54,368 bases of DNA from Syntrophus sp. PtaU1.Bin005 (GTDB lineage: Bacteria > Desulfobacterota > Syntrophia > Syntrophales > Syntrophaceae): NCBI GenBank assembly GCA_002067745.1, contig MVRU01000010.1, positions 1 to 54,368 of the forward strand, given 5' to 3'. The notes below the pieces were generated by a model. The model was given only the letters and a program-made list of their open reading frames with translations, was not told the origin of the DNA and made no database searches. Positions 1-54,368 of this stretch are shown here, in pieces. The translations under genes were made by a program, and so were the position numbers. Position 1 is the first letter of the stretch, and each line of letters starts with the position of its first letter.

Positions 1-1
1 G

Positions 2-316
2 GGATCCATGAAGATGTTCCTGACGGATGGATTGGTCTCATGCATGGTGCAGAACATGCTGAGCATCTCCGATGAGGAGGTATCGGATTCCATGAGAGAG
101 GACTGCGCCCGGGAAGCGACCAACATGGTCTGCGGGAATCTGCTGCGCAACTATGACAGCAGCAATGTGTTCAGCCTTTCCATTCCGACCTGTCAAAAAA
201 ATAATCAGGGCGATCTGATGCCTGCCTGTTCGGAGCCCCAGGCCGATCTGTGGCAGGCGGTCTTTGATTCAGACGGAGAAACACTGGGCGTTCTGCTGCA
301 GATGCAGCGCTCTTGA
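2..316 (+). CDS. CheX-like chemotaxis phosphatase, 5' part outside window
   Basis: C-terminal part of a CheX/CheC-type phosphatase-domain protein, a family that removes phosphate from CheY-P. The reading frame is open from the first bases of the window, so the start lies upstream; the Met at base 8 is probably internal. The visible 104 residues carry the family ExxN active-site motif (E-A-T-N, about residues 37-40 counted from the Met at base 8) on a helix, followed by the typical beta-strand segment. A complete CheX is about 150 residues, so roughly 50 are missing. It lies directly before the cheD-like gene with a 19-base gap. A second CheX occurs at 4652-5122. The family call rests mainly on the ExxN helix and the context. 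Confidence 0.6.
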
Positions 317-335
317 CCGGGGGAAAGCGGTTTTA

Positions 336-1885
<1,550 letters not shown>

Positions 1886-1887
1886 AC

Positions 1888-4107
1888 ATGAATATTGAAA
1901 CACTGCTGAAGTCGATTGATCTTATCGCGTCGGATTTTCTATTCCTTGATTCTCAGGATATGAATATTCCAACAGCGGGAAAATTTCTCAACAGCCTGGA
2001 GGGTCTGACCGGGGAGGCGGCGGAGTTGGGGATTGTGCCTGTCCTGGATGTGGCCAAGGGCATGAATGTCATTCTTGAATGCGTTATCCTGGATTCGCTC
2101 GCAGACAAGGGGAAGGCGATTTCAACCTTTGAACGGGGAATAGCCCTTTTGCAGGAGATAGCGGACGAATACAAAAAAACAGGAGGCTATACAAAAGAAT
2201 ACGAAAGTTATCTCAACCAGGCAGGTGCTGTCACCGGGAGGGCGATTGAAGCACAGGCCGCTGCACCGGGCGCAGAAACTCCGTCGGCAGATCCACCTCA
2301 GGAGGAGAAGAAACCTGACGCCGAGGCATCGGGACAGCAGTTTTTGATTCAGGATGAGTCCCTGCTCCGTGATTTCATCTCGGAAGGAACGGAGTACATA
2401 GAAGAAATTGAAGTCAACATCTTGAATCTGGAAAACAATCCGGAAGACAAGGACTACATCAACGCAATATTCCGCCCCTTTCATTCCATCAAGGGGGTGG
2501 CAAGTTTTTTGAATCTCGAAAAAATCCGGGGGCTGTCGCATAACCTGGAGAGCCTCCTGGACAAGGCAAGAAACGGGGAACTCAGCGTGACGCCTCAACT
2601 GATCGATGTCGTCCTTGCCGGAGCCGATGCCCTCAAAGGCATGATTTCCAGCTTGAAAGAGGCCCTGGAGGGCAGGAACGACAACCCCCTGGATGTCGAT
2701 TTGTCCGATCTCGAAACGCGGATCCGGAATGTCGACAAAGGGATTGAACCGGAGCGCTCGGTTCAGAAACTGGGTGAAATTCTCATTGAGGAGGGGGCCA
2801 TTTCCGAAGAGGCCCTTGAGGAGGGGCTGAAGATCAAAGCCAGCAACCCCGACAAGAAGATCGGGGAAGCCCTGATTCAAAAGGGAACCGTCACGCCCAA
2901 GCAGGTATCGCAGGCATTGAGAAAGCAGGCGGAGCAGGCCTCCGAGTTGTCCACCATCAGGGTTGACACCCGAAAACTCGATGATCTCATTGATATGGTC
3001 GGAGAGCTTGTCATTACGCAGACGATGGTCCAGCAGGACATCAGCAATCAGGAAAACGGCAATAAAAACCTCACCCGGAATATCGCCCAACTCTTCCGTA
3101 TTGCTTCCGGCCTTCAGAAAGTATCCACAAGCCTCCGGATGATTCCGATTAAACAGACGTTTCAGCGGATGGCGCGCCTGGCCCGGGATGTCTCAAAGAA
3201 TGTCGGGAAAAATGTCGTGGTCGAGATGGAAGGTGAAGATACGGAACTGGACCGGAACATGGTCGATGAAATTTATAATCCCCTGGTTCACATGATCCGT
3301 AACTCCGTCGATCACGGTCTGGAGACATCCGAAGAGAGGCTTCAATGCGGAAAGCCCGAAAAGGGGCTGATTCAGCTGAAGGCCTATCATCGGGGCGGGA
3401 ACTTTGTCGTTGAAATATCCGATGATGGACGGGGTTTGAACAGGGATAAACTCTTGAAAAAGGCCCTGGCGAATCACGTGGTCAATAATGTTGAGGGCCT
3501 TACAGACCAGGAAATATACCGGCTGATCTTCCTGCCCGGGTTCTCAACGGCGGAGAAAGTTACGGATGTGTCCGGCCGTGGTGTCGGCATGGATGTTGTA
3601 AGACAGGCCGTTGAAAAGCTGCGGGGCAAAATTGAAATCGAAAGCACGCCGGGAAAAGGCACGACCTTCATTGCGCGATTTCCCCTGACCATGGCCATCA
3701 TCGACGGAATGATCGTCAAGGTCGGCAAGGAACGATTCATCCTGCCTACGACAGCGATCCGCCAGGCCCTCAGACCGACCCGGGAAGCCTATAATCACAT
3801 CATGGGGCAGGGGGAAACGGTCAATGTGATGGGGCAGCTCATGCCGCTGGTCCGAGTATACGATCTCTTCAACATAGAGCCGGAGAAGGTCAATCCCTGG
3901 GATGCCATCCTGATCGTGGTCGAAGGGGCCACGAGTTCAAAATGCCTTCTGGTGGATCAGATTATCGGCAAGGCGGAAGTCGTCATTAAAAGTCTCGGGG
4001 ACGGATTGAAGGATATCGATGGAATTTCCGGAGGGGCCATTATGGGGGACGGCCAGATCGGGTTAATCATCGATCCGGAAGGATTGTTCGAGCTCAGTGA
4101 ACGCTGA
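1888..4107 (+). CDS. cheA: Chemotaxis histidine kinase CheA with unusual N-terminal region
   Basis: CheA autophosphorylates in response to receptors and passes phosphate to CheY and CheB. This 739-residue protein starts with about 115 residues of helical sequence resembling an HPt fold but lacking the H-S-x-K-G motif, then an Ala/Pro/Glu-rich linker. A genuine HPt domain follows (about 155-260; phospho-His199 in F-H-S-I-K-G). Residues about 290-348 hold two related helical units (K-L-G-E-I-L-I-E-E-G and K-I-G-E-A-L-I-Q-K-G), like MshEN-type repeats, where the CheY-binding P2 domain is often found. Then come the dimerisation helices (about 355-420), the ATPase domain (N-box M-I-R-N-S-V-D-H-G, G-box D-D-G-R-G, G-R-G-V-G-M) and a C-terminal CheW-like domain. 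The 2-base gap to cheB indicates cotranscription. Confidence 0.96.
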   Translation: MNIETLLKSIDLIASDFLFLDSQDMNIPTAGKFLNSLEGLTGEAAELGIVPVLDVAKGMNVILECVILDSLADKGKAISTFERGIALLQEIADEYKKTGGYTKEYESYLNQAGAVTGRAIEAQAAAPGAETPSADPPQEEKKPDAEASGQQFLIQDESLLRDFISEGTEYIEEIEVNILNLENNPEDKDYINAIFRPFHSIKGVASFLNLEKIRGLSHNLESLLDKARNGELSVTPQLIDVVLAGADALKGMISSLKEALEGRNDNPLDVDLSDLETRIRNVDKGIEPERSVQKLGEILIEEGAISEEALEEGLKIKASNPDKKIGEALIQKGTVTPKQVSQALRKQAEQASELSTIRVDTRKLDDLIDMVGELVITQTMVQQDISNQENGNKNLTRNIAQLFRIASGLQKVSTSLRMIPIKQTFQRMARLARDVSKNVGKNVVVEMEGEDTELDRNMVDEIYNPLVHMIRNSVDHGLETSEERLQCGKPEKGLIQLKAYHRGGNFVVEISDDGRGLNRDKLLKKALANHVVNNVEGLTDQEIYRLIFLPGFSTAEKVTDVSGRGVGMDVVRQAVEKLRGKIEIESTPGKGTTFIARFPLTMAIIDGMIVKVGKERFILPTTAIRQALRPTREAYNHIMGQGETVNVMGQLMPLVRVYDLFNIEPEKVNPWDAILIVVEGATSSKCLLVDQIIGKAEVVIKSLGDGLKDIDGISGGAIMGDGQIGLIIDPEGLFELSER

Positions 4108-4190
4108 GAAGTCGAAAAAAGAAGGAGGTGTTCCGCGATAACAATTTTTTCGCCGTCGCGGAAATATAAATAACGTCAAGACCGGAGGAC

Positions 4191-4574
4191 ATGATGGACA
4201 AAAACATCAAGATATTAATCGTTGACGATTTTACGACGATGAGAAAAGTCATCAGGAATCTTTTGAAATCCGTAGGGTATGAAAACATCATCGAGGCGGA
4301 AGATGGAGCCATTGCCCTGAGAACTCTCAAAAACAACGAGGTCGATTTCATTATCTCAGACTGGAACATGCCCAACATGAGCGGCCTGGAGCTGTTGAAG
4401 GCGGTCCGGGCGGACAGCGAACTCAGCAAAACGCCTTTCCTGATGGTTACAGCCGAAGCGCTTCAGGACAATGTGATCGCCGCCGTCAAGGCCGGGGTGA
4501 GCAATTACATCGTGAAGCCCTTTACCGCCGAGGTTCTCAACACGAAGATCGAAAAAATACTGGAGACTCTCTAG
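4191..4574 (+). CDS. cheY: Chemotaxis response regulator CheY
   Basis: Single-domain receiver of 127 residues that, when phosphorylated by CheA, binds the flagellar switch. The key residues fall at the same positions as in enterobacterial CheY: Asp12, Asp13, phospho-acceptor Asp57 (in S-D-W-N-M-P-N), Thr87 and Lys109 (in V-K-P-F-T). This close match argues for a motor-binding CheY rather than an unrelated receiver. An alternative Met sits one codon later; the GGAGG site at 4184-4188 serves both. The 83-base spacer after cheA contains another strong purine-rich ribosome-site-like stretch (near 4122-4131) with no obvious reading frame behind it. Confidence 0.96.
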   Translation: MMDKNIKILIVDDFTTMRKVIRNLLKSVGYENIIEAEDGAIALRTLKNNEVDFIISDWNMPNMSGLELLKAVRADSELSKTPFLMVTAEALQDNVIAAVKAGVSNYIVKPFTAEVLNTKIEKILETL

Positions 4575-4651
4575 GGGGAGATGACCCTGAGCTTATAGAG
4601 TCGATACGGTCGTTGCGCTGTACATCTTGAAGAAAAAAAGGGGATACCTTA

Positions 4652-5122
4652 ATGGACGTTCGATTTATCAATGCCTTTTTAGATGCGACGGAGAATGTCT
4701 TGAAGACGATGGCATTTGTGGAACCGAAGCCGGGAAAGCCTTATCTGAAGAAGGACAATGTGGCAAAAGGAGATATTTCCGGCATCATCGGGTTGACCGG
4801 TGATCTTAAAGGATCACTGGGTTTGAGCTTCAGCGAAGGCTGCATTGTCAAGATAGTCTCCAACATGCTTGGGGAATCCATGTCGGGGATAGACAATGAC
4901 GTCAAGGATGCCGTCGGAGAGATTACCAATATGATCTCCGGAGTTGCCAGGAAGAAACTGGAGGCGGACGGGTTGAATATTACGGCGGCCATTCCAACGG
5001 TCGTGGCCGGCAAGAGCCACTCCATCGTCCATGTCCTGGGGGGGCCGAGCATCATCATTCCTTTTGAAATTGAAGAGGGGCCCTTCGTCGTGGATTTTTG
5101 TCTTGACAACGCTCCGTCGTAG
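4652..5122 (+). CDS. cheX: CheX chemotaxis phosphatase
   Basis: CheX-family CheY-P phosphatase of 156 residues, full length for the family. The active-site pair is visible as Glu90 and Asn93 in G-E-I-T-N-M-I-S-G, on the characteristic helix. The preceding segment (G-S-L-G-L-S-F) and the C-terminal strands (I-I-I-P-F-E-I) fit the fold. Family members work as dimers and replace CheZ in bacteria that lack it; I see no cheZ in the window. It is the last plus-strand gene of the chemotaxis run and is followed by a GC-rich hairpin before the convergent motB. It differs clearly in sequence from the CheX-like protein at the left edge. Confidence 0.92.
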   Translation: MDVRFINAFLDATENVLKTMAFVEPKPGKPYLKKDNVAKGDISGIIGLTGDLKGSLGLSFSEGCIVKIVSNMLGESMSGIDNDVKDAVGEITNMISGVARKKLEADGLNITAAIPTVVAGKSHSIVHVLGGPSIIIPFEIEEGPFVVDFCLDNAPS

Positions 5123-5158
5123 AGCCTTCGTCCTTATCGAAGAAGGTCCTTTGTGGAT

Positions 5159-5177
5159 AGCCGCGCGCGGCGCGGCT
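5159..5177. terminator. GC-rich hairpin between convergent cheX and motB
   Basis: A perfect 8-bp stem (AGCCGCGC / GCGCGGCT) with a GCG loop lies 37 bases after the cheX stop and 118 bases after the motB stop on the other strand. The T-tract is weak on the plus side (GACTTTCCC), so termination is plausible but not certain. Its position between two convergent transcripts supports a two-way terminator. Confidence 0.45.
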
Positions 5178-5294
5178 GACTTTCCCGGAAATGTGCTGAA
5201 CGCCCCTTCAATGCCCTGCACGGGGTCTTCTTCGCGCCGGCATAGGCCGGCCGCCCACCGTTGAGCCGCAACCTTCTTCAGTCTGCGGCATTCT

Positions 5295-6059
5295 TTATTT
5301 CGGCTGAATGACAATGATGCTGATCCGCCGGTTCCGTGGGTCCATGGGATTCAGGGGAATGTATGGCTCCTGATCGGCGTAACCGACCACTTTGGCAATC
5401 CGGCCCGGATCAATGGAGTTTTTTTCCAGCTCCCTTCGGGCAGCGGAGGCTCTCGATGTTGAGAGCTCCCAGTTTGTTGTCTGCGCACTCTGGAAGGGGG
5501 CCGCGTCGGTGTGGCCTTCGATGATAATCCTGTTGGAGCCCTCCTTGATGTTGTCTGAAACGATTTTCAGGATTTCCTTCGCCTTGGCCGTAGGCTCTGA
5601 ACTGCCGAGGGGGAACATCAAACTGCCTTCTTTGTCGACGATCTGAATTTTTAATCCGCCATCGACGATGTTGATAATGACCTGGTCCCGGATGGACTGC
5701 AGATTGATGTCGATGGCGCTTTTCAAACGCTGCTGCAGATCCTTCGGCGATATTCTGTCCTTGATGTTTTTGTAGTCCTGAACGGAATTGGCTCCCCCGC
5801 CCGCCTTGTCCAGAATCTGCGAAGACCCGGTCATAAAGGAAGAACCGGTTTCCTTCATGACGGAGAAGGATTTGAAATACTCCGCAACGGCGATCCTTTT
5901 TTCAGGGGACACCATGGAGAGTAGCCACAGCAGGAGAAAAAAGGCCATCATCGCCGTGACAAAATCGGCATAGGCGACCTTCCAGGATCCGCCGTGATGC
6001 CCCTCGTTGTGGCGTTTCTTTCTCTTCCGGATGATGATAACCTGCTGTTCGTCCATCAT
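5295..6059 (-). CDS. motB: Flagellar stator protein MotB (OmpA-type peptidoglycan-binding)
   Basis: MotB anchors the proton-driven stator to peptidoglycan and forms the ion channel with MotA. The 254-residue protein has a basic cytoplasmic tail, one transmembrane helix in which Asp32 (Y-A-D-F-V-T-A-M-M-A-F-F) is the proton-binding residue at the same number as in E. coli, a plug/linker region, and a C-terminal OmpA-like domain (I-I-I-E-G-H-T-D and R-R-I-S-I-I-V near the end). The ATG at 6059 was chosen because it has an AAGGGA ribosome site overlapping the end of motA; a frame extending to 6149 would run deep into motA. It is translated just after motA (4-base gap). Confidence 0.95.
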   Translation of the reverse strand: MMDEQQVIIIRKRKKRHNEGHHGGSWKVAYADFVTAMMAFFLLLWLLSMVSPEKRIAVAEYFKSFSVMKETGSSFMTGSSQILDKAGGGANSVQDYKNIKDRISPKDLQQRLKSAIDINLQSIRDQVIINIVDGGLKIQIVDKEGSLMFPLGSSEPTAKAKEILKIVSDNIKEGSNRIIIEGHTDAAPFQSAQTTNWELSTSRASAARRELEKNSIDPGRIAKVVGYADQEPYIPLNPMDPRNRRISIIVIQPK

Positions 6060-6063
6060 GGGA

Positions 6064-6921
6064 TCATCCCTTATGCTGCCGCAGGGCTTCTTCGATTTCT
6101 GCAAAGGTTGGACGGTCTCCGGCGGGAATGACGCGACGTCCGAATTCAACGGCCACTTTGGGGGCGGAACCGCCGATGAAGGCCAGCAATGCTACCTTTA
6201 AGACCGTTAAATAGAGGATGTTTTCGCCGGCGCTGTGCTCCATGTTCTTGCCCATGGGGCCCACAAAGCCGTAGCACATGAGCACGCCAAGGAACGTACC
6301 GACCAGGGCGGCACCAATGCATTTCCCCAGAACTTCCGGTGGTTCGCTGATCTTGCCCATTGTTAAAACAACACCGAGAACCGCCGCGACGATGCCGAGT
6401 CCGGGAAGTGCATCCGCAACAAAATTGACACTCTTAGCGGGCTGCATCATCTCCTCATAGTGTATGTCCAGTTCATGATCGATCAGCGCATCCAGTTCAT
6501 GAGGGGCAATGGTGGTCGTCATGACGGTCCGGAGGGTATCGGCGATCAGGTCGACAGCGTGTTTGTTTTTCAGTATCGATGGATATTGGGAAAAAAGGCT
6601 GCTTTCACCGGGGTTGTCCACATCGGATTCAATCGACACAAGACCCTGCTGACGGATTTTATAGAAGATGCCGTTGAGCAGCAACAAGGCCTCGGTATAA
6701 TCCTTCTTGTCGAATGTTCTGCCCTTGAAGATATGAGCCACTGACTTGAAAACTGCTTTGACGACCTTTGAGGGGGAGCTGATCAGAAGAGCTCCTGTTG
6801 CCGCGCCGAAGATGATCAGCATTTCAGCCGGCTGGATCAAAACGGCAAGATTGCCGTGCTCGAGGAGATAGCCACCAATAACAGCTATTAACACAACGGC
6901 AATGCCTATACCTGCGATCAT
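6064..6921 (-). CDS. motA: Flagellar stator protein MotA
   Basis: MotA forms the pentameric ring around MotB that drives flagellar rotation. The 285-residue protein shows four hydrophobic segments: two at the N-terminus (starting I-A-G-I-G-I-A-V-V-L) and two flanking the A-D-A-L-P-G-L-G-I-V-A-A-V-L-G-V stretch that contains the conserved Pro. A long cytoplasmic loop lies between them. It is the first gene of a motA-motB pair, with a PilZ-domain gene 10 bases upstream on the same strand. That arrangement suggests control of the stator by cyclic di-GMP (inference). Confidence 0.95.
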   Translation of the reverse strand: MIAGIGIAVVLIAVIGGYLLEHGNLAVLIQPAEMLIIFGAATGALLISSPSKVVKAVFKSVAHIFKGRTFDKKDYTEALLLLNGIFYKIRQQGLVSIESDVDNPGESSLFSQYPSILKNKHAVDLIADTLRTVMTTTIAPHELDALIDHELDIHYEEMMQPAKSVNFVADALPGLGIVAAVLGVVLTMGKISEPPEVLGKCIGAALVGTFLGVLMCYGFVGPMGKNMEHSAGENILYLTVLKVALLAFIGGSAPKVAVEFGRRVIPAGDRPTFAEIEEALRQHKG

Positions 6922-6931
6922 CGAAAATACG

Positions 6932-7465
6932 TCATCTCCCCCGCTTTTCCCGAAGGATTTCCCTTTCCCGTTCGAAAACGAATTTTACAATTTCATCTCT
7001 TACCATGTCGTCCATCTTGACGAATGAAAGGGACATCTGGTATCCCTCAGGCCGCTCATCAAGGGCGATGATTCTGCCGTAAAGACGAAGCGCCCGGTGC
7101 TTCTGCGGCGAAAGAAAGGTCTTTATTTCAAGCATGTCCCCTTGAGCGAATCTTTCCGAAGTTGTAAGGCGGATGCCGGCGCCGCTGATGTTGATCAACC
7201 GTGACGGGAGAGAAGAAAACCCCTCATTGCGCAAGGCAAGAAGATGAATGACCGAATCCAGCTTGGCATTCAGGATGTTCAAGCAGGCCTGAAGCGACTG
7301 ATCCTCAGTTTCCGGCAGACTGCAGCTTTCTACGATGATCGGGTCAAAAATTTCAGCTTGAACATAGTCCTGTTCTTCCAGGGGAACAAGACGATACGCA
7401 ATGGGAATATAGGCGTCAACACGCGAGAATTGCCTCTTGTTCAATTCATTGTTGTTCTTTTCCAT
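6932..7465 (-). CDS. PilZ-domain protein with an internal helical insertion
   Basis: Putative cyclic-di-GMP-binding protein of 177 residues. Both PilZ ligand motifs are present: RxxxR as R-Q-F-S-R (residues 11-15) and NxSxxG as N-I-S-G-A-G (92-97), followed by beta strands and a C-terminal charged helix. The two motifs are about 77 residues apart, instead of the usual 20-35. The spacer contains a helix rich in Leu/Ile (C-L-N-I-L-N-A-K-L-D-S-V-I-H-L-L), recalling the helical insertion of tetramer-forming PilZ proteins. I chose the ATG at 7465 over the in-frame TTG at 7474. It lies 10 bases before motA, so a role in tuning the stator is likely but not shown. Confidence 0.8.
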   Translation of the reverse strand: MEKNNNELNKRQFSRVDAYIPIAYRLVPLEEQDYVQAEIFDPIIVESCSLPETEDQSLQACLNILNAKLDSVIHLLALRNEGFSSLPSRLINISGAGIRLTTSERFAQGDMLEIKTFLSPQKHRALRLYGRIIALDERPEGYQMSLSFVKMDDMVRDEIVKFVFEREREILREKRGR

Positions 7466-7801
7466 GGGCAGCAACCTGGCAGGATATCGTTCCCTTGATC
7501 AAGGAACATCTAAAATGTGCAATTCCGGTGCCATGCGGCTATGATGAGCGGGATAGGTGATGATGAGCTGCCCCGTCCACATAAATGACGGCGACATCTG
7601 TCAGCGGGATCGGACGTCCCCGGAGCAGAAGGTCAGACGGACTTCGGTCGTCGGGGACAGGCATGCCTCAAAGAACCCCGTGAAATATCCAATGGATCCG
7701 ACGACGGCGGAGAGGATAAAACCACTATCATATTGACCTTTTTGCAGGAATAGCTTAATAAAGCCTCTCAACTTACAAAAATTATTTTAGGATAATGCTC
7801 T
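7466..7801. other. Intergenic region between pilZ-motAB and xerD
   Basis: No convincing gene in 336 bases between divergent units. It holds a 12-base perfect palindrome (CCTTGATCAAGG, 7494-7505) close to the pilZ start, and a 7-bp inverted repeat GTCCCCG / CGGGGAC (7616-7622 and 7652-7658) enclosing a smaller GAAG/CTTC stem. A possible promoter for xerD lies near its right end. The function of the dyads is unknown. Confidence 0.5.
7733..7761 (+). promoter_or_regulatory. Possible sigma-70 promoter for xerD
   Basis: TTGACC (7733-7738) is followed after 17 bases by TAATAA (7756-7761), 41 bases before the xerD start. The -35 is good and the -10 is poor, in an AT-rich stretch that stands out from its surroundings. 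Confidence 0.3.
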
Positions 7802-8701
7802 ATGCCCGGCATGAACTTTGAGCTTATAGATGAATATCTGAATTTTCTCGTCGTTGAAAAAGGCGCCTCGCACAATACGCTCGAAGCGTACAGCCGGGAC
7901 TTGAACCGTTACACCGGCCTGATCCAGGAACGAGGCATCAAGGAAATTCACGAAATCAGTCCAGATGATGTCATCTATTACCTGTCTGAATTAAAGCGGA
8001 GGGGCCTGTCGGCCAACTCCATGAACAGAAGCCTCGCGGCGCTGCGGGGTTTCTATAAATTTCTGCTGAGAGAGAAGAAAATCGAGCAGAATCCGGTCGC
8101 GGAGATTGAACTGGCCAAAGTATGGATGCGCCTTCCAGATACCCTGAGTCACGAGGAAATGGATCAATTGCTGTCACAGCCGGGAGTCCGAACGGACAGC
8201 GCCGTTCGGGACACCGCCATGCTGGAATTGATCTATGCCACGGGCCTCCGGGTTTCTGAACTGCTGTCATTGACGACCAACAGCATCAATTGGCAGGTGG
8301 GGTATCTCGTCGTCCAGGGAAAGGGAAGCAAGGAGCGCATCGTGCCAATCGGCCGGGCGGCTTATGAAAAGGTGAGGAATTACTTTAACGATGTCAGGCC
8401 GAAGTATATCCGGGGAACGCAGACGAACATTCTTTTTTTGAACAAGTCCGGGCAGGGGATGACCCGCCAGGGGTTCTGGAAACTGGTCCGAAAGTATGCC
8501 GTTCAGGCCGGGCTTCAGAAAAAAGTCCACCCCCACACCTTCCGGCATTCCTTCGCTTCCCATCTCCTTGAGGGGGGCGCGGATCTGCGATCGGTTCAAA
8601 TGATGCTGGGGCATGCGGATATATCGACAACGCAGATTTACACGCATGTCACGCGGGAGCATTTGAAGGACATTCACAAAAAATATCATCCGCGGGGTTA
8701 G
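7802..8701 (+). CDS. xerD: Tyrosine recombinase XerD/XerC
   Basis: Site-specific recombinase that, with its partner, resolves chromosome dimers at dif. The 299-residue length is typical. The N-terminal SAM-like DNA-binding domain (about 1-105) is followed by the catalytic domain with all the active residues: Arg150 (A-T-G-L-R-V-S-E-L), Lys174, His245 and Arg248 (H-T-F-R-H-S), His271 (L-G-H) and the nucleophile Tyr280. XerC and XerD are hard to tell apart by eye; the D assignment rests on overall similarity (for example the H-T-F-R-H-S-F-A-S-H-L-L-E-G-G-A-D-L-R box). There is no integron or phage context, so it is a housekeeping Xer protein. It is the first gene of the LPS/rpoN run. Confidence 0.9.
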   Translation: MPGMNFELIDEYLNFLVVEKGASHNTLEAYSRDLNRYTGLIQERGIKEIHEISPDDVIYYLSELKRRGLSANSMNRSLAALRGFYKFLLREKKIEQNPVAEIELAKVWMRLPDTLSHEEMDQLLSQPGVRTDSAVRDTAMLELIYATGLRVSELLSLTTNSINWQVGYLVVQGKGSKERIVPIGRAAYEKVRNYFNDVRPKYIRGTQTNILFLNKSGQGMTRQGFWKLVRKYAVQAGLQKKVHPHTFRHSFASHLLEGGADLRSVQMMLGHADISTTQIYTHVTREHLKDIHKKYHPRG

Positions 8702-8753
8702 CCGGCATGGAGCTGCTTCAGGCGACCCTATCGTGGATCCAAGGGGAGAGAAG

Positions 8754-9590
8754 ATGAGGACTGTAGCCGTCGGTAATCTTGCCGTCGGGGATGGGCAGCC
8801 GCTGGTGCTCATTGCCGGGCCCTGTGTCATTGAGCATGAGGAACTGACGAGGGCCATCGCCCTTTACCTGAAAAATCTCGCCCGTGAGATGGACATTCCC
8901 TTTATTTTCAAGGCGTCTTTTGACAAGGCGAACCGGACGTCATCAGCGGCCTATCGCGGCCCCGGTTTTGAACAGGGCATCGAAATTCTGAAAAACATCA
9001 AACATGACCTGAACATCCCCGTGCTCTCCGATGTCCATCGCCACGAGGAAATCGAGAAGGCCGCGGAAATATTGGATGTGATCCAAATTCCGGCTTTCCT
9101 GTGCCGCCAGACGGATCTTATCGTGGAAGTCGCCGAGCGGGCCCGGGTCGTGAACATCAAAAAGGGCCAGTTCCTGGCCCCCTGGGATGTCCGGAACATT
9201 CTCGAGAAGGTGCTGTCCCGCGGCAACGACAACATTCTCATCACCGAACGGGGGACCTGTTTCGGATACAACAATCTGGTCGTGGATTTTCGCTCGTTGC
9301 CCATCCTTCGCAGAGAAGGCTTCCCCGTCGTCTTTGATGCGACCCATAGCGTGCAGCTTCCCGGGGGGCAGGGAACCGCTTCAGGAGGACAACGGGAGAT
9401 GGTTCCCTACCTGGCGCGTGCCGCTGCAGCCGTGGGTATTGACGGACTTTTTCTGGAAGTCCACCCGGACCCGTCAAAGGCCTTGTGCGATGGCCCGAAT
9501 TCCCTCTACCTGGATACCCTTCCGGATCTGTTGAGAACGGTGAAGGCCATAGATGGCAGCGTCATGGCCCTGAAGTCCCAGAGACCGTGA
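8754..9590 (+). CDS. kdsA: 3-deoxy-8-phosphooctulonate (Kdo-8-P) synthase
   Basis: KdsA condenses phosphoenolpyruvate with arabinose 5-phosphate to give Kdo-8-phosphate for lipid A-core. The 278-residue TIM-barrel protein shows the family signatures F-K-A-S-F-D-K-A-N-R, Q-I-P-A-F-L-C-R-Q-T-D, K-K-G-Q-F-L-A-P-W-D and D-A-T-H-S-V-Q-L-P-G-G. The A-G-P-C-V-I-E segment has Cys where the metal-independent enterobacterial enzyme has Asn, so this should be the metal-dependent class, like that of Aquifex. The start at 8754 has a GGGGAGAG ribosome site; an upstream in-frame GTG (8733) lacks one. It is followed by kdsC in the same operon. Confidence 0.96.
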   Translation: MRTVAVGNLAVGDGQPLVLIAGPCVIEHEELTRAIALYLKNLAREMDIPFIFKASFDKANRTSSAAYRGPGFEQGIEILKNIKHDLNIPVLSDVHRHEEIEKAAEILDVIQIPAFLCRQTDLIVEVAERARVVNIKKGQFLAPWDVRNILEKVLSRGNDNILITERGTCFGYNNLVVDFRSLPILRREGFPVVFDATHSVQLPGGQGTASGGQREMVPYLARAAAAVGIDGLFLEVHPDPSKALCDGPNSLYLDTLPDLLRTVKAIDGSVMALKSQRP

Positions 9591-9637
9591 AATGAGGAGG
9601 AGTCGAAAGACAATCGAAAGGGGATAAACGTAAGATC

Positions 9638-10168
9638 ATGGATGAAGAAATAACAAAGAAGATCCGGAAGATCCGTATGCTGATCTCGGACGTGGATGGC
9701 GTTTTAACCGACGGCCGGATCATCATCGATGACGCCGGGCAGGAAAGCAAGCATTTCGATGTCAAGGACGGCCATGGACTTAAAATGATCATGCGTTACG
9801 GGATAGATGTCATTCTTTTGACTGGCCGCTCCTCTTGCGTTGTGGATCATCGTGCCAGGGACCTTGGAATTCGTGAAGTGTTTCAGGGAGTATTGAACAA
9901 GAAGGAATTCTTCCAGCAGCTTCTTCGGGAAAGAGGCTTAAATGCCGAGGAAATTGCCTACATCGGTGATGATTTTGTGGATGTTCCTCTTCTGAAGAGG
10001 AGCGGGTTTTCCGTGGCTGTTCATGACGCGGTGGAGGAAGCACGAAAAGCGGCAGACTATATTACGGATAAGCCCGGGGGGCGGGGGGCCGTTCGGGAGG
10101 TGTGCGAACTGATTCTCAAGGTCCAGGGCAAATGGGAAGAGGTCGTCCGTCGGTACGAACTGGTATGA
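9638..10168 (+). CDS. kdsC: Kdo-8-phosphate phosphatase KdsC
   Basis: HAD-superfamily phosphatase that hydrolyses Kdo-8-P to Kdo, the step after KdsA. The 176-residue protein has motif I D-V-D-G-V-L-T (Asp18, Asp20), motif II L-L-T-G-R-S, a motif III Lys (N-K-K) and motif IV I-G-D-D. There is no cap domain, as expected for the tetrameric KdsC family. It sits 47 bases after kdsA. The next genes, lptC and lptA, follow in the order seen in many Gram-negative genomes. An arabinose-5-phosphate isomerase (KdsD), often found beside these genes, is absent here. Confidence 0.95.
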   Translation: MDEEITKKIRKIRMLISDVDGVLTDGRIIIDDAGQESKHFDVKDGHGLKMIMRYGIDVILLTGRSSCVVDHRARDLGIREVFQGVLNKKEFFQQLLRERGLNAEEIAYIGDDFVDVPLLKRSGFSVAVHDAVEEARKAADYITDKPGGRGAVREVCELILKVQGKWEEVVRRYELV

Positions 10169-10247
10169 TTTTATCGGTAGAACCTGATTCATGTTTAACC
10201 TTTACATGTCCTGAAACGGGTGATATACAGACAGCAGGATCATCGGG

Positions 10248-10823
10248 ATGAGGTTGAAAGCGCTGACCGTATTGCTGAAAAAAAAGAGACTGATCGTGTC
10301 CGCTGGCTGTCTGGCCGTTTTTTTTGTTCTGGGTGGAATCCTATATACCCTGAACAAGGAAGAGCCCCGAAAAACTCCAGAGAAGCTCATGGATGACCAA
10401 GTCGATTTGCAGGTCATGAATGTGCATTACACGGAGGCAACGGACGAGGGTGTTATCTGGGAAGTCCACGCCGAGAGTGCCCAGTATCGGAAAAAGGACA
10501 ATCTCGCTCTCCTGAAGAATCCGAAAATCACGTTGACAATGCCGGACGGGCGGAACTTTGTCCTTACCGGGAAGGAAGGGACCCTGAAGCAGGATTCAAA
10601 GGATATGAAACTGACAGGCGATGTCCATCTCCAATCCAGCAACGGAGATTCCTTTAAAACGGACGAGGTCACATATTCCGGAAAAGAGAAACGATGCCAT
10701 ACAGGTTCACCCGTCAACCTGAAAAACAGCAGGATGCAGATTGATGCGACAGGGATGTCGATTTCGCTTGCGGACGAGCACCTGACTCTTCTGTCCGGCG
10801 TAAAGGCCTGTATCCAGAGATGA
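10248..10823 (+). CDS. lptC: LPS export protein LptC
   Basis: LptC is a bitopic inner-membrane protein that takes LPS from the LptBFG transporter and hands it to LptA. The 191-residue protein has a single N-terminal transmembrane helix (I-V-S-A-G-C-L-A-V-F-F-V-L-G-G-I-L-Y, about residues 19-36) and a periplasmic beta-jellyroll of repeated strands (W-E-V-H-A-E-S-A-Q-Y, F-V-L-T-G-K-E-G-T-L, D-V-H-L-Q-S-S-N-G-D). Its stop overlaps the start of lptA by 4 bases (ATGA), indicating translational coupling. LptC proteins are weakly conserved, so the call relies on the fold pattern together with context. Confidence 0.9.
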   Translation: MRLKALTVLLKKKRLIVSAGCLAVFFVLGGILYTLNKEEPRKTPEKLMDDQVDLQVMNVHYTEATDEGVIWEVHAESAQYRKKDNLALLKNPKITLTMPDGRNFVLTGKEGTLKQDSKDMKLTGDVHLQSSNGDSFKTDEVTYSGKEKRCHTGSPVNLKNSRMQIDATGMSISLADEHLTLLSGVKACIQR

Positions 10824-11419
10824 AGGAGTTTGCAACCTTGAAAAAGCGGTGGTTATGGCGCCCGATCCTGATGATCGCCTGTCTCATGACCTTTGCCGCC
10901 GGAAATATGCCGGCGGTGGGCGCAGAAAAGGCCGACACGAAAAAGCTGGAAATGAGCAGGGAACCCATTCGAATTGAGTCGGATCGTCTGGATGCCTACA
11001 ATGAACAGCGTTTGGTCGTCTTTTCCGGAAATGCGGTCGCTGTTCAGGGGAACAACGTGATCAAATCGGACAAGATTTTGCTTTACTACAAGAAAAAGGA
11101 GAATGGCGCCAGGAAGGGTGCGGCAGGAGAGATCGGCCGAACGGGCGATCTTGATCGAATTGAGGCCAAGGGGCGCGTTGTGGTAACTCAGGGAGACCGG
11201 GTTGTAACAGGTGAAGACGCCGTTTTTTTCCAGGACGACCAGAAAATTGTCGTCACGGGAAGCCCCGTGATGCGTGAAAAGAAAAATGTGATCCGGGGGG
11301 ATCGGATTGTCGTCTTTCTCAAAGAGAACAGAGGAATGGTCGAAAGTTTCCCGAGCAAGAGAGTTTCGGCGACCGTCTATCCCGCTGAAAAGGATGAGGG
11401 GAGCAAGCAGCAGCCCTAG
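10820..11419 (+). CDS. lptA: LPS transport periplasmic protein LptA (OstA-like)
   Basis: LptA bridges the periplasm in LPS export. The 199-residue protein has a signal peptide (hydrophobic stretch after K-K-R-W-L-W-R, ending near A-V-G-A-E) and OstA-like strands: I-R-I-E-S-D-R-L, V-V-F-S-G-N-A-V-A-V-Q-G, R-I-E-A-K-G-R-V-V-V-T-Q-G and K-I-V-V-T-G-S-P-V-M. A charged insertion (K-K-K-E-N-G-A-R-K-G-A-A-G-E-I) interrupts the repeat series. The gene overlaps lptC by 4 bases and is followed after 2 bases by lptB, so all three are coexpressed. The LptF/LptG permease genes are not in the window. Confidence 0.93.
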   Translation: MKEFATLKKRWLWRPILMIACLMTFAAGNMPAVGAEKADTKKLEMSREPIRIESDRLDAYNEQRLVVFSGNAVAVQGNNVIKSDKILLYYKKKENGARKGAAGEIGRTGDLDRIEAKGRVVVTQGDRVVTGEDAVFFQDDQKIVVTGSPVMREKKNVIRGDRIVVFLKENRGMVESFPSKRVSATVYPAEKDEGSKQQP

Positions 11420-11421
11420 GG

Positions 11422-12144
11422 ATGAATGAACTTTCAGCAAACCGTTTGGTGAAGATTTACAGTGGGCGGAGAGTCGTCGACGAAATCGATCTGAGGATTC
11501 AACCCGGTGAAGTTGTCGGGCTGCTGGGGCCCAACGGTGCGGGGAAAACAACTACCTTTTACATGATTGTCGGTCTCATCCATCCCGACGGCGGGTCCAT
11601 CTGCCTCAATGGTGAAGATGTCACCGGGGAGCCGATGTATCTTCGGGCAAGAAAAGGTTTGAATTACCTGCCTCAGGAGCCTTCCGTCTTTCGGAAGCTG
11701 ACCGTCGAGGAGAATATCCTGGCGATCCTTGAAACTCTGAAACTGAAGGAGAACGAACAAGAGAACCGCTTGCAGGAATTGCTGGGTGAGCTGGATTTAA
11801 CTCATCTGGCCAAAAACAGGGCGTATTCACTTTCCGGAGGAGAGAGAAGGCGTGTGGAGATCACGCGGGCACTGGTGACCTCTCCGCAATATATCCTTCT
11901 CGATGAGCCTTTTGCCGGCATTGATCCCCTGGCCGTTGCGGATATTCAGAAAATCATTGCCAAGCTGAAATCGAAGGGGATCGGTGTGGTGATATCGGAC
12001 CACAACGTCAGGGAAACGCTTTCAGTCTGCGATCGAGCCTATATTGTCAATGCCGGCAAAGTCCTCGTCGAGGGCAAGCCGGCCGAAATTGCATCCAGCG
12101 AAATCGCACGGAAAATCTACTTTGGGGAAGACTTCACACTTTAA
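11422..12144 (+). CDS. lptB: LPS export ABC transporter ATP-binding protein LptB
   Basis: LptB powers extraction of LPS from the inner membrane. The 240-residue ATPase has Walker A G-P-N-G-A-G-K-T-T, a Q-loop (Y-L-P-Q-E-P-S-V-F), the signature L-S-G-G-E-R-R-R, Walker B Y-I-L-L-D-E-P-F-A-G-I-D and the switch His (I-S-D-H-N-V-R-E-T). The L-P-Q-E-P-S-V-F-R-K-L-T and F-A-G-I-D-P-L-A-V stretches are typical of LptB rather than of amino-acid transporters. It is immediately upstream of rpoN, the usual order in proteobacteria. Confidence 0.96.
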   Translation: MNELSANRLVKIYSGRRVVDEIDLRIQPGEVVGLLGPNGAGKTTTFYMIVGLIHPDGGSICLNGEDVTGEPMYLRARKGLNYLPQEPSVFRKLTVEENILAILETLKLKENEQENRLQELLGELDLTHLAKNRAYSLSGGERRRVEITRALVTSPQYILLDEPFAGIDPLAVADIQKIIAKLKSKGIGVVISDHNVRETLSVCDRAYIVNAGKVLVEGKPAEIASSEIARKIYFGEDFTL

Positions 12145-12174
12145 TTTTTGATTAAAGGCGAGCCGGTAAGGGAC

Positions 12175-13638
12175 ATGGCATTCGAACTGAAACAAAATCT
12201 GAAATTGAGCCAGCAGCTGATCATGACCCCGCAGCTGCAGCAGGCCATCAAGCTGCTCCAGCTTTCAAGAATGGAGATGATAGATGTCATCAACCAGGAA
12301 ATGGAAGAGAATCCGCTCCTTGAGGACATGCCCCCGGAAGACTACGATGAAGCGGAGCTGAGTACGGTCAGTGAAGAGGGAACCATTGCTGAAGTAGAAG
12401 ATTTCAAGGGCATAGAAAGAACGGAAGAGATAACGGGCGAAGGGGACGGGAAGGAGGATTTTGACTGGAGCAGTTACCTCGAAGATTATGGATCGGTGGG
12501 GGCATCGTACGATCGCAGGGACGGTGAGGCGCCTTCCTGGGATAATCTGCTGACGAAAAAAGCCACTCTGACGGATCATCTCATGTGGCAGCTTAAGCTG
12601 ACCCGTCTGTCGGAGCTTGAAATGAGGATTGGGGAGCAGATTGTCGGCAATCTCGACACAAACGGATATCTGGCGGCCACAACGGAAGAAATCGCCCGGC
12701 TGGAAGATGTTGAGGAAACGGAAGTGGAAGCGGTCCTGGCGAAGATTCAGGAATACGATCCTCCCGGCATTGCGGCCAGGAATCTTCAGGAATGCCTGCT
12801 GATCCAGGTCAGGCTGCTGGGGATAGAAAATCCCCTCGTCGATGTGATCATTCAGAACCACATGAAGGATCTGGAGATCAAGAACTATAATCACATTGCA
12901 AAGAAAAACCGGGTTTCCATCGACGAGGTGCTGCAGGCCGTCATGATGATCAGCGATATGGATCCGAGGCCGGGAAGCATTTACAACGAGGAGAGGATCC
13001 AGGCCATCATTCCCGATGTCTATGTTTTCAAGGCAGGCGACGAATATAAGATTGTGTTGAACGATGACGGCATGCCGCGGCTGAGGATCAGCAACTTCTA
13101 CAAGGAGATCATGGGAAATGTGAAAAATGACTCCAACTCCGATAACGGCAAAAAATACATCCGTGAACGGGTTCAGTCAGCCACCTGGCTGATCAAAAGC
13201 ATCCAGCAGAGGCAGAGGACCATTTACAAGGTGGCCGAAAGCATCGTCCGGTACCAGAAGGATTTCTTCGACAGGGGAATCAATCATCTCAAGCCCCTGG
13301 TGTTGCGGGATATCGCCTACGACGTCGAAATGCACGAATCCACCATCAGCCGGGTGGTCACGAACAAATACATGTACACACCCCGTGGAATCTTCGAATT
13401 GAAATATTTTTTCAGCAGCAGCATCCAGAAGAAAAGCGGTGAAGCCATTGCGTCCAAGAGTGTAAAGGAGGAGATTCGCAAGGCGATTGCCTCTGAAAAT
13501 CCGAAAAATCCATACAGCGATCATGAAATTGTCAGTCTCCTGGAGGGCAAAGGGATCAAGATTGCCAGAAGGACCGTTGCCAAGTATCGGGAGATGATGA
13601 ACATACTGCCCTCATCGAGGAGGAAGAGATACTTTTAG
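12175..13638 (+). CDS. rpoN: RNA polymerase sigma-54 factor
   Basis: Sigma-54 directs RNA polymerase to -24/-12 promoters and needs an AAA+ activator. The 487-residue protein has the Gln/Leu-rich region I (L-K-L-S-Q-Q-L-I-M-T-P-Q-L-Q-Q-A-I-K-L-L), an acidic region II (about 45-120), the core-binding domain, a helix-turn-helix region (H-E-S-T-I-S-R-V-V-T-N-K-Y) and the C-terminal RpoN box (A-R-R-T-V-A-K-Y-R). I chose the ATG at 12175, preceded by GTAAGGGA, rather than the TTG at 12148. It is followed by hpf, ptsN, hprK and rapZ, the classic rpoN cluster. Confidence 0.97.
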   Translation: MAFELKQNLKLSQQLIMTPQLQQAIKLLQLSRMEMIDVINQEMEENPLLEDMPPEDYDEAELSTVSEEGTIAEVEDFKGIERTEEITGEGDGKEDFDWSSYLEDYGSVGASYDRRDGEAPSWDNLLTKKATLTDHLMWQLKLTRLSELEMRIGEQIVGNLDTNGYLAATTEEIARLEDVEETEVEAVLAKIQEYDPPGIAARNLQECLLIQVRLLGIENPLVDVIIQNHMKDLEIKNYNHIAKKNRVSIDEVLQAVMMISDMDPRPGSIYNEERIQAIIPDVYVFKAGDEYKIVLNDDGMPRLRISNFYKEIMGNVKNDSNSDNGKKYIRERVQSATWLIKSIQQRQRTIYKVAESIVRYQKDFFDRGINHLKPLVLRDIAYDVEMHESTISRVVTNKYMYTPRGIFELKYFFSSSIQKKSGEAIASKSVKEEIRKAIASENPKNPYSDHEIVSLLEGKGIKIARRTVAKYREMMNILPSSRRKRYF

Positions 13639-13657
13639 CACGGGTATCGAAGCGGAC

Positions 13658-13671
13658 GGAACGATCGTTCC
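13658..13671. repeat. 14-base perfect palindrome between rpoN and hpf
   Basis: GGAACGATCGTTCC lies 20 bases after the rpoN stop and about 117 bases before hpf. It may be an operator for a dimeric regulator or chance; no known consensus was recognised. Confidence 0.35.
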
Positions 13672-13787
13672 TGGAGGCGGCATAAAGGCCTGAACATAAC
13701 GAAGAACGATTCCCCTGCGGAAGAAGCCGGTTGGCAGGGAGCAGATATGGCAGGATTCAGTGACAAAGAAAAGAGGAGGAGTAAGCA

Positions 13788-14327
13788 ATGATGAAAATTT
13801 CCGTGACCTTCAGAAATACCGAGGATGAAGGTTGGCAAAGGGAATATGTTGATGAACGGATGAAGAAACTGAACAAGCATATCGATGCACCTACTGATGT
13901 TCATGTGGTCTTGACCGTTGAAAAATTCAGAAACGTTGCAGAAATCAACATCACAACAAACGGGTTGAATATCATCGGCAAGGAAGAGTCGAAAGATATG
14001 CACCTTGCTATTGACAATGCCGTAGAGAAGATCGAACGGCAGCTTAAAAAGCACAAGGAGAAAATCCGGCTTCACAAAAGCGGTGGCCTGAAGGAAGAAG
14101 GCGAGGAACCGGAAGCGCTGCCCGTAGAGGCAGAGGATGCTGTGGAGTCGAAGATTATAGAAACAAGGAAAATCATTCTGAAACCCATGTCGCTTGATGA
14201 TGCCGTTCTGGAGATGGATTCGACGAATAATCGATTTGTTGTCTATCGCAATGCCTCGTCAGAAAATGTCAATGTCATCTACCGGCGTGACGATGGCGGC
14301 TATCTCCTGATTGAAACGAACAGCTGA
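13788..14327 (+). CDS. hpf: Long-form ribosome hibernation promoting factor
   Basis: HPF binds the small subunit and, in its long form, dimerises ribosomes into inactive 100S particles during slow growth. The 179-residue protein has the N-terminal S30AE/YfiA domain (about 1-100) and a C-terminal dimerisation domain with K-P-M-S-L-D-D-A-V-L-E-M and D-G-G-Y-L-L-I-E near the end. The two are joined by a charged linker of about 25 residues. The start has an excellent AGGAGGAG ribosome site; a second Met follows at once. The 149-base spacer after rpoN has no gene but contains a 14-base perfect palindrome (13658-13671). Confidence 0.94.
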   Translation: MMKISVTFRNTEDEGWQREYVDERMKKLNKHIDAPTDVHVVLTVEKFRNVAEINITTNGLNIIGKEESKDMHLAIDNAVEKIERQLKKHKEKIRLHKSGGLKEEGEEPEALPVEAEDAVESKIIETRKIILKPMSLDDAVLEMDSTNNRFVVYRNASSENVNVIYRRDDGGYLLIETNS

Positions 14328-14342
14328 TACATTGAATGCTGA

Positions 14343-14804
14343 ATGAAAATCGTTGATCTGCTTAAAAAAGACTATATTGTCGAAGAACTGGTATCGTCTG
14401 GAAAACAGGAGGTCCTGGAGGAATTATCGCAGCGGATCCTGAAACATAACCGGACATTTGAGCCGGATGCCATGATCCGGACGCTGATGGATCGCGAGAA
14501 GCTCGGAAGTACAGGTATCGGAGAGGGCATTGCGATTCCTCACGGGAGACTGGATGGACTTGAAGAGGTGATCGTCGCATTCGGTCGGAGCCTTCGGGGA
14601 ATTGATTTTGACGCGTTGGACGGAAGGCCGGTGTACCTGTTTTTCCTTCTTCTGGCGCCGGAGCATGCCGCCACGGAGCATCTGAAGGTCCTGGCGAGAA
14701 TTTCCAGAATGCTCAAGGATCAGAATTTTCGAACACGCCTCATGGAGGCTCCATCCGGGGATGAAATATACCGGATTATTACGGAAAAGGACGGGCAGAC
14801 ATGA
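14343..14804 (+). CDS. ptsN: PTS IIA-like nitrogen regulatory protein PtsN
   Basis: EIIA-Ntr-type phosphocarrier protein of 153 residues that relays phosphorylation state to regulatory targets rather than moving sugar. The phosphorylated His is in I-A-I-P-H-G-R, inside the family block G-S-T-G-I-G-E-G-I-A-I-P-H-G. The L-F-F-L-L-L-A-P strand and the H-L-K-V-L-A-R-I-S-R helix also fit. It lies 15 bases after hpf and 12 before the hprK-like gene. Its expected donors (EI-Ntr and NPr/HPr) are not encoded in this window. Confidence 0.94.
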   Translation: MKIVDLLKKDYIVEELVSSGKQEVLEELSQRILKHNRTFEPDAMIRTLMDREKLGSTGIGEGIAIPHGRLDGLEEVIVAFGRSLRGIDFDALDGRPVYLFFLLLAPEHAATEHLKVLARISRMLKDQNFRTRLMEAPSGDEIYRIITEKDGQT

Positions 14805-14816
14805 GGCCTGCTTCTC

Positions 14817-15722
14817 ATGATCTCCAGGACACGTGAAGAGACTCCATCCCTGCGTGGCATGTTGGACCGTGCTTCCGACCGTTTGGGAATAAAGGAAATT
14901 TCGGGCGGAGCCGGCCCGGGAAGGCCCTTGAGCAGACTTCGCATCACCAGGCTTAACAACCGGATTGATTTATCCTGTTTTCCCCTTCCGGAAACGATCG
15001 GTATTTTTCCATTGCACGCCTCTCCTTCCGGGAAGGGCGTGCCGATCTTCCCGCCTTCATGGTCCCGCTCTTTTTCAAGCGGTCGCTCTTCAACATGGGC
15101 CTGCATTGCACTGGCCGGAACGGGGCGCATTCCGGAATCCCTGATCCAAGCCGTCGGACCGTCTGAAACGCTGCTCTTTGCATCCGCGTACGATGAATTT
15201 CTCCTGGAAAGCCGGCTGACCGGACTGTTCAGGGAGCACACCGGCAAAGAGACGTCGCTTTCCGGGGGATTGGTCAGTTTCGACGGAAGGGGGATGTTGA
15301 TCCTGGGGGAAAGCGGCCTGGGGAAAACGACCTGCGCCCTGGAGCTTGTTAAGCGCGGGTATCGCTGGATTGCCGATGACGTTGTTGTCGCAAGGAAAAG
15401 AAGCGGGGGCCGCATCTACGGCAGCAATTGGAACCCCGAATTCCCACTCCTGGAAATAAAGGGAAGGGGAATCGTCCGAGCCGAGCAAGTCCTGGACAGG
15501 TCGGCGATTCTGGCCGAATCCAGGATTGATTGCTTTGTGGAACTGGTTGAAGAGGAGGGGATGGGCCAGGGAACTGAGCGTGGCCATCCCTTGAGAACGC
15601 TGGACATTCTGGAAACTCCCGTTTACGGAAGGTCCCTTCCTGTAACGGGAGATGCGGTGGGCATGGCATCGAAGGTGGATACGTCGATACGGGCGATGAC
15701 GGGCATGGGGAGAAACCATTGA
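14817..15722 (+). CDS. hprK: HPr kinase/phosphorylase-like protein, divergent
   Basis: Homologue of HPr(Ser) kinase/phosphorylase, 301 residues. The C-terminal kinase part has the P-loop G-E-S-G-L-G-K-T (164-171), the [10 protein letters not shown] motif with the Asp pair, and L-E-I-K-G-R-G-I-V. Two features differ from canonical enzymes. The H-G-V-L-V block before the P-loop is S-G-G-L-V here, removing the conserved His. The usual S-E-x-A-L-E after the P-loop Lys is T-T-C-A-L-E. The N-terminal part is poorly conserved and rich in Ser/Pro/Arg. Its stop overlaps the rapZ start. No HPr gene is present in the window, so the substrate is unclear. The name is used by homology only. Confidence 0.8.
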
Positions 15723-16582
15723 AATCGCTTCGGGTGGTGATCATTACCGGTCTTTCCGGTTCGGGAAAAACCACGGCATTGAGGGCCTTGGAAGATATCG
15801 GATTTTATTGCGTGGACAATCTGCCCGTTGCCCTGCTTCCGCAATTTCTCGAAATACAATCCGCTCAACCGAAAAATATATGTCAAGTGGCCATGGTTAT
15901 GGATTTGAGGGAAAATACCTTCATCCAGACCTACAAAGGCGTCTTCGAGCAGCTTCAACGGGAGGGGTACAAGATCGAGATCCTCTTTCTGGACGCCGGA
16001 GATGATGCCCTCCTTCACCGGTTCAGTGAAACGAGGCGGGTCCATCCCCTGTCACAGGCTTCCGTCATGGAGGGGATTCACCGGGAGCGGATGCTGCTTC
16101 GAAACCTCAAGGAGATGGCGGACAGGGTCATTGATACATCATCCTGCAACGTTCATCAGTTAAAGGATGCCGTGCAGCGCCATTTCCTGTCCTCGTCAAC
16201 AGCCAGGCGGCTCTACATTCTGGTCATTTCTTTTGGCTACCGCTATGGAATTCCTGTTGATGCCGACCTGGTCATCGATGTCCGTTTTCTTTCAAACCCC
16301 TATTATGTGGCGGAGTTGAAAAATTTTAACGGGTACAATGAAGAGGTCCGGGACTATGTCCTGAGTGCCGAGGAGAGCGTCATTTTTCTCCAGAAGTTAC
16401 TGGACATGATGGAATTTCTGATGCCCCTTTACGAAAAGGAAGGAAAACCCAGGCTGACGATCGCCGTGGGCTGTACCGGGGGGAAACATCGCTCCGTCGT
16501 CATGGCGAATGAATTGATGTCCTACTTTTCCAAACAGGATTATCCCGTCAACGTGGACCACCGCGATATCGATAAGAGTTGA
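15719..16582 (+). CDS. rapZ: RapZ/YvcJ family nucleotide-binding protein
   Basis: RapZ family P-loop protein of 287 residues. In enterobacteria it is an RNA-binding adaptor that controls glucosamine-6-phosphate synthase through small RNAs; in other bacteria the role is less clear. The N-terminal Walker A is G-L-S-G-S-G-K-T-T (about residues 11-19), followed by F-Y-C-V-D-N-L-P. The conserved C-terminal domain has [10 protein letters not shown], which binds the amino sugar or its phosphate in known members. Translation starts at a TTG overlapping the hprK stop (TTGA). No ATG or GTG lies near the conserved N-terminus, so the TTG is probably genuine. Confidence 0.94.
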
Positions 16583-16635
16583 AAATCCCATGACTTGCCG
16601 GCGTTGATTTTACCGGGCAGGGCAGTGGGAGTTCA

Positions 16636-17988
16636 TTAGGCGCCGATCTGCAGTTTCTTCAGGACATTGTCGTTGATCCAATGAGGATCCCACCATTCCT
16701 GGGGATTGACAAACCGCCCTCCCGCCATGATCCCGAAGTGCAGATGATCGCCTCCAGCAAGGCCTGTCAGGCCGCTTGCGCCGAGGACGTCCCCCCTCGA
16801 GACGGATTGGGAACCCTTAACCGAAATCGAGGAGAGGTGGGCATACAGGGTGAAAAGCCCGAAGCCATGGTCGATGATGACGGTATTTCCGTAAATGCCC
16901 AGTGGGCCGGCAAAAACCACGATGCCGCTGTTGGCCGCCTCAATGGGGGCCTGTGCGGTCGAAGCAAGATCGACTCCCCCGTGAACACTTTCACCAACGG
17001 TCTGTCCCCCGTAGATATAGGTCCTCCGATCGCCGAAGAGGGCCATGGGGGAGGCATTTTTCATTCTCAGGAAGGTGTCGCTCCAGAGCTGCCTGGGTTC
17101 ACTTTTTTCGCATATCCCCTGGATTGTTTTGAAATTCGCTTCCCTGATCTGTGAATTGACGTAAATAAAGGTTTCAAGGAGGTTCTTGCCTCTCAATGGC
17201 GGATTGGATGCCTGAAATTCCGGCATTTTCTGCTGGAGAAAGGAATCGCTCAGCATCATCCTGTCACTTCGGAATGTTTTTTTCAGAAGAACATAGGGTA
17301 CCGTCGACGAGGATTCATTTCCGCCAAGATCCCTGGCTACTATCCGAAGATGCATCGGTTTGCTTCCGGCGTCCATCGGCACGGGCACATAGCAGATAAA
17401 ACCGGGCTGTCCGGACAGGGAAACCGGATAGGCTCTGAAGAACGCCTGATCGATATATACCCCTGTGACGGAAACGGGTTCCGAGACGCGGTAGGTCAAC
17501 ACGCCGGTTCCGCCGGGATTGAGATGGTTCTGTGTGCTCAGAAGAAGGATCTGGGGCGGACCGAAGTCGATCATCACGGACCGGTCGACGGTCATCGAAT
17601 TGCCGAACAGGGCGCCATCCTCCGCGGAGATGTGGAGGGTGGCCGGGCCTTCGCGAAGCTTGTGTTTTGCCGGGTCAAGGATCACACGGACTTCGTGGGA
17701 CTTGTATTTCCCCGAGGGGTAGGTGAGCGTGGAAAGGGGGTATGTTTTGCCGTCCTGGGTAAGGGCTACCGCTGTTCTGGAAAGGCCGCTTTTGGAGTCG
17801 GAAAAGTTCAGAGTCAGGGGTGTATTCCATCCAATCGTTCGAATTTCGCCCTTCGAGGTAAAGGAAGGCTTTCCGAATTCAAGGCGTTGCCCGAGAAGCA
17901 GCCAGGCGGCAACGGCCAGAACGGCGATAACGGCGGATCCGATCAGAAGATAACGCTTCCGGTTCTTGCTGGGTTGTACAAACGTCAT
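16636..17988 (-). CDS. Membrane-anchored M23 family metallopeptidase
   Basis: Peptidoglycan endopeptidase-like protein of 450 residues. A basic N-terminus and one transmembrane helix (L-L-I-G-S-A-V-I-A-V-L-A-V-A-A-W-L-L-L, about 14-32) anchor it. About 270 residues of beta-rich periplasmic sequence follow, then the M23 (LytM) domain with the zinc ligands H-G-G-V-D and H-L-H-F-G plus the conserved Y-A-H-L. All metal and catalytic residues appear present, so it may be an active DD-endopeptidase. The start at 17988 has a GGAGG ribosome site; upstream codons would run toward typA. It lies downstream of typA on the same strand. Confidence 0.9.
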   Translation of the reverse strand: MTFVQPSKNRKRYLLIGSAVIAVLAVAAWLLLGQRLEFGKPSFTSKGEIRTIGWNTPLTLNFSDSKSGLSRTAVALTQDGKTYPLSTLTYPSGKYKSHEVRVILDPAKHKLREGPATLHISAEDGALFGNSMTVDRSVMIDFGPPQILLLSTQNHLNPGGTGVLTYRVSEPVSVTGVYIDQAFFRAYPVSLSGQPGFICYVPVPMDAGSKPMHLRIVARDLGGNESSSTVPYVLLKKTFRSDRMMLSDSFLQQKMPEFQASNPPLRGKNLLETFIYVNSQIREANFKTIQGICEKSEPRQLWSDTFLRMKNASPMALFGDRRTYIYGGQTVGESVHGGVDLASTAQAPIEAANSGIVVFAGPLGIYGNTVIIDHGFGLFTLYAHLSSISVKGSQSVSRGDVLGASGLTGLAGGDHLHFGIMAGGRFVNPQEWWDPHWINDNVLKKLQIGA

Positions 17989-18077
17989 GGCTTTCCATCC
18001 TCCGGGCATCAGGTGTTGCAACTGGAGCCCTTTATAATTCCTTTGCGGCGGTTTATCAAGTCCAAAGGCCGGGCTGA

Positions 18078-19886
18078 CTAAGCTCTGCTTTCCAGGCGAT
18101 CCGCCTTTCGCCGCTCCCACTCTCCGAGGATCTTTTTGCGGAGCCGAATGGATTTAGGCGTGATTTCAACTCGTTCCCCTTCATTGATGTATTCCAGGGC
18201 TTCCTCGAGGGAAAAGACGACAGGGGGAGACAGCTTGACCGCTTCGTCGCTCCCTGACGCACGCATGTTCGTCAGCTTTTTAGCCTTCTGCACATTGACG
18301 ACCATGTCCTCCTCCTTGTTGTGCTCCCCGACAATCTGGCCTTCATAGACTACCTCCCCGGGAGCGATGAAGAACCGTCCCCTGGCCTGCAGCGCATCGA
18401 GGGCGTAGGCCGTGGCCGGGCCATCCTGCATGGAGATGAGTACGCCGTTCTGCCGATGGGGGATGGAGCCCTTGAAAGGCTCATACTGGTAGAACTGATG
18501 ATGGATGACGGCCTCGCCAGCGGTGGCGTTGAGCAGGCGGTTCCGCAATCCGATCATTCCGCGCGCCGGGATATGGAACTCCAGACGGGACCGCCCCCCG
18601 ATGGAATCGATCTTTTTGAGTTCTCCCCGCTTTTTGCCGACCACTTCAATGACACGGCCGGAGAGATCGGCAGGTATGTCCACAATGAGAAGCTCGATGG
18701 GTTCTGCCTTACGGTTGTTGATTTCCTTGTAGATGACGTGCGGCTGGCCCACCTGGAACTCATAGCCTTCCCGGCGCATTGTTTCAATCAGGATGGAAAG
18801 GTGCAGGATGCCCCGTCCATAGACCTTGAGAGATTCCGTTCCCGGGGCAGCCTCCACACGCAGGGCAACGTCGCTCTTGATCTCTCTGTGCAGCCGGTCC
18901 CGCAGATGGCGGCTCGTGACATACCGCCCTTCCTTCCCGAAAAAGGGAGAATCGTTGTGGGAAAACGTCATGCTCATCGTCGGTTCATCCACGGGGATGA
19001 TGGGCAGAGGCTCCGGATAATCGACGTCCGAGATCGTATCCCCGATATCGATGTCTTCCGGACCGAGGACGGCGCAGATGTCTCCGCAGGGGACTTCAGC
19101 GGCTTTATTACGCTGCAGCCCCTCGAAGAGGAACACGTCCTTTACGACGGATTTCTGAGTGAAGCCGTCACGCTTTATGACGGATACGGGCATCCCGGAG
19201 CGGATTGTTCCGCGGAAAATACGTCCGATGGCGATCCTGCCCACATAGTCCGAATAGTCAACCGTGGTGACCTGCATCTGTAAGGGGCCTTCCGCTTCTT
19301 TCGGGGGAGGGATGGAGGTGATCACGGCATCCAGAAGAGGGGTCAGATCCGTCCCCTGCACATCGGGGGAAAGAGATGACCAGCCAAAACGGCTGGAGGC
19401 ATAGAGGACGGGAAATTCCATCTGTTCGTCGTCAGCGCCCAGATCGATGAAGAGATCGTACACTTCGTCCAGAACCTCTGCGGGCCGCCGGTTGGGTTTG
19501 TCCATCTTGTTGATGACCAGGATGGGCGTCAGATTGAAGGAGAGGGCTTTCTGCAGAACAAAGCGCGTCTGGGGCATTGCGCCTTCGAAAGAATCCACGA
19601 GAAGAATTGCTCCATCGGCCATCTTCAAAACCCGTTCCACCTCTCCGCCGAAATCGGAATGTCCCGGAGTGTCGATAATGTTGATTTTATGACCGCCGTA
19701 GGTGATGGAAATGTTCTTGGACAAAATGGTGATGCCCCGTTCGCGCTCGAGGTCATTGGAATCAAGAAAGCAATTCCGCACCTCCTGGTTGTCGCGGAAA
19801 ATTTTGCTCTGGATGAGGAGCTTGTCGACCAGCGTGGTCTTGCCATGGTCGACATGGGCGATAATTGCTACATTTCTAATATTCAT
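18078..19886 (-). CDS. typA: Ribosome-binding GTPase TypA/BipA
   Basis: Translational GTPase of the EF-G/LepA class that binds the ribosome and helps assembly and stress responses. The 602-residue protein has G1 [10 protein letters not shown]2 R-E-R-G-I-T-I, G3 [12 protein letters not shown]4 N-K-M-D and the TypA-specific C-terminal domain (G-A-L-E-like stretches around [11 protein letters not shown] and [12 protein letters not shown]). The length is normal. The ATG has a purine-rich AAGGATATAAGG site upstream. It is followed 89 bases later by the M23 peptidase gene. Confidence 0.97.
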
Positions 19887-20301
19887 GCTGCCTTATATCC
19901 TTTTTTAAAACGATTTCGAGAGGGGTGATTTCCGGATTCAACCGGCGATAAAGTAACCTGACCGGCTGTGCTCGAGAGGATAGGCGGTTGGATAAAAATG
20001 GAAAGCGTTAAACAAAGCTGGGTTGTTCAATCGATGTATCCGTTTATGCACTATTCTTCTGACCATGTCACGACACTTCTACTGCGTTCCGTATCGAAGC
20101 GTTTTCCTGACCGCCCCCGCTGTCGGCTCATCGACATGGATTTCTGCCGCATGCCTCTTCCGGGACGTGCGGTACCGCAGCCATCCTGCCGCCCCTTTTT
20201 CGTCTCCGGGTTGGAATTCGCCTGATGTTTGAAACTTCGCTTAGGCTGATAACAGGAAAGTTGTCAATTGGCAACAATTTGTTGATGATCCGGAAAAGAA
20301 A
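19887..20301. other. Intergenic region upstream of typA
   Basis: 415 bases between typA and the phosphohexomutase gene, both on the minus strand. No convincing gene. Near the right end are two adjoining dyads: an imperfect 16-base palindrome GTTGTCAATTGGCAAC (20260-20275) and a 13-base one, CAACAATTTGTTG (20272-20284). They lie just after the phosphohexomutase stop and may be part of its 3' end or an operator. The region should hold the typA promoter, but I could not pick one with confidence. Confidence 0.5.
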
Positions 20302-21651
20302 TCAGGAGGGAAGTTTATCGAAGACGACCTTTTCAATGGTGGAGCGGATGAACTCCAGGCGATCTTTCGTCGCCGCCTCAAAGCGGAGAACCAATACCGG
20401 CTGCGTGTTTGAGCAGCGGATAAGCCCCCATCCGTCGGCGAAGGGAATACGGACTCCATCGATGTCGATGACGGGGCCGAGGGTGCGAAAATGATCCCGG
20501 AGCTCCTCCACGAGGCGGAACTTCACATCGTCGGGGCAGGCGATTCGGATCTCCGGCGTGGTGCAGGTTTCCGGAATGTCCGCCATGAGTTCGCTGACGG
20601 ACTTCCCCGTCCGGGAAAGCATTTCGAGGAGCCGCAGAGAGGCGTAGATGGCATCATCGTATCCGAAATAGCGGTCTGCAAAAAACACGTGGCCGCTCAT
20701 TTCGCCGGCGAGCATCGCCTTCTCTTCCTTCATTTTGGCCTTGATCAGGGAGTGGCCGGCCTTCCACATGATGGCTTTGCCGCCGTGGCTGGAAATATCG
20801 TCAAAAAGCTTCTGTGAACATTTCACTTCACCGATGATGGCGGCTCCGGGATGCTTTTCGAGAACGGCGCGGGAAAAGAGAATCAGCAGTTCGTCACCCC
20901 ACAGGATTCTGCCGGTATTCGAGACAACGCCCAGGCGGTCCGCATCGCCGTCGTATGCCAACCCGACATCGGCATGTTCCGCTGTCACCTGCCGTGTGAG
21001 CTCATACAGGTTTTCCGGGATCGTCGGGTCGGGGAAATGGTTCGGAAATCGCCCGTCCGGTTCGCAGAAGAGCTCCTGAGTCCGGCAGCCCAGCCGCTTC
21101 AGGATGGGGGCGGCAAAATATCCCCCAACGCCGTTCCCTCCATCGAGAACGACCCGGATGCCCGGTTTCAGCGAAAAGGAACTGCAGAGGTAGTCTTCAT
21201 AGTCTTTCGCGATGGATCGCATTTGTAAACGACCTTCGCCTTGGGCAAAATCTCCCGATTCGGCAATCCTTCTCAGGGCTTGGATTTCTTCGCCATGGAG
21301 TGCATCCTGGCCGATGCATACCTTAAAACCATTAAATTCCGGTGGGTTGTGGCTTCCGGTAACCATGATCCCGCCGTGTGCCTGGCAATGGCGGATGGAA
21401 AAGTACAGGATGGGGGTTGCGCAAAGGCCGATGTCGATGACGTCAATGCCGGCCCTGCGCAGGCCGGCATTGAGAACCTGCTGATACCCTTCTGAACTGA
21501 GGCGGCAGTCCCTCCCGGTCGTGAGCAGGGTCGCGCCGTGGTGGACGGCGTACGTCCCGATCGCACGCCCCAGCGTATAAACCCGTTCGTCATTCAGATC
21601 TTTTTCAACGACGCCGCGAAGATCGTATTCCCGAAAAATGGCAGGGTTCAT
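20302..21651 (-). CDS. algC: Phosphomannomutase/phosphoglucomutase (AlgC-like)
   Basis: Alpha-D-phosphohexomutase of 449 residues that interconverts hexose 6- and 1-phosphates for nucleotide-sugar and LPS synthesis. The phospho-Ser motif is V-T-G-S-H-N-P-P, the metal loop is D-G-D-A-D-R, the sugar-recognition motif is G-E-M-S-G-H, and the C-terminal phosphate-binding loop is R-C-S-N-T-Q-P. The opening F-R-E-Y-D-L-R-G is typical of the PMM/PGM (AlgC) subgroup. The ATG at 21651 follows an AGAGG site; the frame remains open further upstream without good starts. The substrate range cannot be read from sequence. Confidence 0.92.
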   Translation of the reverse strand: MNPAIFREYDLRGVVEKDLNDERVYTLGRAIGTYAVHHGATLLTTGRDCRLSSEGYQQVLNAGLRRAGIDVIDIGLCATPILYFSIRHCQAHGGIMVTGSHNPPEFNGFKVCIGQDALHGEEIQALRRIAESGDFAQGEGRLQMRSIAKDYEDYLCSSFSLKPGIRVVLDGGNGVGGYFAAPILKRLGCRTQELFCEPDGRFPNHFPDPTIPENLYELTRQVTAEHADVGLAYDGDADRLGVVSNTGRILWGDELLILFSRAVLEKHPGAAIIGEVKCSQKLFDDISSHGGKAIMWKAGHSLIKAKMKEEKAMLAGEMSGHVFFADRYFGYDDAIYASLRLLEMLSRTGKSVSELMADIPETCTTPEIRIACPDDVKFRLVEELRDHFRTLGPVIDIDGVRIPFADGWGLIRCSNTQPVLVLRFEAATKDRLEFIRSTIEKVVFDKLPS

Positions 21652-21750
21652 GGATCTGTTTTTCCTCTTGACCTTCTTGCCGCCTGGGCAAGACAACGTC
21701 CGTCCAGCCAGGCTTACCACCCTTCCTTCGGGGGCGAAAATCCGGCTCTG

Positions 21751-22233
21751 TCATTGCGTCCTGTACATCTCTTCGTAAATCTTGAGATCGATCGTATCAA
21801 AAATTTTGGTATACTGCTCTTTTTCCAGCAGGCGGCGCATTTCCCATCCCGAAAGGGTTTTCTTTTCCGCAACCACGGAAAGAGTCACTTCCGTTTCCTT
21901 CCAGTTGAGTGTCCGGGTCCTGGCGAGACTTCGGGTCCGCCAATCATCCAGAACGACAAAATCGGATTCCACAAGGTGCTTTTCTTCATCGATCCGAATG
22001 TTGGTCCCCATTTTTTTTTCCTTGAGGACTCGTTCAATGGCCCTGAGAACAAATTTTTCTTTCGCTTCGTAGGTGTAAGTAAATTCATCAGGCTGAGATA
22101 TAAGCGTCTGCCCGACCGAAGCGCCGCAGGCAGAGAGGCTGATCAGAACAAGAAGCGCGGCCAGCAATACGATGCAACGCCTCAAGGGCCTGTTGTCCCT
22201 GCCGCCGAGCTTCCGGTCTGAATGTGCTTTCAT
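21751..22233 (-). CDS. Uncharacterised lipoprotein
   Basis: A 160-residue predicted lipoprotein of unknown function. A basic start is followed by a hydrophobic segment and a lipobox, L-S-A-C (Cys at about residue 36). The mature part is charged, with a likely helix (E-K-F-V-L-R-A-I-E-R-V-L-K-E-K-K) and strands such as E-V-T-L-S-V-V-A-E-K. It ends in a Tyr/Glu-rich helix. There are no recognisable catalytic motifs. It is 99 bases upstream of the phosphohexomutase gene on the same strand and may be cotranscribed. Codon use looks like the neighbours, so it is probably a real gene. Confidence 0.75.
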   Translation of the reverse strand: MKAHSDRKLGGRDNRPLRRCIVLLAALLVLISLSACGASVGQTLISQPDEFTYTYEAKEKFVLRAIERVLKEKKMGTNIRIDEEKHLVESDFVVLDDWRTRSLARTRTLNWKETEVTLSVVAEKKTLSGWEMRRLLEKEQYTKIFDTIDLKIYEEMYRTQ

Positions 22234-22382
22234 TCGGCAATACCTTTCTGAGTGGAAGTTTGCAAGTCCATGAGAGGAGCGTGCGTACCGGGATCAGATT
22301 CGATCCGCTCTTCATGAAAAACTGCCCTGTGCGCCTTGTCCCCTAGGAATAAATGATTATGTTAGTCCTGAGGACAAACAAA

Positions 22383-22673
22383 ATGAATGCAATATCATCT
22401 CCAGGAATCAGTGACGCATTGTTAATCCTTTTCAATCTCGTTTATTTCGTCATGACCATGATTCTGACGTCGCTTTTTATTGAAAGAATCTGGATCGGGC
22501 GGACACAGTGGCTGATCCTTCCGCTGATTGCCCTTTCCCTCTGCCTTTTTCTTTTGCATCCACCCCTGTTTCTCCATATCCTGAAAGCCGTAACCGGACC
22601 GTTCTCCATTCAGGGACTGATGGTCGTTACGGGCTTCGGGGTTCTCTCCGGCATGGTGATGTCGAGCCTCTGA
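22383..22673 (+). CDS. Small integral membrane protein, unknown function
   Basis: A 96-residue hydrophobic protein with three likely membrane helices (L-L-I-L-F-N-L-V-Y-F-V-M-T-M-I-L-T, W-L-I-L-P-L-I-A-L-S-L-C-L-F-L and G-L-M-V-V-T-G-F-G-V-L-S-G-M-V). I recognise no family. I chose the ATG at 22383, with a TGAGGACA site 7 bases upstream; the frame also permits a start at 22353. It is divergent from the lipoprotein gene and isolated from other plus-strand genes. The regular hydrophobic pattern makes it more likely real than a chance frame. Confidence 0.55.
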   Translation: MNAISSPGISDALLILFNLVYFVMTMILTSLFIERIWIGRTQWLILPLIALSLCLFLLHPPLFLHILKAVTGPFSIQGLMVVTGFGVLSGMVMSSL

Positions 22674-22792
22674 CTGCTTCTTCGATTGCCCGGGGCGATC
22701 ATGAGGTTGTTCATCAAGGTGGATTAGGTTACGACATCCCGATGATGGTTGAGGCATGAGGATTTAACCGCCTTTCTAATCATAAAAATTGG

Positions 22793-22821
22793 TTGCAAGC
22801 AAGGCCATTTCAAGATATATT
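22793..22821 (+). promoter_or_regulatory. Sigma-70-type promoter upstream of aldolase leader
   Basis: TTGCAA (22793-22798), a 17-base spacer and TATATT (22816-22821) predict a transcript start near 22828. The -10 matches the consensus at 5 of 6 positions and the spacing is ideal. Confidence 0.5.
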
Positions 22822-22985
22822 ACCGCAATAAAAAATCAGCGGCGTCTTCCATCGCTGCGGCCGCGTTACCCTCCCTGTATCAACCAAGAACATTGTATTT
22901 CAAGACTTTTTAAGGCAATCGAAATTGCAAAGCAAGCTCATACCGGGCGATATCAAAAATAGAAACAACTCTCTGTCGTTCTTAA

Positions 22986-23010
22986 CCGCTGAAAACAGCG
23001 GATATTTTTT
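22986..23010 (+). terminator. Rho-independent terminator-like hairpin in aldolase leader
   Basis: A CCGCTG / CAGCGG 6-bp stem with an AAAA loop (22986-23001) is followed by ATATTTTTT. It lies between the promoter at 22793 and the aldolase start, so it would end a short RNA or attenuate the mRNA. Confidence 0.55.
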
Positions 23011-23242
23011 CGGTTGCGGTGCAGTCGGAAGGCGGTTTCTTGGTCATTAAAGTCGCTACAGGCAACAATCCGCGAGCAGGTGAAGAGATCCGCAATGCCG
23101 TCTGCGGGCGGGATACGCGGCAGAGCGGACCAGGGGGCTTGAGCGGTAGAGGGAGAAAAAAGGCGCGCCTGAACGGAACGGCGTTCTGAAGGTTTGACCG
23201 TAAACGGAAACAGGAAGATCAATACAAAAGAGAAAGGTGGAG

Positions 23243-24640
23243 ATGATGATTTTCAACAGTGTGGATGATTTGAAAAAAGGCTGTGAAGGTGTCCTGGAGG
23301 TAAAGGGAGATCAGGTCAAGGTGTTGAATGAAGAGATATTGAGAAATTCGCTTATTGATTCTCTCATTTTTACGGCGGTATTCAGTGCCCTGCCGGAAGT
23401 CAAAGAGGCGGCTTCGTGGCTCATTCGGCAAAGCGGAGCCGCGCTGGGGATCCTGTCATCGTCCATTCAGTCCCTCTATGAGGCCATGGGCAGAAAGGAA
23501 GTGACGGGCTTTACCGTTCCGGCCATCAACATCAGGGCCTTGACCTATGAGGTGGCCCAGGCCATTTTCCGTGCGGCGTTGAAAGACTCCGTTGGCGCCG
23601 TCATTTTTGAAATTGCCCGTTCGGAAATTGACTATACAAAACAGAGGCCCATTGAATATACGAGCGCAGTGACAGCAGCAGCCATAAAAACCGGATTCCA
23701 CGGCCCCATCTTTCTTCAGGGAGATCACTTCCAGGTCAATGCCAAGAAATTTGCCGCCGATGGGGAAAAGGAAGTCAAGGGCGTCAAGGACCTTATCTGG
23801 GAAGCCCTTGAAGCCGGATTCTACAACATCGATGTCGACACTTCCACCCTCGTGGACCTGTCAAAACCCACCATTGATGAACAGCAGAAGACAAATTTCG
23901 ACCTTGCCGCAGAATTGACAAGCGTGATCCGGGATCTGGAGCCGGCGGGTATCACGGTATCCGTCGGGGGTGAAATCGGTGAGGTGGGCGGCAAAAACAG
24001 TACCGTTGAAGAGCTTCAGGCCTTTATGGATGGGTATCTCGAGGCCCTGAAGAGCTACGGGCCTGACTTGAAGGGAATCAGCAAAATAAGCGTTCAGACG
24101 GGGACCACCCACGGTGGCGTTCCCCTGGCCGATGGAAGTGTGGCCAAGGTGAAGCTGGATTTTGAAACCCTGGAAAAGCTGTCGGAAGTCTCCCGGAGCC
24201 GTTACGGACTTTCCGGCGCTGTTCAGCATGGTGCGTCCACGCTGCCCAACGAGGCCTTTGACAGGTTCCCGGCAATCGGAACGGCAGAGATTCATCTGGC
24301 AACCGGTTTCCAGAACATCATTTACGACAGTGCCCATTTCCCCGCAGACTTGAAGGACCGGATTTATGAGTACCTGCAGCGTGAGATGGCGGGGGAAAAG
24401 AAGGAAAAGGATACGGAGGAGCAATTTATCTATAAAACCCGCAAAAAGGGGTTTGGACCTTTCAAGCAGGAACTCTGGCAGCTTCCGCCGGAAACATTGA
24501 AGCAGATCAGTACGGAGCTGGAAAACCAGTTTACCTTTCTGTTCCGGAAATTAAATGTGGCCAACACCGAAGCGGTTGTGCGCAAGTTCGTTTCGGCCGT
24601 GGAGGTCCCCTTGAAGGCTCCCGCCGCATTGAAGGGATAG
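23243..24640 (+). CDS. Class II fructose-bisphosphate aldolase family protein (long form)
   Basis: A 465-residue member of the zinc-dependent class II aldolase family. Visible family features are Q-G-D-H-F-Q (catalytic Asp and first zinc His), the S-V-G-G-E-I-G-E-V-G-G block, T-G-T-T-H-G-G-V-P-L (second His) and V-Q-H-G-A-S-T (third His). About 90 residues precede the barrel and about 80 follow it, so it is about 100 residues longer than typical Fba proteins. Fructose 1,6-bisphosphate cleavage/synthesis is the best guess, but a tagatose-type or other substrate is possible. I chose the ATG at 23243 after AGAAAGG; GTG at 23237 is in frame. FBPase is encoded 2.2 kb downstream on the other strand, consistent with gluconeogenesis. 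Confidence 0.82.
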   Translation: MMIFNSVDDLKKGCEGVLEVKGDQVKVLNEEILRNSLIDSLIFTAVFSALPEVKEAASWLIRQSGAALGILSSSIQSLYEAMGRKEVTGFTVPAINIRALTYEVAQAIFRAALKDSVGAVIFEIARSEIDYTKQRPIEYTSAVTAAAIKTGFHGPIFLQGDHFQVNAKKFAADGEKEVKGVKDLIWEALEAGFYNIDVDTSTLVDLSKPTIDEQQKTNFDLAAELTSVIRDLEPAGITVSVGGEIGEVGGKNSTVEELQAFMDGYLEALKSYGPDLKGISKISVQTGTTHGGVPLADGSVAKVKLDFETLEKLSEVSRSRYGLSGAVQHGASTLPNEAFDRFPAIGTAEIHLATGFQNIIYDSAHFPADLKDRIYEYLQREMAGEKKEKDTEEQFIYKTRKKGFGPFKQELWQLPPETLKQISTELENQFTFLFRKLNVANTEAVVRKFVSAVEVPLKAPAALKG

Positions 24641-24706
24641 ATGAACGTAAAGAAAACGACGACGTTTTGAAGGAAATTTTCCGGAGAATGGTCGCGGATG
24701 CAAATG

Positions 24707-24759
24707 AAAGAGAGCCGGACGGGGACGAATCTGGAACATAACCCCGTCCGCCTCTCTTT
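24707..24759. terminator. Bidirectional terminator between aldolase and metG
   Basis: A long inverted repeat: AAAGAGAG-C-CGGACGGGG (24707-24724) pairs with CCCCGTCCG-C-CTCTCTTT (24742-24759) across a 17-base loop. That is 17 paired positions with one C-C mismatch. It ends in TTT on either strand and sits between convergent genes, so it should stop transcription both ways. Confidence 0.8.
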
Positions 24760-24890
24760 GATGGTATGCTTTCAGCCCGGCTTCGGAATCAGCCCGCCAA
24801 GGCGCTAAAATTCGAGAGATGCGAGGCATTGGGCGTGAGTGGAAAAGGTTGTTGGACGGCCTGATGCATGTAGACCATTTCCGGAAGACG

Positions 24891-26801
24891 TTACCGGACC
24901 TTTGCCCCGGTTCTCGGCTCGCGGTCAAAGGACAGGACGGTGATGCCCTCATCGGTTGTATCCGTGGCCAGAAGCATCCCCCGGGATTCAATTCCCATCA
25001 ATTTTGCCGGTTTGAGGTTTGCCACAATCACGATGGATTTGCCCACGAGCTGCTCCGGCGCATAGTCCTTGGCAATGCCGGCGACCACCGTCCGCTCTTC
25101 ACCGATGTCGATCTTGAGCTTCAGCAGCTTGGCCGATTTGGGAACGATCTCGGCCTCCAGGATCCGGGCAACCCGGAGATCGATCTTCTCGAAATCCTCG
25201 TAAGAAACCTCCGGTTTGATCGGCGGGGGCGGTGCGGGGATTTTCTGCTCGACGGCCGCGGTCTCCGACCTGTAATCGATCCGCGGGAACAGGGCTTCGC
25301 CTCGCTGCAGGCGCAGGCCGGGGGCAAGGGCGCCCCAGGTGCGGATCGTTCCGAAATTTTCCCTGTCAGGATGGGCGATCCCCAGTTGCAGCAAAATCTT
25401 CTCCGCAGAACCGGGCATGAAGGGGGAGATCAAAACCGCGATCACCCGGAGGGTTTCCAGCAGGGAATAAATCACCTCATCCAGTTTGGCCTTTTTCGAC
25501 TGGTCCTTGGCCAGGTTCCAGGGTTCCTGTTCCACGATGTAGCGATTGGCCGTGCCGATATAATCCCAGATGGACATCAGGGCCTTGTGAAAAGTCAATT
25601 CCCGGAAAGAGGTTTTGACTTCAGCAAGAACCCTGAAGGCCGTATCGGCGAGGATACGGTCGGCTCCGGTCACCTCCGTGACCGCCGGTACGGCTCCCTG
25701 GCAGAATTTCATTGCCATGGACGTAACCCGGCTGACAAGATTCCCCAGATCGTTGGCCAGTTCCGCATTGACCCGCAGAACGAAGCTCTCCTCACTGAAG
25801 CTCGAGTCCAGGCCGAAAACCATTTCCCGGAGAAGATAATAGCGGAAGGCATCCAGCCCGTATTTGTCCTTCAGATCGAGAGGGCGGACAACATTACCGA
25901 TGCTTTTCGACATCTTGCTTGAGTCGACATTCCAGTAGCCGTGAACATTCAGATGAGAATAGGGTTCGATGCCCGCGGCTTTGAGCATGGTGGGCCAGTA
26001 AATGCCATGGGGCTTGAGGATGTCCTTGGCAATCAGATGTTCGGCCACCGGCCAGAAGGTGCGGAAATTTTCGCCGTCGGGATAGTCGATTCCGGAAATA
26101 TAGTTGATCAGCGCGTCAAACCAGACATAGGTTACATAGTTTTCGTCAAAGGGCAGGGTAATCCCCCAGCTCAGGCGTGATTTCGGCCTGGAAATGCACA
26201 GATCCTCCAGGGGCTCGCGAAGGAAGGCCAGCACTTCATTCCGATAGCGTTCCGGCCGGATAAAGTCCGGGTGTTCCTTGATATGGGCAATCAGCCACTC
26301 CTGATATCTGCTCATTCGGAAAAAATAGTTGCTTTCCTTGCGGAATTCAGGCTCTGTCTGGTGGTCCGGGCATTTCCCGTCGACCAGCTCTTTTTCCGTG
26401 TAAAAGCGTTCGCAGCCGACGCAGTAGAACCCTTCATAATGACCGAAATAGATATCGCCGGCGTCATGGACCTTTCGCAGAATCGTCTGCACGGTTTCGA
26501 TGTGCCTGGCATCCGTTGTCCGGATGAAGAAATCGTTCGTGACGGAAAGCTTCGGCCAAAGTTCACGGAACTGGCTGCTGATCCGGTCTGCGTAAGCTTT
26601 CGGCGTGACGCCGCTCTTGTCGGCGGCTTCGGCGATCTTGTCGCCATGTTCGTCCGTGCCCGTGAGAAAGAACGTCCGATGTCCCGACAGCCGATGATAA
26701 CGGGCCAGAACATCAGCGACGATGGTTGTATAGGCATGCCCGAGATGGGGGGAGGCATTGACATAGTAAATGGGTGTTGTGACGTAATAGGTATTTTCCA
26801 T
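24891..26801 (-). CDS. metG: Methionyl-tRNA synthetase
   Basis: Class I synthetase that charges tRNA-Met; 636 residues. The HIGH-type motif is P-H-L-G-H and the KMSKS motif is intact (S-S-K-M-S-K-S-I-G-N). The zinc knuckle has C-V-G-C followed by C-P-D-H. A C-terminal tRNA-binding (EMAP/Trbp111-like) domain (about 535-636; I-D-L-R-V-A-R-I, G-M-L-L-A) provides dimerisation and tRNA affinity. The ATG at 26801 was chosen because the conserved Y-Y-V-T-T-P-I-Y-Y-V-N begins 4 residues later and a GAGAG site precedes it. It lies 46 bases downstream of fbp on the same strand. Confidence 0.97.
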   Translation of the reverse strand: MENTYYVTTPIYYVNASPHLGHAYTTIVADVLARYHRLSGHRTFFLTGTDEHGDKIAEAADKSGVTPKAYADRISSQFRELWPKLSVTNDFFIRTTDARHIETVQTILRKVHDAGDIYFGHYEGFYCVGCERFYTEKELVDGKCPDHQTEPEFRKESNYFFRMSRYQEWLIAHIKEHPDFIRPERYRNEVLAFLREPLEDLCISRPKSRLSWGITLPFDENYVTYVWFDALINYISGIDYPDGENFRTFWPVAEHLIAKDILKPHGIYWPTMLKAAGIEPYSHLNVHGYWNVDSSKMSKSIGNVVRPLDLKDKYGLDAFRYYLLREMVFGLDSSFSEESFVLRVNAELANDLGNLVSRVTSMAMKFCQGAVPAVTEVTGADRILADTAFRVLAEVKTSFRELTFHKALMSIWDYIGTANRYIVEQEPWNLAKDQSKKAKLDEVIYSLLETLRVIAVLISPFMPGSAEKILLQLGIAHPDRENFGTIRTWGALAPGLRLQRGEALFPRIDYRSETAAVEQKIPAPPPPIKPEVSYEDFEKIDLRVARILEAEIVPKSAKLLKLKIDIGEERTVVAGIAKDYAPEQLVGKSIVIVANLKPAKLMGIESRGMLLATDTTDEGITVLSFDREPRTGAKVR

Positions 26802-26847
26802 GGCTCTCAATCCACAAAGAAAAGAAACGATTTCAAGAGAGATTCTC

Positions 26848-27846
26848 CTAAGCCTTGAGCGCTGCGGCCAGGTCATCAATAATCGGTTTTGAGCCGACGT
26901 ACAGCGTGGTACGCTGGTGATGCGCCGCCGGCTTCAGATCAAGAATGCGTGTGCCCGTTTCATCGATGGCGTCGCCGCCGGCTTCCCGGCACATGAATGC
27001 CGCGACATTGGCCTCATACAGAAGCCTGAGTTTACCCTGAGGACGATTTTCCTTGGGATTCGGATGGTTGACGATGGCAGGATACATGAAAAGGCCGCCG
27101 TTTGACAGCAGGCGGTGAAAGTCGCCGGCAAGGGCGCCGATATAGCGGAACTTGTATTTGTTCAAATTGGCCCCGATCCACTTCTGCACTTTGTCGCTGA
27201 AGACGTTTGTGTTTCCGGCGTTGAAGGACAATTCCCAGGTTTTTGGATTGTCGGGCATGGTCAATTGAACCGGCTTGACGTAGGTTGAGGTTTCGTCGGA
27301 ATGGAAGCGCCAGCAGCCTGCGTCGCGCAGTGCCAGGGTGAACATCCCCGTTGGAATGACGAACATGCCTGCTGCGATGTACTCGCTGCCTTCGCGGAGG
27401 TGATAATCCTCAGGGCCCCGCATATCGCCATCGAGAAACCGCTTGGCAATCCCGAACATGAACCCCACAGGCAGCCCATGGGACACGTTGGATGATCCGT
27501 CCAGGGGATCGAAATAGACAAAGTAGCGGCCGCCCTCTTTGTTCATGTCAACAATGTCATCACACTCTTCGCTTACCACCTGGATCACGCGCTTGTTCGA
27601 GGCCAGATAGTGGAGCACGATCTCGTTGGCGATGTCGTCCATCTTCATGACATTCTCGCCCTGGATATTGATCGATCCGGCCACGCCGAGATTTCCCTTG
27701 AGGGCGCCGGTTCGGTAATAAAGTTCAATTCGCTTTGCCGCGGCAATGATGGAATCCATGAGAATCAGGAAGTGATAGGTGCGGTTATGCTTTTCCTGGT
27801 GCAACATCAAAAAATTACGAAACGTCTGTTCAAACTCTACTGGCAT
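26848..27846 (-). CDS. fbp: Fructose-1,6-bisphosphatase class I
   Basis: FBPase hydrolyses fructose 1,6-bisphosphate to fructose 6-phosphate, the committed step of gluconeogenesis. The 332-residue length is standard. Metal and substrate motifs are present: S-E-E (V-V-S-E-E-C-D), the F-D-P-L-D-G-S-S-N motif and the late G-G-D-A-I-D segment. It is a eukaryote/E. coli-type class I enzyme, not the archaeal FBPA/P. The start has a clear AGGAGGG ribosome site. It leads metG in what is probably a two-gene unit. With the aldolase upstream it supports growth on non-sugar carbon. Confidence 0.96.
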   Translation of the reverse strand: MPVEFEQTFRNFLMLHQEKHNRTYHFLILMDSIIAAAKRIELYYRTGALKGNLGVAGSINIQGENVMKMDDIANEIVLHYLASNKRVIQVVSEECDDIVDMNKEGGRYFVYFDPLDGSSNVSHGLPVGFMFGIAKRFLDGDMRGPEDYHLREGSEYIAAGMFVIPTGMFTLALRDAGCWRFHSDETSTYVKPVQLTMPDNPKTWELSFNAGNTNVFSDKVQKWIGANLNKYKFRYIGALAGDFHRLLSNGGLFMYPAIVNHPNPKENRPQGKLRLLYEANVAAFMCREAGGDAIDETGTRILDLKPAAHHQRTTLYVGSKPIIDDLAAALKA

Positions 27847-27954
27847 GTCACCCTCCTGTAAATTATGGTTAAGAAAGACTTTCTAGCTAAAGCGCTTTTT
27901 GCCGCGGAATCGAATGCCGAAAGTGCGGCCCCGGGGCGCGGCGCATGCGCGATC

Positions 27955-28713
27955 TTAGAAGATGCAGGGCGCGTCGACAAAAGAAACAGGAATGGAGAAA
28001 CGCTTGTGAAGATGCACTCCCAGCGCCTTCATCCCGAACGTTTCCGTCTGGTAATGGCCGCCATAAAAAATGTTCAGCCCGAATTCCCGGGCCAGGTGAA
28101 ACGCGCCGTGCTTCGGCTCGCCGGTGATGAAGAGATCGATTCCCTCCCGTTTCAATTCCCTGAAAAGCGCGGTATCGGTGGCCGAGCCGGCGACAATGGC
28201 GGCGGTCGAGATGATATCCGGGCCGAAGGTTAAAAAACCCTGACGGCAACCGATGACCTTCTCGACTTCAGACGCTGCTTCGGTTCGTGAAAAAAGCCTC
28301 TTGAATCGTCCCTTTACGCCGATCGCCCTGCCGTGATAGAGGGCAAAGGGTTCAGCATCGACCAGTTCAAGATGCTCTGCGATAACACGGTTATGTCCGA
28401 TTTCAGGATGGGCGTCGAGGGGAATGTGAGCTGTATACAGCGCCATGTCGGCGATGATCAGATCCCGTATCCGCTGATAGTGATGGTCCAGAACCAGCTC
28501 CTGGCGCCCCCAGTAGAGCCCGTGATGAACGACAAGGAGATTGCAGCCCGCCTGTGCCGCCTTGGTGATCGACTCATGGCAGGCATCGACGGCCAGGCCG
28601 ATCCGGTCGACGGTTCCGCTGTTTTCAACCTGGAGACCGTTTGCCGAATCATCTGTAAAGGAGCCGATTTCCAAGTAGGAGTCAAGATAGTCCGTGATGA
28701 CGTTTCGTTCCAT
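27955..28713 (-). CDS. Nif3-like dinuclear metal centre protein
   Basis: Nif3/YbgI-family protein of 252 residues; members bind two metal ions and have been proposed as GTP cyclohydrolase I type 2 or as metal-handling proteins, but the cellular role is uncertain. The metal ligands are visible as V-V-H-H-G-L-Y-W-G near residue 70 and the late G-G-H-Y-Q-T-E-T stretch. N-G-L-Q-V near the start is also typical. I chose the ATG at 28713 with an AGGA site; an alternative Met is at 28734. A good promoter lies just upstream at 28756-28783. It is 108 bases upstream of fbp. Confidence 0.88.
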   Translation of the reverse strand: MERNVITDYLDSYLEIGSFTDDSANGLQVENSGTVDRIGLAVDACHESITKAAQAGCNLLVVHHGLYWGRQELVLDHHYQRIRDLIIADMALYTAHIPLDAHPEIGHNRVIAEHLELVDAEPFALYHGRAIGVKGRFKRLFSRTEAASEVEKVIGCRQGFLTFGPDIISTAAIVAGSATDTALFRELKREGIDLFITGEPKHGAFHLAREFGLNIFYGGHYQTETFGMKALGVHLHKRFSIPVSFVDAPCIF

Positions 28714-28755
28714 TAATTCCTGCAGAAAGTGCATCCTGTAAAATACTAGCGCGAC

Positions 28756-28783
28756 ATCATAACAGATGGCGCCTTTAAGTCAA
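28756..28783 (-). promoter_or_regulatory. Sigma-70-type promoter for the Nif3-like gene
   Basis: Reading on the minus strand, TTGACT (28783-28778), a 16-base spacer and TATGAT (28761-28756) predict a start near 28749, a short distance before the coding start. Both boxes match the consensus at 5 of 6 positions. Confidence 0.6.
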
Positions 28784-28870
28784 CCCCTTCAAAAAAGTTT
28801 TGACGTTTCGCCCGCCAATCCCCGGAAAGGCGTTCTCCTTCGGGACAGGAAGCAGGATGCTCCCGGGGCG

Positions 28871-29749
28871 TCAATGGCTGCGGGGATCATTCCGGTGATC
28901 CCCACGGCCCGGTTTCTGCGGAGGTTTTTCCGAAGACGGGTGATCGGCGGAGCCGGCATTCTCTTTTCGGCTTTGGGCGCCCTTGTCCTTTTTTCGTTCC
29001 CGGTAGCATTCGTACTCAAAGGCAAGGCAGCACATGAGCCTGCCGCAGAGCCCGGATATCTTTTCCGGGTTGAGGGACATATTCTGCTCCTTGGCCATTT
29101 TGACGGAAACGCGGTCCAGATTGTGAAGCAGGTTGACACAGCAGACTTCGCGTCCGCAAACCCCCATGCCCTTGACGATCCTTGCCTCCTGGCGGGCCCC
29201 GATCTGCCTCAGCTCGATCTTGGTTTTGTATTTCTGTGCAAGATCCTTGACGATCTCCCGGAAATCCACGCGATTTTCCGCCGTGAAGTAGAAGATGATC
29301 TTGCTCCTGTCAAAAAGGCATTCCACATCAATCAGCTTCATGGGCAGATTCCGTATCTTGATTCTTTCGGAACAGAAGGAGAAGCAACTCTCTTCGAGAG
29401 TCCTGTTGCTGTCGCGAATGCGCAGATCTTCTTCCGTCACTTTACGAATCACGGGCTTCAAGGGGGTCTGGATGTCCTCCTCCGGAACGGATCGGGGGCT
29501 TGTGAGAACCGTTCCCATGGATGTTCCGTCGTCTGTCGAGACGATCACCGGATCATTCACCAGGATCGCAAGGTCCCCTGCGTCGAAGTTGTAGATCTTT
29601 CCTTCTTTTTTAAACTTGACACCAACGATGGTTTTTAGCACTGGCTGTATGGTCTCCTGAAAGTTCGGCTCACTTCTACTGCAATTCACGCGCCTTCCCG
29701 ACGATTCCGGCAACGCTTTGCCGGGCGTAACCGGCATGGCCTTCGCCAT
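28871..29749 (-). CDS. PSP1-domain (RicT/YaaT-like) protein
   Basis: A 292-residue PSP1-domain protein. In Bacillus the homologue RicT (YaaT) joins an Fe-S-containing complex affecting RNA processing and phosphorelay. The domain core (about 95-250) contains the Cys clusters G-V-C-G-R-E-V-C-C and S-G-L-C-G-R-L-M-C-C, followed by L-A-F-E-Y-E-C-Y. The C-terminal 40 residues are Lys/Arg/Pro-rich and probably disordered. The partners RicA and RicF are not in the window. The gene follows holB by 69 bases, an arrangement seen in Firmicutes too (tmk-holB-yaaT order). Confidence 0.9.
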   Translation of the reverse strand: MAKAMPVTPGKALPESSGRRVNCSRSEPNFQETIQPVLKTIVGVKFKKEGKIYNFDAGDLAILVNDPVIVSTDDGTSMGTVLTSPRSVPEEDIQTPLKPVIRKVTEEDLRIRDSNRTLEESCFSFCSERIKIRNLPMKLIDVECLFDRSKIIFYFTAENRVDFREIVKDLAQKYKTKIELRQIGARQEARIVKGMGVCGREVCCVNLLHNLDRVSVKMAKEQNMSLNPEKISGLCGRLMCCLAFEYECYRERKKDKGAQSRKENAGSADHPSSEKPPQKPGRGDHRNDPRSH

Positions 29750-29818
29750 CTGGGTTTTCCCCTGCAGTTCAACCTGGATCGGAACGAAGATGTGCGTATT
29801 GGAAGGCGCTTATCAAGG

Positions 29819-30793
29819 TTAGATCGAAAGTCTAAACATCATAACCTCCAAAGTCAACGATTTATTCGCATTTTGCTCCAATTGATGAATGGCCTCTTCA
29901 ATGGCCTGCACGTTCATCAGAATTTCTGCAGGGGTTCGCCTCTCGGACAAGGCCGCAATCAGGTCCAGGCGGTCCCTGTGCATAAGGCCGTCACCCCTCC
30001 CTGTTTCTTTGAAAATCAGAAGGTCCCGGAAAAACGTTTTGAGGAAATCGAGCTTATCCTGGATGTCTTTCCTGTCATCGATTAAAAAACGAAGAAAAGA
30101 CAAATGCTGAAGAGGCTCATCCTGTTGCATCCTGGAAAGATAATCCAGGCATTCCTCTTTCAACGCAAGAAAGGACTCGCGATTGAGCTCCAGGGCTTTG
30201 CCGATGCTGCCGCTGGAAGCGGCTGACAGCAGGCGGGCGTGAGATTCCTCCAGAGAAGACCGCTCGGCGAGAAGGGTCAGCACGATCTCCTGCGGAAGGG
30301 GATTGAACCGGATCTGCTGACACCTTGAAAGAATGGTGAGCGGCAGGGAGTATGGCCTGGCCGTTACCAGAATCAGGATATTGGATGCAGAGGGCTCCTC
30401 AAGGGTTTTCAGAAGGGCGTTAGCCGCTGCGTTGTTCAAACGGTCGGCATCCAGGATAAGGGCGATGCGTTTGCGGCCCTCCATGGGTTTGAATTTCATC
30501 CTTTCCTGAAGGCCTTTGACGGCATCGATCCGGATGAAGGCTCCGTCCGCCTCCACGGTTTCAACGTCCGGATGATTCCTGTGATCGGTCTTGAGGCAGG
30601 AAAGGCAGGAATCGCAGGAATCGAAGGCGGCTTGCCGGCAGTTCAACGCCTTGGCGAAGGTCAAGGCGAGGGTGCGTTTGCCGATGCCGTCCATGCCGTG
30701 AAAAAGATAGGCGTGGGCAAGACGGTCATGACGCAGGGCATTCTGAAGGATGCTGACGGGTTTCGGGTGGCCCAGGATATCCTTGAATGACAT
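29819..30793 (-). CDS. holB: DNA polymerase III delta' subunit
   Basis: Clamp-loader subunit of 324 residues. It has the P-loop-like G-M-D-G-I-G-K-R-T, a zinc module (C-R-Q-A-A-F-D-S-C-D-S-C-L-S-C) and the sensor region L-K-T-L-E-E-P-S. The A-Y-L-F-H-G segment and the S-R-C-Q motif are typical of the family. The start at 30793 (S-F-K-D-I-L-G-H) matches family N-termini; a longer frame to 30973 overlaps tmk and is unlikely. It lies between tmk and the RicT-like gene. Confidence 0.93.
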   Translation of the reverse strand: MSFKDILGHPKPVSILQNALRHDRLAHAYLFHGMDGIGKRTLALTFAKALNCRQAAFDSCDSCLSCLKTDHRNHPDVETVEADGAFIRIDAVKGLQERMKFKPMEGRKRIALILDADRLNNAAANALLKTLEEPSASNILILVTARPYSLPLTILSRCQQIRFNPLPQEIVLTLLAERSSLEESHARLLSAASSGSIGKALELNRESFLALKEECLDYLSRMQQDEPLQHLSFLRFLIDDRKDIQDKLDFLKTFFRDLLIFKETGRGDGLMHRDRLDLIAALSERRTPAEILMNVQAIEEAIHQLEQNANKSLTLEVMMFRLSI

Positions 30794-30930
30794 GAAAATA
30801 GTCCTATGCTCTGATTTGAAGGGGTTTGGGCCCCGGTTGACGGCGAACTCGGCTGAAGCTTGCAATGGCCGCAGGAACCGGCCGAGCCCTTCAGGGGATT
30901 TCAGGGGTTGGAAGAGCGCCGGAGCGGTGC

Positions 30931-31581
30931 TCAGCCGCCGTCTGCGCTCAGGAAAGCCTTGAGATGACGGCACACCTCAAGGGATATGGAAGCAACATCC
31001 CCGGTCGCGTCGATGACGCGGAACCTGTCCGGCTCCTGCCTTGCGAGGGAAAGATAGCCCTTGCGGATTTTTTCGTGAAAAATCAGCCCCTCCTGTTCGA
31101 AGCGGTCCTCCCTTGCCTTTTCCGGAACGCCGGACATCCGCTGCAGGGCCCGGCGAATGCCCGTTTCCGCGGGAAGATCGAAGAGAAAGGTCAGGTGTGG
31201 CTTCAGGGAGGAGGTGGCGAACTCATCCAGCGTGCGGATCCATGTTGCGTCAATGCCCCGTACGAGGCCCTGGTAAACCATGGTGGCGTCTGAAAACCGG
31301 TCGCAGAGAATCCAATTCCCACGGACCAGGGCGGGGCGGATGACCTCGCGGATATGCTGAGCGCGGGCCGCCAGAAAAAGCAGTGTTTCCGCCTCGTCAC
31401 AGATGTCAAAGGGGCCGCGCTTCAAAAGAAGCTTCCGGATCCTTTTCCCGAGGGGAGAGCCTCCCGGTTCTTCCGTCGTCATCACGGGGAGACGCCGCTT
31501 TCTCAAGAATCTTGCGGCCAGTTTGATCTGAGTCGTTTTCCCGCACCCTTCAATTCCTTCGAAAGAAATAAAATAAGACAT
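30931..31581 (-). CDS. tmk: Thymidylate kinase
   Basis: Phosphorylates dTMP to dTDP for DNA synthesis. The 216-residue protein has the P-loop F-E-G-I-E-G-C-G-K-T-T, the E-E-P-G-G-S-P-L-G motif, C-D-R-F-S-D-A-T and a LID region with Arg residues (R-E-D-R-F-E-Q). Length and motif spacing are normal. It is upstream of holB (137-base gap) and downstream of the ferredoxin gene (85-base gap). Confidence 0.96.
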   Translation of the reverse strand: MSYFISFEGIEGCGKTTQIKLAARFLRKRRLPVMTTEEPGGSPLGKRIRKLLLKRGPFDICDEAETLLFLAARAQHIREVIRPALVRGNWILCDRFSDATMVYQGLVRGIDATWIRTLDEFATSSLKPHLTFLFDLPAETGIRRALQRMSGVPEKAREDRFEQEGLIFHEKIRKGYLSLARQEPDRFRVIDATGDVASISLEVCRHLKAFLSADGG

Positions 31582-31666
31582 GTCTGGTGATAAAAATCAA
31601 AAGGGGGGTACTTCCGCCCAAAAAAGCGAGAAGTGCTCCCCCCGTCTTGAAGAAGAATCTGAAGAT

Positions 31667-31846
31667 TTATTTGGCTTCGCCGGGAACGATCGCTTCAGCC
31701 GGGCACTGTTCCGCACACGTTCCACAGTCGGTGCACAGATTTGCATCGATTACGTACTTGTCTTCTCCCTCACTGATCGCTCCAACGGGGCACTCATCCT
31801 GGCAGGAACCACAAGCCAAACAATCGTCGGTAATTACATACGCCAT
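31667..31846 (-). CDS. 2[4Fe-4S] ferredoxin, clostridial type
   Basis: A 59-residue ferredoxin with two Cys motifs, C-L-A-C-G-S-C-Q-D-E-C-P and C-T-D-C-G-T-C-A-E-Q-C-P, each of the CxxCxxCxxxCP type; the A-I segments follow each. It begins M-A-Y-V-I-T-D-D and ends G-E-A-K. Such proteins carry low-potential electrons in anaerobes. The AAGGAGAT ribosome site lies 8 bases before the ATG, predicting strong translation. It sits between the Nfu-type scaffold gene and tmk, and near ispH, whose enzyme needs reduced ferredoxin or flavodoxin in bacteria. Confidence 0.95.
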   Translation of the reverse strand: MAYVITDDCLACGSCQDECPVGAISEGEDKYVIDANLCTDCGTCAEQCPAEAIVPGEAK

Positions 31847-31883
31847 AACTTTTATCTCCTTTTAAAATGTTGTTTTCTTTTAT

Positions 31884-31927
31884 TTCATGATCCATCGACC
31901 TGACAGGCAAATGGGTCATATCATGAA
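31884..31927. repeat. Nested inverted repeat between nfu-type and ferredoxin genes
   Basis: TTCATGAT (31884-31891) pairs with ATCATGAA (31920-31927). Inside are CCAT/ATGG and CCT/AGG arms, giving a possible 15-bp interrupted stem. On the minus strand it lies 5 bases after the Nfu-type gene and about 37 before the ferredoxin start. It may be an attenuator, a processing site or an operator. Confidence 0.45.
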
Positions 31928-31932
31928 CTCAC

Positions 31933-32154
31933 TTAAACCGAAACCACTTCCTTGACTCCGGAGACCTTTTCCCTGAGCATTTTTTCTATCCCCATCTTCA
32001 AGGTCATCTGAGACATGGGACATCCCTTGCATGCACCGACCAGGCGGACCTTCACCACCCCATCCTCACTGACGTCGACCAGCTCAACATCGCCACCGTC
32101 AGCTTTCAGGTTGGGCCGGATCTGATTCAGGACTGCTTCAACTTTATCTTTCAT
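31933..32154 (-). CDS. NifU C-terminal domain (Nfu-type) Fe-S scaffold
   Basis: A 73-residue protein made only of the NifU-like C-terminal domain. The Cys pair C-K-G-C-P (in G-A-C-K-G-C-P-M-S) binds a [4Fe-4S] cluster between two subunits for delivery to client proteins. D-G-G-D-V-E-L and M-T-L-K-M-G-I-E are family features. The ATG at 32154 follows a GGAGGG site; an in-frame TTG upstream is not needed. It is next to the ferredoxin and near ispH, both Fe-S proteins. Confidence 0.92.
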
Positions 32155-32240
32155 GTTTGTACCCTCCAATTTTTCCTTTTGTTCCCTTCCAGGAGAAGAT
32201 GGCTCATGGCGGTCTCCTTCTGAAAGAACGCGTCACGATT

Positions 32241-32831
32241 TCAATGGGGCATTTCCGCGATCATCTCCCTGGCGAGGGCTCTGGCCACATCCGGCAGCTG
32301 GGGCTTGATGAGCAGGTATTTTTGAGCCCTTGAATGACCGGCCTTCCAAAGAACCCTGCCTTCGGCGGCAGAAATGAGTTTCATGGAAAGACCGATCTTT
32401 CCCACCTTGTCTGTCGCTTCCGTCGTGTAGTTCCAGTAGTCGAGAGAAACAACCAGAAAGGCGTCAACGCGGCATATTTCCCCGATTCTCCTGCTCAGAT
32501 CGGGGTCGGAAAAATTGACGGCTTTGAGCTTCGCAGTATAATCGGCCGTCACTTTCCGCAGCTCTTCATTTTCCTGGAGCTGGCGCTGGATATCATTCCC
32601 GGAGACGATATCGGTAAACCACTTTTTTTCACTCACGACTCCGGCGATGATCTGATCGACAGTCCCCCTGGCCTCTTCATAGGGTCCCACATCGACGGGC
32701 AGGATCCCTATCCGCTCCGGATGAAAATTGCCGGCTTCCGGGTCCACCTCGGAATAGCGCAATCCCCCGCAGCCGGCAAGAGCCAGGATCAGTAATATGG
32801 CAAGAATGACATGCCGGAATCTTCTGTGCAC
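32241..32831 (-). CDS. Lipoprotein resembling the DUF799/GNA1162 group
   Basis: A 196-residue predicted lipoprotein. The signal sequence ends in a lipobox L-A-G-C-G (Cys about residue 21). The mature part (I-G-I-L-P-V-D, V-D-A-F-L-V-V-S-L-D-Y-W, W-K-A-G-H) recalls the small lipoproteins of the GNA1162/DUF799 type, but the match is only suggestive. It uses a GTG start with an AGAGG site. It lies 41 bases after the ispH-ubiA gene on the same strand; no functional link is obvious. Confidence 0.7.
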   Translation of the reverse strand: MHRRFRHVILAILLILALAGCGGLRYSEVDPEAGNFHPERIGILPVDVGPYEEARGTVDQIIAGVVSEKKWFTDIVSGNDIQRQLQENEELRKVTADYTAKLKAVNFSDPDLSRRIGEICRVDAFLVVSLDYWNYTTEATDKVGKIGLSMKLISAAEGRVLWKAGHSRAQKYLLIKPQLPDVARALAREMIAEMPH

Positions 32832-32872
32832 AAGAACCTCTCGCTTCTACAAGGCCTGCGGAATCCCCCTGT

Positions 32873-34606
32873 TCAGGACCGTGCGGCAACCCAAAGAATA
32901 GAGCACAACCCTGCGATAACATAGCTGGTTTCCAGAAGCCCCTCAAGGACTATTCCTGAAAGCGAGGCCCTTCTATCACAAAGTCGGAAACAAATCCATA
33001 TATAAAATAAATTTATCAGCAGGACCAGTGAGAGCGGGGAGGTCCAGCCGACGAGAGCGCTGGAAACCAGCATGACCGCTAACAGCAGGCAGATAGCCGC
33101 CAGGAGGGTCTGCGTTTTCTGCTTGCCGACCACAACGGGGATCGTCTCCCTGCCGATGAGCCGGTCGCTCTGGATATCCAGGATATCGGAAAGGGACGAG
33201 CGGATAAAAACCACACCAAAGGTAAAAAGAAAGGCGATGAGGAGTTCGGGGGAGAAGAAGGGCTTCCGTTCCACAACAGGCATGATGGCGACGACGGTTG
33301 CCCAGGCCAGGGCCATGGAGATATTTTTTGAGCCGGGGAGATCCTTCAAGCTTCGATAGTGCCATTTTTTGGGCAACAGGGAAGAATTGTAGAGGATCCC
33401 CAGGGTCGACATGAAAAAGAGAAGCAGAAAGGCATGGATTCCCTGGCTCATGGCGATGCCCAGTCCGGTGAGCATGGATAAGATGGCCCCGGAAAGATAA
33501 AAATACTCGTGCTTCAGGTAGGACTCCTCCCGAAAGGAGCCGATGGTGCAATTCTTCCGGTTTACAAACCGGTTGAAGGTGTGCATGGCATGAACATAAA
33601 GGGCGGTGATTAAAAGAAACAGGATGTTGACAGGGACGCGCTCGAGGAGCATGGCTGTCAGTGAGAGGCAGGCCGCCCCGAGGGCGGAGTACAGATCGGT
33701 ACGGACCGCCAGGGTCCAGAGCTTGAAGAACAGCTGACCCTTTCGCTTTTTTTCCGACTGCTGTTCCGTGATCCGGTCAACGACACGGGAAAGGATCCAG
33801 TTCGGTGTGGAAGCCCCGGCCGAGAGACCGATGCGATCGAAGCCGACGAGGAGGTCTCCGCTCAGTTCGTCCGCCGTTTCGATGTGAAAAGTCGGCGTGC
33901 CCTGAAGGGCCGCCAGGTCGGCCAGGCGTCGCGTATTGGCGCTGTTTCTGCCGCCGACGATCACCATGGCTTCCGTCTGGGAGGCCAGTTCCTGGACTTC
34001 AGACTGGCGCCGTTCCGTGGAGTCGCAGATCGTATTGTAAACGACGGTTTCCGGAAACTTCTCGCGGACCCGCTGGACGACGGCCTTGAATTCATCAACG
34101 CTCTGGGTGGTCTGGGCAACGACGCACACCTTTTCCAGATCGGGAAGACGGTCGACATCGGAACAGCTGCTGACGACCCTGCCATGGCCGCCGGAGTGGC
34201 CGAGGAGGCCGTTTACCTCGGGATGATCGCCGTCGCCGACGATCAGGATGGCGTAATGCTGAGCCGCGTGCTTGCGGATGATGGCCTGAACGTGGGCAAC
34301 CTTGGGGCAGGTTGCGTCAATGATCCGTAGGCCCTTTTCACGGAGTTTTCGCCGTTCAGCCGGGGAAATTCCATGGGCCCGGATGACGATGGCCGCGTTG
34401 TGTTCCGATGAGGGGATCGCATCAAGATCGTCGACAGGGACAATCCCCCTGGCGCGCAGGAAGTCCACCGTTTGCGGATTGTGAATCAGCGGGCCATAGG
34501 TGTAGATGGTTCTGGGGCCTTTGTGACGGGCGATCTCAAGGACCATTTCAACGGCTCGCCGAACGCCCATGCAAAACCCGGCCGTCTGTGCTATTCGAAC
34601 GCTCAT
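32873..34606 (-). CDS. ispH: IspH fused to a UbiA-like membrane domain
   Basis: A 577-residue fusion. Residues 1-285 are IspH (HMBPP reductase, last step of the MEP isoprenoid pathway) with the three cluster Cys (Cys12 in G-F-C-M-G-V-R-R-A-V, Cys100 in A-T-C-P-K-V, Cys194 in T-I-C-D-S-T), Glu130 and the T-T-Q motif. Residues about 291-577 have around eight membrane segments and resemble UbiA prenyltransferases. The second Asp-rich motif is kept (D-I-L-D-I-Q-S-D-R-L-I-G, 474-485). The first (usually N-D-x-x-D-x-x-x-D) reads N-R-F-V-N-R-K-N-C (345-353), so prenyl transfer is doubtful. The frame is continuous. It follows tlyA by 6 bases. Confidence 0.92.
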   Translation of the reverse strand: MSVRIAQTAGFCMGVRRAVEMVLEIARHKGPRTIYTYGPLIHNPQTVDFLRARGIVPVDDLDAIPSSEHNAAIVIRAHGISPAERRKLREKGLRIIDATCPKVAHVQAIIRKHAAQHYAILIVGDGDHPEVNGLLGHSGGHGRVVSSCSDVDRLPDLEKVCVVAQTTQSVDEFKAVVQRVREKFPETVVYNTICDSTERRQSEVQELASQTEAMVIVGGRNSANTRRLADLAALQGTPTFHIETADELSGDLLVGFDRIGLSAGASTPNWILSRVVDRITEQQSEKKRKGQLFFKLWTLAVRTDLYSALGAACLSLTAMLLERVPVNILFLLITALYVHAMHTFNRFVNRKNCTIGSFREESYLKHEYFYLSGAILSMLTGLGIAMSQGIHAFLLLFFMSTLGILYNSSLLPKKWHYRSLKDLPGSKNISMALAWATVVAIMPVVERKPFFSPELLIAFLFTFGVVFIRSSLSDILDIQSDRLIGRETIPVVVGKQKTQTLLAAICLLLAVMLVSSALVGWTSPLSLVLLINLFYIWICFRLCDRRASLSGIVLEGLLETSYVIAGLCSILWVAARS

Positions 34607-34612
34607 CTCTCG

Positions 34613-35365
34613 TTATTCCACCGGTAAGCGGGCATAGATGAAGAACTCCCTGTTTCCCCTGGCGCCTGGAAGGGGTGAGGCCGCCGTTCCGATGACCTCC
34701 AATCCGGAACCCCCCATAAAGAGGGTCACCTCATCCTGAACGCGCTGATGAAGATCCGGCTCCCGGACAATGCCTCCCTTTCCGACCTGTCCCTTTCCCA
34801 CTTCAAACTGAGGCTTGATCAGAGCGAGAAGATGCCCTCCCCGTTTTAAGAATTTCACCGCGGAAGGAATGACGAGCTTCAGGGAAATGAACGAGGCATC
34901 GATGGTGATCAGATCGACAGGGGCGTCCATGCCGGCGCCGTCATAAAACCGGATGTTGGTTCTTTCGATGCTGGTCACCCTTGGATCCTTCCTCAATTTC
35001 CAGGCCAGCTGTCCATAACCGACGTCAAGGGCATAAACGTGGCGGGCGCCCTTCTGGAGAAGGCAATCGGTGAAGCCCCCCGTGGAGGCCCCGACATCCA
35101 GAGCTACCAGATCATGGACATCCATGGAAAAGGCTTCAAGCGCCCCTTGAAGCTTCTGCCCCCCGCGGCTGACGTAGGGGGATTCCTTGCCCCTGATCCG
35201 GACAAGGGCCTGGGGGGAAACGAGCATACCGGCCTTGAGAGCGGCTTGGTCATCCACCAGAACGGCGCCGGCAAGGATCAAGGCCCTGGCACGTTCCCGG
35301 CTTACCGAAAGGCCCTGCTTGACGAGGAGCTGATCCAGACGGATTTTTTCTGATTTCGTTTTCAT
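34613..35365 (-). CDS. tlyA: TlyA family rRNA methyltransferase
   Basis: TlyA-family protein of 250 residues: an N-terminal S4 RNA-binding domain (R-L-D-Q-L-L-V-K-Q-G-L-S-V-S-R-E-R-A) and a C-terminal Rossmann-type methyltransferase (A-L-D-V-G-A-S-T-G-G-F-T-D and Y-A-L-D-V-G-Y-G-Q-L). Known members methylate ribose 2'-OH of 16S and/or 23S rRNA; some are called haemolysins. It sits between dxs and ispH, a common arrangement in bacteria (ispA-dxs-tlyA). Confidence 0.92.
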   Translation of the reverse strand: MKTKSEKIRLDQLLVKQGLSVSRERARALILAGAVLVDDQAALKAGMLVSPQALVRIRGKESPYVSRGGQKLQGALEAFSMDVHDLVALDVGASTGGFTDCLLQKGARHVYALDVGYGQLAWKLRKDPRVTSIERTNIRFYDGAGMDAPVDLITIDASFISLKLVIPSAVKFLKRGGHLLALIKPQFEVGKGQVGKGGIVREPDLHQRVQDEVTLFMGGSGLEVIGTAASPLPGARGNREFFIYARLPVE

Positions 35366-35401
35366 GGCAACGGGTTTAGGAGTGCTGTCGACGATTCCTT
35401 C

Positions 35402-37336
35402 TCAGGCGGGAGGATCAGGTTCCCGCTCTTTTTTTTGATCCATCATGGCCAAGACGGCTGCCACAATGCCCTGTTCATCGATTCCGTAGAGGTCGCGCAG
35501 CTCGGCCTGAGTGGCTTGCTGTGCAAACTCGTCCCGGACTCCCAGCCTTTTGATGCGGAGATCGCGGATGCCGTTTTCTTCGAAGCATTCCAGGACGGCA
35601 CTGCCGAACCCCCCCATGACGGCATTTTCCTCGACGGTCAGGATGTGCTTGAATGAGCGTGAAAGGTCCAAAAGGAGTTGACGGTCCAGAGGCTTGACAA
35701 ACCGGGCATTGACGACCGCGGCGGAGATTCCCTCCTTTGCGAGCTTCTCCGAGGCGGCAAGGGCCGGGTAAACCGTCGAGCCGATGGCGAGGATGGCGAC
35801 GTCCGTCCCGTCGGCAAGGAGCTCCCCTTTGCCGATTTCCAAAAGGGTGGGTTCCGCATCCGGGGAAACGCCGATCCCGCTTCCCCGAGGATAACGGATC
35901 GCGACGGGCCGGCCATAGCCCATTGCCGAAAAGAGCATGCTCTGCAGTTCATTCTCATCCTTGGGCGCCATGACGATCATGTTTGGAATCGGCCGGAGAA
36001 AGGACAGATCGAAGAGTCCATGGTGGGTTGGGCCGTCTTCCCCGACGAATCCGGAGCGGTCCAGGGCAAAGACCACCGGAAGATTCTGCAGGCAGACGTC
36101 GTGGAGAATCTGGTCATAGGCCCGTTGAAGAAAGCTCGAATAGATGGCGACAACGGGTATCATCCCTTCGGTGGCCAAGCCGGCGGCGAAGGTTACACCA
36201 TGCTGTTCGGCAATGCCCACATCGAAAAAGCGCTCCGGAAATTGTCCGGCGAATTCATTCAGCCCGGTGCCTTCGCACATGGCGGCGGTAATGGCGACAA
36301 TTCGGGGATTGTCTCGGGCCAGCCGGACAAGCGTCCGGCCGAAGACCTGCGTATAGGAGGCCGGCGCCTGAGCTCCTCCGGCAGAACTGGGCCCTCCCGT
36401 TTCCGGATAAAAGGGCCCGATGCCATGAAAACGCAGGGGCTCCGCTTCCGCAAACTCGTAGCCTTTCCCCTTCCGGGTGATGACATGGACCAGAACGGGG
36501 CCTTCCATATGGCGGACATTTTCGAGGTTCCGGATCAAATGATCGAGGCGGTGACCGTCCAGAGGACCCACATAGGTAAATCCGAGGTCTTCAAAAAGCG
36601 CTCCGGGCACGATGAGGGCTTTCAGGGACTCCTCCGCTCTCTTGGAAAATTCCAGGACCTGCTCGCCGATGGAGGGGATCGTTTTAAGAAAATTCTTGAT
36701 GTCCTTCCGGATTCTCTTGACCGTCTGGCCGGTCATGACGGAGTTCAGGTAGCAGGACAAGGCCCCCACATTCGGCGAGATGGACATCTCGTTGTCGTTG
36801 AGGATGATGATCAGGTCCTTCTTGCGGTCTCCGGACCAGTTCAGGCCTTCAAAAGCCAGCCCGGCCGTCATGGATCCGTCGCCGATGATGGCCACGACCT
36901 TGAAAGCTTCTTTTTTCAGATCCCGGGCCTCGAGGATGCCGGAAGCGGCGGAAATGGATGTGCTGCTGTGGCCGACGTTGAAGACATCATAGGGGCTCTC
37001 CTCCCGTTTCGGGAAGCCGCTGATGCCGCCCTTCTGACGGAGGGTGAAGAAACGGTCCGCCCGTCCGGTGATCAATTTGTGGGCATAGGCCTGATGACCC
37101 ACATCCCAGATGATCTTGTCCCGCGGGGTATCAAAAACCTTGTGCAAGGCCAGCGTCAGTTCGACGGCCCCTAGGGATGAAGCCAGGTGCCCGCCCGTCC
37201 GGGAAACCGTTCCAATGATGGTGGCTCGAAGATCTTCAGCCAGAGCCGCAAGGGCGTCGTTGTTCATGTTCCGGATGTCCCGGGGATACAAAATCCCGTT
37301 GAGAAGGCGTCCGGAGCTTCGCTTTGAGAGGTCCAT
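35402..37336 (-). CDS. dxs: 1-deoxy-D-xylulose-5-phosphate synthase
   Basis: Thiamine-diphosphate enzyme that makes DXP from pyruvate and glyceraldehyde 3-phosphate, first step of the MEP pathway. The 644 residues are typical. The TPP motif is G-D-G-S-M-T-A-G (to N-D-N-E-M-S-I-S). Other landmarks are W-D-V-G-H-Q-A-Y-A-H-K, F-N-V-G-H-S-S-T-S-I-S, the Glu of the transketolase domain near D-V-G-I-A-E-Q-H, and D-G-P-T-H-H-G. It is in a run with ispA (upstream) and ispH (downstream), so three isoprenoid steps are coexpressed. Confidence 0.97.
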   Translation of the reverse strand: MDLSKRSSGRLLNGILYPRDIRNMNNDALAALAEDLRATIIGTVSRTGGHLASSLGAVELTLALHKVFDTPRDKIIWDVGHQAYAHKLITGRADRFFTLRQKGGISGFPKREESPYDVFNVGHSSTSISAASGILEARDLKKEAFKVVAIIGDGSMTAGLAFEGLNWSGDRKKDLIIILNDNEMSISPNVGALSCYLNSVMTGQTVKRIRKDIKNFLKTIPSIGEQVLEFSKRAEESLKALIVPGALFEDLGFTYVGPLDGHRLDHLIRNLENVRHMEGPVLVHVITRKGKGYEFAEAEPLRFHGIGPFYPETGGPSSAGGAQAPASYTQVFGRTLVRLARDNPRIVAITAAMCEGTGLNEFAGQFPERFFDVGIAEQHGVTFAAGLATEGMIPVVAIYSSFLQRAYDQILHDVCLQNLPVVFALDRSGFVGEDGPTHHGLFDLSFLRPIPNMIVMAPKDENELQSMLFSAMGYGRPVAIRYPRGSGIGVSPDAEPTLLEIGKGELLADGTDVAILAIGSTVYPALAASEKLAKEGISAAVVNARFVKPLDRQLLLDLSRSFKHILTVEENAVMGGFGSAVLECFEENGIRDLRIKRLGVRDEFAQQATQAELRDLYGIDEQGIVAAVLAMMDQKKEREPDPPA

Positions 37337-37390
37337 AAGGTTGAATATAGCAAAAACGTCCTGTTAGAAAATCGTGAAAGCGATCGGTCC

Positions 37391-38305
37391 CTAAAACCGC
37401 CGTTCGAGGAAATACCGTGCCAGCAGCCGCAGAGGCATTGCACGGCTGTCAAACAACTCCAGGTCGCCCAGGGCGTCCTCAACGAGGGAACAAGCCTTCT
37501 GGCGGGAATTTTCCAGTCCCAGCAGGGTGGGAAAGGTCATTTTCCCGCGCGCCGCGTCGCTTCCCGTATTTTTGCCCAGCAGATGGCGGTCTCCTTCCAC
37601 ATTGAGAATATCATCGGCAATCTGGAAAACCAACCCGATTTTGTGGCCGTAATCGGTGAGGGCTGCAAGGTGTGATTCGGATGCGCAGGAGAGGATGGCG
37701 CCGGCCCTCAATGAGACGACAATCATCGCGCCGGTCTTCCTGGAGTGAATCTGATTCAGAACATCCAGATTCCCCGGTTTCCCCTCCGCCTTCACATCGT
37801 CGACCTGTCCGCCCACCATCCCGAAAGCCCCCGCGGCCGTGGCGATTTCGGAAATGACCTTCAGGAGCGTTTCCGGTGCGATTTCAGGCTGCAGATCCCC
37901 GCGGGCCATGAGAGCAAATGCCTCCGTGAGCAGCGCATCACCGGCAAGAATAGCCAGGGCCTCACCGAATACCTTATGGCTGGTGGGATTCCCCCTGCGG
38001 TAATCGTCATTGTCCATTGCCGGAAGGTCGTCGTGGATGAGGGAATAGGTATGGATGTATTCCAGGGCGCAGGCCACCGGCAGGATGCTTTCGGAAACAT
38101 CGGATAGGCCCGTCGCCTCCGCCGCCGCAAGGCAGAGAATGGGGCGGAGCCGCTTTCCTCCGGCAAAGAGGCTGTAGCGCATCGCCTTGAAAAGGTCCGC
38201 CGGCAGGCTGTCATCGCCGGGCAGGAAGCGGTCGATGGCCTCGTCGATTCGCTGCTTTCGATCCTTGAGGTAGGCGTTGAGATCCAAAAGAGATTCAGGA
38301 TTCAT
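37391..38305 (-). CDS. ispA: Polyprenyl (farnesyl/geranylgeranyl) diphosphate synthase
   Basis: Class I trans-prenyltransferase of 304 residues. The first Asp-rich motif is D-D-L-P-A-M-D and the second D-D-I-L-N-V-E-G-D; G-K-R-L-R-P and the G-Q-V-D-D region also fit. The residues before the first motif (Y-I-H-T-Y-S-L-I-H) are those of short-chain (C15/C20) synthases, but the chain length cannot be fixed from sequence alone. The ATG at 38305 has a GGAGG site and overlaps the end of xseB by 11 bases. Confidence 0.94.
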   Translation of the reverse strand: MNPESLLDLNAYLKDRKQRIDEAIDRFLPGDDSLPADLFKAMRYSLFAGGKRLRPILCLAAAEATGLSDVSESILPVACALEYIHTYSLIHDDLPAMDNDDYRRGNPTSHKVFGEALAILAGDALLTEAFALMARGDLQPEIAPETLLKVISEIATAAGAFGMVGGQVDDVKAEGKPGNLDVLNQIHSRKTGAMIVVSLRAGAILSCASESHLAALTDYGHKIGLVFQIADDILNVEGDRHLLGKNTGSDAARGKMTFPTLLGLENSRQKACSLVEDALGDLELFDSRAMPLRLLARYFLERRF

Positions 38306-38537
38306 CTTTTCCTCCATGTTCCGGAAAAGGCTGGACCGTCAGCTGCTGGCTTTCCCGGACAAGCAGCTCAACCCGCCGCTCCGCCTCGTCCAGGCGGTTT
38401 GCGCACAGCCGGGAAAGGCGCACCCCCTCCTCAAAGGCCTTCAGGGATTCTTCCAGGGTCATTTCACCCGCTTCCATTTTACGCACGAGGGCTTCCAGTT
38501 TGGCCATGGCCTCTTCAAATTTTTCCTTTGCCATCAC
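38295..38537 (-). CDS. xseB: Exodeoxyribonuclease VII small subunit
   Basis: An 80-residue all-helical protein that binds XseA to form the single-strand-specific exonuclease VII. The E-E-A-M-A-K-L-E-A-L-V-R-K-M-E-A-G and L-E-E-S-L-K-A-F-E-E-G-V-R-L pattern is diagnostic. It lies 15 bases after xseA and overlaps ispA, the conserved xseA-xseB-ispA order. Confidence 0.94.
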   Translation of the reverse strand: MMAKEKFEEAMAKLEALVRKMEAGEMTLEESLKAFEEGVRLSRLCANRLDEAERRVELLVRESQQLTVQPFPEHGGKDES

Positions 38538-38552
38538 ATCCTCTCCTGTCCT

Positions 38553-39917
38553 TTATTCCGGGAAAATCCGCTCAACGACCGCCCGGAAACGACCCCGAAA
38601 AACCTGCACCTCGAAGGAATCCCCGGGCGAAAGCACATCGGCATTTCTGACAATCCGACCGTGGGGAAGGGTGCGGACGATACCGTAGCCACGGGACAAC
38701 ACAGCAAGGGGGCTCAGGGATTCAAGAAGAGTAGCCTGTAGGGCCCATGCCTTCCTGGACTGTTGGAAAAAGCGGCGGATGGCGGCATTGAGCCGGTTTT
38801 CCAGAATGTCGATTTCCGGGCGGCTGCTGCGGACCATGCCGAGGGGACCTGCCTGCCGGAGGTGCAGCGAAAGAAGCGGAAGATTCTGCTTTTCCCTTGA
38901 AATCCGTTCCTTTACAAGGGACAGGAGGCGTTCTCCACGATCATCCAGGGAAAGACGGAATCCGGCAATGAGCCGCTGCGGATTCTTCAGCCGCTCCTGA
39001 TGGAGGTACAGCCTTTCCTGATCCTGCAACAGCTTCCGGCGGCCGGCTTTGGCAAGACGAGTCTGCAGGCCGGAGAGCCTCAGCTTCAGTTCAGCCCTGT
39101 CGGGAACGGCAAGCTCCGCCGCAGCCGACGGAGTCGGCGCCCGCAGATCCGCGGCGAAATCGGCGATCGTGTAATCCGTTTCATGGCCGACCGCGGAGAT
39201 GACCGGGATTGTGGAGGCGGCAATGATCCGGGCGACCCTCTCGTCGTTGAAAGGGGCAAGATCTTCCAGGGATCCACCGCCGCGGGCCAGGATCAGGACG
39301 TCGATGCCGCCGAAGGCGTGCATATCCTGAAACGCCTGGACAATTTCTCCGGCTGCCGAGGCTCCCTGGACCCGGACCGGAGAGACCACGACGGAGACGG
39401 AGGAAAAGCGCCTTTTCGCAATGCTGATGATGTCGCGGATAACGGCCCCGGTGGGCGAGGTGATGACGCCGATCTTTCGAGGCAGATAGGGGATCGGTTT
39501 CTTCCTCAGGGGGTCAAAAAGGCCTTCGGCCTGAAGACGGAGCTTCAACTGCTCGTAGGCTCTCTGAAGAGCGCCGGTTCCGCGCGGCTCCGCCGAATCG
39601 AGGATAAGCTGGTATTCCCCGCGGGGTGCATAGACGGCCAGCCTGCCCCGGCAGAGGATGCGCATGCCTTCCTCAAGCTCGAAAAGGGGAAGGCGGTTGT
39701 TGCGAAAGGCCTTTGATCCGGAGGGCGATTTGAAAATAACGGCCCGAATCTGACTTTTCTCATCCTTGAGGGTGAAATAGAGGTGCCCTGACGAGGGGCG
39801 GCGGAGATTGGAGACTTCCCCTTCAACCCAGAGCAGATCGAAACGAATTTCCAGGAGATCCCCGATCTGTTTATTCAATTCTGAAACGGTCAGTATCCCC
39901 GTCGTCATTTCCTTCAT
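38553..39917 (-). CDS. xseA: Exodeoxyribonuclease VII large subunit
   Basis: Catalytic subunit of exonuclease VII, about 454 residues. It has an N-terminal OB-fold (W-V-E-G-E-V-S-N-L-R-R-P-S-S-G-H-L-Y-F-T-L), the catalytic region with S-P-T-G-A-V-I-R-D-I, R-G-G-G-S-L-E-D-L, F-N-D-E and G-H-E-T-D-Y-T-I-A-D-F-A-A-D-L-R-A-P-T-P-S, and a long coiled-coil C-terminal part. The start is uncertain: ATGs at 39917 and 39908 precede the conserved L-T-V-S-E-L. It probably begins the long minus-strand block. Confidence 0.95.
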   Translation of the reverse strand: MKEMTTGILTVSELNKQIGDLLEIRFDLLWVEGEVSNLRRPSSGHLYFTLKDEKSQIRAVIFKSPSGSKAFRNNRLPLFELEEGMRILCRGRLAVYAPRGEYQLILDSAEPRGTGALQRAYEQLKLRLQAEGLFDPLRKKPIPYLPRKIGVITSPTGAVIRDIISIAKRRFSSVSVVVSPVRVQGASAAGEIVQAFQDMHAFGGIDVLILARGGGSLEDLAPFNDERVARIIAASTIPVISAVGHETDYTIADFAADLRAPTPSAAAELAVPDRAELKLRLSGLQTRLAKAGRRKLLQDQERLYLHQERLKNPQRLIAGFRLSLDDRGERLLSLVKERISREKQNLPLLSLHLRQAGPLGMVRSSRPEIDILENRLNAAIRRFFQQSRKAWALQATLLESLSPLAVLSRGYGIVRTLPHGRIVRNADVLSPGDSFEVQVFRGRFRAVVERIFPE

Positions 39918-39989
39918 TTTAGAGCAACTATCAGATATTGCCTGTTGTGGCAAGGGTGATTTTGTCCAGCGTTCTTCCGAAGTTGACAT

Positions 39990-40017
39990 TTGAACGGGCT
40001 TGATTTAAGAGTAGGAT
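39990..40017 (+). promoter_or_regulatory. Possible promoter for the deoxyhypusine-synthase-like gene
   Basis: TTGAAC (39990-39995), a 16-base spacer and TAGGAT (40012-40017) lie 131 bases before the start codon, in the divergent region with xseA. A TTGACA at 39983 overlaps it but has no well-spaced -10. Moderate match only. Confidence 0.3.
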
Positions 40018-40147
40018 CGGTTGACGGAGTGCTCTTCCGCCGGGAGAGATTCGGGAAGAGACTTCGGCGGAAATGTCCTTTACGAAATCATAACGGCAGG
40101 CATGGGAGCCGATGCTCGGTTCAGCGTCCTGCGTCCGAGGAGAATGC

Positions 40148-41164
40148 ATGGAAAAGAAGGATTATCTGAAAAAACCCGTGGAGCATATCGATTTTACGAA
40201 AATAAACTCTGTGGAGATCATCCGGGCCATGAGGGGCATGTCCTTTACAGCCCGCGATCTTGCCGTGGCGGCGGAAATTTATGACGCGATGCTGGCCGAT
40301 GAGGATTGCGCCGTGATTCTCACGATTGCGGGAAGCACGAGCGCTGCGGGATGCATGCAGCTGTATGCGGATCTGGTCCGGTATAACATGGTAGACGTCA
40401 TTGTGGCCACGGGGGCGACGATTGTCGACATGGATTTCTTCGAGGCCCTCGGCTTCCGGCATTACCAGGGAACTCCCCATGTGGACGACCAGGATCTGCG
40501 CAGGCTTTATATCGACCGGATCTACGACACCTACATCGATGAGGAGGAACTGCAGGTCTGCGACCGCACCATCAAGGAGATTGCCGATGCCCTTTCCCCC
40601 AGGCCCTATTCCTCCAGGGAAATCATCCGGGAAATGGGACGGTATCTGTCGTCCCATGCCGTCAAGAAAAATTCGCTCGTTCAGACGGCCTTCGAACATG
40701 ATGTGCCCATTTTCTGTCCGGCCTTTTCGGACAGCAGCGCCGGTTTTGGTCTGGTCCTCCATCAGTGGAATGCCCCGGAATCCCATGTAAGCATCGATTC
40801 CGTCAAGGATTTCCGGGAACTGACCATGATCAAGATGGCGGTGGAAAACTCAGGACTGCTGATGATCGGTGGCGGTGTTCCCAAGAATTTTGCCCAGGAT
40901 ACCGTGATCTGCGCTGAAGTGCTCGGCAAGGAAGTGCCCATGCACCGCTACGCCATTCAAATTACCGTGGCGGACGCCCGCGACGGCGCCTGTTCCAGTT
41001 CCACCCTCCGCGAAGCGACCTCCTGGGGTAAGGTGGACGTTTCCTACGAGCAGATGGTTTACGCGGAAGCCACTTCCGTCCTTCCCCTCATGGCCAGCTA
41101 TGCCTACCAACAGGGGCACTGGAAGGGGAGGCCGCGGCGAAGGCTCGCGCAAACCTTCGGCTAG
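40148..41164 (+). CDS. Deoxyhypusine synthase-like protein (polyamine metabolism)
   Basis: A 338-residue member of the deoxyhypusine synthase family. Bacteria lack eIF5A, and studied bacterial members act on polyamines (for example as homospermidine-type synthases). The family core is clear: T-I-A-G-S-T-S-A-A-G, the V-A-T-G-A-T-I-V-D block, I-F-C-P-A-F-S-D-S-S, G-G-G-V-P-K-N-F and the active-site Lys295 in T-S-W-G-K. The NAD-binding and Schiff-base machinery thus looks intact. The ATG at 40148 has a GAGGAGA site. It is alone between divergent xseA and the efflux genes, so the partner pathway cannot be read from context. Confidence 0.88.
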   Translation: MEKKDYLKKPVEHIDFTKINSVEIIRAMRGMSFTARDLAVAAEIYDAMLADEDCAVILTIAGSTSAAGCMQLYADLVRYNMVDVIVATGATIVDMDFFEALGFRHYQGTPHVDDQDLRRLYIDRIYDTYIDEEELQVCDRTIKEIADALSPRPYSSREIIREMGRYLSSHAVKKNSLVQTAFEHDVPIFCPAFSDSSAGFGLVLHQWNAPESHVSIDSVKDFRELTMIKMAVENSGLLMIGGGVPKNFAQDTVICAEVLGKEVPMHRYAIQITVADARDGACSSSTLREATSWGKVDVSYEQMVYAEATSVLPLMASYAYQQGHWKGRPRRRLAQTFG

Positions 41165-41455
41165 ATCGAGAAAAGCGCCGATTACCAGCCCTTATTTTTT
41201 TCCAGTAATATTGCAGCGGATATCGAAGATGAAGCATCCGGTGAAGACGCATGGCTCCTGCAGCTGCGAGCCGGTATCTGCTGTCTACTCGCCAGAACAT
41301 GACGCCATCCCAAGCCGGCTGACATCACGGGGTAACGGCTTGAGGGAGAGAAGTCGAAGATGTTTTGCGGGCATGCTCGCCGCCGATTTCTGAGGCTCCG
41401 GGACACCCGCATCCCGTATGCAGAATTTCTTGGGCGCAGGTCCGAATGTGAAGTC
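41165..41455. other. Intergenic region before the TolC-like gene
   Basis: 291 bases with no convincing gene or clear terminator stem. A T-run occurs at 41202-41208. The frame of the TolC-like gene stays open back to 41360, but the sequence before 41456 lacks signal-peptide character. Confidence 0.4.
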
Positions 41456-42733
41456 ATGAACAAACATCTCAAATTCATTTTGGCGGCTCTCCTGCTGGTC
41501 CCGTTTTCCGTACCGGCCGGGGCGGAAATGCCGGTCCGACCGGGAGAACGCCTGGATCTTCAACGGTGTGTGCAAATGGCCCTTCGAAACCATCCTGCCG
41601 TTCAGGCGGCCAGGGATACGATTCGGATCGGCGAAAGCAGGGTGGGGCAGGCTAAGGCGAGCTATTATCCAGAAGTCAACTGGCAGACGGATTACACCCG
41701 TTTCAATCGTTCCAGGGCGGGAAGGGACACCTTTGACGACTACAACAGTAGTGTGGTTCTGAGTCAGACACTCCTGGATTTCGGAAAGCGAAGGTCCTCG
41801 CTGAACATTGAAAAGCTCTCCACCGACGCCTTCCGCCAGGATCTTCATGACACGGAGGCGGAGATTGTATTCGGCGTCAAGTCTGCCTATTTCATAACGC
41901 TGCTGGCCGAAAAGAGTCAACAGGTCGCCGTGGAGACCGTCGGCCGGTTTCAGCATCATCTCATCCAGGCCAAAGGCTTTTTCGAGGTGGGCATAAAACC
42001 GAAGTTCGATGTGACGAAGGCCGAAGTTGATCTCAGCAATGCCGTTCTCAATCGGATAAGGGCTGAAAACGACCTGAGGATCGCCCGTGTCGGCCTGAAC
42101 AATGCCATGGGGCTTCCAGGCGCTTCGGGCTATGTCCTGGATGACAGTCTGCTGTTTCAGGACAATCCGGCGGATCTACCCGATGCTCTGGAAAGGGCGT
42201 TCCATAACCGACCCGACCTGCAATCGATCCGAAAGAAATTGGAGGCGGCGGAAGAATCTGTTGAGCTGGCCCGCAAGGGGTATTATCCCCATGTGACCGG
42301 ATCGGCCGGCTACGGCTTCAGCGGCGAGGATTTCCCCCTCCAGGAAGGCTGGAACGTAGGAGCGTTTCTGAATGTTCCCTTGTTCAGCGGTTTCGAGACC
42401 CGCTATGCCGTCGAGGGGGCACGGGCAACCCTGGAGATGCTCCGGGCGAATGAGTCGTCGCTTCGGCAATCGATACGACTTGAAGTGGAGCAGGCCCTTT
42501 CAAATCTGCGGGAGGCCCGGGAGCGGAGGGAGGCCACGCTCGTTGCCGTCCGTCAGGCCGAAGAAAATGCGGAGCTGGCCGAGGGGCGCTATGACGCCGG
42601 GGTGGGAAATCCGATCGAAGTGACCGACGCACTGGTGTCCCTGAGCAATGCCAGGACAGCCTATGCGTCTGCGCTGGCCGATTGCCGGATTGCTCAGGCG
42701 GAGCTGGAAAGAGCGGTGGGTGAAACATTCTGA
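41456..42733 (+). CDS. TolC family outer membrane efflux protein
   Basis: Outer-membrane channel component of 425 residues. A signal peptide (F-I-L-A-A-L-L-L-V-P-F-S-V-P-A-G-A-E) is followed by two tandem OEP repeats with the usual pattern (L-D-L-Q-R-C-V-Q-M-A-L-R-N-H-P-A-V, T-K-A-E-V-D-L-S-N-A, G-V-G-N-P-I-E-V-T-D-A). The start at 41456 is set by the signal peptide; its ribosome site is weak. It heads a tolC-macA-macB-like operon and should form the exit duct for the MacAB-type pump encoded next. Confidence 0.92.
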   Translation: MNKHLKFILAALLLVPFSVPAGAEMPVRPGERLDLQRCVQMALRNHPAVQAARDTIRIGESRVGQAKASYYPEVNWQTDYTRFNRSRAGRDTFDDYNSSVVLSQTLLDFGKRRSSLNIEKLSTDAFRQDLHDTEAEIVFGVKSAYFITLLAEKSQQVAVETVGRFQHHLIQAKGFFEVGIKPKFDVTKAEVDLSNAVLNRIRAENDLRIARVGLNNAMGLPGASGYVLDDSLLFQDNPADLPDALERAFHNRPDLQSIRKKLEAAEESVELARKGYYPHVTGSAGYGFSGEDFPLQEGWNVGAFLNVPLFSGFETRYAVEGARATLEMLRANESSLRQSIRLEVEQALSNLREARERREATLVAVRQAEENAELAEGRYDAGVGNPIEVTDALVSLSNARTAYASALADCRIAQAELERAVGETF

Positions 42734-42822
42734 ACGAGCCATGAACGGCCAATGTGCAATCGAAAGGATTCGACACCCGGGGAGAGAGCCCTGACAAAAA
42801 TCGGATTGCAGGAAGGGAAATC

Positions 42823-44010
42823 GTGAACAAGAAACTGGTCGCCGGGATCGTCCTGCTGATCCTGATCTTCGGAGCCGGAGGTTACTATCTCCGTGAGAGC
42901 GGGAAGAAGGAGCCAACATACAGGACGGAAGACGTCTCAAGGGGCAATGTCCGGGCGACGGTCACGGCGACCGGAACGGTCAATGCCGTCACGACCGTCC
43001 AGGTCGGCACCCAGGTTTCCGGTACGATCAAGGGCATCTATGTCGATTTCAACGCCCCTGTAAAAAAGGGGGAACTCCTTGCACAGATAGACCCGGCCAT
43101 ATTCGAGGCGCAGGTTCAGCAGGCAAGGGCAAACCTGCTCCAGGCGAAGGCGAACGAGGCCAAGGCCGAGGCGTCGCTGAGCGATGCGAAACGGTCACGG
43201 GACCGATACCGGATGCTCTTTCAGCGCAACCTGGTCGCCCAAGGTGACCTGGACGCAGCGGAAACGAACGCCCAGGTTTTTCTGTCCCAGCTTTCCGCCG
43301 CCAGCGCCCAGGTAGCGCAGACCCGGGCCGCTCTAAGCCTTGCAGAAACCAACCTGAGATATACACGGATTCTTTCGCCCGTCGACGGTACGGTGATTTC
43401 CCGGAATGTCGATGTCGGACAGACGGTGGCCGCCAGCTTTCAGACCCCCACACTCTTTACCATCGCCCAGGACCTGAAGCGGATGCAGATCGACACCAAT
43501 GTAGACGAGGCCGACATCGGCAAGGTGAAGGTCCGGATGCCCGTGGAGTTCACCGTGGACGCCTATCCCGATTCCATCTTCCAGGGCAGGGTCGCCGAGG
43601 TGCGCATAGCACCGATCAATGTTCAGAATGTCGTAACCTATGATGTGGTCGTCCGGGTGGATAATCCGGACATGAGGCTGAAGCCCGGCATGACGGCCAA
43701 TGTATCCGTCATTCTTGCGGATAAGGCGGGGGTGCTCAGGGTTCCCAACGGAGCCCTGCGTTTCCGTCCGGCGGAAGACGGCAGGGGCCTCAAACCCGTC
43801 GCCTCGCGGGGAAGGGAGCAGGCCGTATGGGTTCTGAGGGACAACACGCCGCAGCGCGTTGCCGTCACCCCTGGAATAAGCGATGGAACGTTCACGGAAA
43901 TCCATGCCGGGACACTACGTGAAGGAGAGCAGGTGATCCTGGAAACCCTGAAGAATAAAAAGAAGGACAACGGCTCCTCCTCTTCTCCCCGGGTTCCGAG
44001 GATGTTTTAA
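42823..44010 (+). CDS. macA: MacA-like periplasmic adaptor (membrane fusion protein)
   Basis: Periplasmic adaptor of 395 residues linking the inner-membrane ABC transporter to the TolC-like channel. It has an N-terminal membrane anchor (V-A-G-I-V-L-L-I-L-I-F-G-A-G-G-Y-Y-L), a biotinyl-lipoyl half (G-T-V-N-A-V-T-T-V-Q-V-G-T-Q-V-S-G), a helical hairpin (about 90-180) with heptads, the second lipoyl half and a beta-barrel (V-Y-I-type A-D-I-G-K-V-K-V-R-M-P-V). The GTG at 42823 has a GGAAGGGA site and gives the expected short cytoplasmic start. It is followed by the ATPase after 4 bases. Confidence 0.9.
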   Translation: MNKKLVAGIVLLILIFGAGGYYLRESGKKEPTYRTEDVSRGNVRATVTATGTVNAVTTVQVGTQVSGTIKGIYVDFNAPVKKGELLAQIDPAIFEAQVQQARANLLQAKANEAKAEASLSDAKRSRDRYRMLFQRNLVAQGDLDAAETNAQVFLSQLSAASAQVAQTRAALSLAETNLRYTRILSPVDGTVISRNVDVGQTVAASFQTPTLFTIAQDLKRMQIDTNVDEADIGKVKVRMPVEFTVDAYPDSIFQGRVAEVRIAPINVQNVVTYDVVVRVDNPDMRLKPGMTANVSVILADKAGVLRVPNGALRFRPAEDGRGLKPVASRGREQAVWVLRDNTPQRVAVTPGISDGTFTEIHAGTLREGEQVILETLKNKKKDNGSSSSPRVPRMF

Positions 44011-44014
44011 ACCC

Positions 44015-44707
44015 ATGAGATTCCTGGAAACAAAGGAGCTCTACAAGATCTACGAGGTGGGGGGGCAGGAGGTCCATGCCCTCGACGGGGTGTCCGTAGC
44101 CATCGACCGGGGGGAGTTTGTCGCCATCATGGGGCCCTCAGGCTCGGGGAAGTCCACCTTCATGAACATCATCGGCTGCCTGGACGAACCGACGAGAGGA
44201 GACTATTTCCTCGATGGGATCGAAGTCGCCGGTTTGGACCGGGATGAACTGGCCGAGATCCGGAACCGGAAGGTCGGGTTTGTCTTTCAGGGGTTCAATC
44301 TCCTGCCGCGCACATCCGCCCTGGAAAATGTGGAACTGCCGATGCTCTACAATAATCTGTCCGCTGCGGAAAGAAAAAAGCGCGCCATGGATGCCCTTCG
44401 GATGCTGGGGCTCAAGGGGAGGGAACAGCATGCCCCCAGCCAACTCTCCGGTGGGCAGCAGCAGCGGGTGGCCATTGCCAGAGCGCTGGCCAATGAGGCC
44501 CCCCTTCTCCTGGCCGACGAGCCGACGGGAAATCTGGACACGAAAACCAGCGTTGAGATTATGGAGCTTCTGAAAGGACTGAATTCGGCATCGGGGATCA
44601 CCATCGTGCTGGTGACCCATGAACCGGAAATCGCCGCCTACAGCCGGAGGATCATCCGCTTCAGGGACGGGCGCGTTCAAAGCGATGAAGCCACGGGTTC
44701 GTCATGA
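44015..44707 (+). CDS. MacB-type ABC transporter ATP-binding protein
   Basis: A 230-residue ATPase of the LolD/MacB/FtsE class: Walker A G-P-S-G-S-G-K-S-T, Q-loop (F-Q-G-F-N-L-L-P-R), signature L-S-G-G-Q-Q-Q-R-V-A-I-A-R-A-L, Walker B L-L-L-A-D-E-P-T-G-N-L-D and the switch His (V-T-H-E). In E. coli MacB the ATPase and permease are one chain; here they are separate genes overlapping by 4 bases. The substrate (drug, peptide, toxin or lipid) cannot be told. Confidence 0.93.
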   Translation: MRFLETKELYKIYEVGGQEVHALDGVSVAIDRGEFVAIMGPSGSGKSTFMNIIGCLDEPTRGDYFLDGIEVAGLDRDELAEIRNRKVGFVFQGFNLLPRTSALENVELPMLYNNLSAAERKKRAMDALRMLGLKGREQHAPSQLSGGQQQRVAIARALANEAPLLLADEPTGNLDTKTSVEIMELLKGLNSASGITIVLVTHEPEIAAYSRRIIRFRDGRVQSDEATGSS

Positions 44708-45933
44708 TTTCTCTTCCCTCGACCATTAAAATTTCTTTTCGGGCCCTCCGTGTGAACAAGATGCGTTCCGTCCTCACCATGCTGGGAATCATCATCGGCG
44801 TGGGGGCCGTCATCGCCATGCTGGCTGTTGGGGCCGGTGCGAGCCATCGGATCTCCGGGCAGATTGCAAGCATGGGGAGCAACCTGCTCCTCGTTCTTCC
44901 GGGGAGCATGACGGCGGGTGGATTGAGGCTGGGGGCCGGAACGCGGGCCACTCTGAATATCGGGGATGCAGAGACGATCGTCAAAGAGTGTCCGGCGGTG
45001 ACGGCAGTTGCTCCAATCCTGAACGGCGCGGCCCAGGTGGTTTACGGGGATTCGAACTGGGCGACAGCCATTTTCGGTACCATGCCGGAAATACTGACCG
45101 TTCGGGACTGGAACCTGGCATCCGGCCGTTTCTTCAATGATCAGGATATCCGGAACGCCACAAAAGTGGCCGTTCTCGGGCAGACGGTCGTAGGCAGCCT
45201 CTTTGGAAACATGGACCCTGTCGGCTCCATTATCCGGATCAAGAAGGTTCCCTTCACGGTTATCGGCGTCCTGGAAAGCAAAGGACAGTCGGCCATGGGG
45301 CAGGATCAGGACGACATCATCTACATTCCCATATCGACGGCCCAGAAGAAAATATTCGGGGTGACCATCCCCGGCATGGTGCGCTCCATCCTGGTCAAGG
45401 CCGGAAGCTCCGATGACCTCACGGCGTCGGAACGGCAGATCACGGAACTCCTCCGGCAGCGGCATCGCATCGGAGAGCAGCAGGAGAATGATTTCACGGT
45501 GCGGAATCTCACCCAGATCATGCAGGCTGCAGAAGAGTCCTCGAGGGTGATGGCCCTTCTGCTGGGTGCCGTCGCCTCCGTATCGCTTCTGGTCGGCGGC
45601 ATCGGAATCATGAACATCATGCTGGTTTCGGTGACGGAACGGACCAGAGAAATCGGGATCAGGATGGCCGTCGGCGCGAAAACCTGGGATATCCGCTTTC
45701 AATTCATCATCGAAGCACTGACCCTTTCGTTGACCGGTGGGATACTGGGAATTCTCCTTGGAATTGCCGCTTCCGAAGCCCTGTCTGCACTGGCCCAATG
45801 GCCTACCGTCATATCTTCGCTGTCCATTCTCCTGGCCTTTGGATTTTCCGGCCTCGTGGGGATCTTTTTCGGATTCTATCCCGCATACAAAGCTTCCCGG
45901 CTCAATCCCATTGAAGCCCTCCGCTATGAATAA
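44704..45933 (+). CDS. MacB-type ABC transporter permease (FtsX-like)
   Basis: A 409-residue permease of the type VII ABC (mechanotransmission) class. It has one N-terminal helix (M-L-G-I-I-I-G-V-G-A-V-I-A-M-L-A-V), a large periplasmic MacB-PCD domain (about 50-270) and three C-terminal helices with the FtsX pattern (S-L-L-V-G-G-I-G-I-M-N-I-M-L-V-S-V-T-E-R-T-R-E-I-G). The cytoplasmic end P-A-Y-K-A-S-R-L-N-P-I-E-A-L-R-Y-E is characteristic. It overlaps the ATPase gene (ATGA), so the two are coupled and act with the MacA-like and TolC-like proteins. Confidence 0.94.
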   Translation: MISLPSTIKISFRALRVNKMRSVLTMLGIIIGVGAVIAMLAVGAGASHRISGQIASMGSNLLLVLPGSMTAGGLRLGAGTRATLNIGDAETIVKECPAVTAVAPILNGAAQVVYGDSNWATAIFGTMPEILTVRDWNLASGRFFNDQDIRNATKVAVLGQTVVGSLFGNMDPVGSIIRIKKVPFTVIGVLESKGQSAMGQDQDDIIYIPISTAQKKIFGVTIPGMVRSILVKAGSSDDLTASERQITELLRQRHRIGEQQENDFTVRNLTQIMQAAEESSRVMALLLGAVASVSLLVGGIGIMNIMLVSVTERTREIGIRMAVGAKTWDIRFQFIIEALTLSLTGGILGILLGIAASEALSALAQWPTVISSLSILLAFGFSGLVGIFFGFYPAYKASRLNPIEALRYE

Positions 45934-46332
45934 GCCCCGCAGAAGTGATCCGACCCGTGCGATCTTTTTTGAGGCGACGGGATCGTGACAGCGTCGCGGT
46001 GTCCACGGCTGTCAATTTTAGGCAGAAGTGCGATGCCCTTGACGGAGGTCTGCCTTTGACCCCTGTCCTCAAAAAAGATTTATTTTGTGTTTCTGTATGA
46101 TATAATTTTCTATCCTGAGAACAGGATGCTTTTGACAGGGGGCAGAATCATTCTTAACGCTTCGATTCATGAAAGCCGTTTACACCGGGGCTGAGCGTTG
46201 TTTTCAATTCCTGGTACTGCGAAGAGTTTCTGCGGTAACAATCGCCTTTATGGGGTCACATTGGCCGTGCACCCGGTGCGCGACTGCCGAAAGCTCAAGA
46301 TTCCTGAATGATCGAAAAAAGGAGGGTGGTTG
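45934..46332 (+). other. Intergenic leader upstream of the HD-domain gene
   Basis: 399 bases with no convincing gene. It contains a perfect extended -10 promoter (46098-46106), then at the predicted transcript start a 6-bp hairpin ATCCTG-AGAA-CAGGAT (46112-46127), then about 205 bases of untranslated leader. The hairpin could protect the 5' end of the mRNA. Confidence 0.5.
46098..46106 (+). promoter_or_regulatory. Extended -10 promoter for the HD-domain gene
   Basis: TGATATAAT is a perfect extended -10 (TGnTATAAT). No good -35 is found 16-18 bases upstream, as is usual for this promoter class. The predicted start is near 46113, about 220 bases before the gene. Confidence 0.6.
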
Positions 46333-47478
46333 ATGAAAGCCTACAGTTTGACGGAATTTCTCACGACTTCAGCCTTATTGAACTACCAGTTGTGTTCGAA
46401 GCAGCTGAACTGGGACAGCATCACGATGGTGATCCTTGAGGGTAGACCGATCTCCACAGAGGATCAGAACATCTTGTCCCAGGTATTCGATTATCTGAGC
46501 AATGTCTATGGAAAAATGGAACGGAACCTGGGGCCTCTTTCCATTTTACATCCGATCCGGGCCACGGCCTTGTTGTGCCGGGCTTCAGAGAAGATCGACC
46601 TGCTGGACATGATGACCTGCCTTCTTCATGATACGTTCGAAGATTTCAAGCCGGCACAGTTCAAGGATTCGGATTGGATCAACCTGGATACGGCGTTTCA
46701 ATCCTTCCTGCTGGCCCTGCCGGAACTCGATCAGAGGCGCTTAAGGGAGCAGCTGCAATGGCTGACCAAAGAACCTTCCGAGAACTATTATCATTATATC
46801 GGCCATCTGCTTGATGAAGCCGGTGGCAGGCCACCGGTCGTCAGGGTCAAGCTTGCAGACCGGCTGGACAACACGCTGGATATGCGCATTGATCTTCAGG
46901 ACCCCATGCAGGGCGTGGACTTCTTTGAAATCGCCTTTCAGACGGTCTTTACCAATACCTATAAGGGCTATCTGCCCGGCAAGCCCCATCAACCCACCGT
47001 GATTCTCAACGGCGCGCAGCGGCTCTACCAGCTCTTCAAAAATATTCTCCTGCTTTCGCTCATCCGGCAGAAAAAGGCGGCAAAGGACGACGAGATCGCC
47101 CGGGCGCTCTTCGAAGCTCTCGCGCAGGCCAGCATGATGGAGGCCCAGCGGATTGCCCTGCATGTCTTCGGATACCATGATCCGGACACGGCAAAATTCC
47201 GGGGAATCCTCATGGATACGATGGCCTACTCACAATCGGGCGGATTTGACCAAGTGACTCCGCCCAATCCGACATCCCGCCTGAACGGATTGCTCATGAC
47301 CGTCTTCGATCAGCCGGAGCGCGAATCACGCAAGGAACAGCTCAAGGGTCTCTACAACGACAAGGCGTTCATGATTGAAGTCGCCGTCGCCTTTGTCATC
47401 ATTTTTCTGAACTTTATGAATGATCCCGATTATTATATTCATGGAATCAGCGCGGAAGGGGTTCGACCGGAACTGTAG
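46333..47478 (+). CDS. Stand-alone HD-domain protein of the RSH (SpoT hydrolase) type
   Basis: A 381-residue protein whose residues about 65-185 match the (p)ppGpp hydrolase domain of RelA/SpoT proteins: His73 (L-H-P-I-R-A-T), His99-Asp100 and Glu103-Asp104 (L-L-H-D-T-F-E-D), and K-L-A-D-R-L-D-N (173-180) with the Asn that contacts the nucleotide. No synthetase, TGS or ACT domain follows. The C-terminal 200 residues are unrecognised and contain a hydrophobic stretch near the end (I-E-V-A-V-A-F-V-I-I-F-L-N-F). It could be a small alarmone hydrolase or another nucleotide phosphohydrolase. The start follows a GGAGGG site. It is monocistronic. Confidence 0.7.
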   Translation: MKAYSLTEFLTTSALLNYQLCSKQLNWDSITMVILEGRPISTEDQNILSQVFDYLSNVYGKMERNLGPLSILHPIRATALLCRASEKIDLLDMMTCLLHDTFEDFKPAQFKDSDWINLDTAFQSFLLALPELDQRRLREQLQWLTKEPSENYYHYIGHLLDEAGGRPPVVRVKLADRLDNTLDMRIDLQDPMQGVDFFEIAFQTVFTNTYKGYLPGKPHQPTVILNGAQRLYQLFKNILLLSLIRQKKAAKDDEIARALFEALAQASMMEAQRIALHVFGYHDPDTAKFRGILMDTMAYSQSGGFDQVTPPNPTSRLNGLLMTVFDQPERESRKEQLKGLYNDKAFMIEVAVAFVIIFLNFMNDPDYYIHGISAEGVRPEL

Positions 47479-47581
47479 GACAACGCGTCATCCCATGAAA
47501 AACGGACCGGCATGCAAGGCCGGGCCGCCTCTGCCTTCGCGGAGTTCCCCTTTCATGAGGGACTCCGTAACTTGTACCTGC

Positions 47582-48862
47582 TCACTTCCCGTGTGAAGCG
47601 GACACTGCCCGGTTTGCCGTGGCGATGGCCTGATGGGCCAGATCGACGGACTGTCCCAGCGTGTTGAGGACCTGCGCTGGATTGTGAAAGCCCATACTGT
47701 TTTCCGCCGAGACGATATCCCAGTACCACTGGGCCCTTCGGAGAAGCTCCCGGGCATTTTCAAGCTCGGCTCCATTGACGCGGGAATCAGCCGCAGCTTT
47801 GGCGATCGCCTCGTGGGCCCGGCTCACCGTGGACCCCGCCCTGAGCTGCATGTCCCACACGTGGCGCTGGGTCGTCTTTACGCGCGCCATCAGCCAGTCC
47901 TTGCTCTGCGTATGGCAGGTCCGGCAGGATTCCTCAACGGTCCGCATGGGGCTCGTCACCCAGTGGCTTGAATATTTCCGTCCGCTCTCTCTCAGAAAGG
48001 GCATATGGCAGTCGGCGCAGGCGACGCCCGCCATCCCGTGAGTGCCCGTGCTCCAGGTTTCGTAGTCGGGATGCTGTGCCTTGAGCATTTTTGTCTGCGA
48101 ATCAGGATGGACCCAGTCCTGGGTAAAACCGGCCGGCTTTTCGGCATAATAGGCGTACATCTGTTCCGGCTGGAGCCCCTTGTTCCAGGGAAAGACCACG
48201 CGGTACGTTTCCGGCTCGAAATAGTATTCCACATGGCATTGGCCGCAGACGTAGCTGCGCATCTCCGCCCTGGAGGCCTTGCGGACATCGATGCCCTTTT
48301 TGGCCAGGGCCTCGATAAAGGCGGGATTCATCACCCGGAGGTTCATCGTTTTCGGGTCATGGCAATTGCTGCAGGTAATGGGATGCTTCAGGGTCGGAAG
48401 CAGATCCGTCAGGGGCGTCCTGGCATATGCCCAGCCTTTATCCTTGAAGATGCCGCCGATCTGCGCCGTCTTGCAGGTCATGCAGGCGCCCGTGGTCTTT
48501 GGGGTCAAGCGTTCCGTCTCACGGAGATCCTCGAGGGCATAGGGATGGCCGCGGTCTTCCGTGTAGTCCTTGCTGAACCCCATTCCCTTGAAGTTCATGA
48601 GGTTCGCCGGCTCCATGACGGCCTTCTGTGTTTTCTCACTACCGCCGAACCCCGTCGGCGATGGGGCCATTTCACGATTCTTTAAATAACCCTGGTATTG
48701 TAGAGGATAGGCCTTTCCCCATTCAGCCGGATCATGGACGCCTTCTGGAATGCTGACCCGCTTGATTCCATCTTCCGGAGAAAAAAGCCAGACCCGGGCA
48801 ACGATAAAAACGCCCAACAGGACGGCAAGGGCAATCCCTGAAAAGACGATCTTTTTAATCAT
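47582..48862 (-). CDS. nrfA: Cytochrome c nitrite reductase catalytic subunit NrfA
   Basis: Pentahaem enzyme that reduces nitrite to ammonium (six electrons) on the periplasmic face. The 426-residue protein has a signal anchor, the active-site haem motif with Lys, C-M-T-C-K (127-131), and four CxxCH sites (164-168, 206-210, 282-286, 313-317). Active-site neighbours C-G-Q-C-H-V-E-Y-Y-F and T-H-G-M-A-G-V are present. It is somewhat shorter than the E. coli enzyme. The ATG at 48862 follows AAGGGGAC and lies within the last codons of nrfH, so the two genes overlap by 8 bases and are coupled. Confidence 0.96.
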   Translation of the reverse strand: MIKKIVFSGIALAVLLGVFIVARVWLFSPEDGIKRVSIPEGVHDPAEWGKAYPLQYQGYLKNREMAPSPTGFGGSEKTQKAVMEPANLMNFKGMGFSKDYTEDRGHPYALEDLRETERLTPKTTGACMTCKTAQIGGIFKDKGWAYARTPLTDLLPTLKHPITCSNCHDPKTMNLRVMNPAFIEALAKKGIDVRKASRAEMRSYVCGQCHVEYYFEPETYRVVFPWNKGLQPEQMYAYYAEKPAGFTQDWVHPDSQTKMLKAQHPDYETWSTGTHGMAGVACADCHMPFLRESGRKYSSHWVTSPMRTVEESCRTCHTQSKDWLMARVKTTQRHVWDMQLRAGSTVSRAHEAIAKAAADSRVNGAELENARELLRRAQWYWDIVSAENSMGFHNPAQVLNTLGQSVDLAHQAIATANRAVSASHGK

Positions 48863-49319
48863 GAAGCAGTCCCCTTTCCGGCAATTTTTGGCCATGAACA
48901 AGACGGCGATGACAGGACGTGCAGCTTCCCTGCGGATTTTCAACCATGAAGGAGTTTTCCACCGCGGCTCGGTGGCAGCGCAGACAGTTGCTGTCAGCGA
49001 TGTTCCTGCCTTGCTCGGACAGGGTAATCGCCGCCGGATAATCCCGGAGCGTTTCGTGGTAGACGTCCGAAAGGCCGGCCTTGGCCTTATAGGCAAATCG
49101 TGTCAGTGCATTGGCCGCGGGCATGTGGCATTCGATGCACGTAAAGGAGCTGTGGAGAGAGCGCTGCCACTGCTTGTGGACATCGCCCATGCTGTGGCAG
49201 CTTGCGCAGAATTCCGAAGTTCCCGCGTAATGATACGCTCCCGCCATCAGGCCCGTTAGAAGCAGCCCTGTCAGGATGCCGGCCAAGAGGATGGTTATCG
49301 TTTTTTTATGCCTGCACAT
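48855..49319 (-). CDS. nrfH: Cytochrome c nitrite reductase small subunit NrfH
   Basis: Membrane-anchored tetrahaem quinol dehydrogenase (NapC/NirT family) that feeds electrons from menaquinol to NrfA. The 154-residue protein has one N-terminal helix (I-T-I-L-L-A-G-I-L-T-G-L-L-L-T-G-L) and four haem motifs: C-A-S-C-H, C-I-E-C-H, C-L-R-C-H and C-T-S-C-H. The Met-ligand region S-C-H-S-M-G-D typical of NrfH is present. A start at 49343 is also possible. It precedes nrfA in the order found in delta- and epsilonproteobacteria. Confidence 0.95.
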   Translation of the reverse strand: MCRHKKTITILLAGILTGLLLTGLMAGAYHYAGTSEFCASCHSMGDVHKQWQRSLHSSFTCIECHMPAANALTRFAYKAKAGLSDVYHETLRDYPAAITLSEQGRNIADSNCLRCHRAAVENSFMVENPQGSCTSCHRRLVHGQKLPERGLLHD

Positions 49320-49796
49320 GGCCCCGGGAAATTCCCTTCCCATTTCATAAGGGGTTCAACTGCTCCAGCGAAACGATACGAGTGATATGCACCTTTTTTA
49401 TAGCCATTTCCAAACATTCGGTCAACGGTAAATATCCCTGGATGAATTTAAACGGATGAATATAAACAAATTTTTGCATTCCTTTGGTAAAATAAACGGC
49501 CGGCAGCGCGTTCACTCCAATGGTGAGAAGAAGCATTACCAGGCGTAGCGCCTGTCTGCCGAGAGCCCTGTTTAAACGCAGGGCCGGCGTTGGACCTGAT
49601 GACCCAAGAGCGCCCTGCTTCAAAAACATCAGGCTTCCTTGGCTGTCAGCAAACAATGCGATGGAGCGTTTCAACGTGTCAGGACCGGGTCCGTCCTGCT
49701 CTTTGCTTTCATCGATCCCTTTCTGAGAAAGGGGGGATATGATCCTGGCAGGATAACCTGCGGAAGAACCAATCAACCTTTGTCAAGGAGGGGCGT
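49320..49796. other. Region upstream of nrfH
   Basis: 477 bases without a gene I would assert. A minus-strand frame (49345-49776) encodes a mixed 143-residue sequence ending right before nrfH; its last third (starting M-Q-K-F-V-Y-I-H) looks the most protein-like but has no good ribosome site. Near the right end is a perfect dyad, CCCTTTCT-G-AGAAAGGG (49717-49733), a possible operator. The nrf promoter should be in this interval. Confidence 0.4.
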
Positions 49797-49905
49797 ATGA
49801 AATCATGGGCAAAGGTTCTGTGGGCCGTTGGTGGCGGAATGCTGTTCACCGTATCCGTCTCGTTGGCAGGAGATCCCCCGCTTGCCTGTAATGCCCTGGT
49901 GACGA
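49797..49905 (+). pseudogene. Possible remnant of a secreted-protein gene (signal peptide only)
   Basis: An ATG with a near-ideal ribosome site (AAGGAGGGGCGT before it) starts a convincing signal peptide: K-S-W-A-K-V-L-W-A-V-G-G-G-M-L-F-T-V-S-V-S-L-A-G-D. After about 35 residues the frame loses coding character and then runs antisense into the SYLF lipoprotein gene to 50288. The other two frames stop quickly. The best reading is a truncated or decayed gene; a very short secreted peptide is less likely. Confidence 0.35.
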
Positions 49906-50038
49906 CAATGCCATCGTCAGAATTGTCCGTCACGCAGGGCAATGAAGGCTTCAGCCCTTCTTTTATTTCCGCTGTCCGTCCATCGGGATCAGGTCCCCGG
50001 CAGCGGCGGCACTCTGTTTATGCCTGCCGGGTCGGGGA

Positions 50039-50605
50039 TTATCGCGCCAGCTTCGTGAATTTCGAACCGGAAATCGATACACCCGCCATGAGACCTTTCT
50101 GGCCGAAGACGAAACCGACAATCGGATCTCTGATTTTTGTCGTGTCTACGGATCCCTCGGCGCCTATATTGGCCATCGCCACCGTTCCATCAACGCCGGC
50201 CTGCCATCCTGTGCTGGAGCGGAATTTATCCAGGGCTTCCTTTTCCATGAAGACCAGAATGATGTCCTTCTGCTGGGCTCCGACCTGAAGGCCGAAGGAG
50301 CCGCCGGCGAGGCTGTAGTAATCCACGCTATTCCCGCCAATTCTCAGGGCGCCTTCGCCATACTGACCTCCGACGAAAAACCCTCCCTGGATCACATTGG
50401 GTACAATAAGGACGCCCTTGGCCGACGCGAGAAACTCGGATGCGCCTTTGACATCCCTGGTAAAACGGTCCAGGGTGGCATTGACGTTTAGATCAATTTC
50501 ATTCGTGCTGGAACCGGAATGGATGCGAGCCGGTGCGCAGGACACAAGGGTGGCCAGCAGCATCAGAATGAGCAGACCGAAAATCAGCGTACGGTTCTTT
50601 TTCAT
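50039..50605 (-). CDS. SYLF (YSC84-type) domain lipoprotein
   Basis: A 188-residue lipoprotein. The signal peptide (L-I-F-G-L-L-I-L-M-L-L-A-T-L-V-S-C) ends in a lipobox Cys at about residue 23. The mature part is the SYLF/YSC84 lipid-binding fold: A-K-G-V-L-I-V-P-N-V-I-Q-G-G-F-F-V-G-G-Q-Y, Y-S-L-A-G-G-S-F-G-L-Q-V-G-A-Q and a Gly-rich end. Bacterial members are periplasmic with an unknown role, possibly in envelope lipid handling. The start has an AAAGGAG site. Confidence 0.9.
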   Translation of the reverse strand: MKKNRTLIFGLLILMLLATLVSCAPARIHSGSSTNEIDLNVNATLDRFTRDVKGASEFLASAKGVLIVPNVIQGGFFVGGQYGEGALRIGGNSVDYYSLAGGSFGLQVGAQQKDIILVFMEKEALDKFRSSTGWQAGVDGTVAMANIGAEGSVDTTKIRDPIVGFVFGQKGLMAGVSISGSKFTKLAR

Positions 50606-51017
50606 GGCAGCTACTCCTTTCTACGAATTTTTGGTGAAAGAAATGGTTGAGGGAAAACTTCCATGTTGACGACATGGGGCTCCGATCAGGTACAATCGTT
50701 ACGGGGTATTGATCACCTCCTTTCCAGAAGCCTCGGCGTTTGCGGGCGGCAAGGGGAGAAATGGTTGCAACGTATTCCTGGCTCCGAATAGAGGATCAGG
50801 ACAGTGGTGACAGCGGCAGCGACAGATGGAAGTCGGGGAAGGGGACAGCAGCGGGGATCAGGAGCGGAAGTCATTTTTGATGGTGATCCTGTCTGGAGTC
50901 ATCAGAACGTCCTTTTTCCCTTACATTGAGACCTTGAATATAAGAGAAGGGGGCATGGGTGTCAAGACGATTTCTGCCCCGGGACAGGGGCCGCCTTGCC
51001 TTTTATGAAGCAGAACC

Positions 51018-51046
51018 TTGACTTGCGAAGAACAACATCCTATTAA
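51018..51046 (+). promoter_or_regulatory. Distal promoter upstream of flavoredoxin-rubredoxin gene
   Basis: TTGACT (51018-51023), a 17-base spacer and TATTAA (51041-51046), followed by an AT-rich stretch. The predicted start is near 51053, about 300 bases before the gene. Confidence 0.45.
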
Positions 51047-51195
51047 GAATAAATACTAAATAAAAAGCGGAAAAAGGGGCTTGAGGTTCTTTAAACTCGG
51101 TGACCGAAAAATTCGAACCAAAACCTGCTGGACCGCGCTGGTCCCGCGATGGGATTTCATCGATCGGAAGGCGATATTGGGAAGAAACCTCTTGT

Positions 51196-51224
51196 TTGAA
51201 AATTTCAAGAAAGTCCGTTAGATT
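51196..51224 (+). promoter_or_regulatory. Proximal promoter upstream of flavoredoxin-rubredoxin gene
   Basis: TTGAAA (51196-51201), a 17-base spacer and TAGATT (51219-51224). The predicted start is near 51231, about 125 bases before the gene. Confidence 0.45.
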
Positions 51225-51355
51225 AGGAGACAGATTTCACGCAGGCCATAACGGCCGGGTATGTCCCCGCGGCGAAATGACGTTAGAATACCGCGCCATG
51301 GGTATGGCGGAGGCGCAGCGACTTCAAGGAGGTTACCTGGATCATGGAGACAACG

Positions 51356-52063
51356 ATGGATCGAAAGGCTTTGTACGACATCAGCTATGGGCTTTATGTC
51401 ATTACCTCGATTGCGGACGGCAGAATGAACGGGCAGATTGCCAATACGGTTTTCCAGGTCAGCAGTACGCCGGCAAAAATTGCCGTGAGCATCAACAAGG
51501 AAAATCTCACCCATGAATACATCCTGAAAAGCGGTGTTCTGGCGGTGTCGACCCTGGGGCAGGAAACCCCGCTTCCCTTCATCGGGCTCTTCGGCTTTAA
51601 ATCAGGGCGCGAGATCGACAAGCTGTCCCAGTGCGCCTACGTTCAGGGTGCAACGGGATGCCCCTGTGTCACCGACCATGCACTGTCGTATATGGAAGGA
51701 AAGGTGGTTGCTTCCGCCGACGGCGGGACGCATACGGTCTTCATCGTGGAGCTTGCGGCGGCGGCCGTCCTGAAAAAGGGTACGCCGCTGACCTATGCCT
51801 ATTATCAGGAGGTAAAAAACGGAAAAGCCCCCAAAACCGCCCCGACCTATAAGGAAGCGGCGGCAGAAAACGCTTCGAAAACAACAGAAAAGGAGAGTTC
51901 AATGAAAAAGTATGAGTGTGGAATTTGCGGCTACATCTATGACCCGGAAGCGGGTGATCCGGAGAACAATATCCCCGCCGGGACGCCCTTTGACAAGCTT
52001 CCCGACGAGTGGACCTGTCCGATCTGCGGAGCCGGCAAGGAAGACTTCAGCGAAGTAGCCTGA
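51356..52063 (+). CDS. Flavoredoxin-rubredoxin fusion (high-molecular-weight rubredoxin type)
   Basis: A 235-residue fusion. Residues 1-155 are an FMN-binding flavin reductase-like (flavoredoxin) domain ([18 protein letters not shown]). An Ala/Lys/Thr-rich linker follows, then a rubredoxin (183-235) with C-G-I-C-G and C-P-I-C-G iron ligands. Similar fusions (Hrb in Moorella) reduce A-type flavoproteins that detoxify nitric oxide or oxygen. The start at 51356 has GGAG 6 bases upstream; 51344 is an in-frame alternative. An internal start with a strong ribosome site (see 51902) should also yield free rubredoxin. Confidence 0.92.
51902..52063 (+). CDS. Possible separately translated rubredoxin from internal start
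   Basis: The ATG at 51902, in frame within the fusion gene, is preceded at 7 bases by AAAGGAGAG, a stronger ribosome site than that of the main start. It would give a 53-residue rubredoxin starting [10 protein letters not shown], the exact size and N-terminus of free-standing rubredoxins. The two Cys pairs are at residues 6/9 and 39/42. Independent translation is an inference from the site; an alternative is that the site is left over from an ancestral separate gene. Confidence 0.5.
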
Positions 52064-52258
52064 TGGTACCAAGGCGGTCCGCCGGTGCGCAACCGGCGGG
52101 CCGCCTTCCGGGAACCCGATGCGGTTTTGCTCTCCTCCCGGAGAGTTCGGATGTTCAGGGCGATCAAAGGGGCCTGTCGTACGGACCTTTGAAGAAAAGC
52201 GGCAACGGACCGAAACCGGGCGACATGACCGGAGCCGTTCCGAGGGGGCACGCCCCGG

Positions 52259-52696
52259 TCATCTTCCGAAGCCCAGCGCCAACTGAATATCCTTTGGAAT
52301 ACTCATCATCAGTTCCATGTCCGGCAATTTTACAGCCACCTGCTCACCGTGGCCCCGAGTGCAGATCCGCCCGGTATCCGCCAGCCGGATTTCAAAATCC
52401 AAAACCACCTTGAAGCGGGCTTCGACGACCGTGGCCCTGCAGAGGAAGTCATCCCCGTGGCGAAGGGGATGGACGTATTTGATCGAAGTCCGGATGATGG
52501 GATATATGAACGGGCTGTCGCCACGGACTCCATAAAGGTCAACCCCGAGGCTTTCGAACAGGGCCGATCGGGCCACATCGAAATATTTAAGATAGTTGCC
52601 ATGCCAGACCACCCCCATTGGATCGAGGTCGTGGAAGGGAACCGTCATTTGAACTACAATGCTCGGATAGCTGTCTTTGCGGGAGATCGAACGCAT
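52259..52696 (-). CDS. Acyl-CoA thioesterase-like hotdog protein (4HBT family)
   Basis: A 145-residue hotdog-fold protein of the YbgC/4-hydroxybenzoyl-CoA thioesterase family. The active-site segment is H-D-L-D-P-M-G-V-V-W-H-G-N-Y-L-K-Y-F, with the conserved Asp (D-P-M-G), followed by the R-T-S-I-K-Y-V-H-P-L-R core. It probably hydrolyses an acyl-CoA; the substrate is unknown. The ATG at 52696 has GGAG upstream. It is monocistronic between convergent and divergent genes. Confidence 0.88.
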   Translation of the reverse strand: MRSISRKDSYPSIVVQMTVPFHDLDPMGVVWHGNYLKYFDVARSALFESLGVDLYGVRGDSPFIYPIIRTSIKYVHPLRHGDDFLCRATVVEARFKVVLDFEIRLADTGRICTRGHGEQVAVKLPDMELMMSIPKDIQLALGFGR

Positions 52697-52854
52697 CACG
52701 GCTCCATTCTTCCGGATCGACGGACTTTGTCGAAAGGCCGGATTTCATGCGGGGGAAAGCGGGTCTTTTCTCTCGGGATTCTGCTATCACATAAAGAACG
52801 CATTTGGCAACAGGACAAATTGCGGCTTTATTCCCCTGGACCGGCGGTGTATTG

Positions 52855-52883
52855 TTGACATAAGTCTATGGTGTTCTTATAGG
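52855..52883 (+). promoter_or_regulatory. Sigma-70 promoter for the tdh-kbl genes
   Basis: A perfect TTGACA (52855-52860), a 17-base spacer and TATAGG (52878-52883). The predicted start is near 52890, about 77 bases before the first gene of the pair. Confidence 0.6.
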
Positions 52884-52966
52884 TTCCAAGATGCCGGGAT
52901 GCTGACGTCCCTTAGCGTGGACAGGCGGTTTAGAGAGGCGGATGCGGTATCCCTTGGGAGACGGGA

Positions 52967-53947
52967 ATGAAAAAAATCCTGGTAACCGGATCAACCGGCC
53001 AGATCGGATCGGAATTGACCCCAGTCCTCAGGAAGGCCTACGGGCAAGAGAACGTTGTCGCTGCCGGACATCGCCGCGAACCTGAATCCGAACTCAGGAA
53101 GAGCGGCCCCTACGGCATCCTGGACGTCCGGGATGCCCTTGAGCTTCAGCACATCGTAACCGATTACAGGATCGACACCATATTTCATCTGGCGTCGATC
53201 CTGTCTGCACGGGCGGAGGAAAATCCCCATCTGGCCTGGGAAATCAACATGGGCGGATTGAAGAATGTGCTGGAGACTGCACGCCGCTGCGGCTGCGCCG
53301 TCTTCTTTCCCAGCTCCATCGCCGTCTTCGGTCCAGGCACGCCGAGGGAAAACGCTCCACAGACGACAATCCAGAGACCGGGCACCCTTTACGGCATTAC
53401 CAAACTGGCCGGCGAACTTCTTTGCGACTATTACTTCCGGCGCTTCGGTGTGGACACGAGGGGGCTCCGCTTTCCGGGACTTATCTCTTCAAGGACACGG
53501 CCCGGCGGCGGCACAACCGACTATGCCGTGGAGATCTTCCATGCCGCCCTGACGGATGGGCGCTACCGCTGCTACCTTGCATCCGACACCCGCCTGGACA
53601 TGATGTACATGCCGGATGCCCTCCGTGCGGCTGTGACTCTGATGGAAACGGACGGCGGTAGACTTTTCCACCGCAACGCCTACAATCTATCCGCCATGAA
53701 TTTCACGCCGGCGGAACTGGTGGAGAAAATCCGTTCGTTCCTGCCCGGATTTTCAATCTCCTACGAGATCGATCCGCTGCGCCAGGCTATTGCCGATTCC
53801 TGGCCCCGGCGCATGGACGACCGTGCGGCACGAACCGAATGGAGTTGGGAACCCCGCTACGATCTTGACGCGACCGTGTCGGATATGATGGAAACACTCG
53901 CCGTGAAACTGGGAAAAGGAGGAGAGAACGGCCATGGCGCTCGATAA
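52967..53947 (+). CDS. SDR-type L-threonine 3-dehydrogenase / NAD-dependent epimerase family
   Basis: Extended short-chain dehydrogenase of 326 residues: G-S-T-G-Q-I-G near the N-terminus for NAD, D-V-R-D, and catalytic Ser (P-S-S-I-A-V-F) with Y-G-I-T-K. The pattern F-G-P-G-T-P-R-E-N, P-T-T-Y-G-like L-Y-G-I-T-K-L-A-G-E and G-G-G-T-T-D-Y-A-V-E-I fits the SDR-type threonine 3-dehydrogenases that oxidise threonine to 2-amino-3-ketobutyrate. The next gene is a 2-amino-3-ketobutyrate CoA-ligase-like enzyme, which strongly supports this. The two overlap by 14 bases. Confidence 0.87.
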   Translation: MKKILVTGSTGQIGSELTPVLRKAYGQENVVAAGHRREPESELRKSGPYGILDVRDALELQHIVTDYRIDTIFHLASILSARAEENPHLAWEINMGGLKNVLETARRCGCAVFFPSSIAVFGPGTPRENAPQTTIQRPGTLYGITKLAGELLCDYYFRRFGVDTRGLRFPGLISSRTRPGGGTTDYAVEIFHAALTDGRYRCYLASDTRLDMMYMPDALRAAVTLMETDGGRLFHRNAYNLSAMNFTPAELVEKIRSFLPGFSISYEIDPLRQAIADSWPRRMDDRAARTEWSWEPRYDLDATVSDMMETLAVKLGKGGENGHGAR

Positions 53948-54368
53948 ACTGAAGCCCATCCTGGAAGCGAAGCTTGAAGAATCGGCCCGGAACGGGATCC
54001 GGAAAAGGCATGAGCGGATCATCACCGGCCGCCAACCCCCCGCCAATGGATACGGACCGAGATATCTCCTTGATGGCTATGAAGGTCGTGCTTTTCTGCG
54101 CATGAATTCAAACTCGTATCTTGGACTCCATGTTCATCCGCGGGTGATTGACGCGGAAGAAAGGGCGGCGCGGCATTTCGGAGCAGGACCAGGGGCCGTG
54201 CGCTTCATCAGCGGAACCCACCAACCTCACATTGAACTGGAACAGCGGCTTGCCGACTTTCACGGACGGGAGGCTGCCATGATCTTCAGCGCCGCCTATG
54301 CCGCCGTCATGGGGGTTCTGCCGCAGCTGATCACTTCCGAAACCCTGGTGGTGAGTGACGCCCTCAAT
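53934..54368 (+). CDS. kbl: 2-amino-3-ketobutyrate CoA ligase-like enzyme, cut by window end
   Basis: N-terminal 145 residues of a PLP-dependent alpha-oxoamine synthase. R-M-N-S-N-S-Y-L-G-L, G-A-G-P-G-A-V-R-F-I-S-G-T, H-I-E-L-E-Q-R-L-A-D-F-H-G and F-S-A-A-Y-A-A are family landmarks (substrate and PLP region). The PLP Lys lies beyond the edge. With threonine dehydrogenase just before it, glycine C-acetyltransferase (threonine to glycine plus acetyl-CoA) is the likely role; the related AONS/ALAS activities cannot be excluded from this part. The ATG at 53934 follows a GGAGGAGAG site and overlaps the upstream stop. Confidence 0.85.
   Translation, partial: MALDKLKPILEAKLEESARNGIRKRHERIITGRQPPANGYGPRYLLDGYEGRAFLRMNSNSYLGLHVHPRVIDAEERAARHFGAGPGAVRFISGTHQPHIELEQRLADFHGREAAMIFSAAYAAVMGVLPQLITSETLVVSDALN

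Follow-up and report, generated by a model that had tools for sequence, protein, structure and literature searches.

A gene in the genome of Syntrophus sp. PtaU1.Bin005 joins IspH, the last enzyme of the MEP pathway, to a UbiA-type membrane domain in which the first Asp motif contains no Asp. This locus raises the question whether, in anaerobes, the last MEP enzyme is tethered to the membrane isoprenoid pool and is perhaps controlled by it. Organisms in which isoprenoids come from the MEP pathway alone cannot do without IspH, which is also a drug target, so that a membrane form of the enzyme is of practical interest. When fusions of this kind were reported in 2015, the UbiA half was left unexplained and two intact Asp motifs were assumed (Rao et al., 2015; PMC4746011). 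The window analyzed here is the whole stretch of 54,368 nucleotides of contig MVRU01000010.1, and coordinates refer to it.

An uninterrupted frame for IspH and a membrane domain

The IspH-UbiA fusion gene is located on the minus strand at 32873..34606, with an ATG at 34606, a stop codon ending at 32873 and no internal stop over 577 codons. The first-pass annotation, which named no strand, had described a single uninterrupted frame in which a complete IspH is joined to a membrane domain. Both points were borne out by the translation and by domain searches, in which LYTB matched residues 3-279 (E 1.4e-91; 307 bits versus a curated cut-off of 24.5) and PF01040 (UbiA) matched residues 373-542 (E 2.9e-14; 53.4 bits versus a curated cut-off of 34.2).

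The IspH domain (aa 1-282; 33761..34606, minus strand) also scored 284 bits with TIGR00216 (IspH; cut-off 188), and comparison of the fusion model with E. coli IspH gave a Z of 34. Residues C12, C100 and C194, which we take to be the cluster cysteines after E. coli IspH, and H42, H78, H128, E130, T167, S222, N224 and S266, presumably the active-site residues by the same comparison, were invariant in 44 diverse fused proteins. As read from its sequence, the IspH half is complete, with the cluster cysteines and active-site residues all present. The fused protein was the only IspH match in the PtaU1.Bin005 genome, and six genomes or MAGs from other fused lineages each contained one IspH, which was fused as well.

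Structure prediction had been proposed as a check, and AlphaFold2, run on the full-length protein (pLDDT 86.5), gave a UbiA fold for the membrane half (aa 290-577; 32876..33739, minus strand). The UbiA-type membrane domain described earlier could thus be confirmed, with nine membrane-length helices in the model instead of about eight. Fold comparison gave Z values of 19.6 to ApUbiA (4od4) and 18.3 to AfUbiA (4tq4). No NCBIfam model matched the UbiA half above its cut-off, the nearest being PRK13591 with 61 bits versus 238. By descent and predicted fold, the membrane half is a member of the UbiA superfamily, with relatives among prenyltransferases that bind metal through the motifs NRxxDxxxD and DxxDxxxD.

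When the fusion was sought in other genomes, 92 of 100 related genomes proved to contain the UbiA-like domain, with few exceptions in one frame of ∼580 aa together with IspH, and it was spread over many families of the phylum. A profile of the domain was searched against 158 genomes of the phylum, and apart from fragments at contig edges and one or two relatives that were not fused, all strong matches lay in IspH-fused frames. In some relatives (G121:C37, G204:C31, G171:C18 and G203:C10) the part of the fused gene that was matched contained stop codons, for which decay, splitting or an assembly error is possible.

Both halves of the fusion are under purifying selection, with dN of 0.10-0.18 versus dS of 0.7-1.4 and a similar dN/dS of ∼0.10-0.17 for each half (three congener comparisons, Nei-Gojobori; dS partly near saturation). 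The idea that an assembly or sequencing error had joined two genes found no supporting evidence and was rejected as having practically no chance of being correct, since one frame recurs in three sampled congeners and in nearly every matching relative, across independent assemblies that include a single-contig genome of 3.18 Mb.

The fusion itself is real, but it can not be regarded as new, as Rao et al. (2015; PMC4746011) had described 47 IspH-UbiA fusions, which they called Rosetta-stone proteins and of which a full-length active protein could not be expressed. All of these were found in sulfate reducers, whereas the present survey extends the fusion to Syntrophales and to MAGs with the labels Chitinispirillia, Zixibacteria, BRC1 and Planctomycetota. 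No work on the UbiA half after 2015 was found in the literature searched. It is concluded that the fusion is real, well conserved and previously described, and that the PtaU1.Bin005 protein is a lineage-specific variant of it. What is added here is a corrected reading of the first motif and its distribution, a set of unfused relatives with an intact motif, and the lineages with a pseudo-UbiA domain.

The first Asp motif among fused proteins

The altered first Asp motif, N345-R-F-V-N349-R-K-N-C353, was found by direct translation at 33548..33574 (minus strand; aa 345-353), exactly where it had been annotated. Compared with the canonical N-x-x-x-D-x-x-x-D, the fusion therefore reads N345-x-x-x-N349-x-x-x-C353. 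Neither the translation nor the alignments showed an intact first motif elsewhere in the UbiA domain, and the altered reading stands. Plain alignment to MenA-type paralogues left the register ambiguous by a few residues, and it was settled with closer unfused relatives that read NRLTDxxEDAxNCP. The closest of these (L179, L199, L194 and L195) contain CQWNRLTDxxEDAxNCP or nearly so, which identifies N345, R346, N349 and C353 as motif positions 1, 2, 5 and 9.

MqnP-type paralogues within the same order read NR[FY]ADAxxD, with an Arg at position 2, and the active human UBIAD1 has the first motif NTYYDFSKG, without Asp at positions 2 and 9 (PMC9314443). Hence, two of the three positions at which a loss of Asp had been noted are not diagnostic, and on sequence comparison the replacement of Asp by Asn at position 5, the equivalent of AfUbiA D72, is the sole telling change. 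In AfUbiA, D72A and N68A lose GPP binding and motif-2 mutants merely weaken it, and the equivalents of D72A and N68A in EcMenA are inactive (PMC4106721).

Position 1 was Asn (N345) in 91 of 99 fused proteins. Asp was present at position 5 in 43 of them, namely 10 of 42 Syntrophales and 33 of 57 others, and 28 of the 42 Syntrophales had Asn at this position. Position 9 was Asp in 11/99, and two of the 99 proteins had Asp at both positions 5 and 9. On the IspH-domain tree, at least 12 changes in the state of position 5 were counted among 71 fused proteins. The substitutes were partly lineage-coherent, with Asn in Syntrophales, Gly in a Desulfobacterales group and Ser in Chitinispirillia. The ten Syntrophales with Asp at position 5 were scattered among the Asn carriers, so that N349 may be compatible with enzyme activity. 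For the UbiA domain, two DXXXD repeats were given by Rao et al. (2015; PMC4746011), a reading that may rest on the DRFND/DRYND string observed just downstream of the real first motif in the Desulfobacterales members L055 and L058.

The motif had been called degraded, which suggests decay, but the Syntrophales have a changed version of this region that is itself conserved, NRxx[N/D]R...SFREExY. N345 and R346 were present in all 42 Syntrophales and R350 in 39, followed by conserved S357-F358-R359-E360 and Y363; N352 and C353 did not rank with the best-conserved residues. A Syntrophales-specific conserved loop, GSFREESYLKH (aa 356-366; 33509..33541, minus strand), was identified in alignments and replaces the NDPxRAxFYxRH-type loop of other fused lineages. 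The change in Syntrophales reads as a rewriting of the motif and not as simple decay.

The second Asp motif, D474-I-L-D477-I-Q-S-D481 (aa 474-481; 33164..33187, minus strand), is intact, as previously annotated, and its last residue D481 was Asp in 97 of 99 fused proteins. Y406 (33389..33391, minus strand), placed by HMM alignment to 4tq3 as the equivalent of AfUbiA Y139, was conserved in 99/99, and it matches the TM4 Tyr that is near-universal in UbiA prenyltransferases; Y139 is the proposed carbocation-stabilising Tyr of AfUbiA (PMC4106721). In the basic L4-5 loop LKDLPGSKN (aa 420-428; 33323..33349, minus strand), which was identified from alignments and conservation counts, K427 was Lys in 87 and Arg in 12 of the 99 proteins. 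Within Syntrophales, conservation in the domain was especially high at H342, N345, Y406, D474, Q479, D481, K427, E487 and T488.

Two groups, f49 (seven genomes; L163, L169, L182-L186) and f52 (L164, L187-L189), contain an IspH with a C-terminal membrane domain that lacks the first motif, the Tyr and the LKDxPGSK loop, and retains the Asp at the 481 position. In f49, the missing residues were specifically the equivalents of N345, D349 and Y406, together with the loop. Pfam did not recognize the f49 domain as UbiA, and the f52 domain scored below the cut-off. In hhalign profile comparisons, f52 matched with an E of 6e-9 and f49 weakly, with an E of 2.5e-4 and a probability of 43%. The full alignment of f49 with site-bearing fused proteins was clear, and in a quick tree the f49 IspH domains were nested beside those of L149 and L153, two proteins that have retained N-x-x-x-D (SH-aLRT 97 and 95). 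The f49 model reached a pLDDT of 93.5 and a Z of 17.4 to UBIAD1, compared with at most 8.3 for unrelated folds; the alignment behind it took in site-bearing relatives, which helped the fold. According to this model, the f49 membrane domain is a UbiA fold that was retained while almost all of the active site was lost. A non-catalytic role of the fused domain is strongly suggested for the f49 and f52 lineages. Over the whole family, the survey indicates that the first metal site was lost by degrees, with two lineages in which a pseudo-UbiA domain is still fused to IspH.

In the IspH tree, Desulfobacterales-type IspH proteins without a UbiA domain (L073-L076 and L080) were nested among fused proteins. 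In these the UbiA domain was probably lost, which suggests that some backgrounds can do without the tether.

Possible roles of the membrane domain

The explanation that we favour, and to which we give about an even chance, is that of a membrane-anchored sole IspH with a UbiA pocket that binds a prenyl diphosphate, a remodelled first metal site, and channelling or sensing in place of ordinary transfer. Between the latter two, channelling or sensing is considered likelier than ordinary prenyl transfer, and the non-catalytic membrane function, such as channelling, that had been put forward in the first-pass annotation is a live option. The gene product would be the only IspH of the cell, and IspH would be positioned on the cytoplasmic face above the mouth of the UbiA pocket, because UbiA N-termini are cytoplasmic (PMC4106721). 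The pocket would still bind an isoprenoid diphosphate via N345, Y406, R346, R350, K421 and K427 and the motif-2 metal site D474/D477/D481, on the grounds that few positions of the domain are better conserved. In Syntrophales, the first metal site would be remodelled by Asn for Asp at 349 in most members, the lack of Asp at 353 and the SFREExY cap, so that these domains probably have little or no prenyltransferase activity of the ordinary two-metal kind. The domain would hold IspH at the membrane, and would channel or sense either the products of IspH or downstream prenyl diphosphates. Placement of IspH at the membrane may be the role common to all fused lineages, with a catalytic or ligand-binding role that would be altered or lost lineage by lineage. 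By analogy with UBIAD1, the fused UbiA fold could be a non-catalytic membrane sensor or channel of prenyl diphosphates for IspH, with independent site losses up to full pseudoenzymes; this is put forward tentatively and we consider it rather doubtful.

An active, divergent prenyltransferase, in which a prenyl group (perhaps DMAPP from the adjoining IspH) is transferred to some acceptor and in which N345, motif 2 and the basic residues stand in for the first Mg2+ site, corresponds to the Rosetta-stone reading of Rao et al. and is possible, if unlikely. The conservation of Y406, D481 and N345 would be equally expected of a working transferase. The frequency of Asp at position 5, the retention of motif 2 in most fused proteins, the invariant catalytic Tyr and the strong purifying selection are all consistent with activity, as are the ability of UBIAD1 to work with NTYYDFSKG and the binding of DMAPP by AfUbiA (PMC4106721). 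However, the PtaU1.Bin005 protein has Asn at position 5, where Ala abolishes GPP binding in AfUbiA and the activity of EcMenA (PMC4106721), and other lineages have Gly or Ser there or have lost nearly the whole site.

The gene neighbourhood, with dxs and ispA as MEP-gene neighbours, also fits an active transferase. The four neighbours given here are on the minus strand, and the genes were named by reading the proteins. Immediately upstream of the fusion is a tlyA-like gene (34613..35365), followed by dxs, which encodes the first MEP-pathway enzyme (35402..37336), and a gene for an ispA-type short-chain prenyl diphosphate synthase (37391..38317); a small lipoprotein gene is located downstream (32241..32831). 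The order xseA-ispA-dxs-tlyA-ispH/ubiA-lipoprotein-tmk-holB is conserved at Syntrophales loci as far as the contigs extend. Beyond Syntrophales, the neighbours looked at were ParA/ParB/YacP, pantoate ligase, phosphorylase and beta-lactamase-like genes, and among these no neighbour shared between lineages was found that would name an acceptor. Elsewhere in the window, a 239-aa frame at 51344-52063 (plus strand) contains, by eye, a flavin-reductase-like domain followed by a terminal rubredoxin-type CxxC domain (...WTCPICG).

Two other UbiA-family genes are present in the PtaU1.Bin005 genome and would be available for ordinary prenylation, which argues against a transferase role of the fused domain. 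The one that was read has an intact NDYFD motif, so that quinone prenylation in this genome probably does not depend on the fused domain. In G020, G023 and G028 the fused domain was the sole UbiA-family match, and these genomes may lack prenylated quinones or may use the fused domain for them. Frames of 558-561 aa with a UbiA-family domain were observed in two Syntrophales genomes, L101 (625-2307, plus strand) and L098 (1441-3114, minus strand); the L101 frame consists of an ABC-transporter permease (TauC/SsuC-like by eye) followed by an MqnP-type prenyltransferase with an intact NRYADAAID.

It is improbable that the domain is purely an anchor, i.e., a pseudoenzyme that only keeps IspH at the membrane, with polar residues that are structural or that contact IspH. 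The f49 and f52 groups, which keep the domain without most active-site residues, would fit such a role, as would the lack of Asp at position 9 in nearly all fused proteins; however, in Syntrophales the pocket-mouth residues H342, N345, Y406, D474, Q479, D481 and K427 are conserved beyond the needs of an anchor.

Comparison with known systems

The fusions described by Rao et al. (2015; PMC4746011; PT_UbiA_5) have the same domain order, a nine-helix UbiA-like C-terminus and anaerobic hosts. In contrast to the two DXXXD repeats given for them, the first motif of the PtaU1.Bin005 protein is N-x-x-x-N without Asp.

AfUbiA and ApUbiA (4tq3 and 4od5) and the MenA, UbiA and MqnP enzymes share the fold, and N345, Y406 and motif 2 correspond to N68, Y139 and D198/D202, respectively. 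The fusion differs from them by the Asn in place of D72, the lack of Asp at position 9, the long LKDxPGSK[N/D] L4-5 loop and the presence of IspH. The closest unfused sequences found were the Syntrophales UbiA relatives L179, L199, L194 and L195, which share the Y[NS]..P........R.KN...KN loop and the WDxRDxxGD motif with the fusion. These proteins differ in that they are unfused and carry the full NRLTDxxEDAxNCP first motif.

Human UBIAD1 binds and regulates HMG-CoA reductase (PMC8641950, PMC9314443) and, as in the fusion, a UbiA-fold protein is here physically linked to a key enzyme of an isoprenoid pathway. Positions 2 and 9 of its first motif are likewise devoid of Asp, and UBIAD1 matched the model of the PtaU1.Bin005 fusion with a Z of 16.2, next to the 17.4 of f49. 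UBIAD1 differs in that its partner is non-covalent and belongs to a different pathway, in that the Asp at position 5 is kept and in that its catalytic activity is known. UBIAD1 and HMG-CoA reductase may thus serve as a precedent for the regulation of an isoprenoid enzyme by a UbiA-fold protein, as a working analogy for the fusion and not as a claim of membership.
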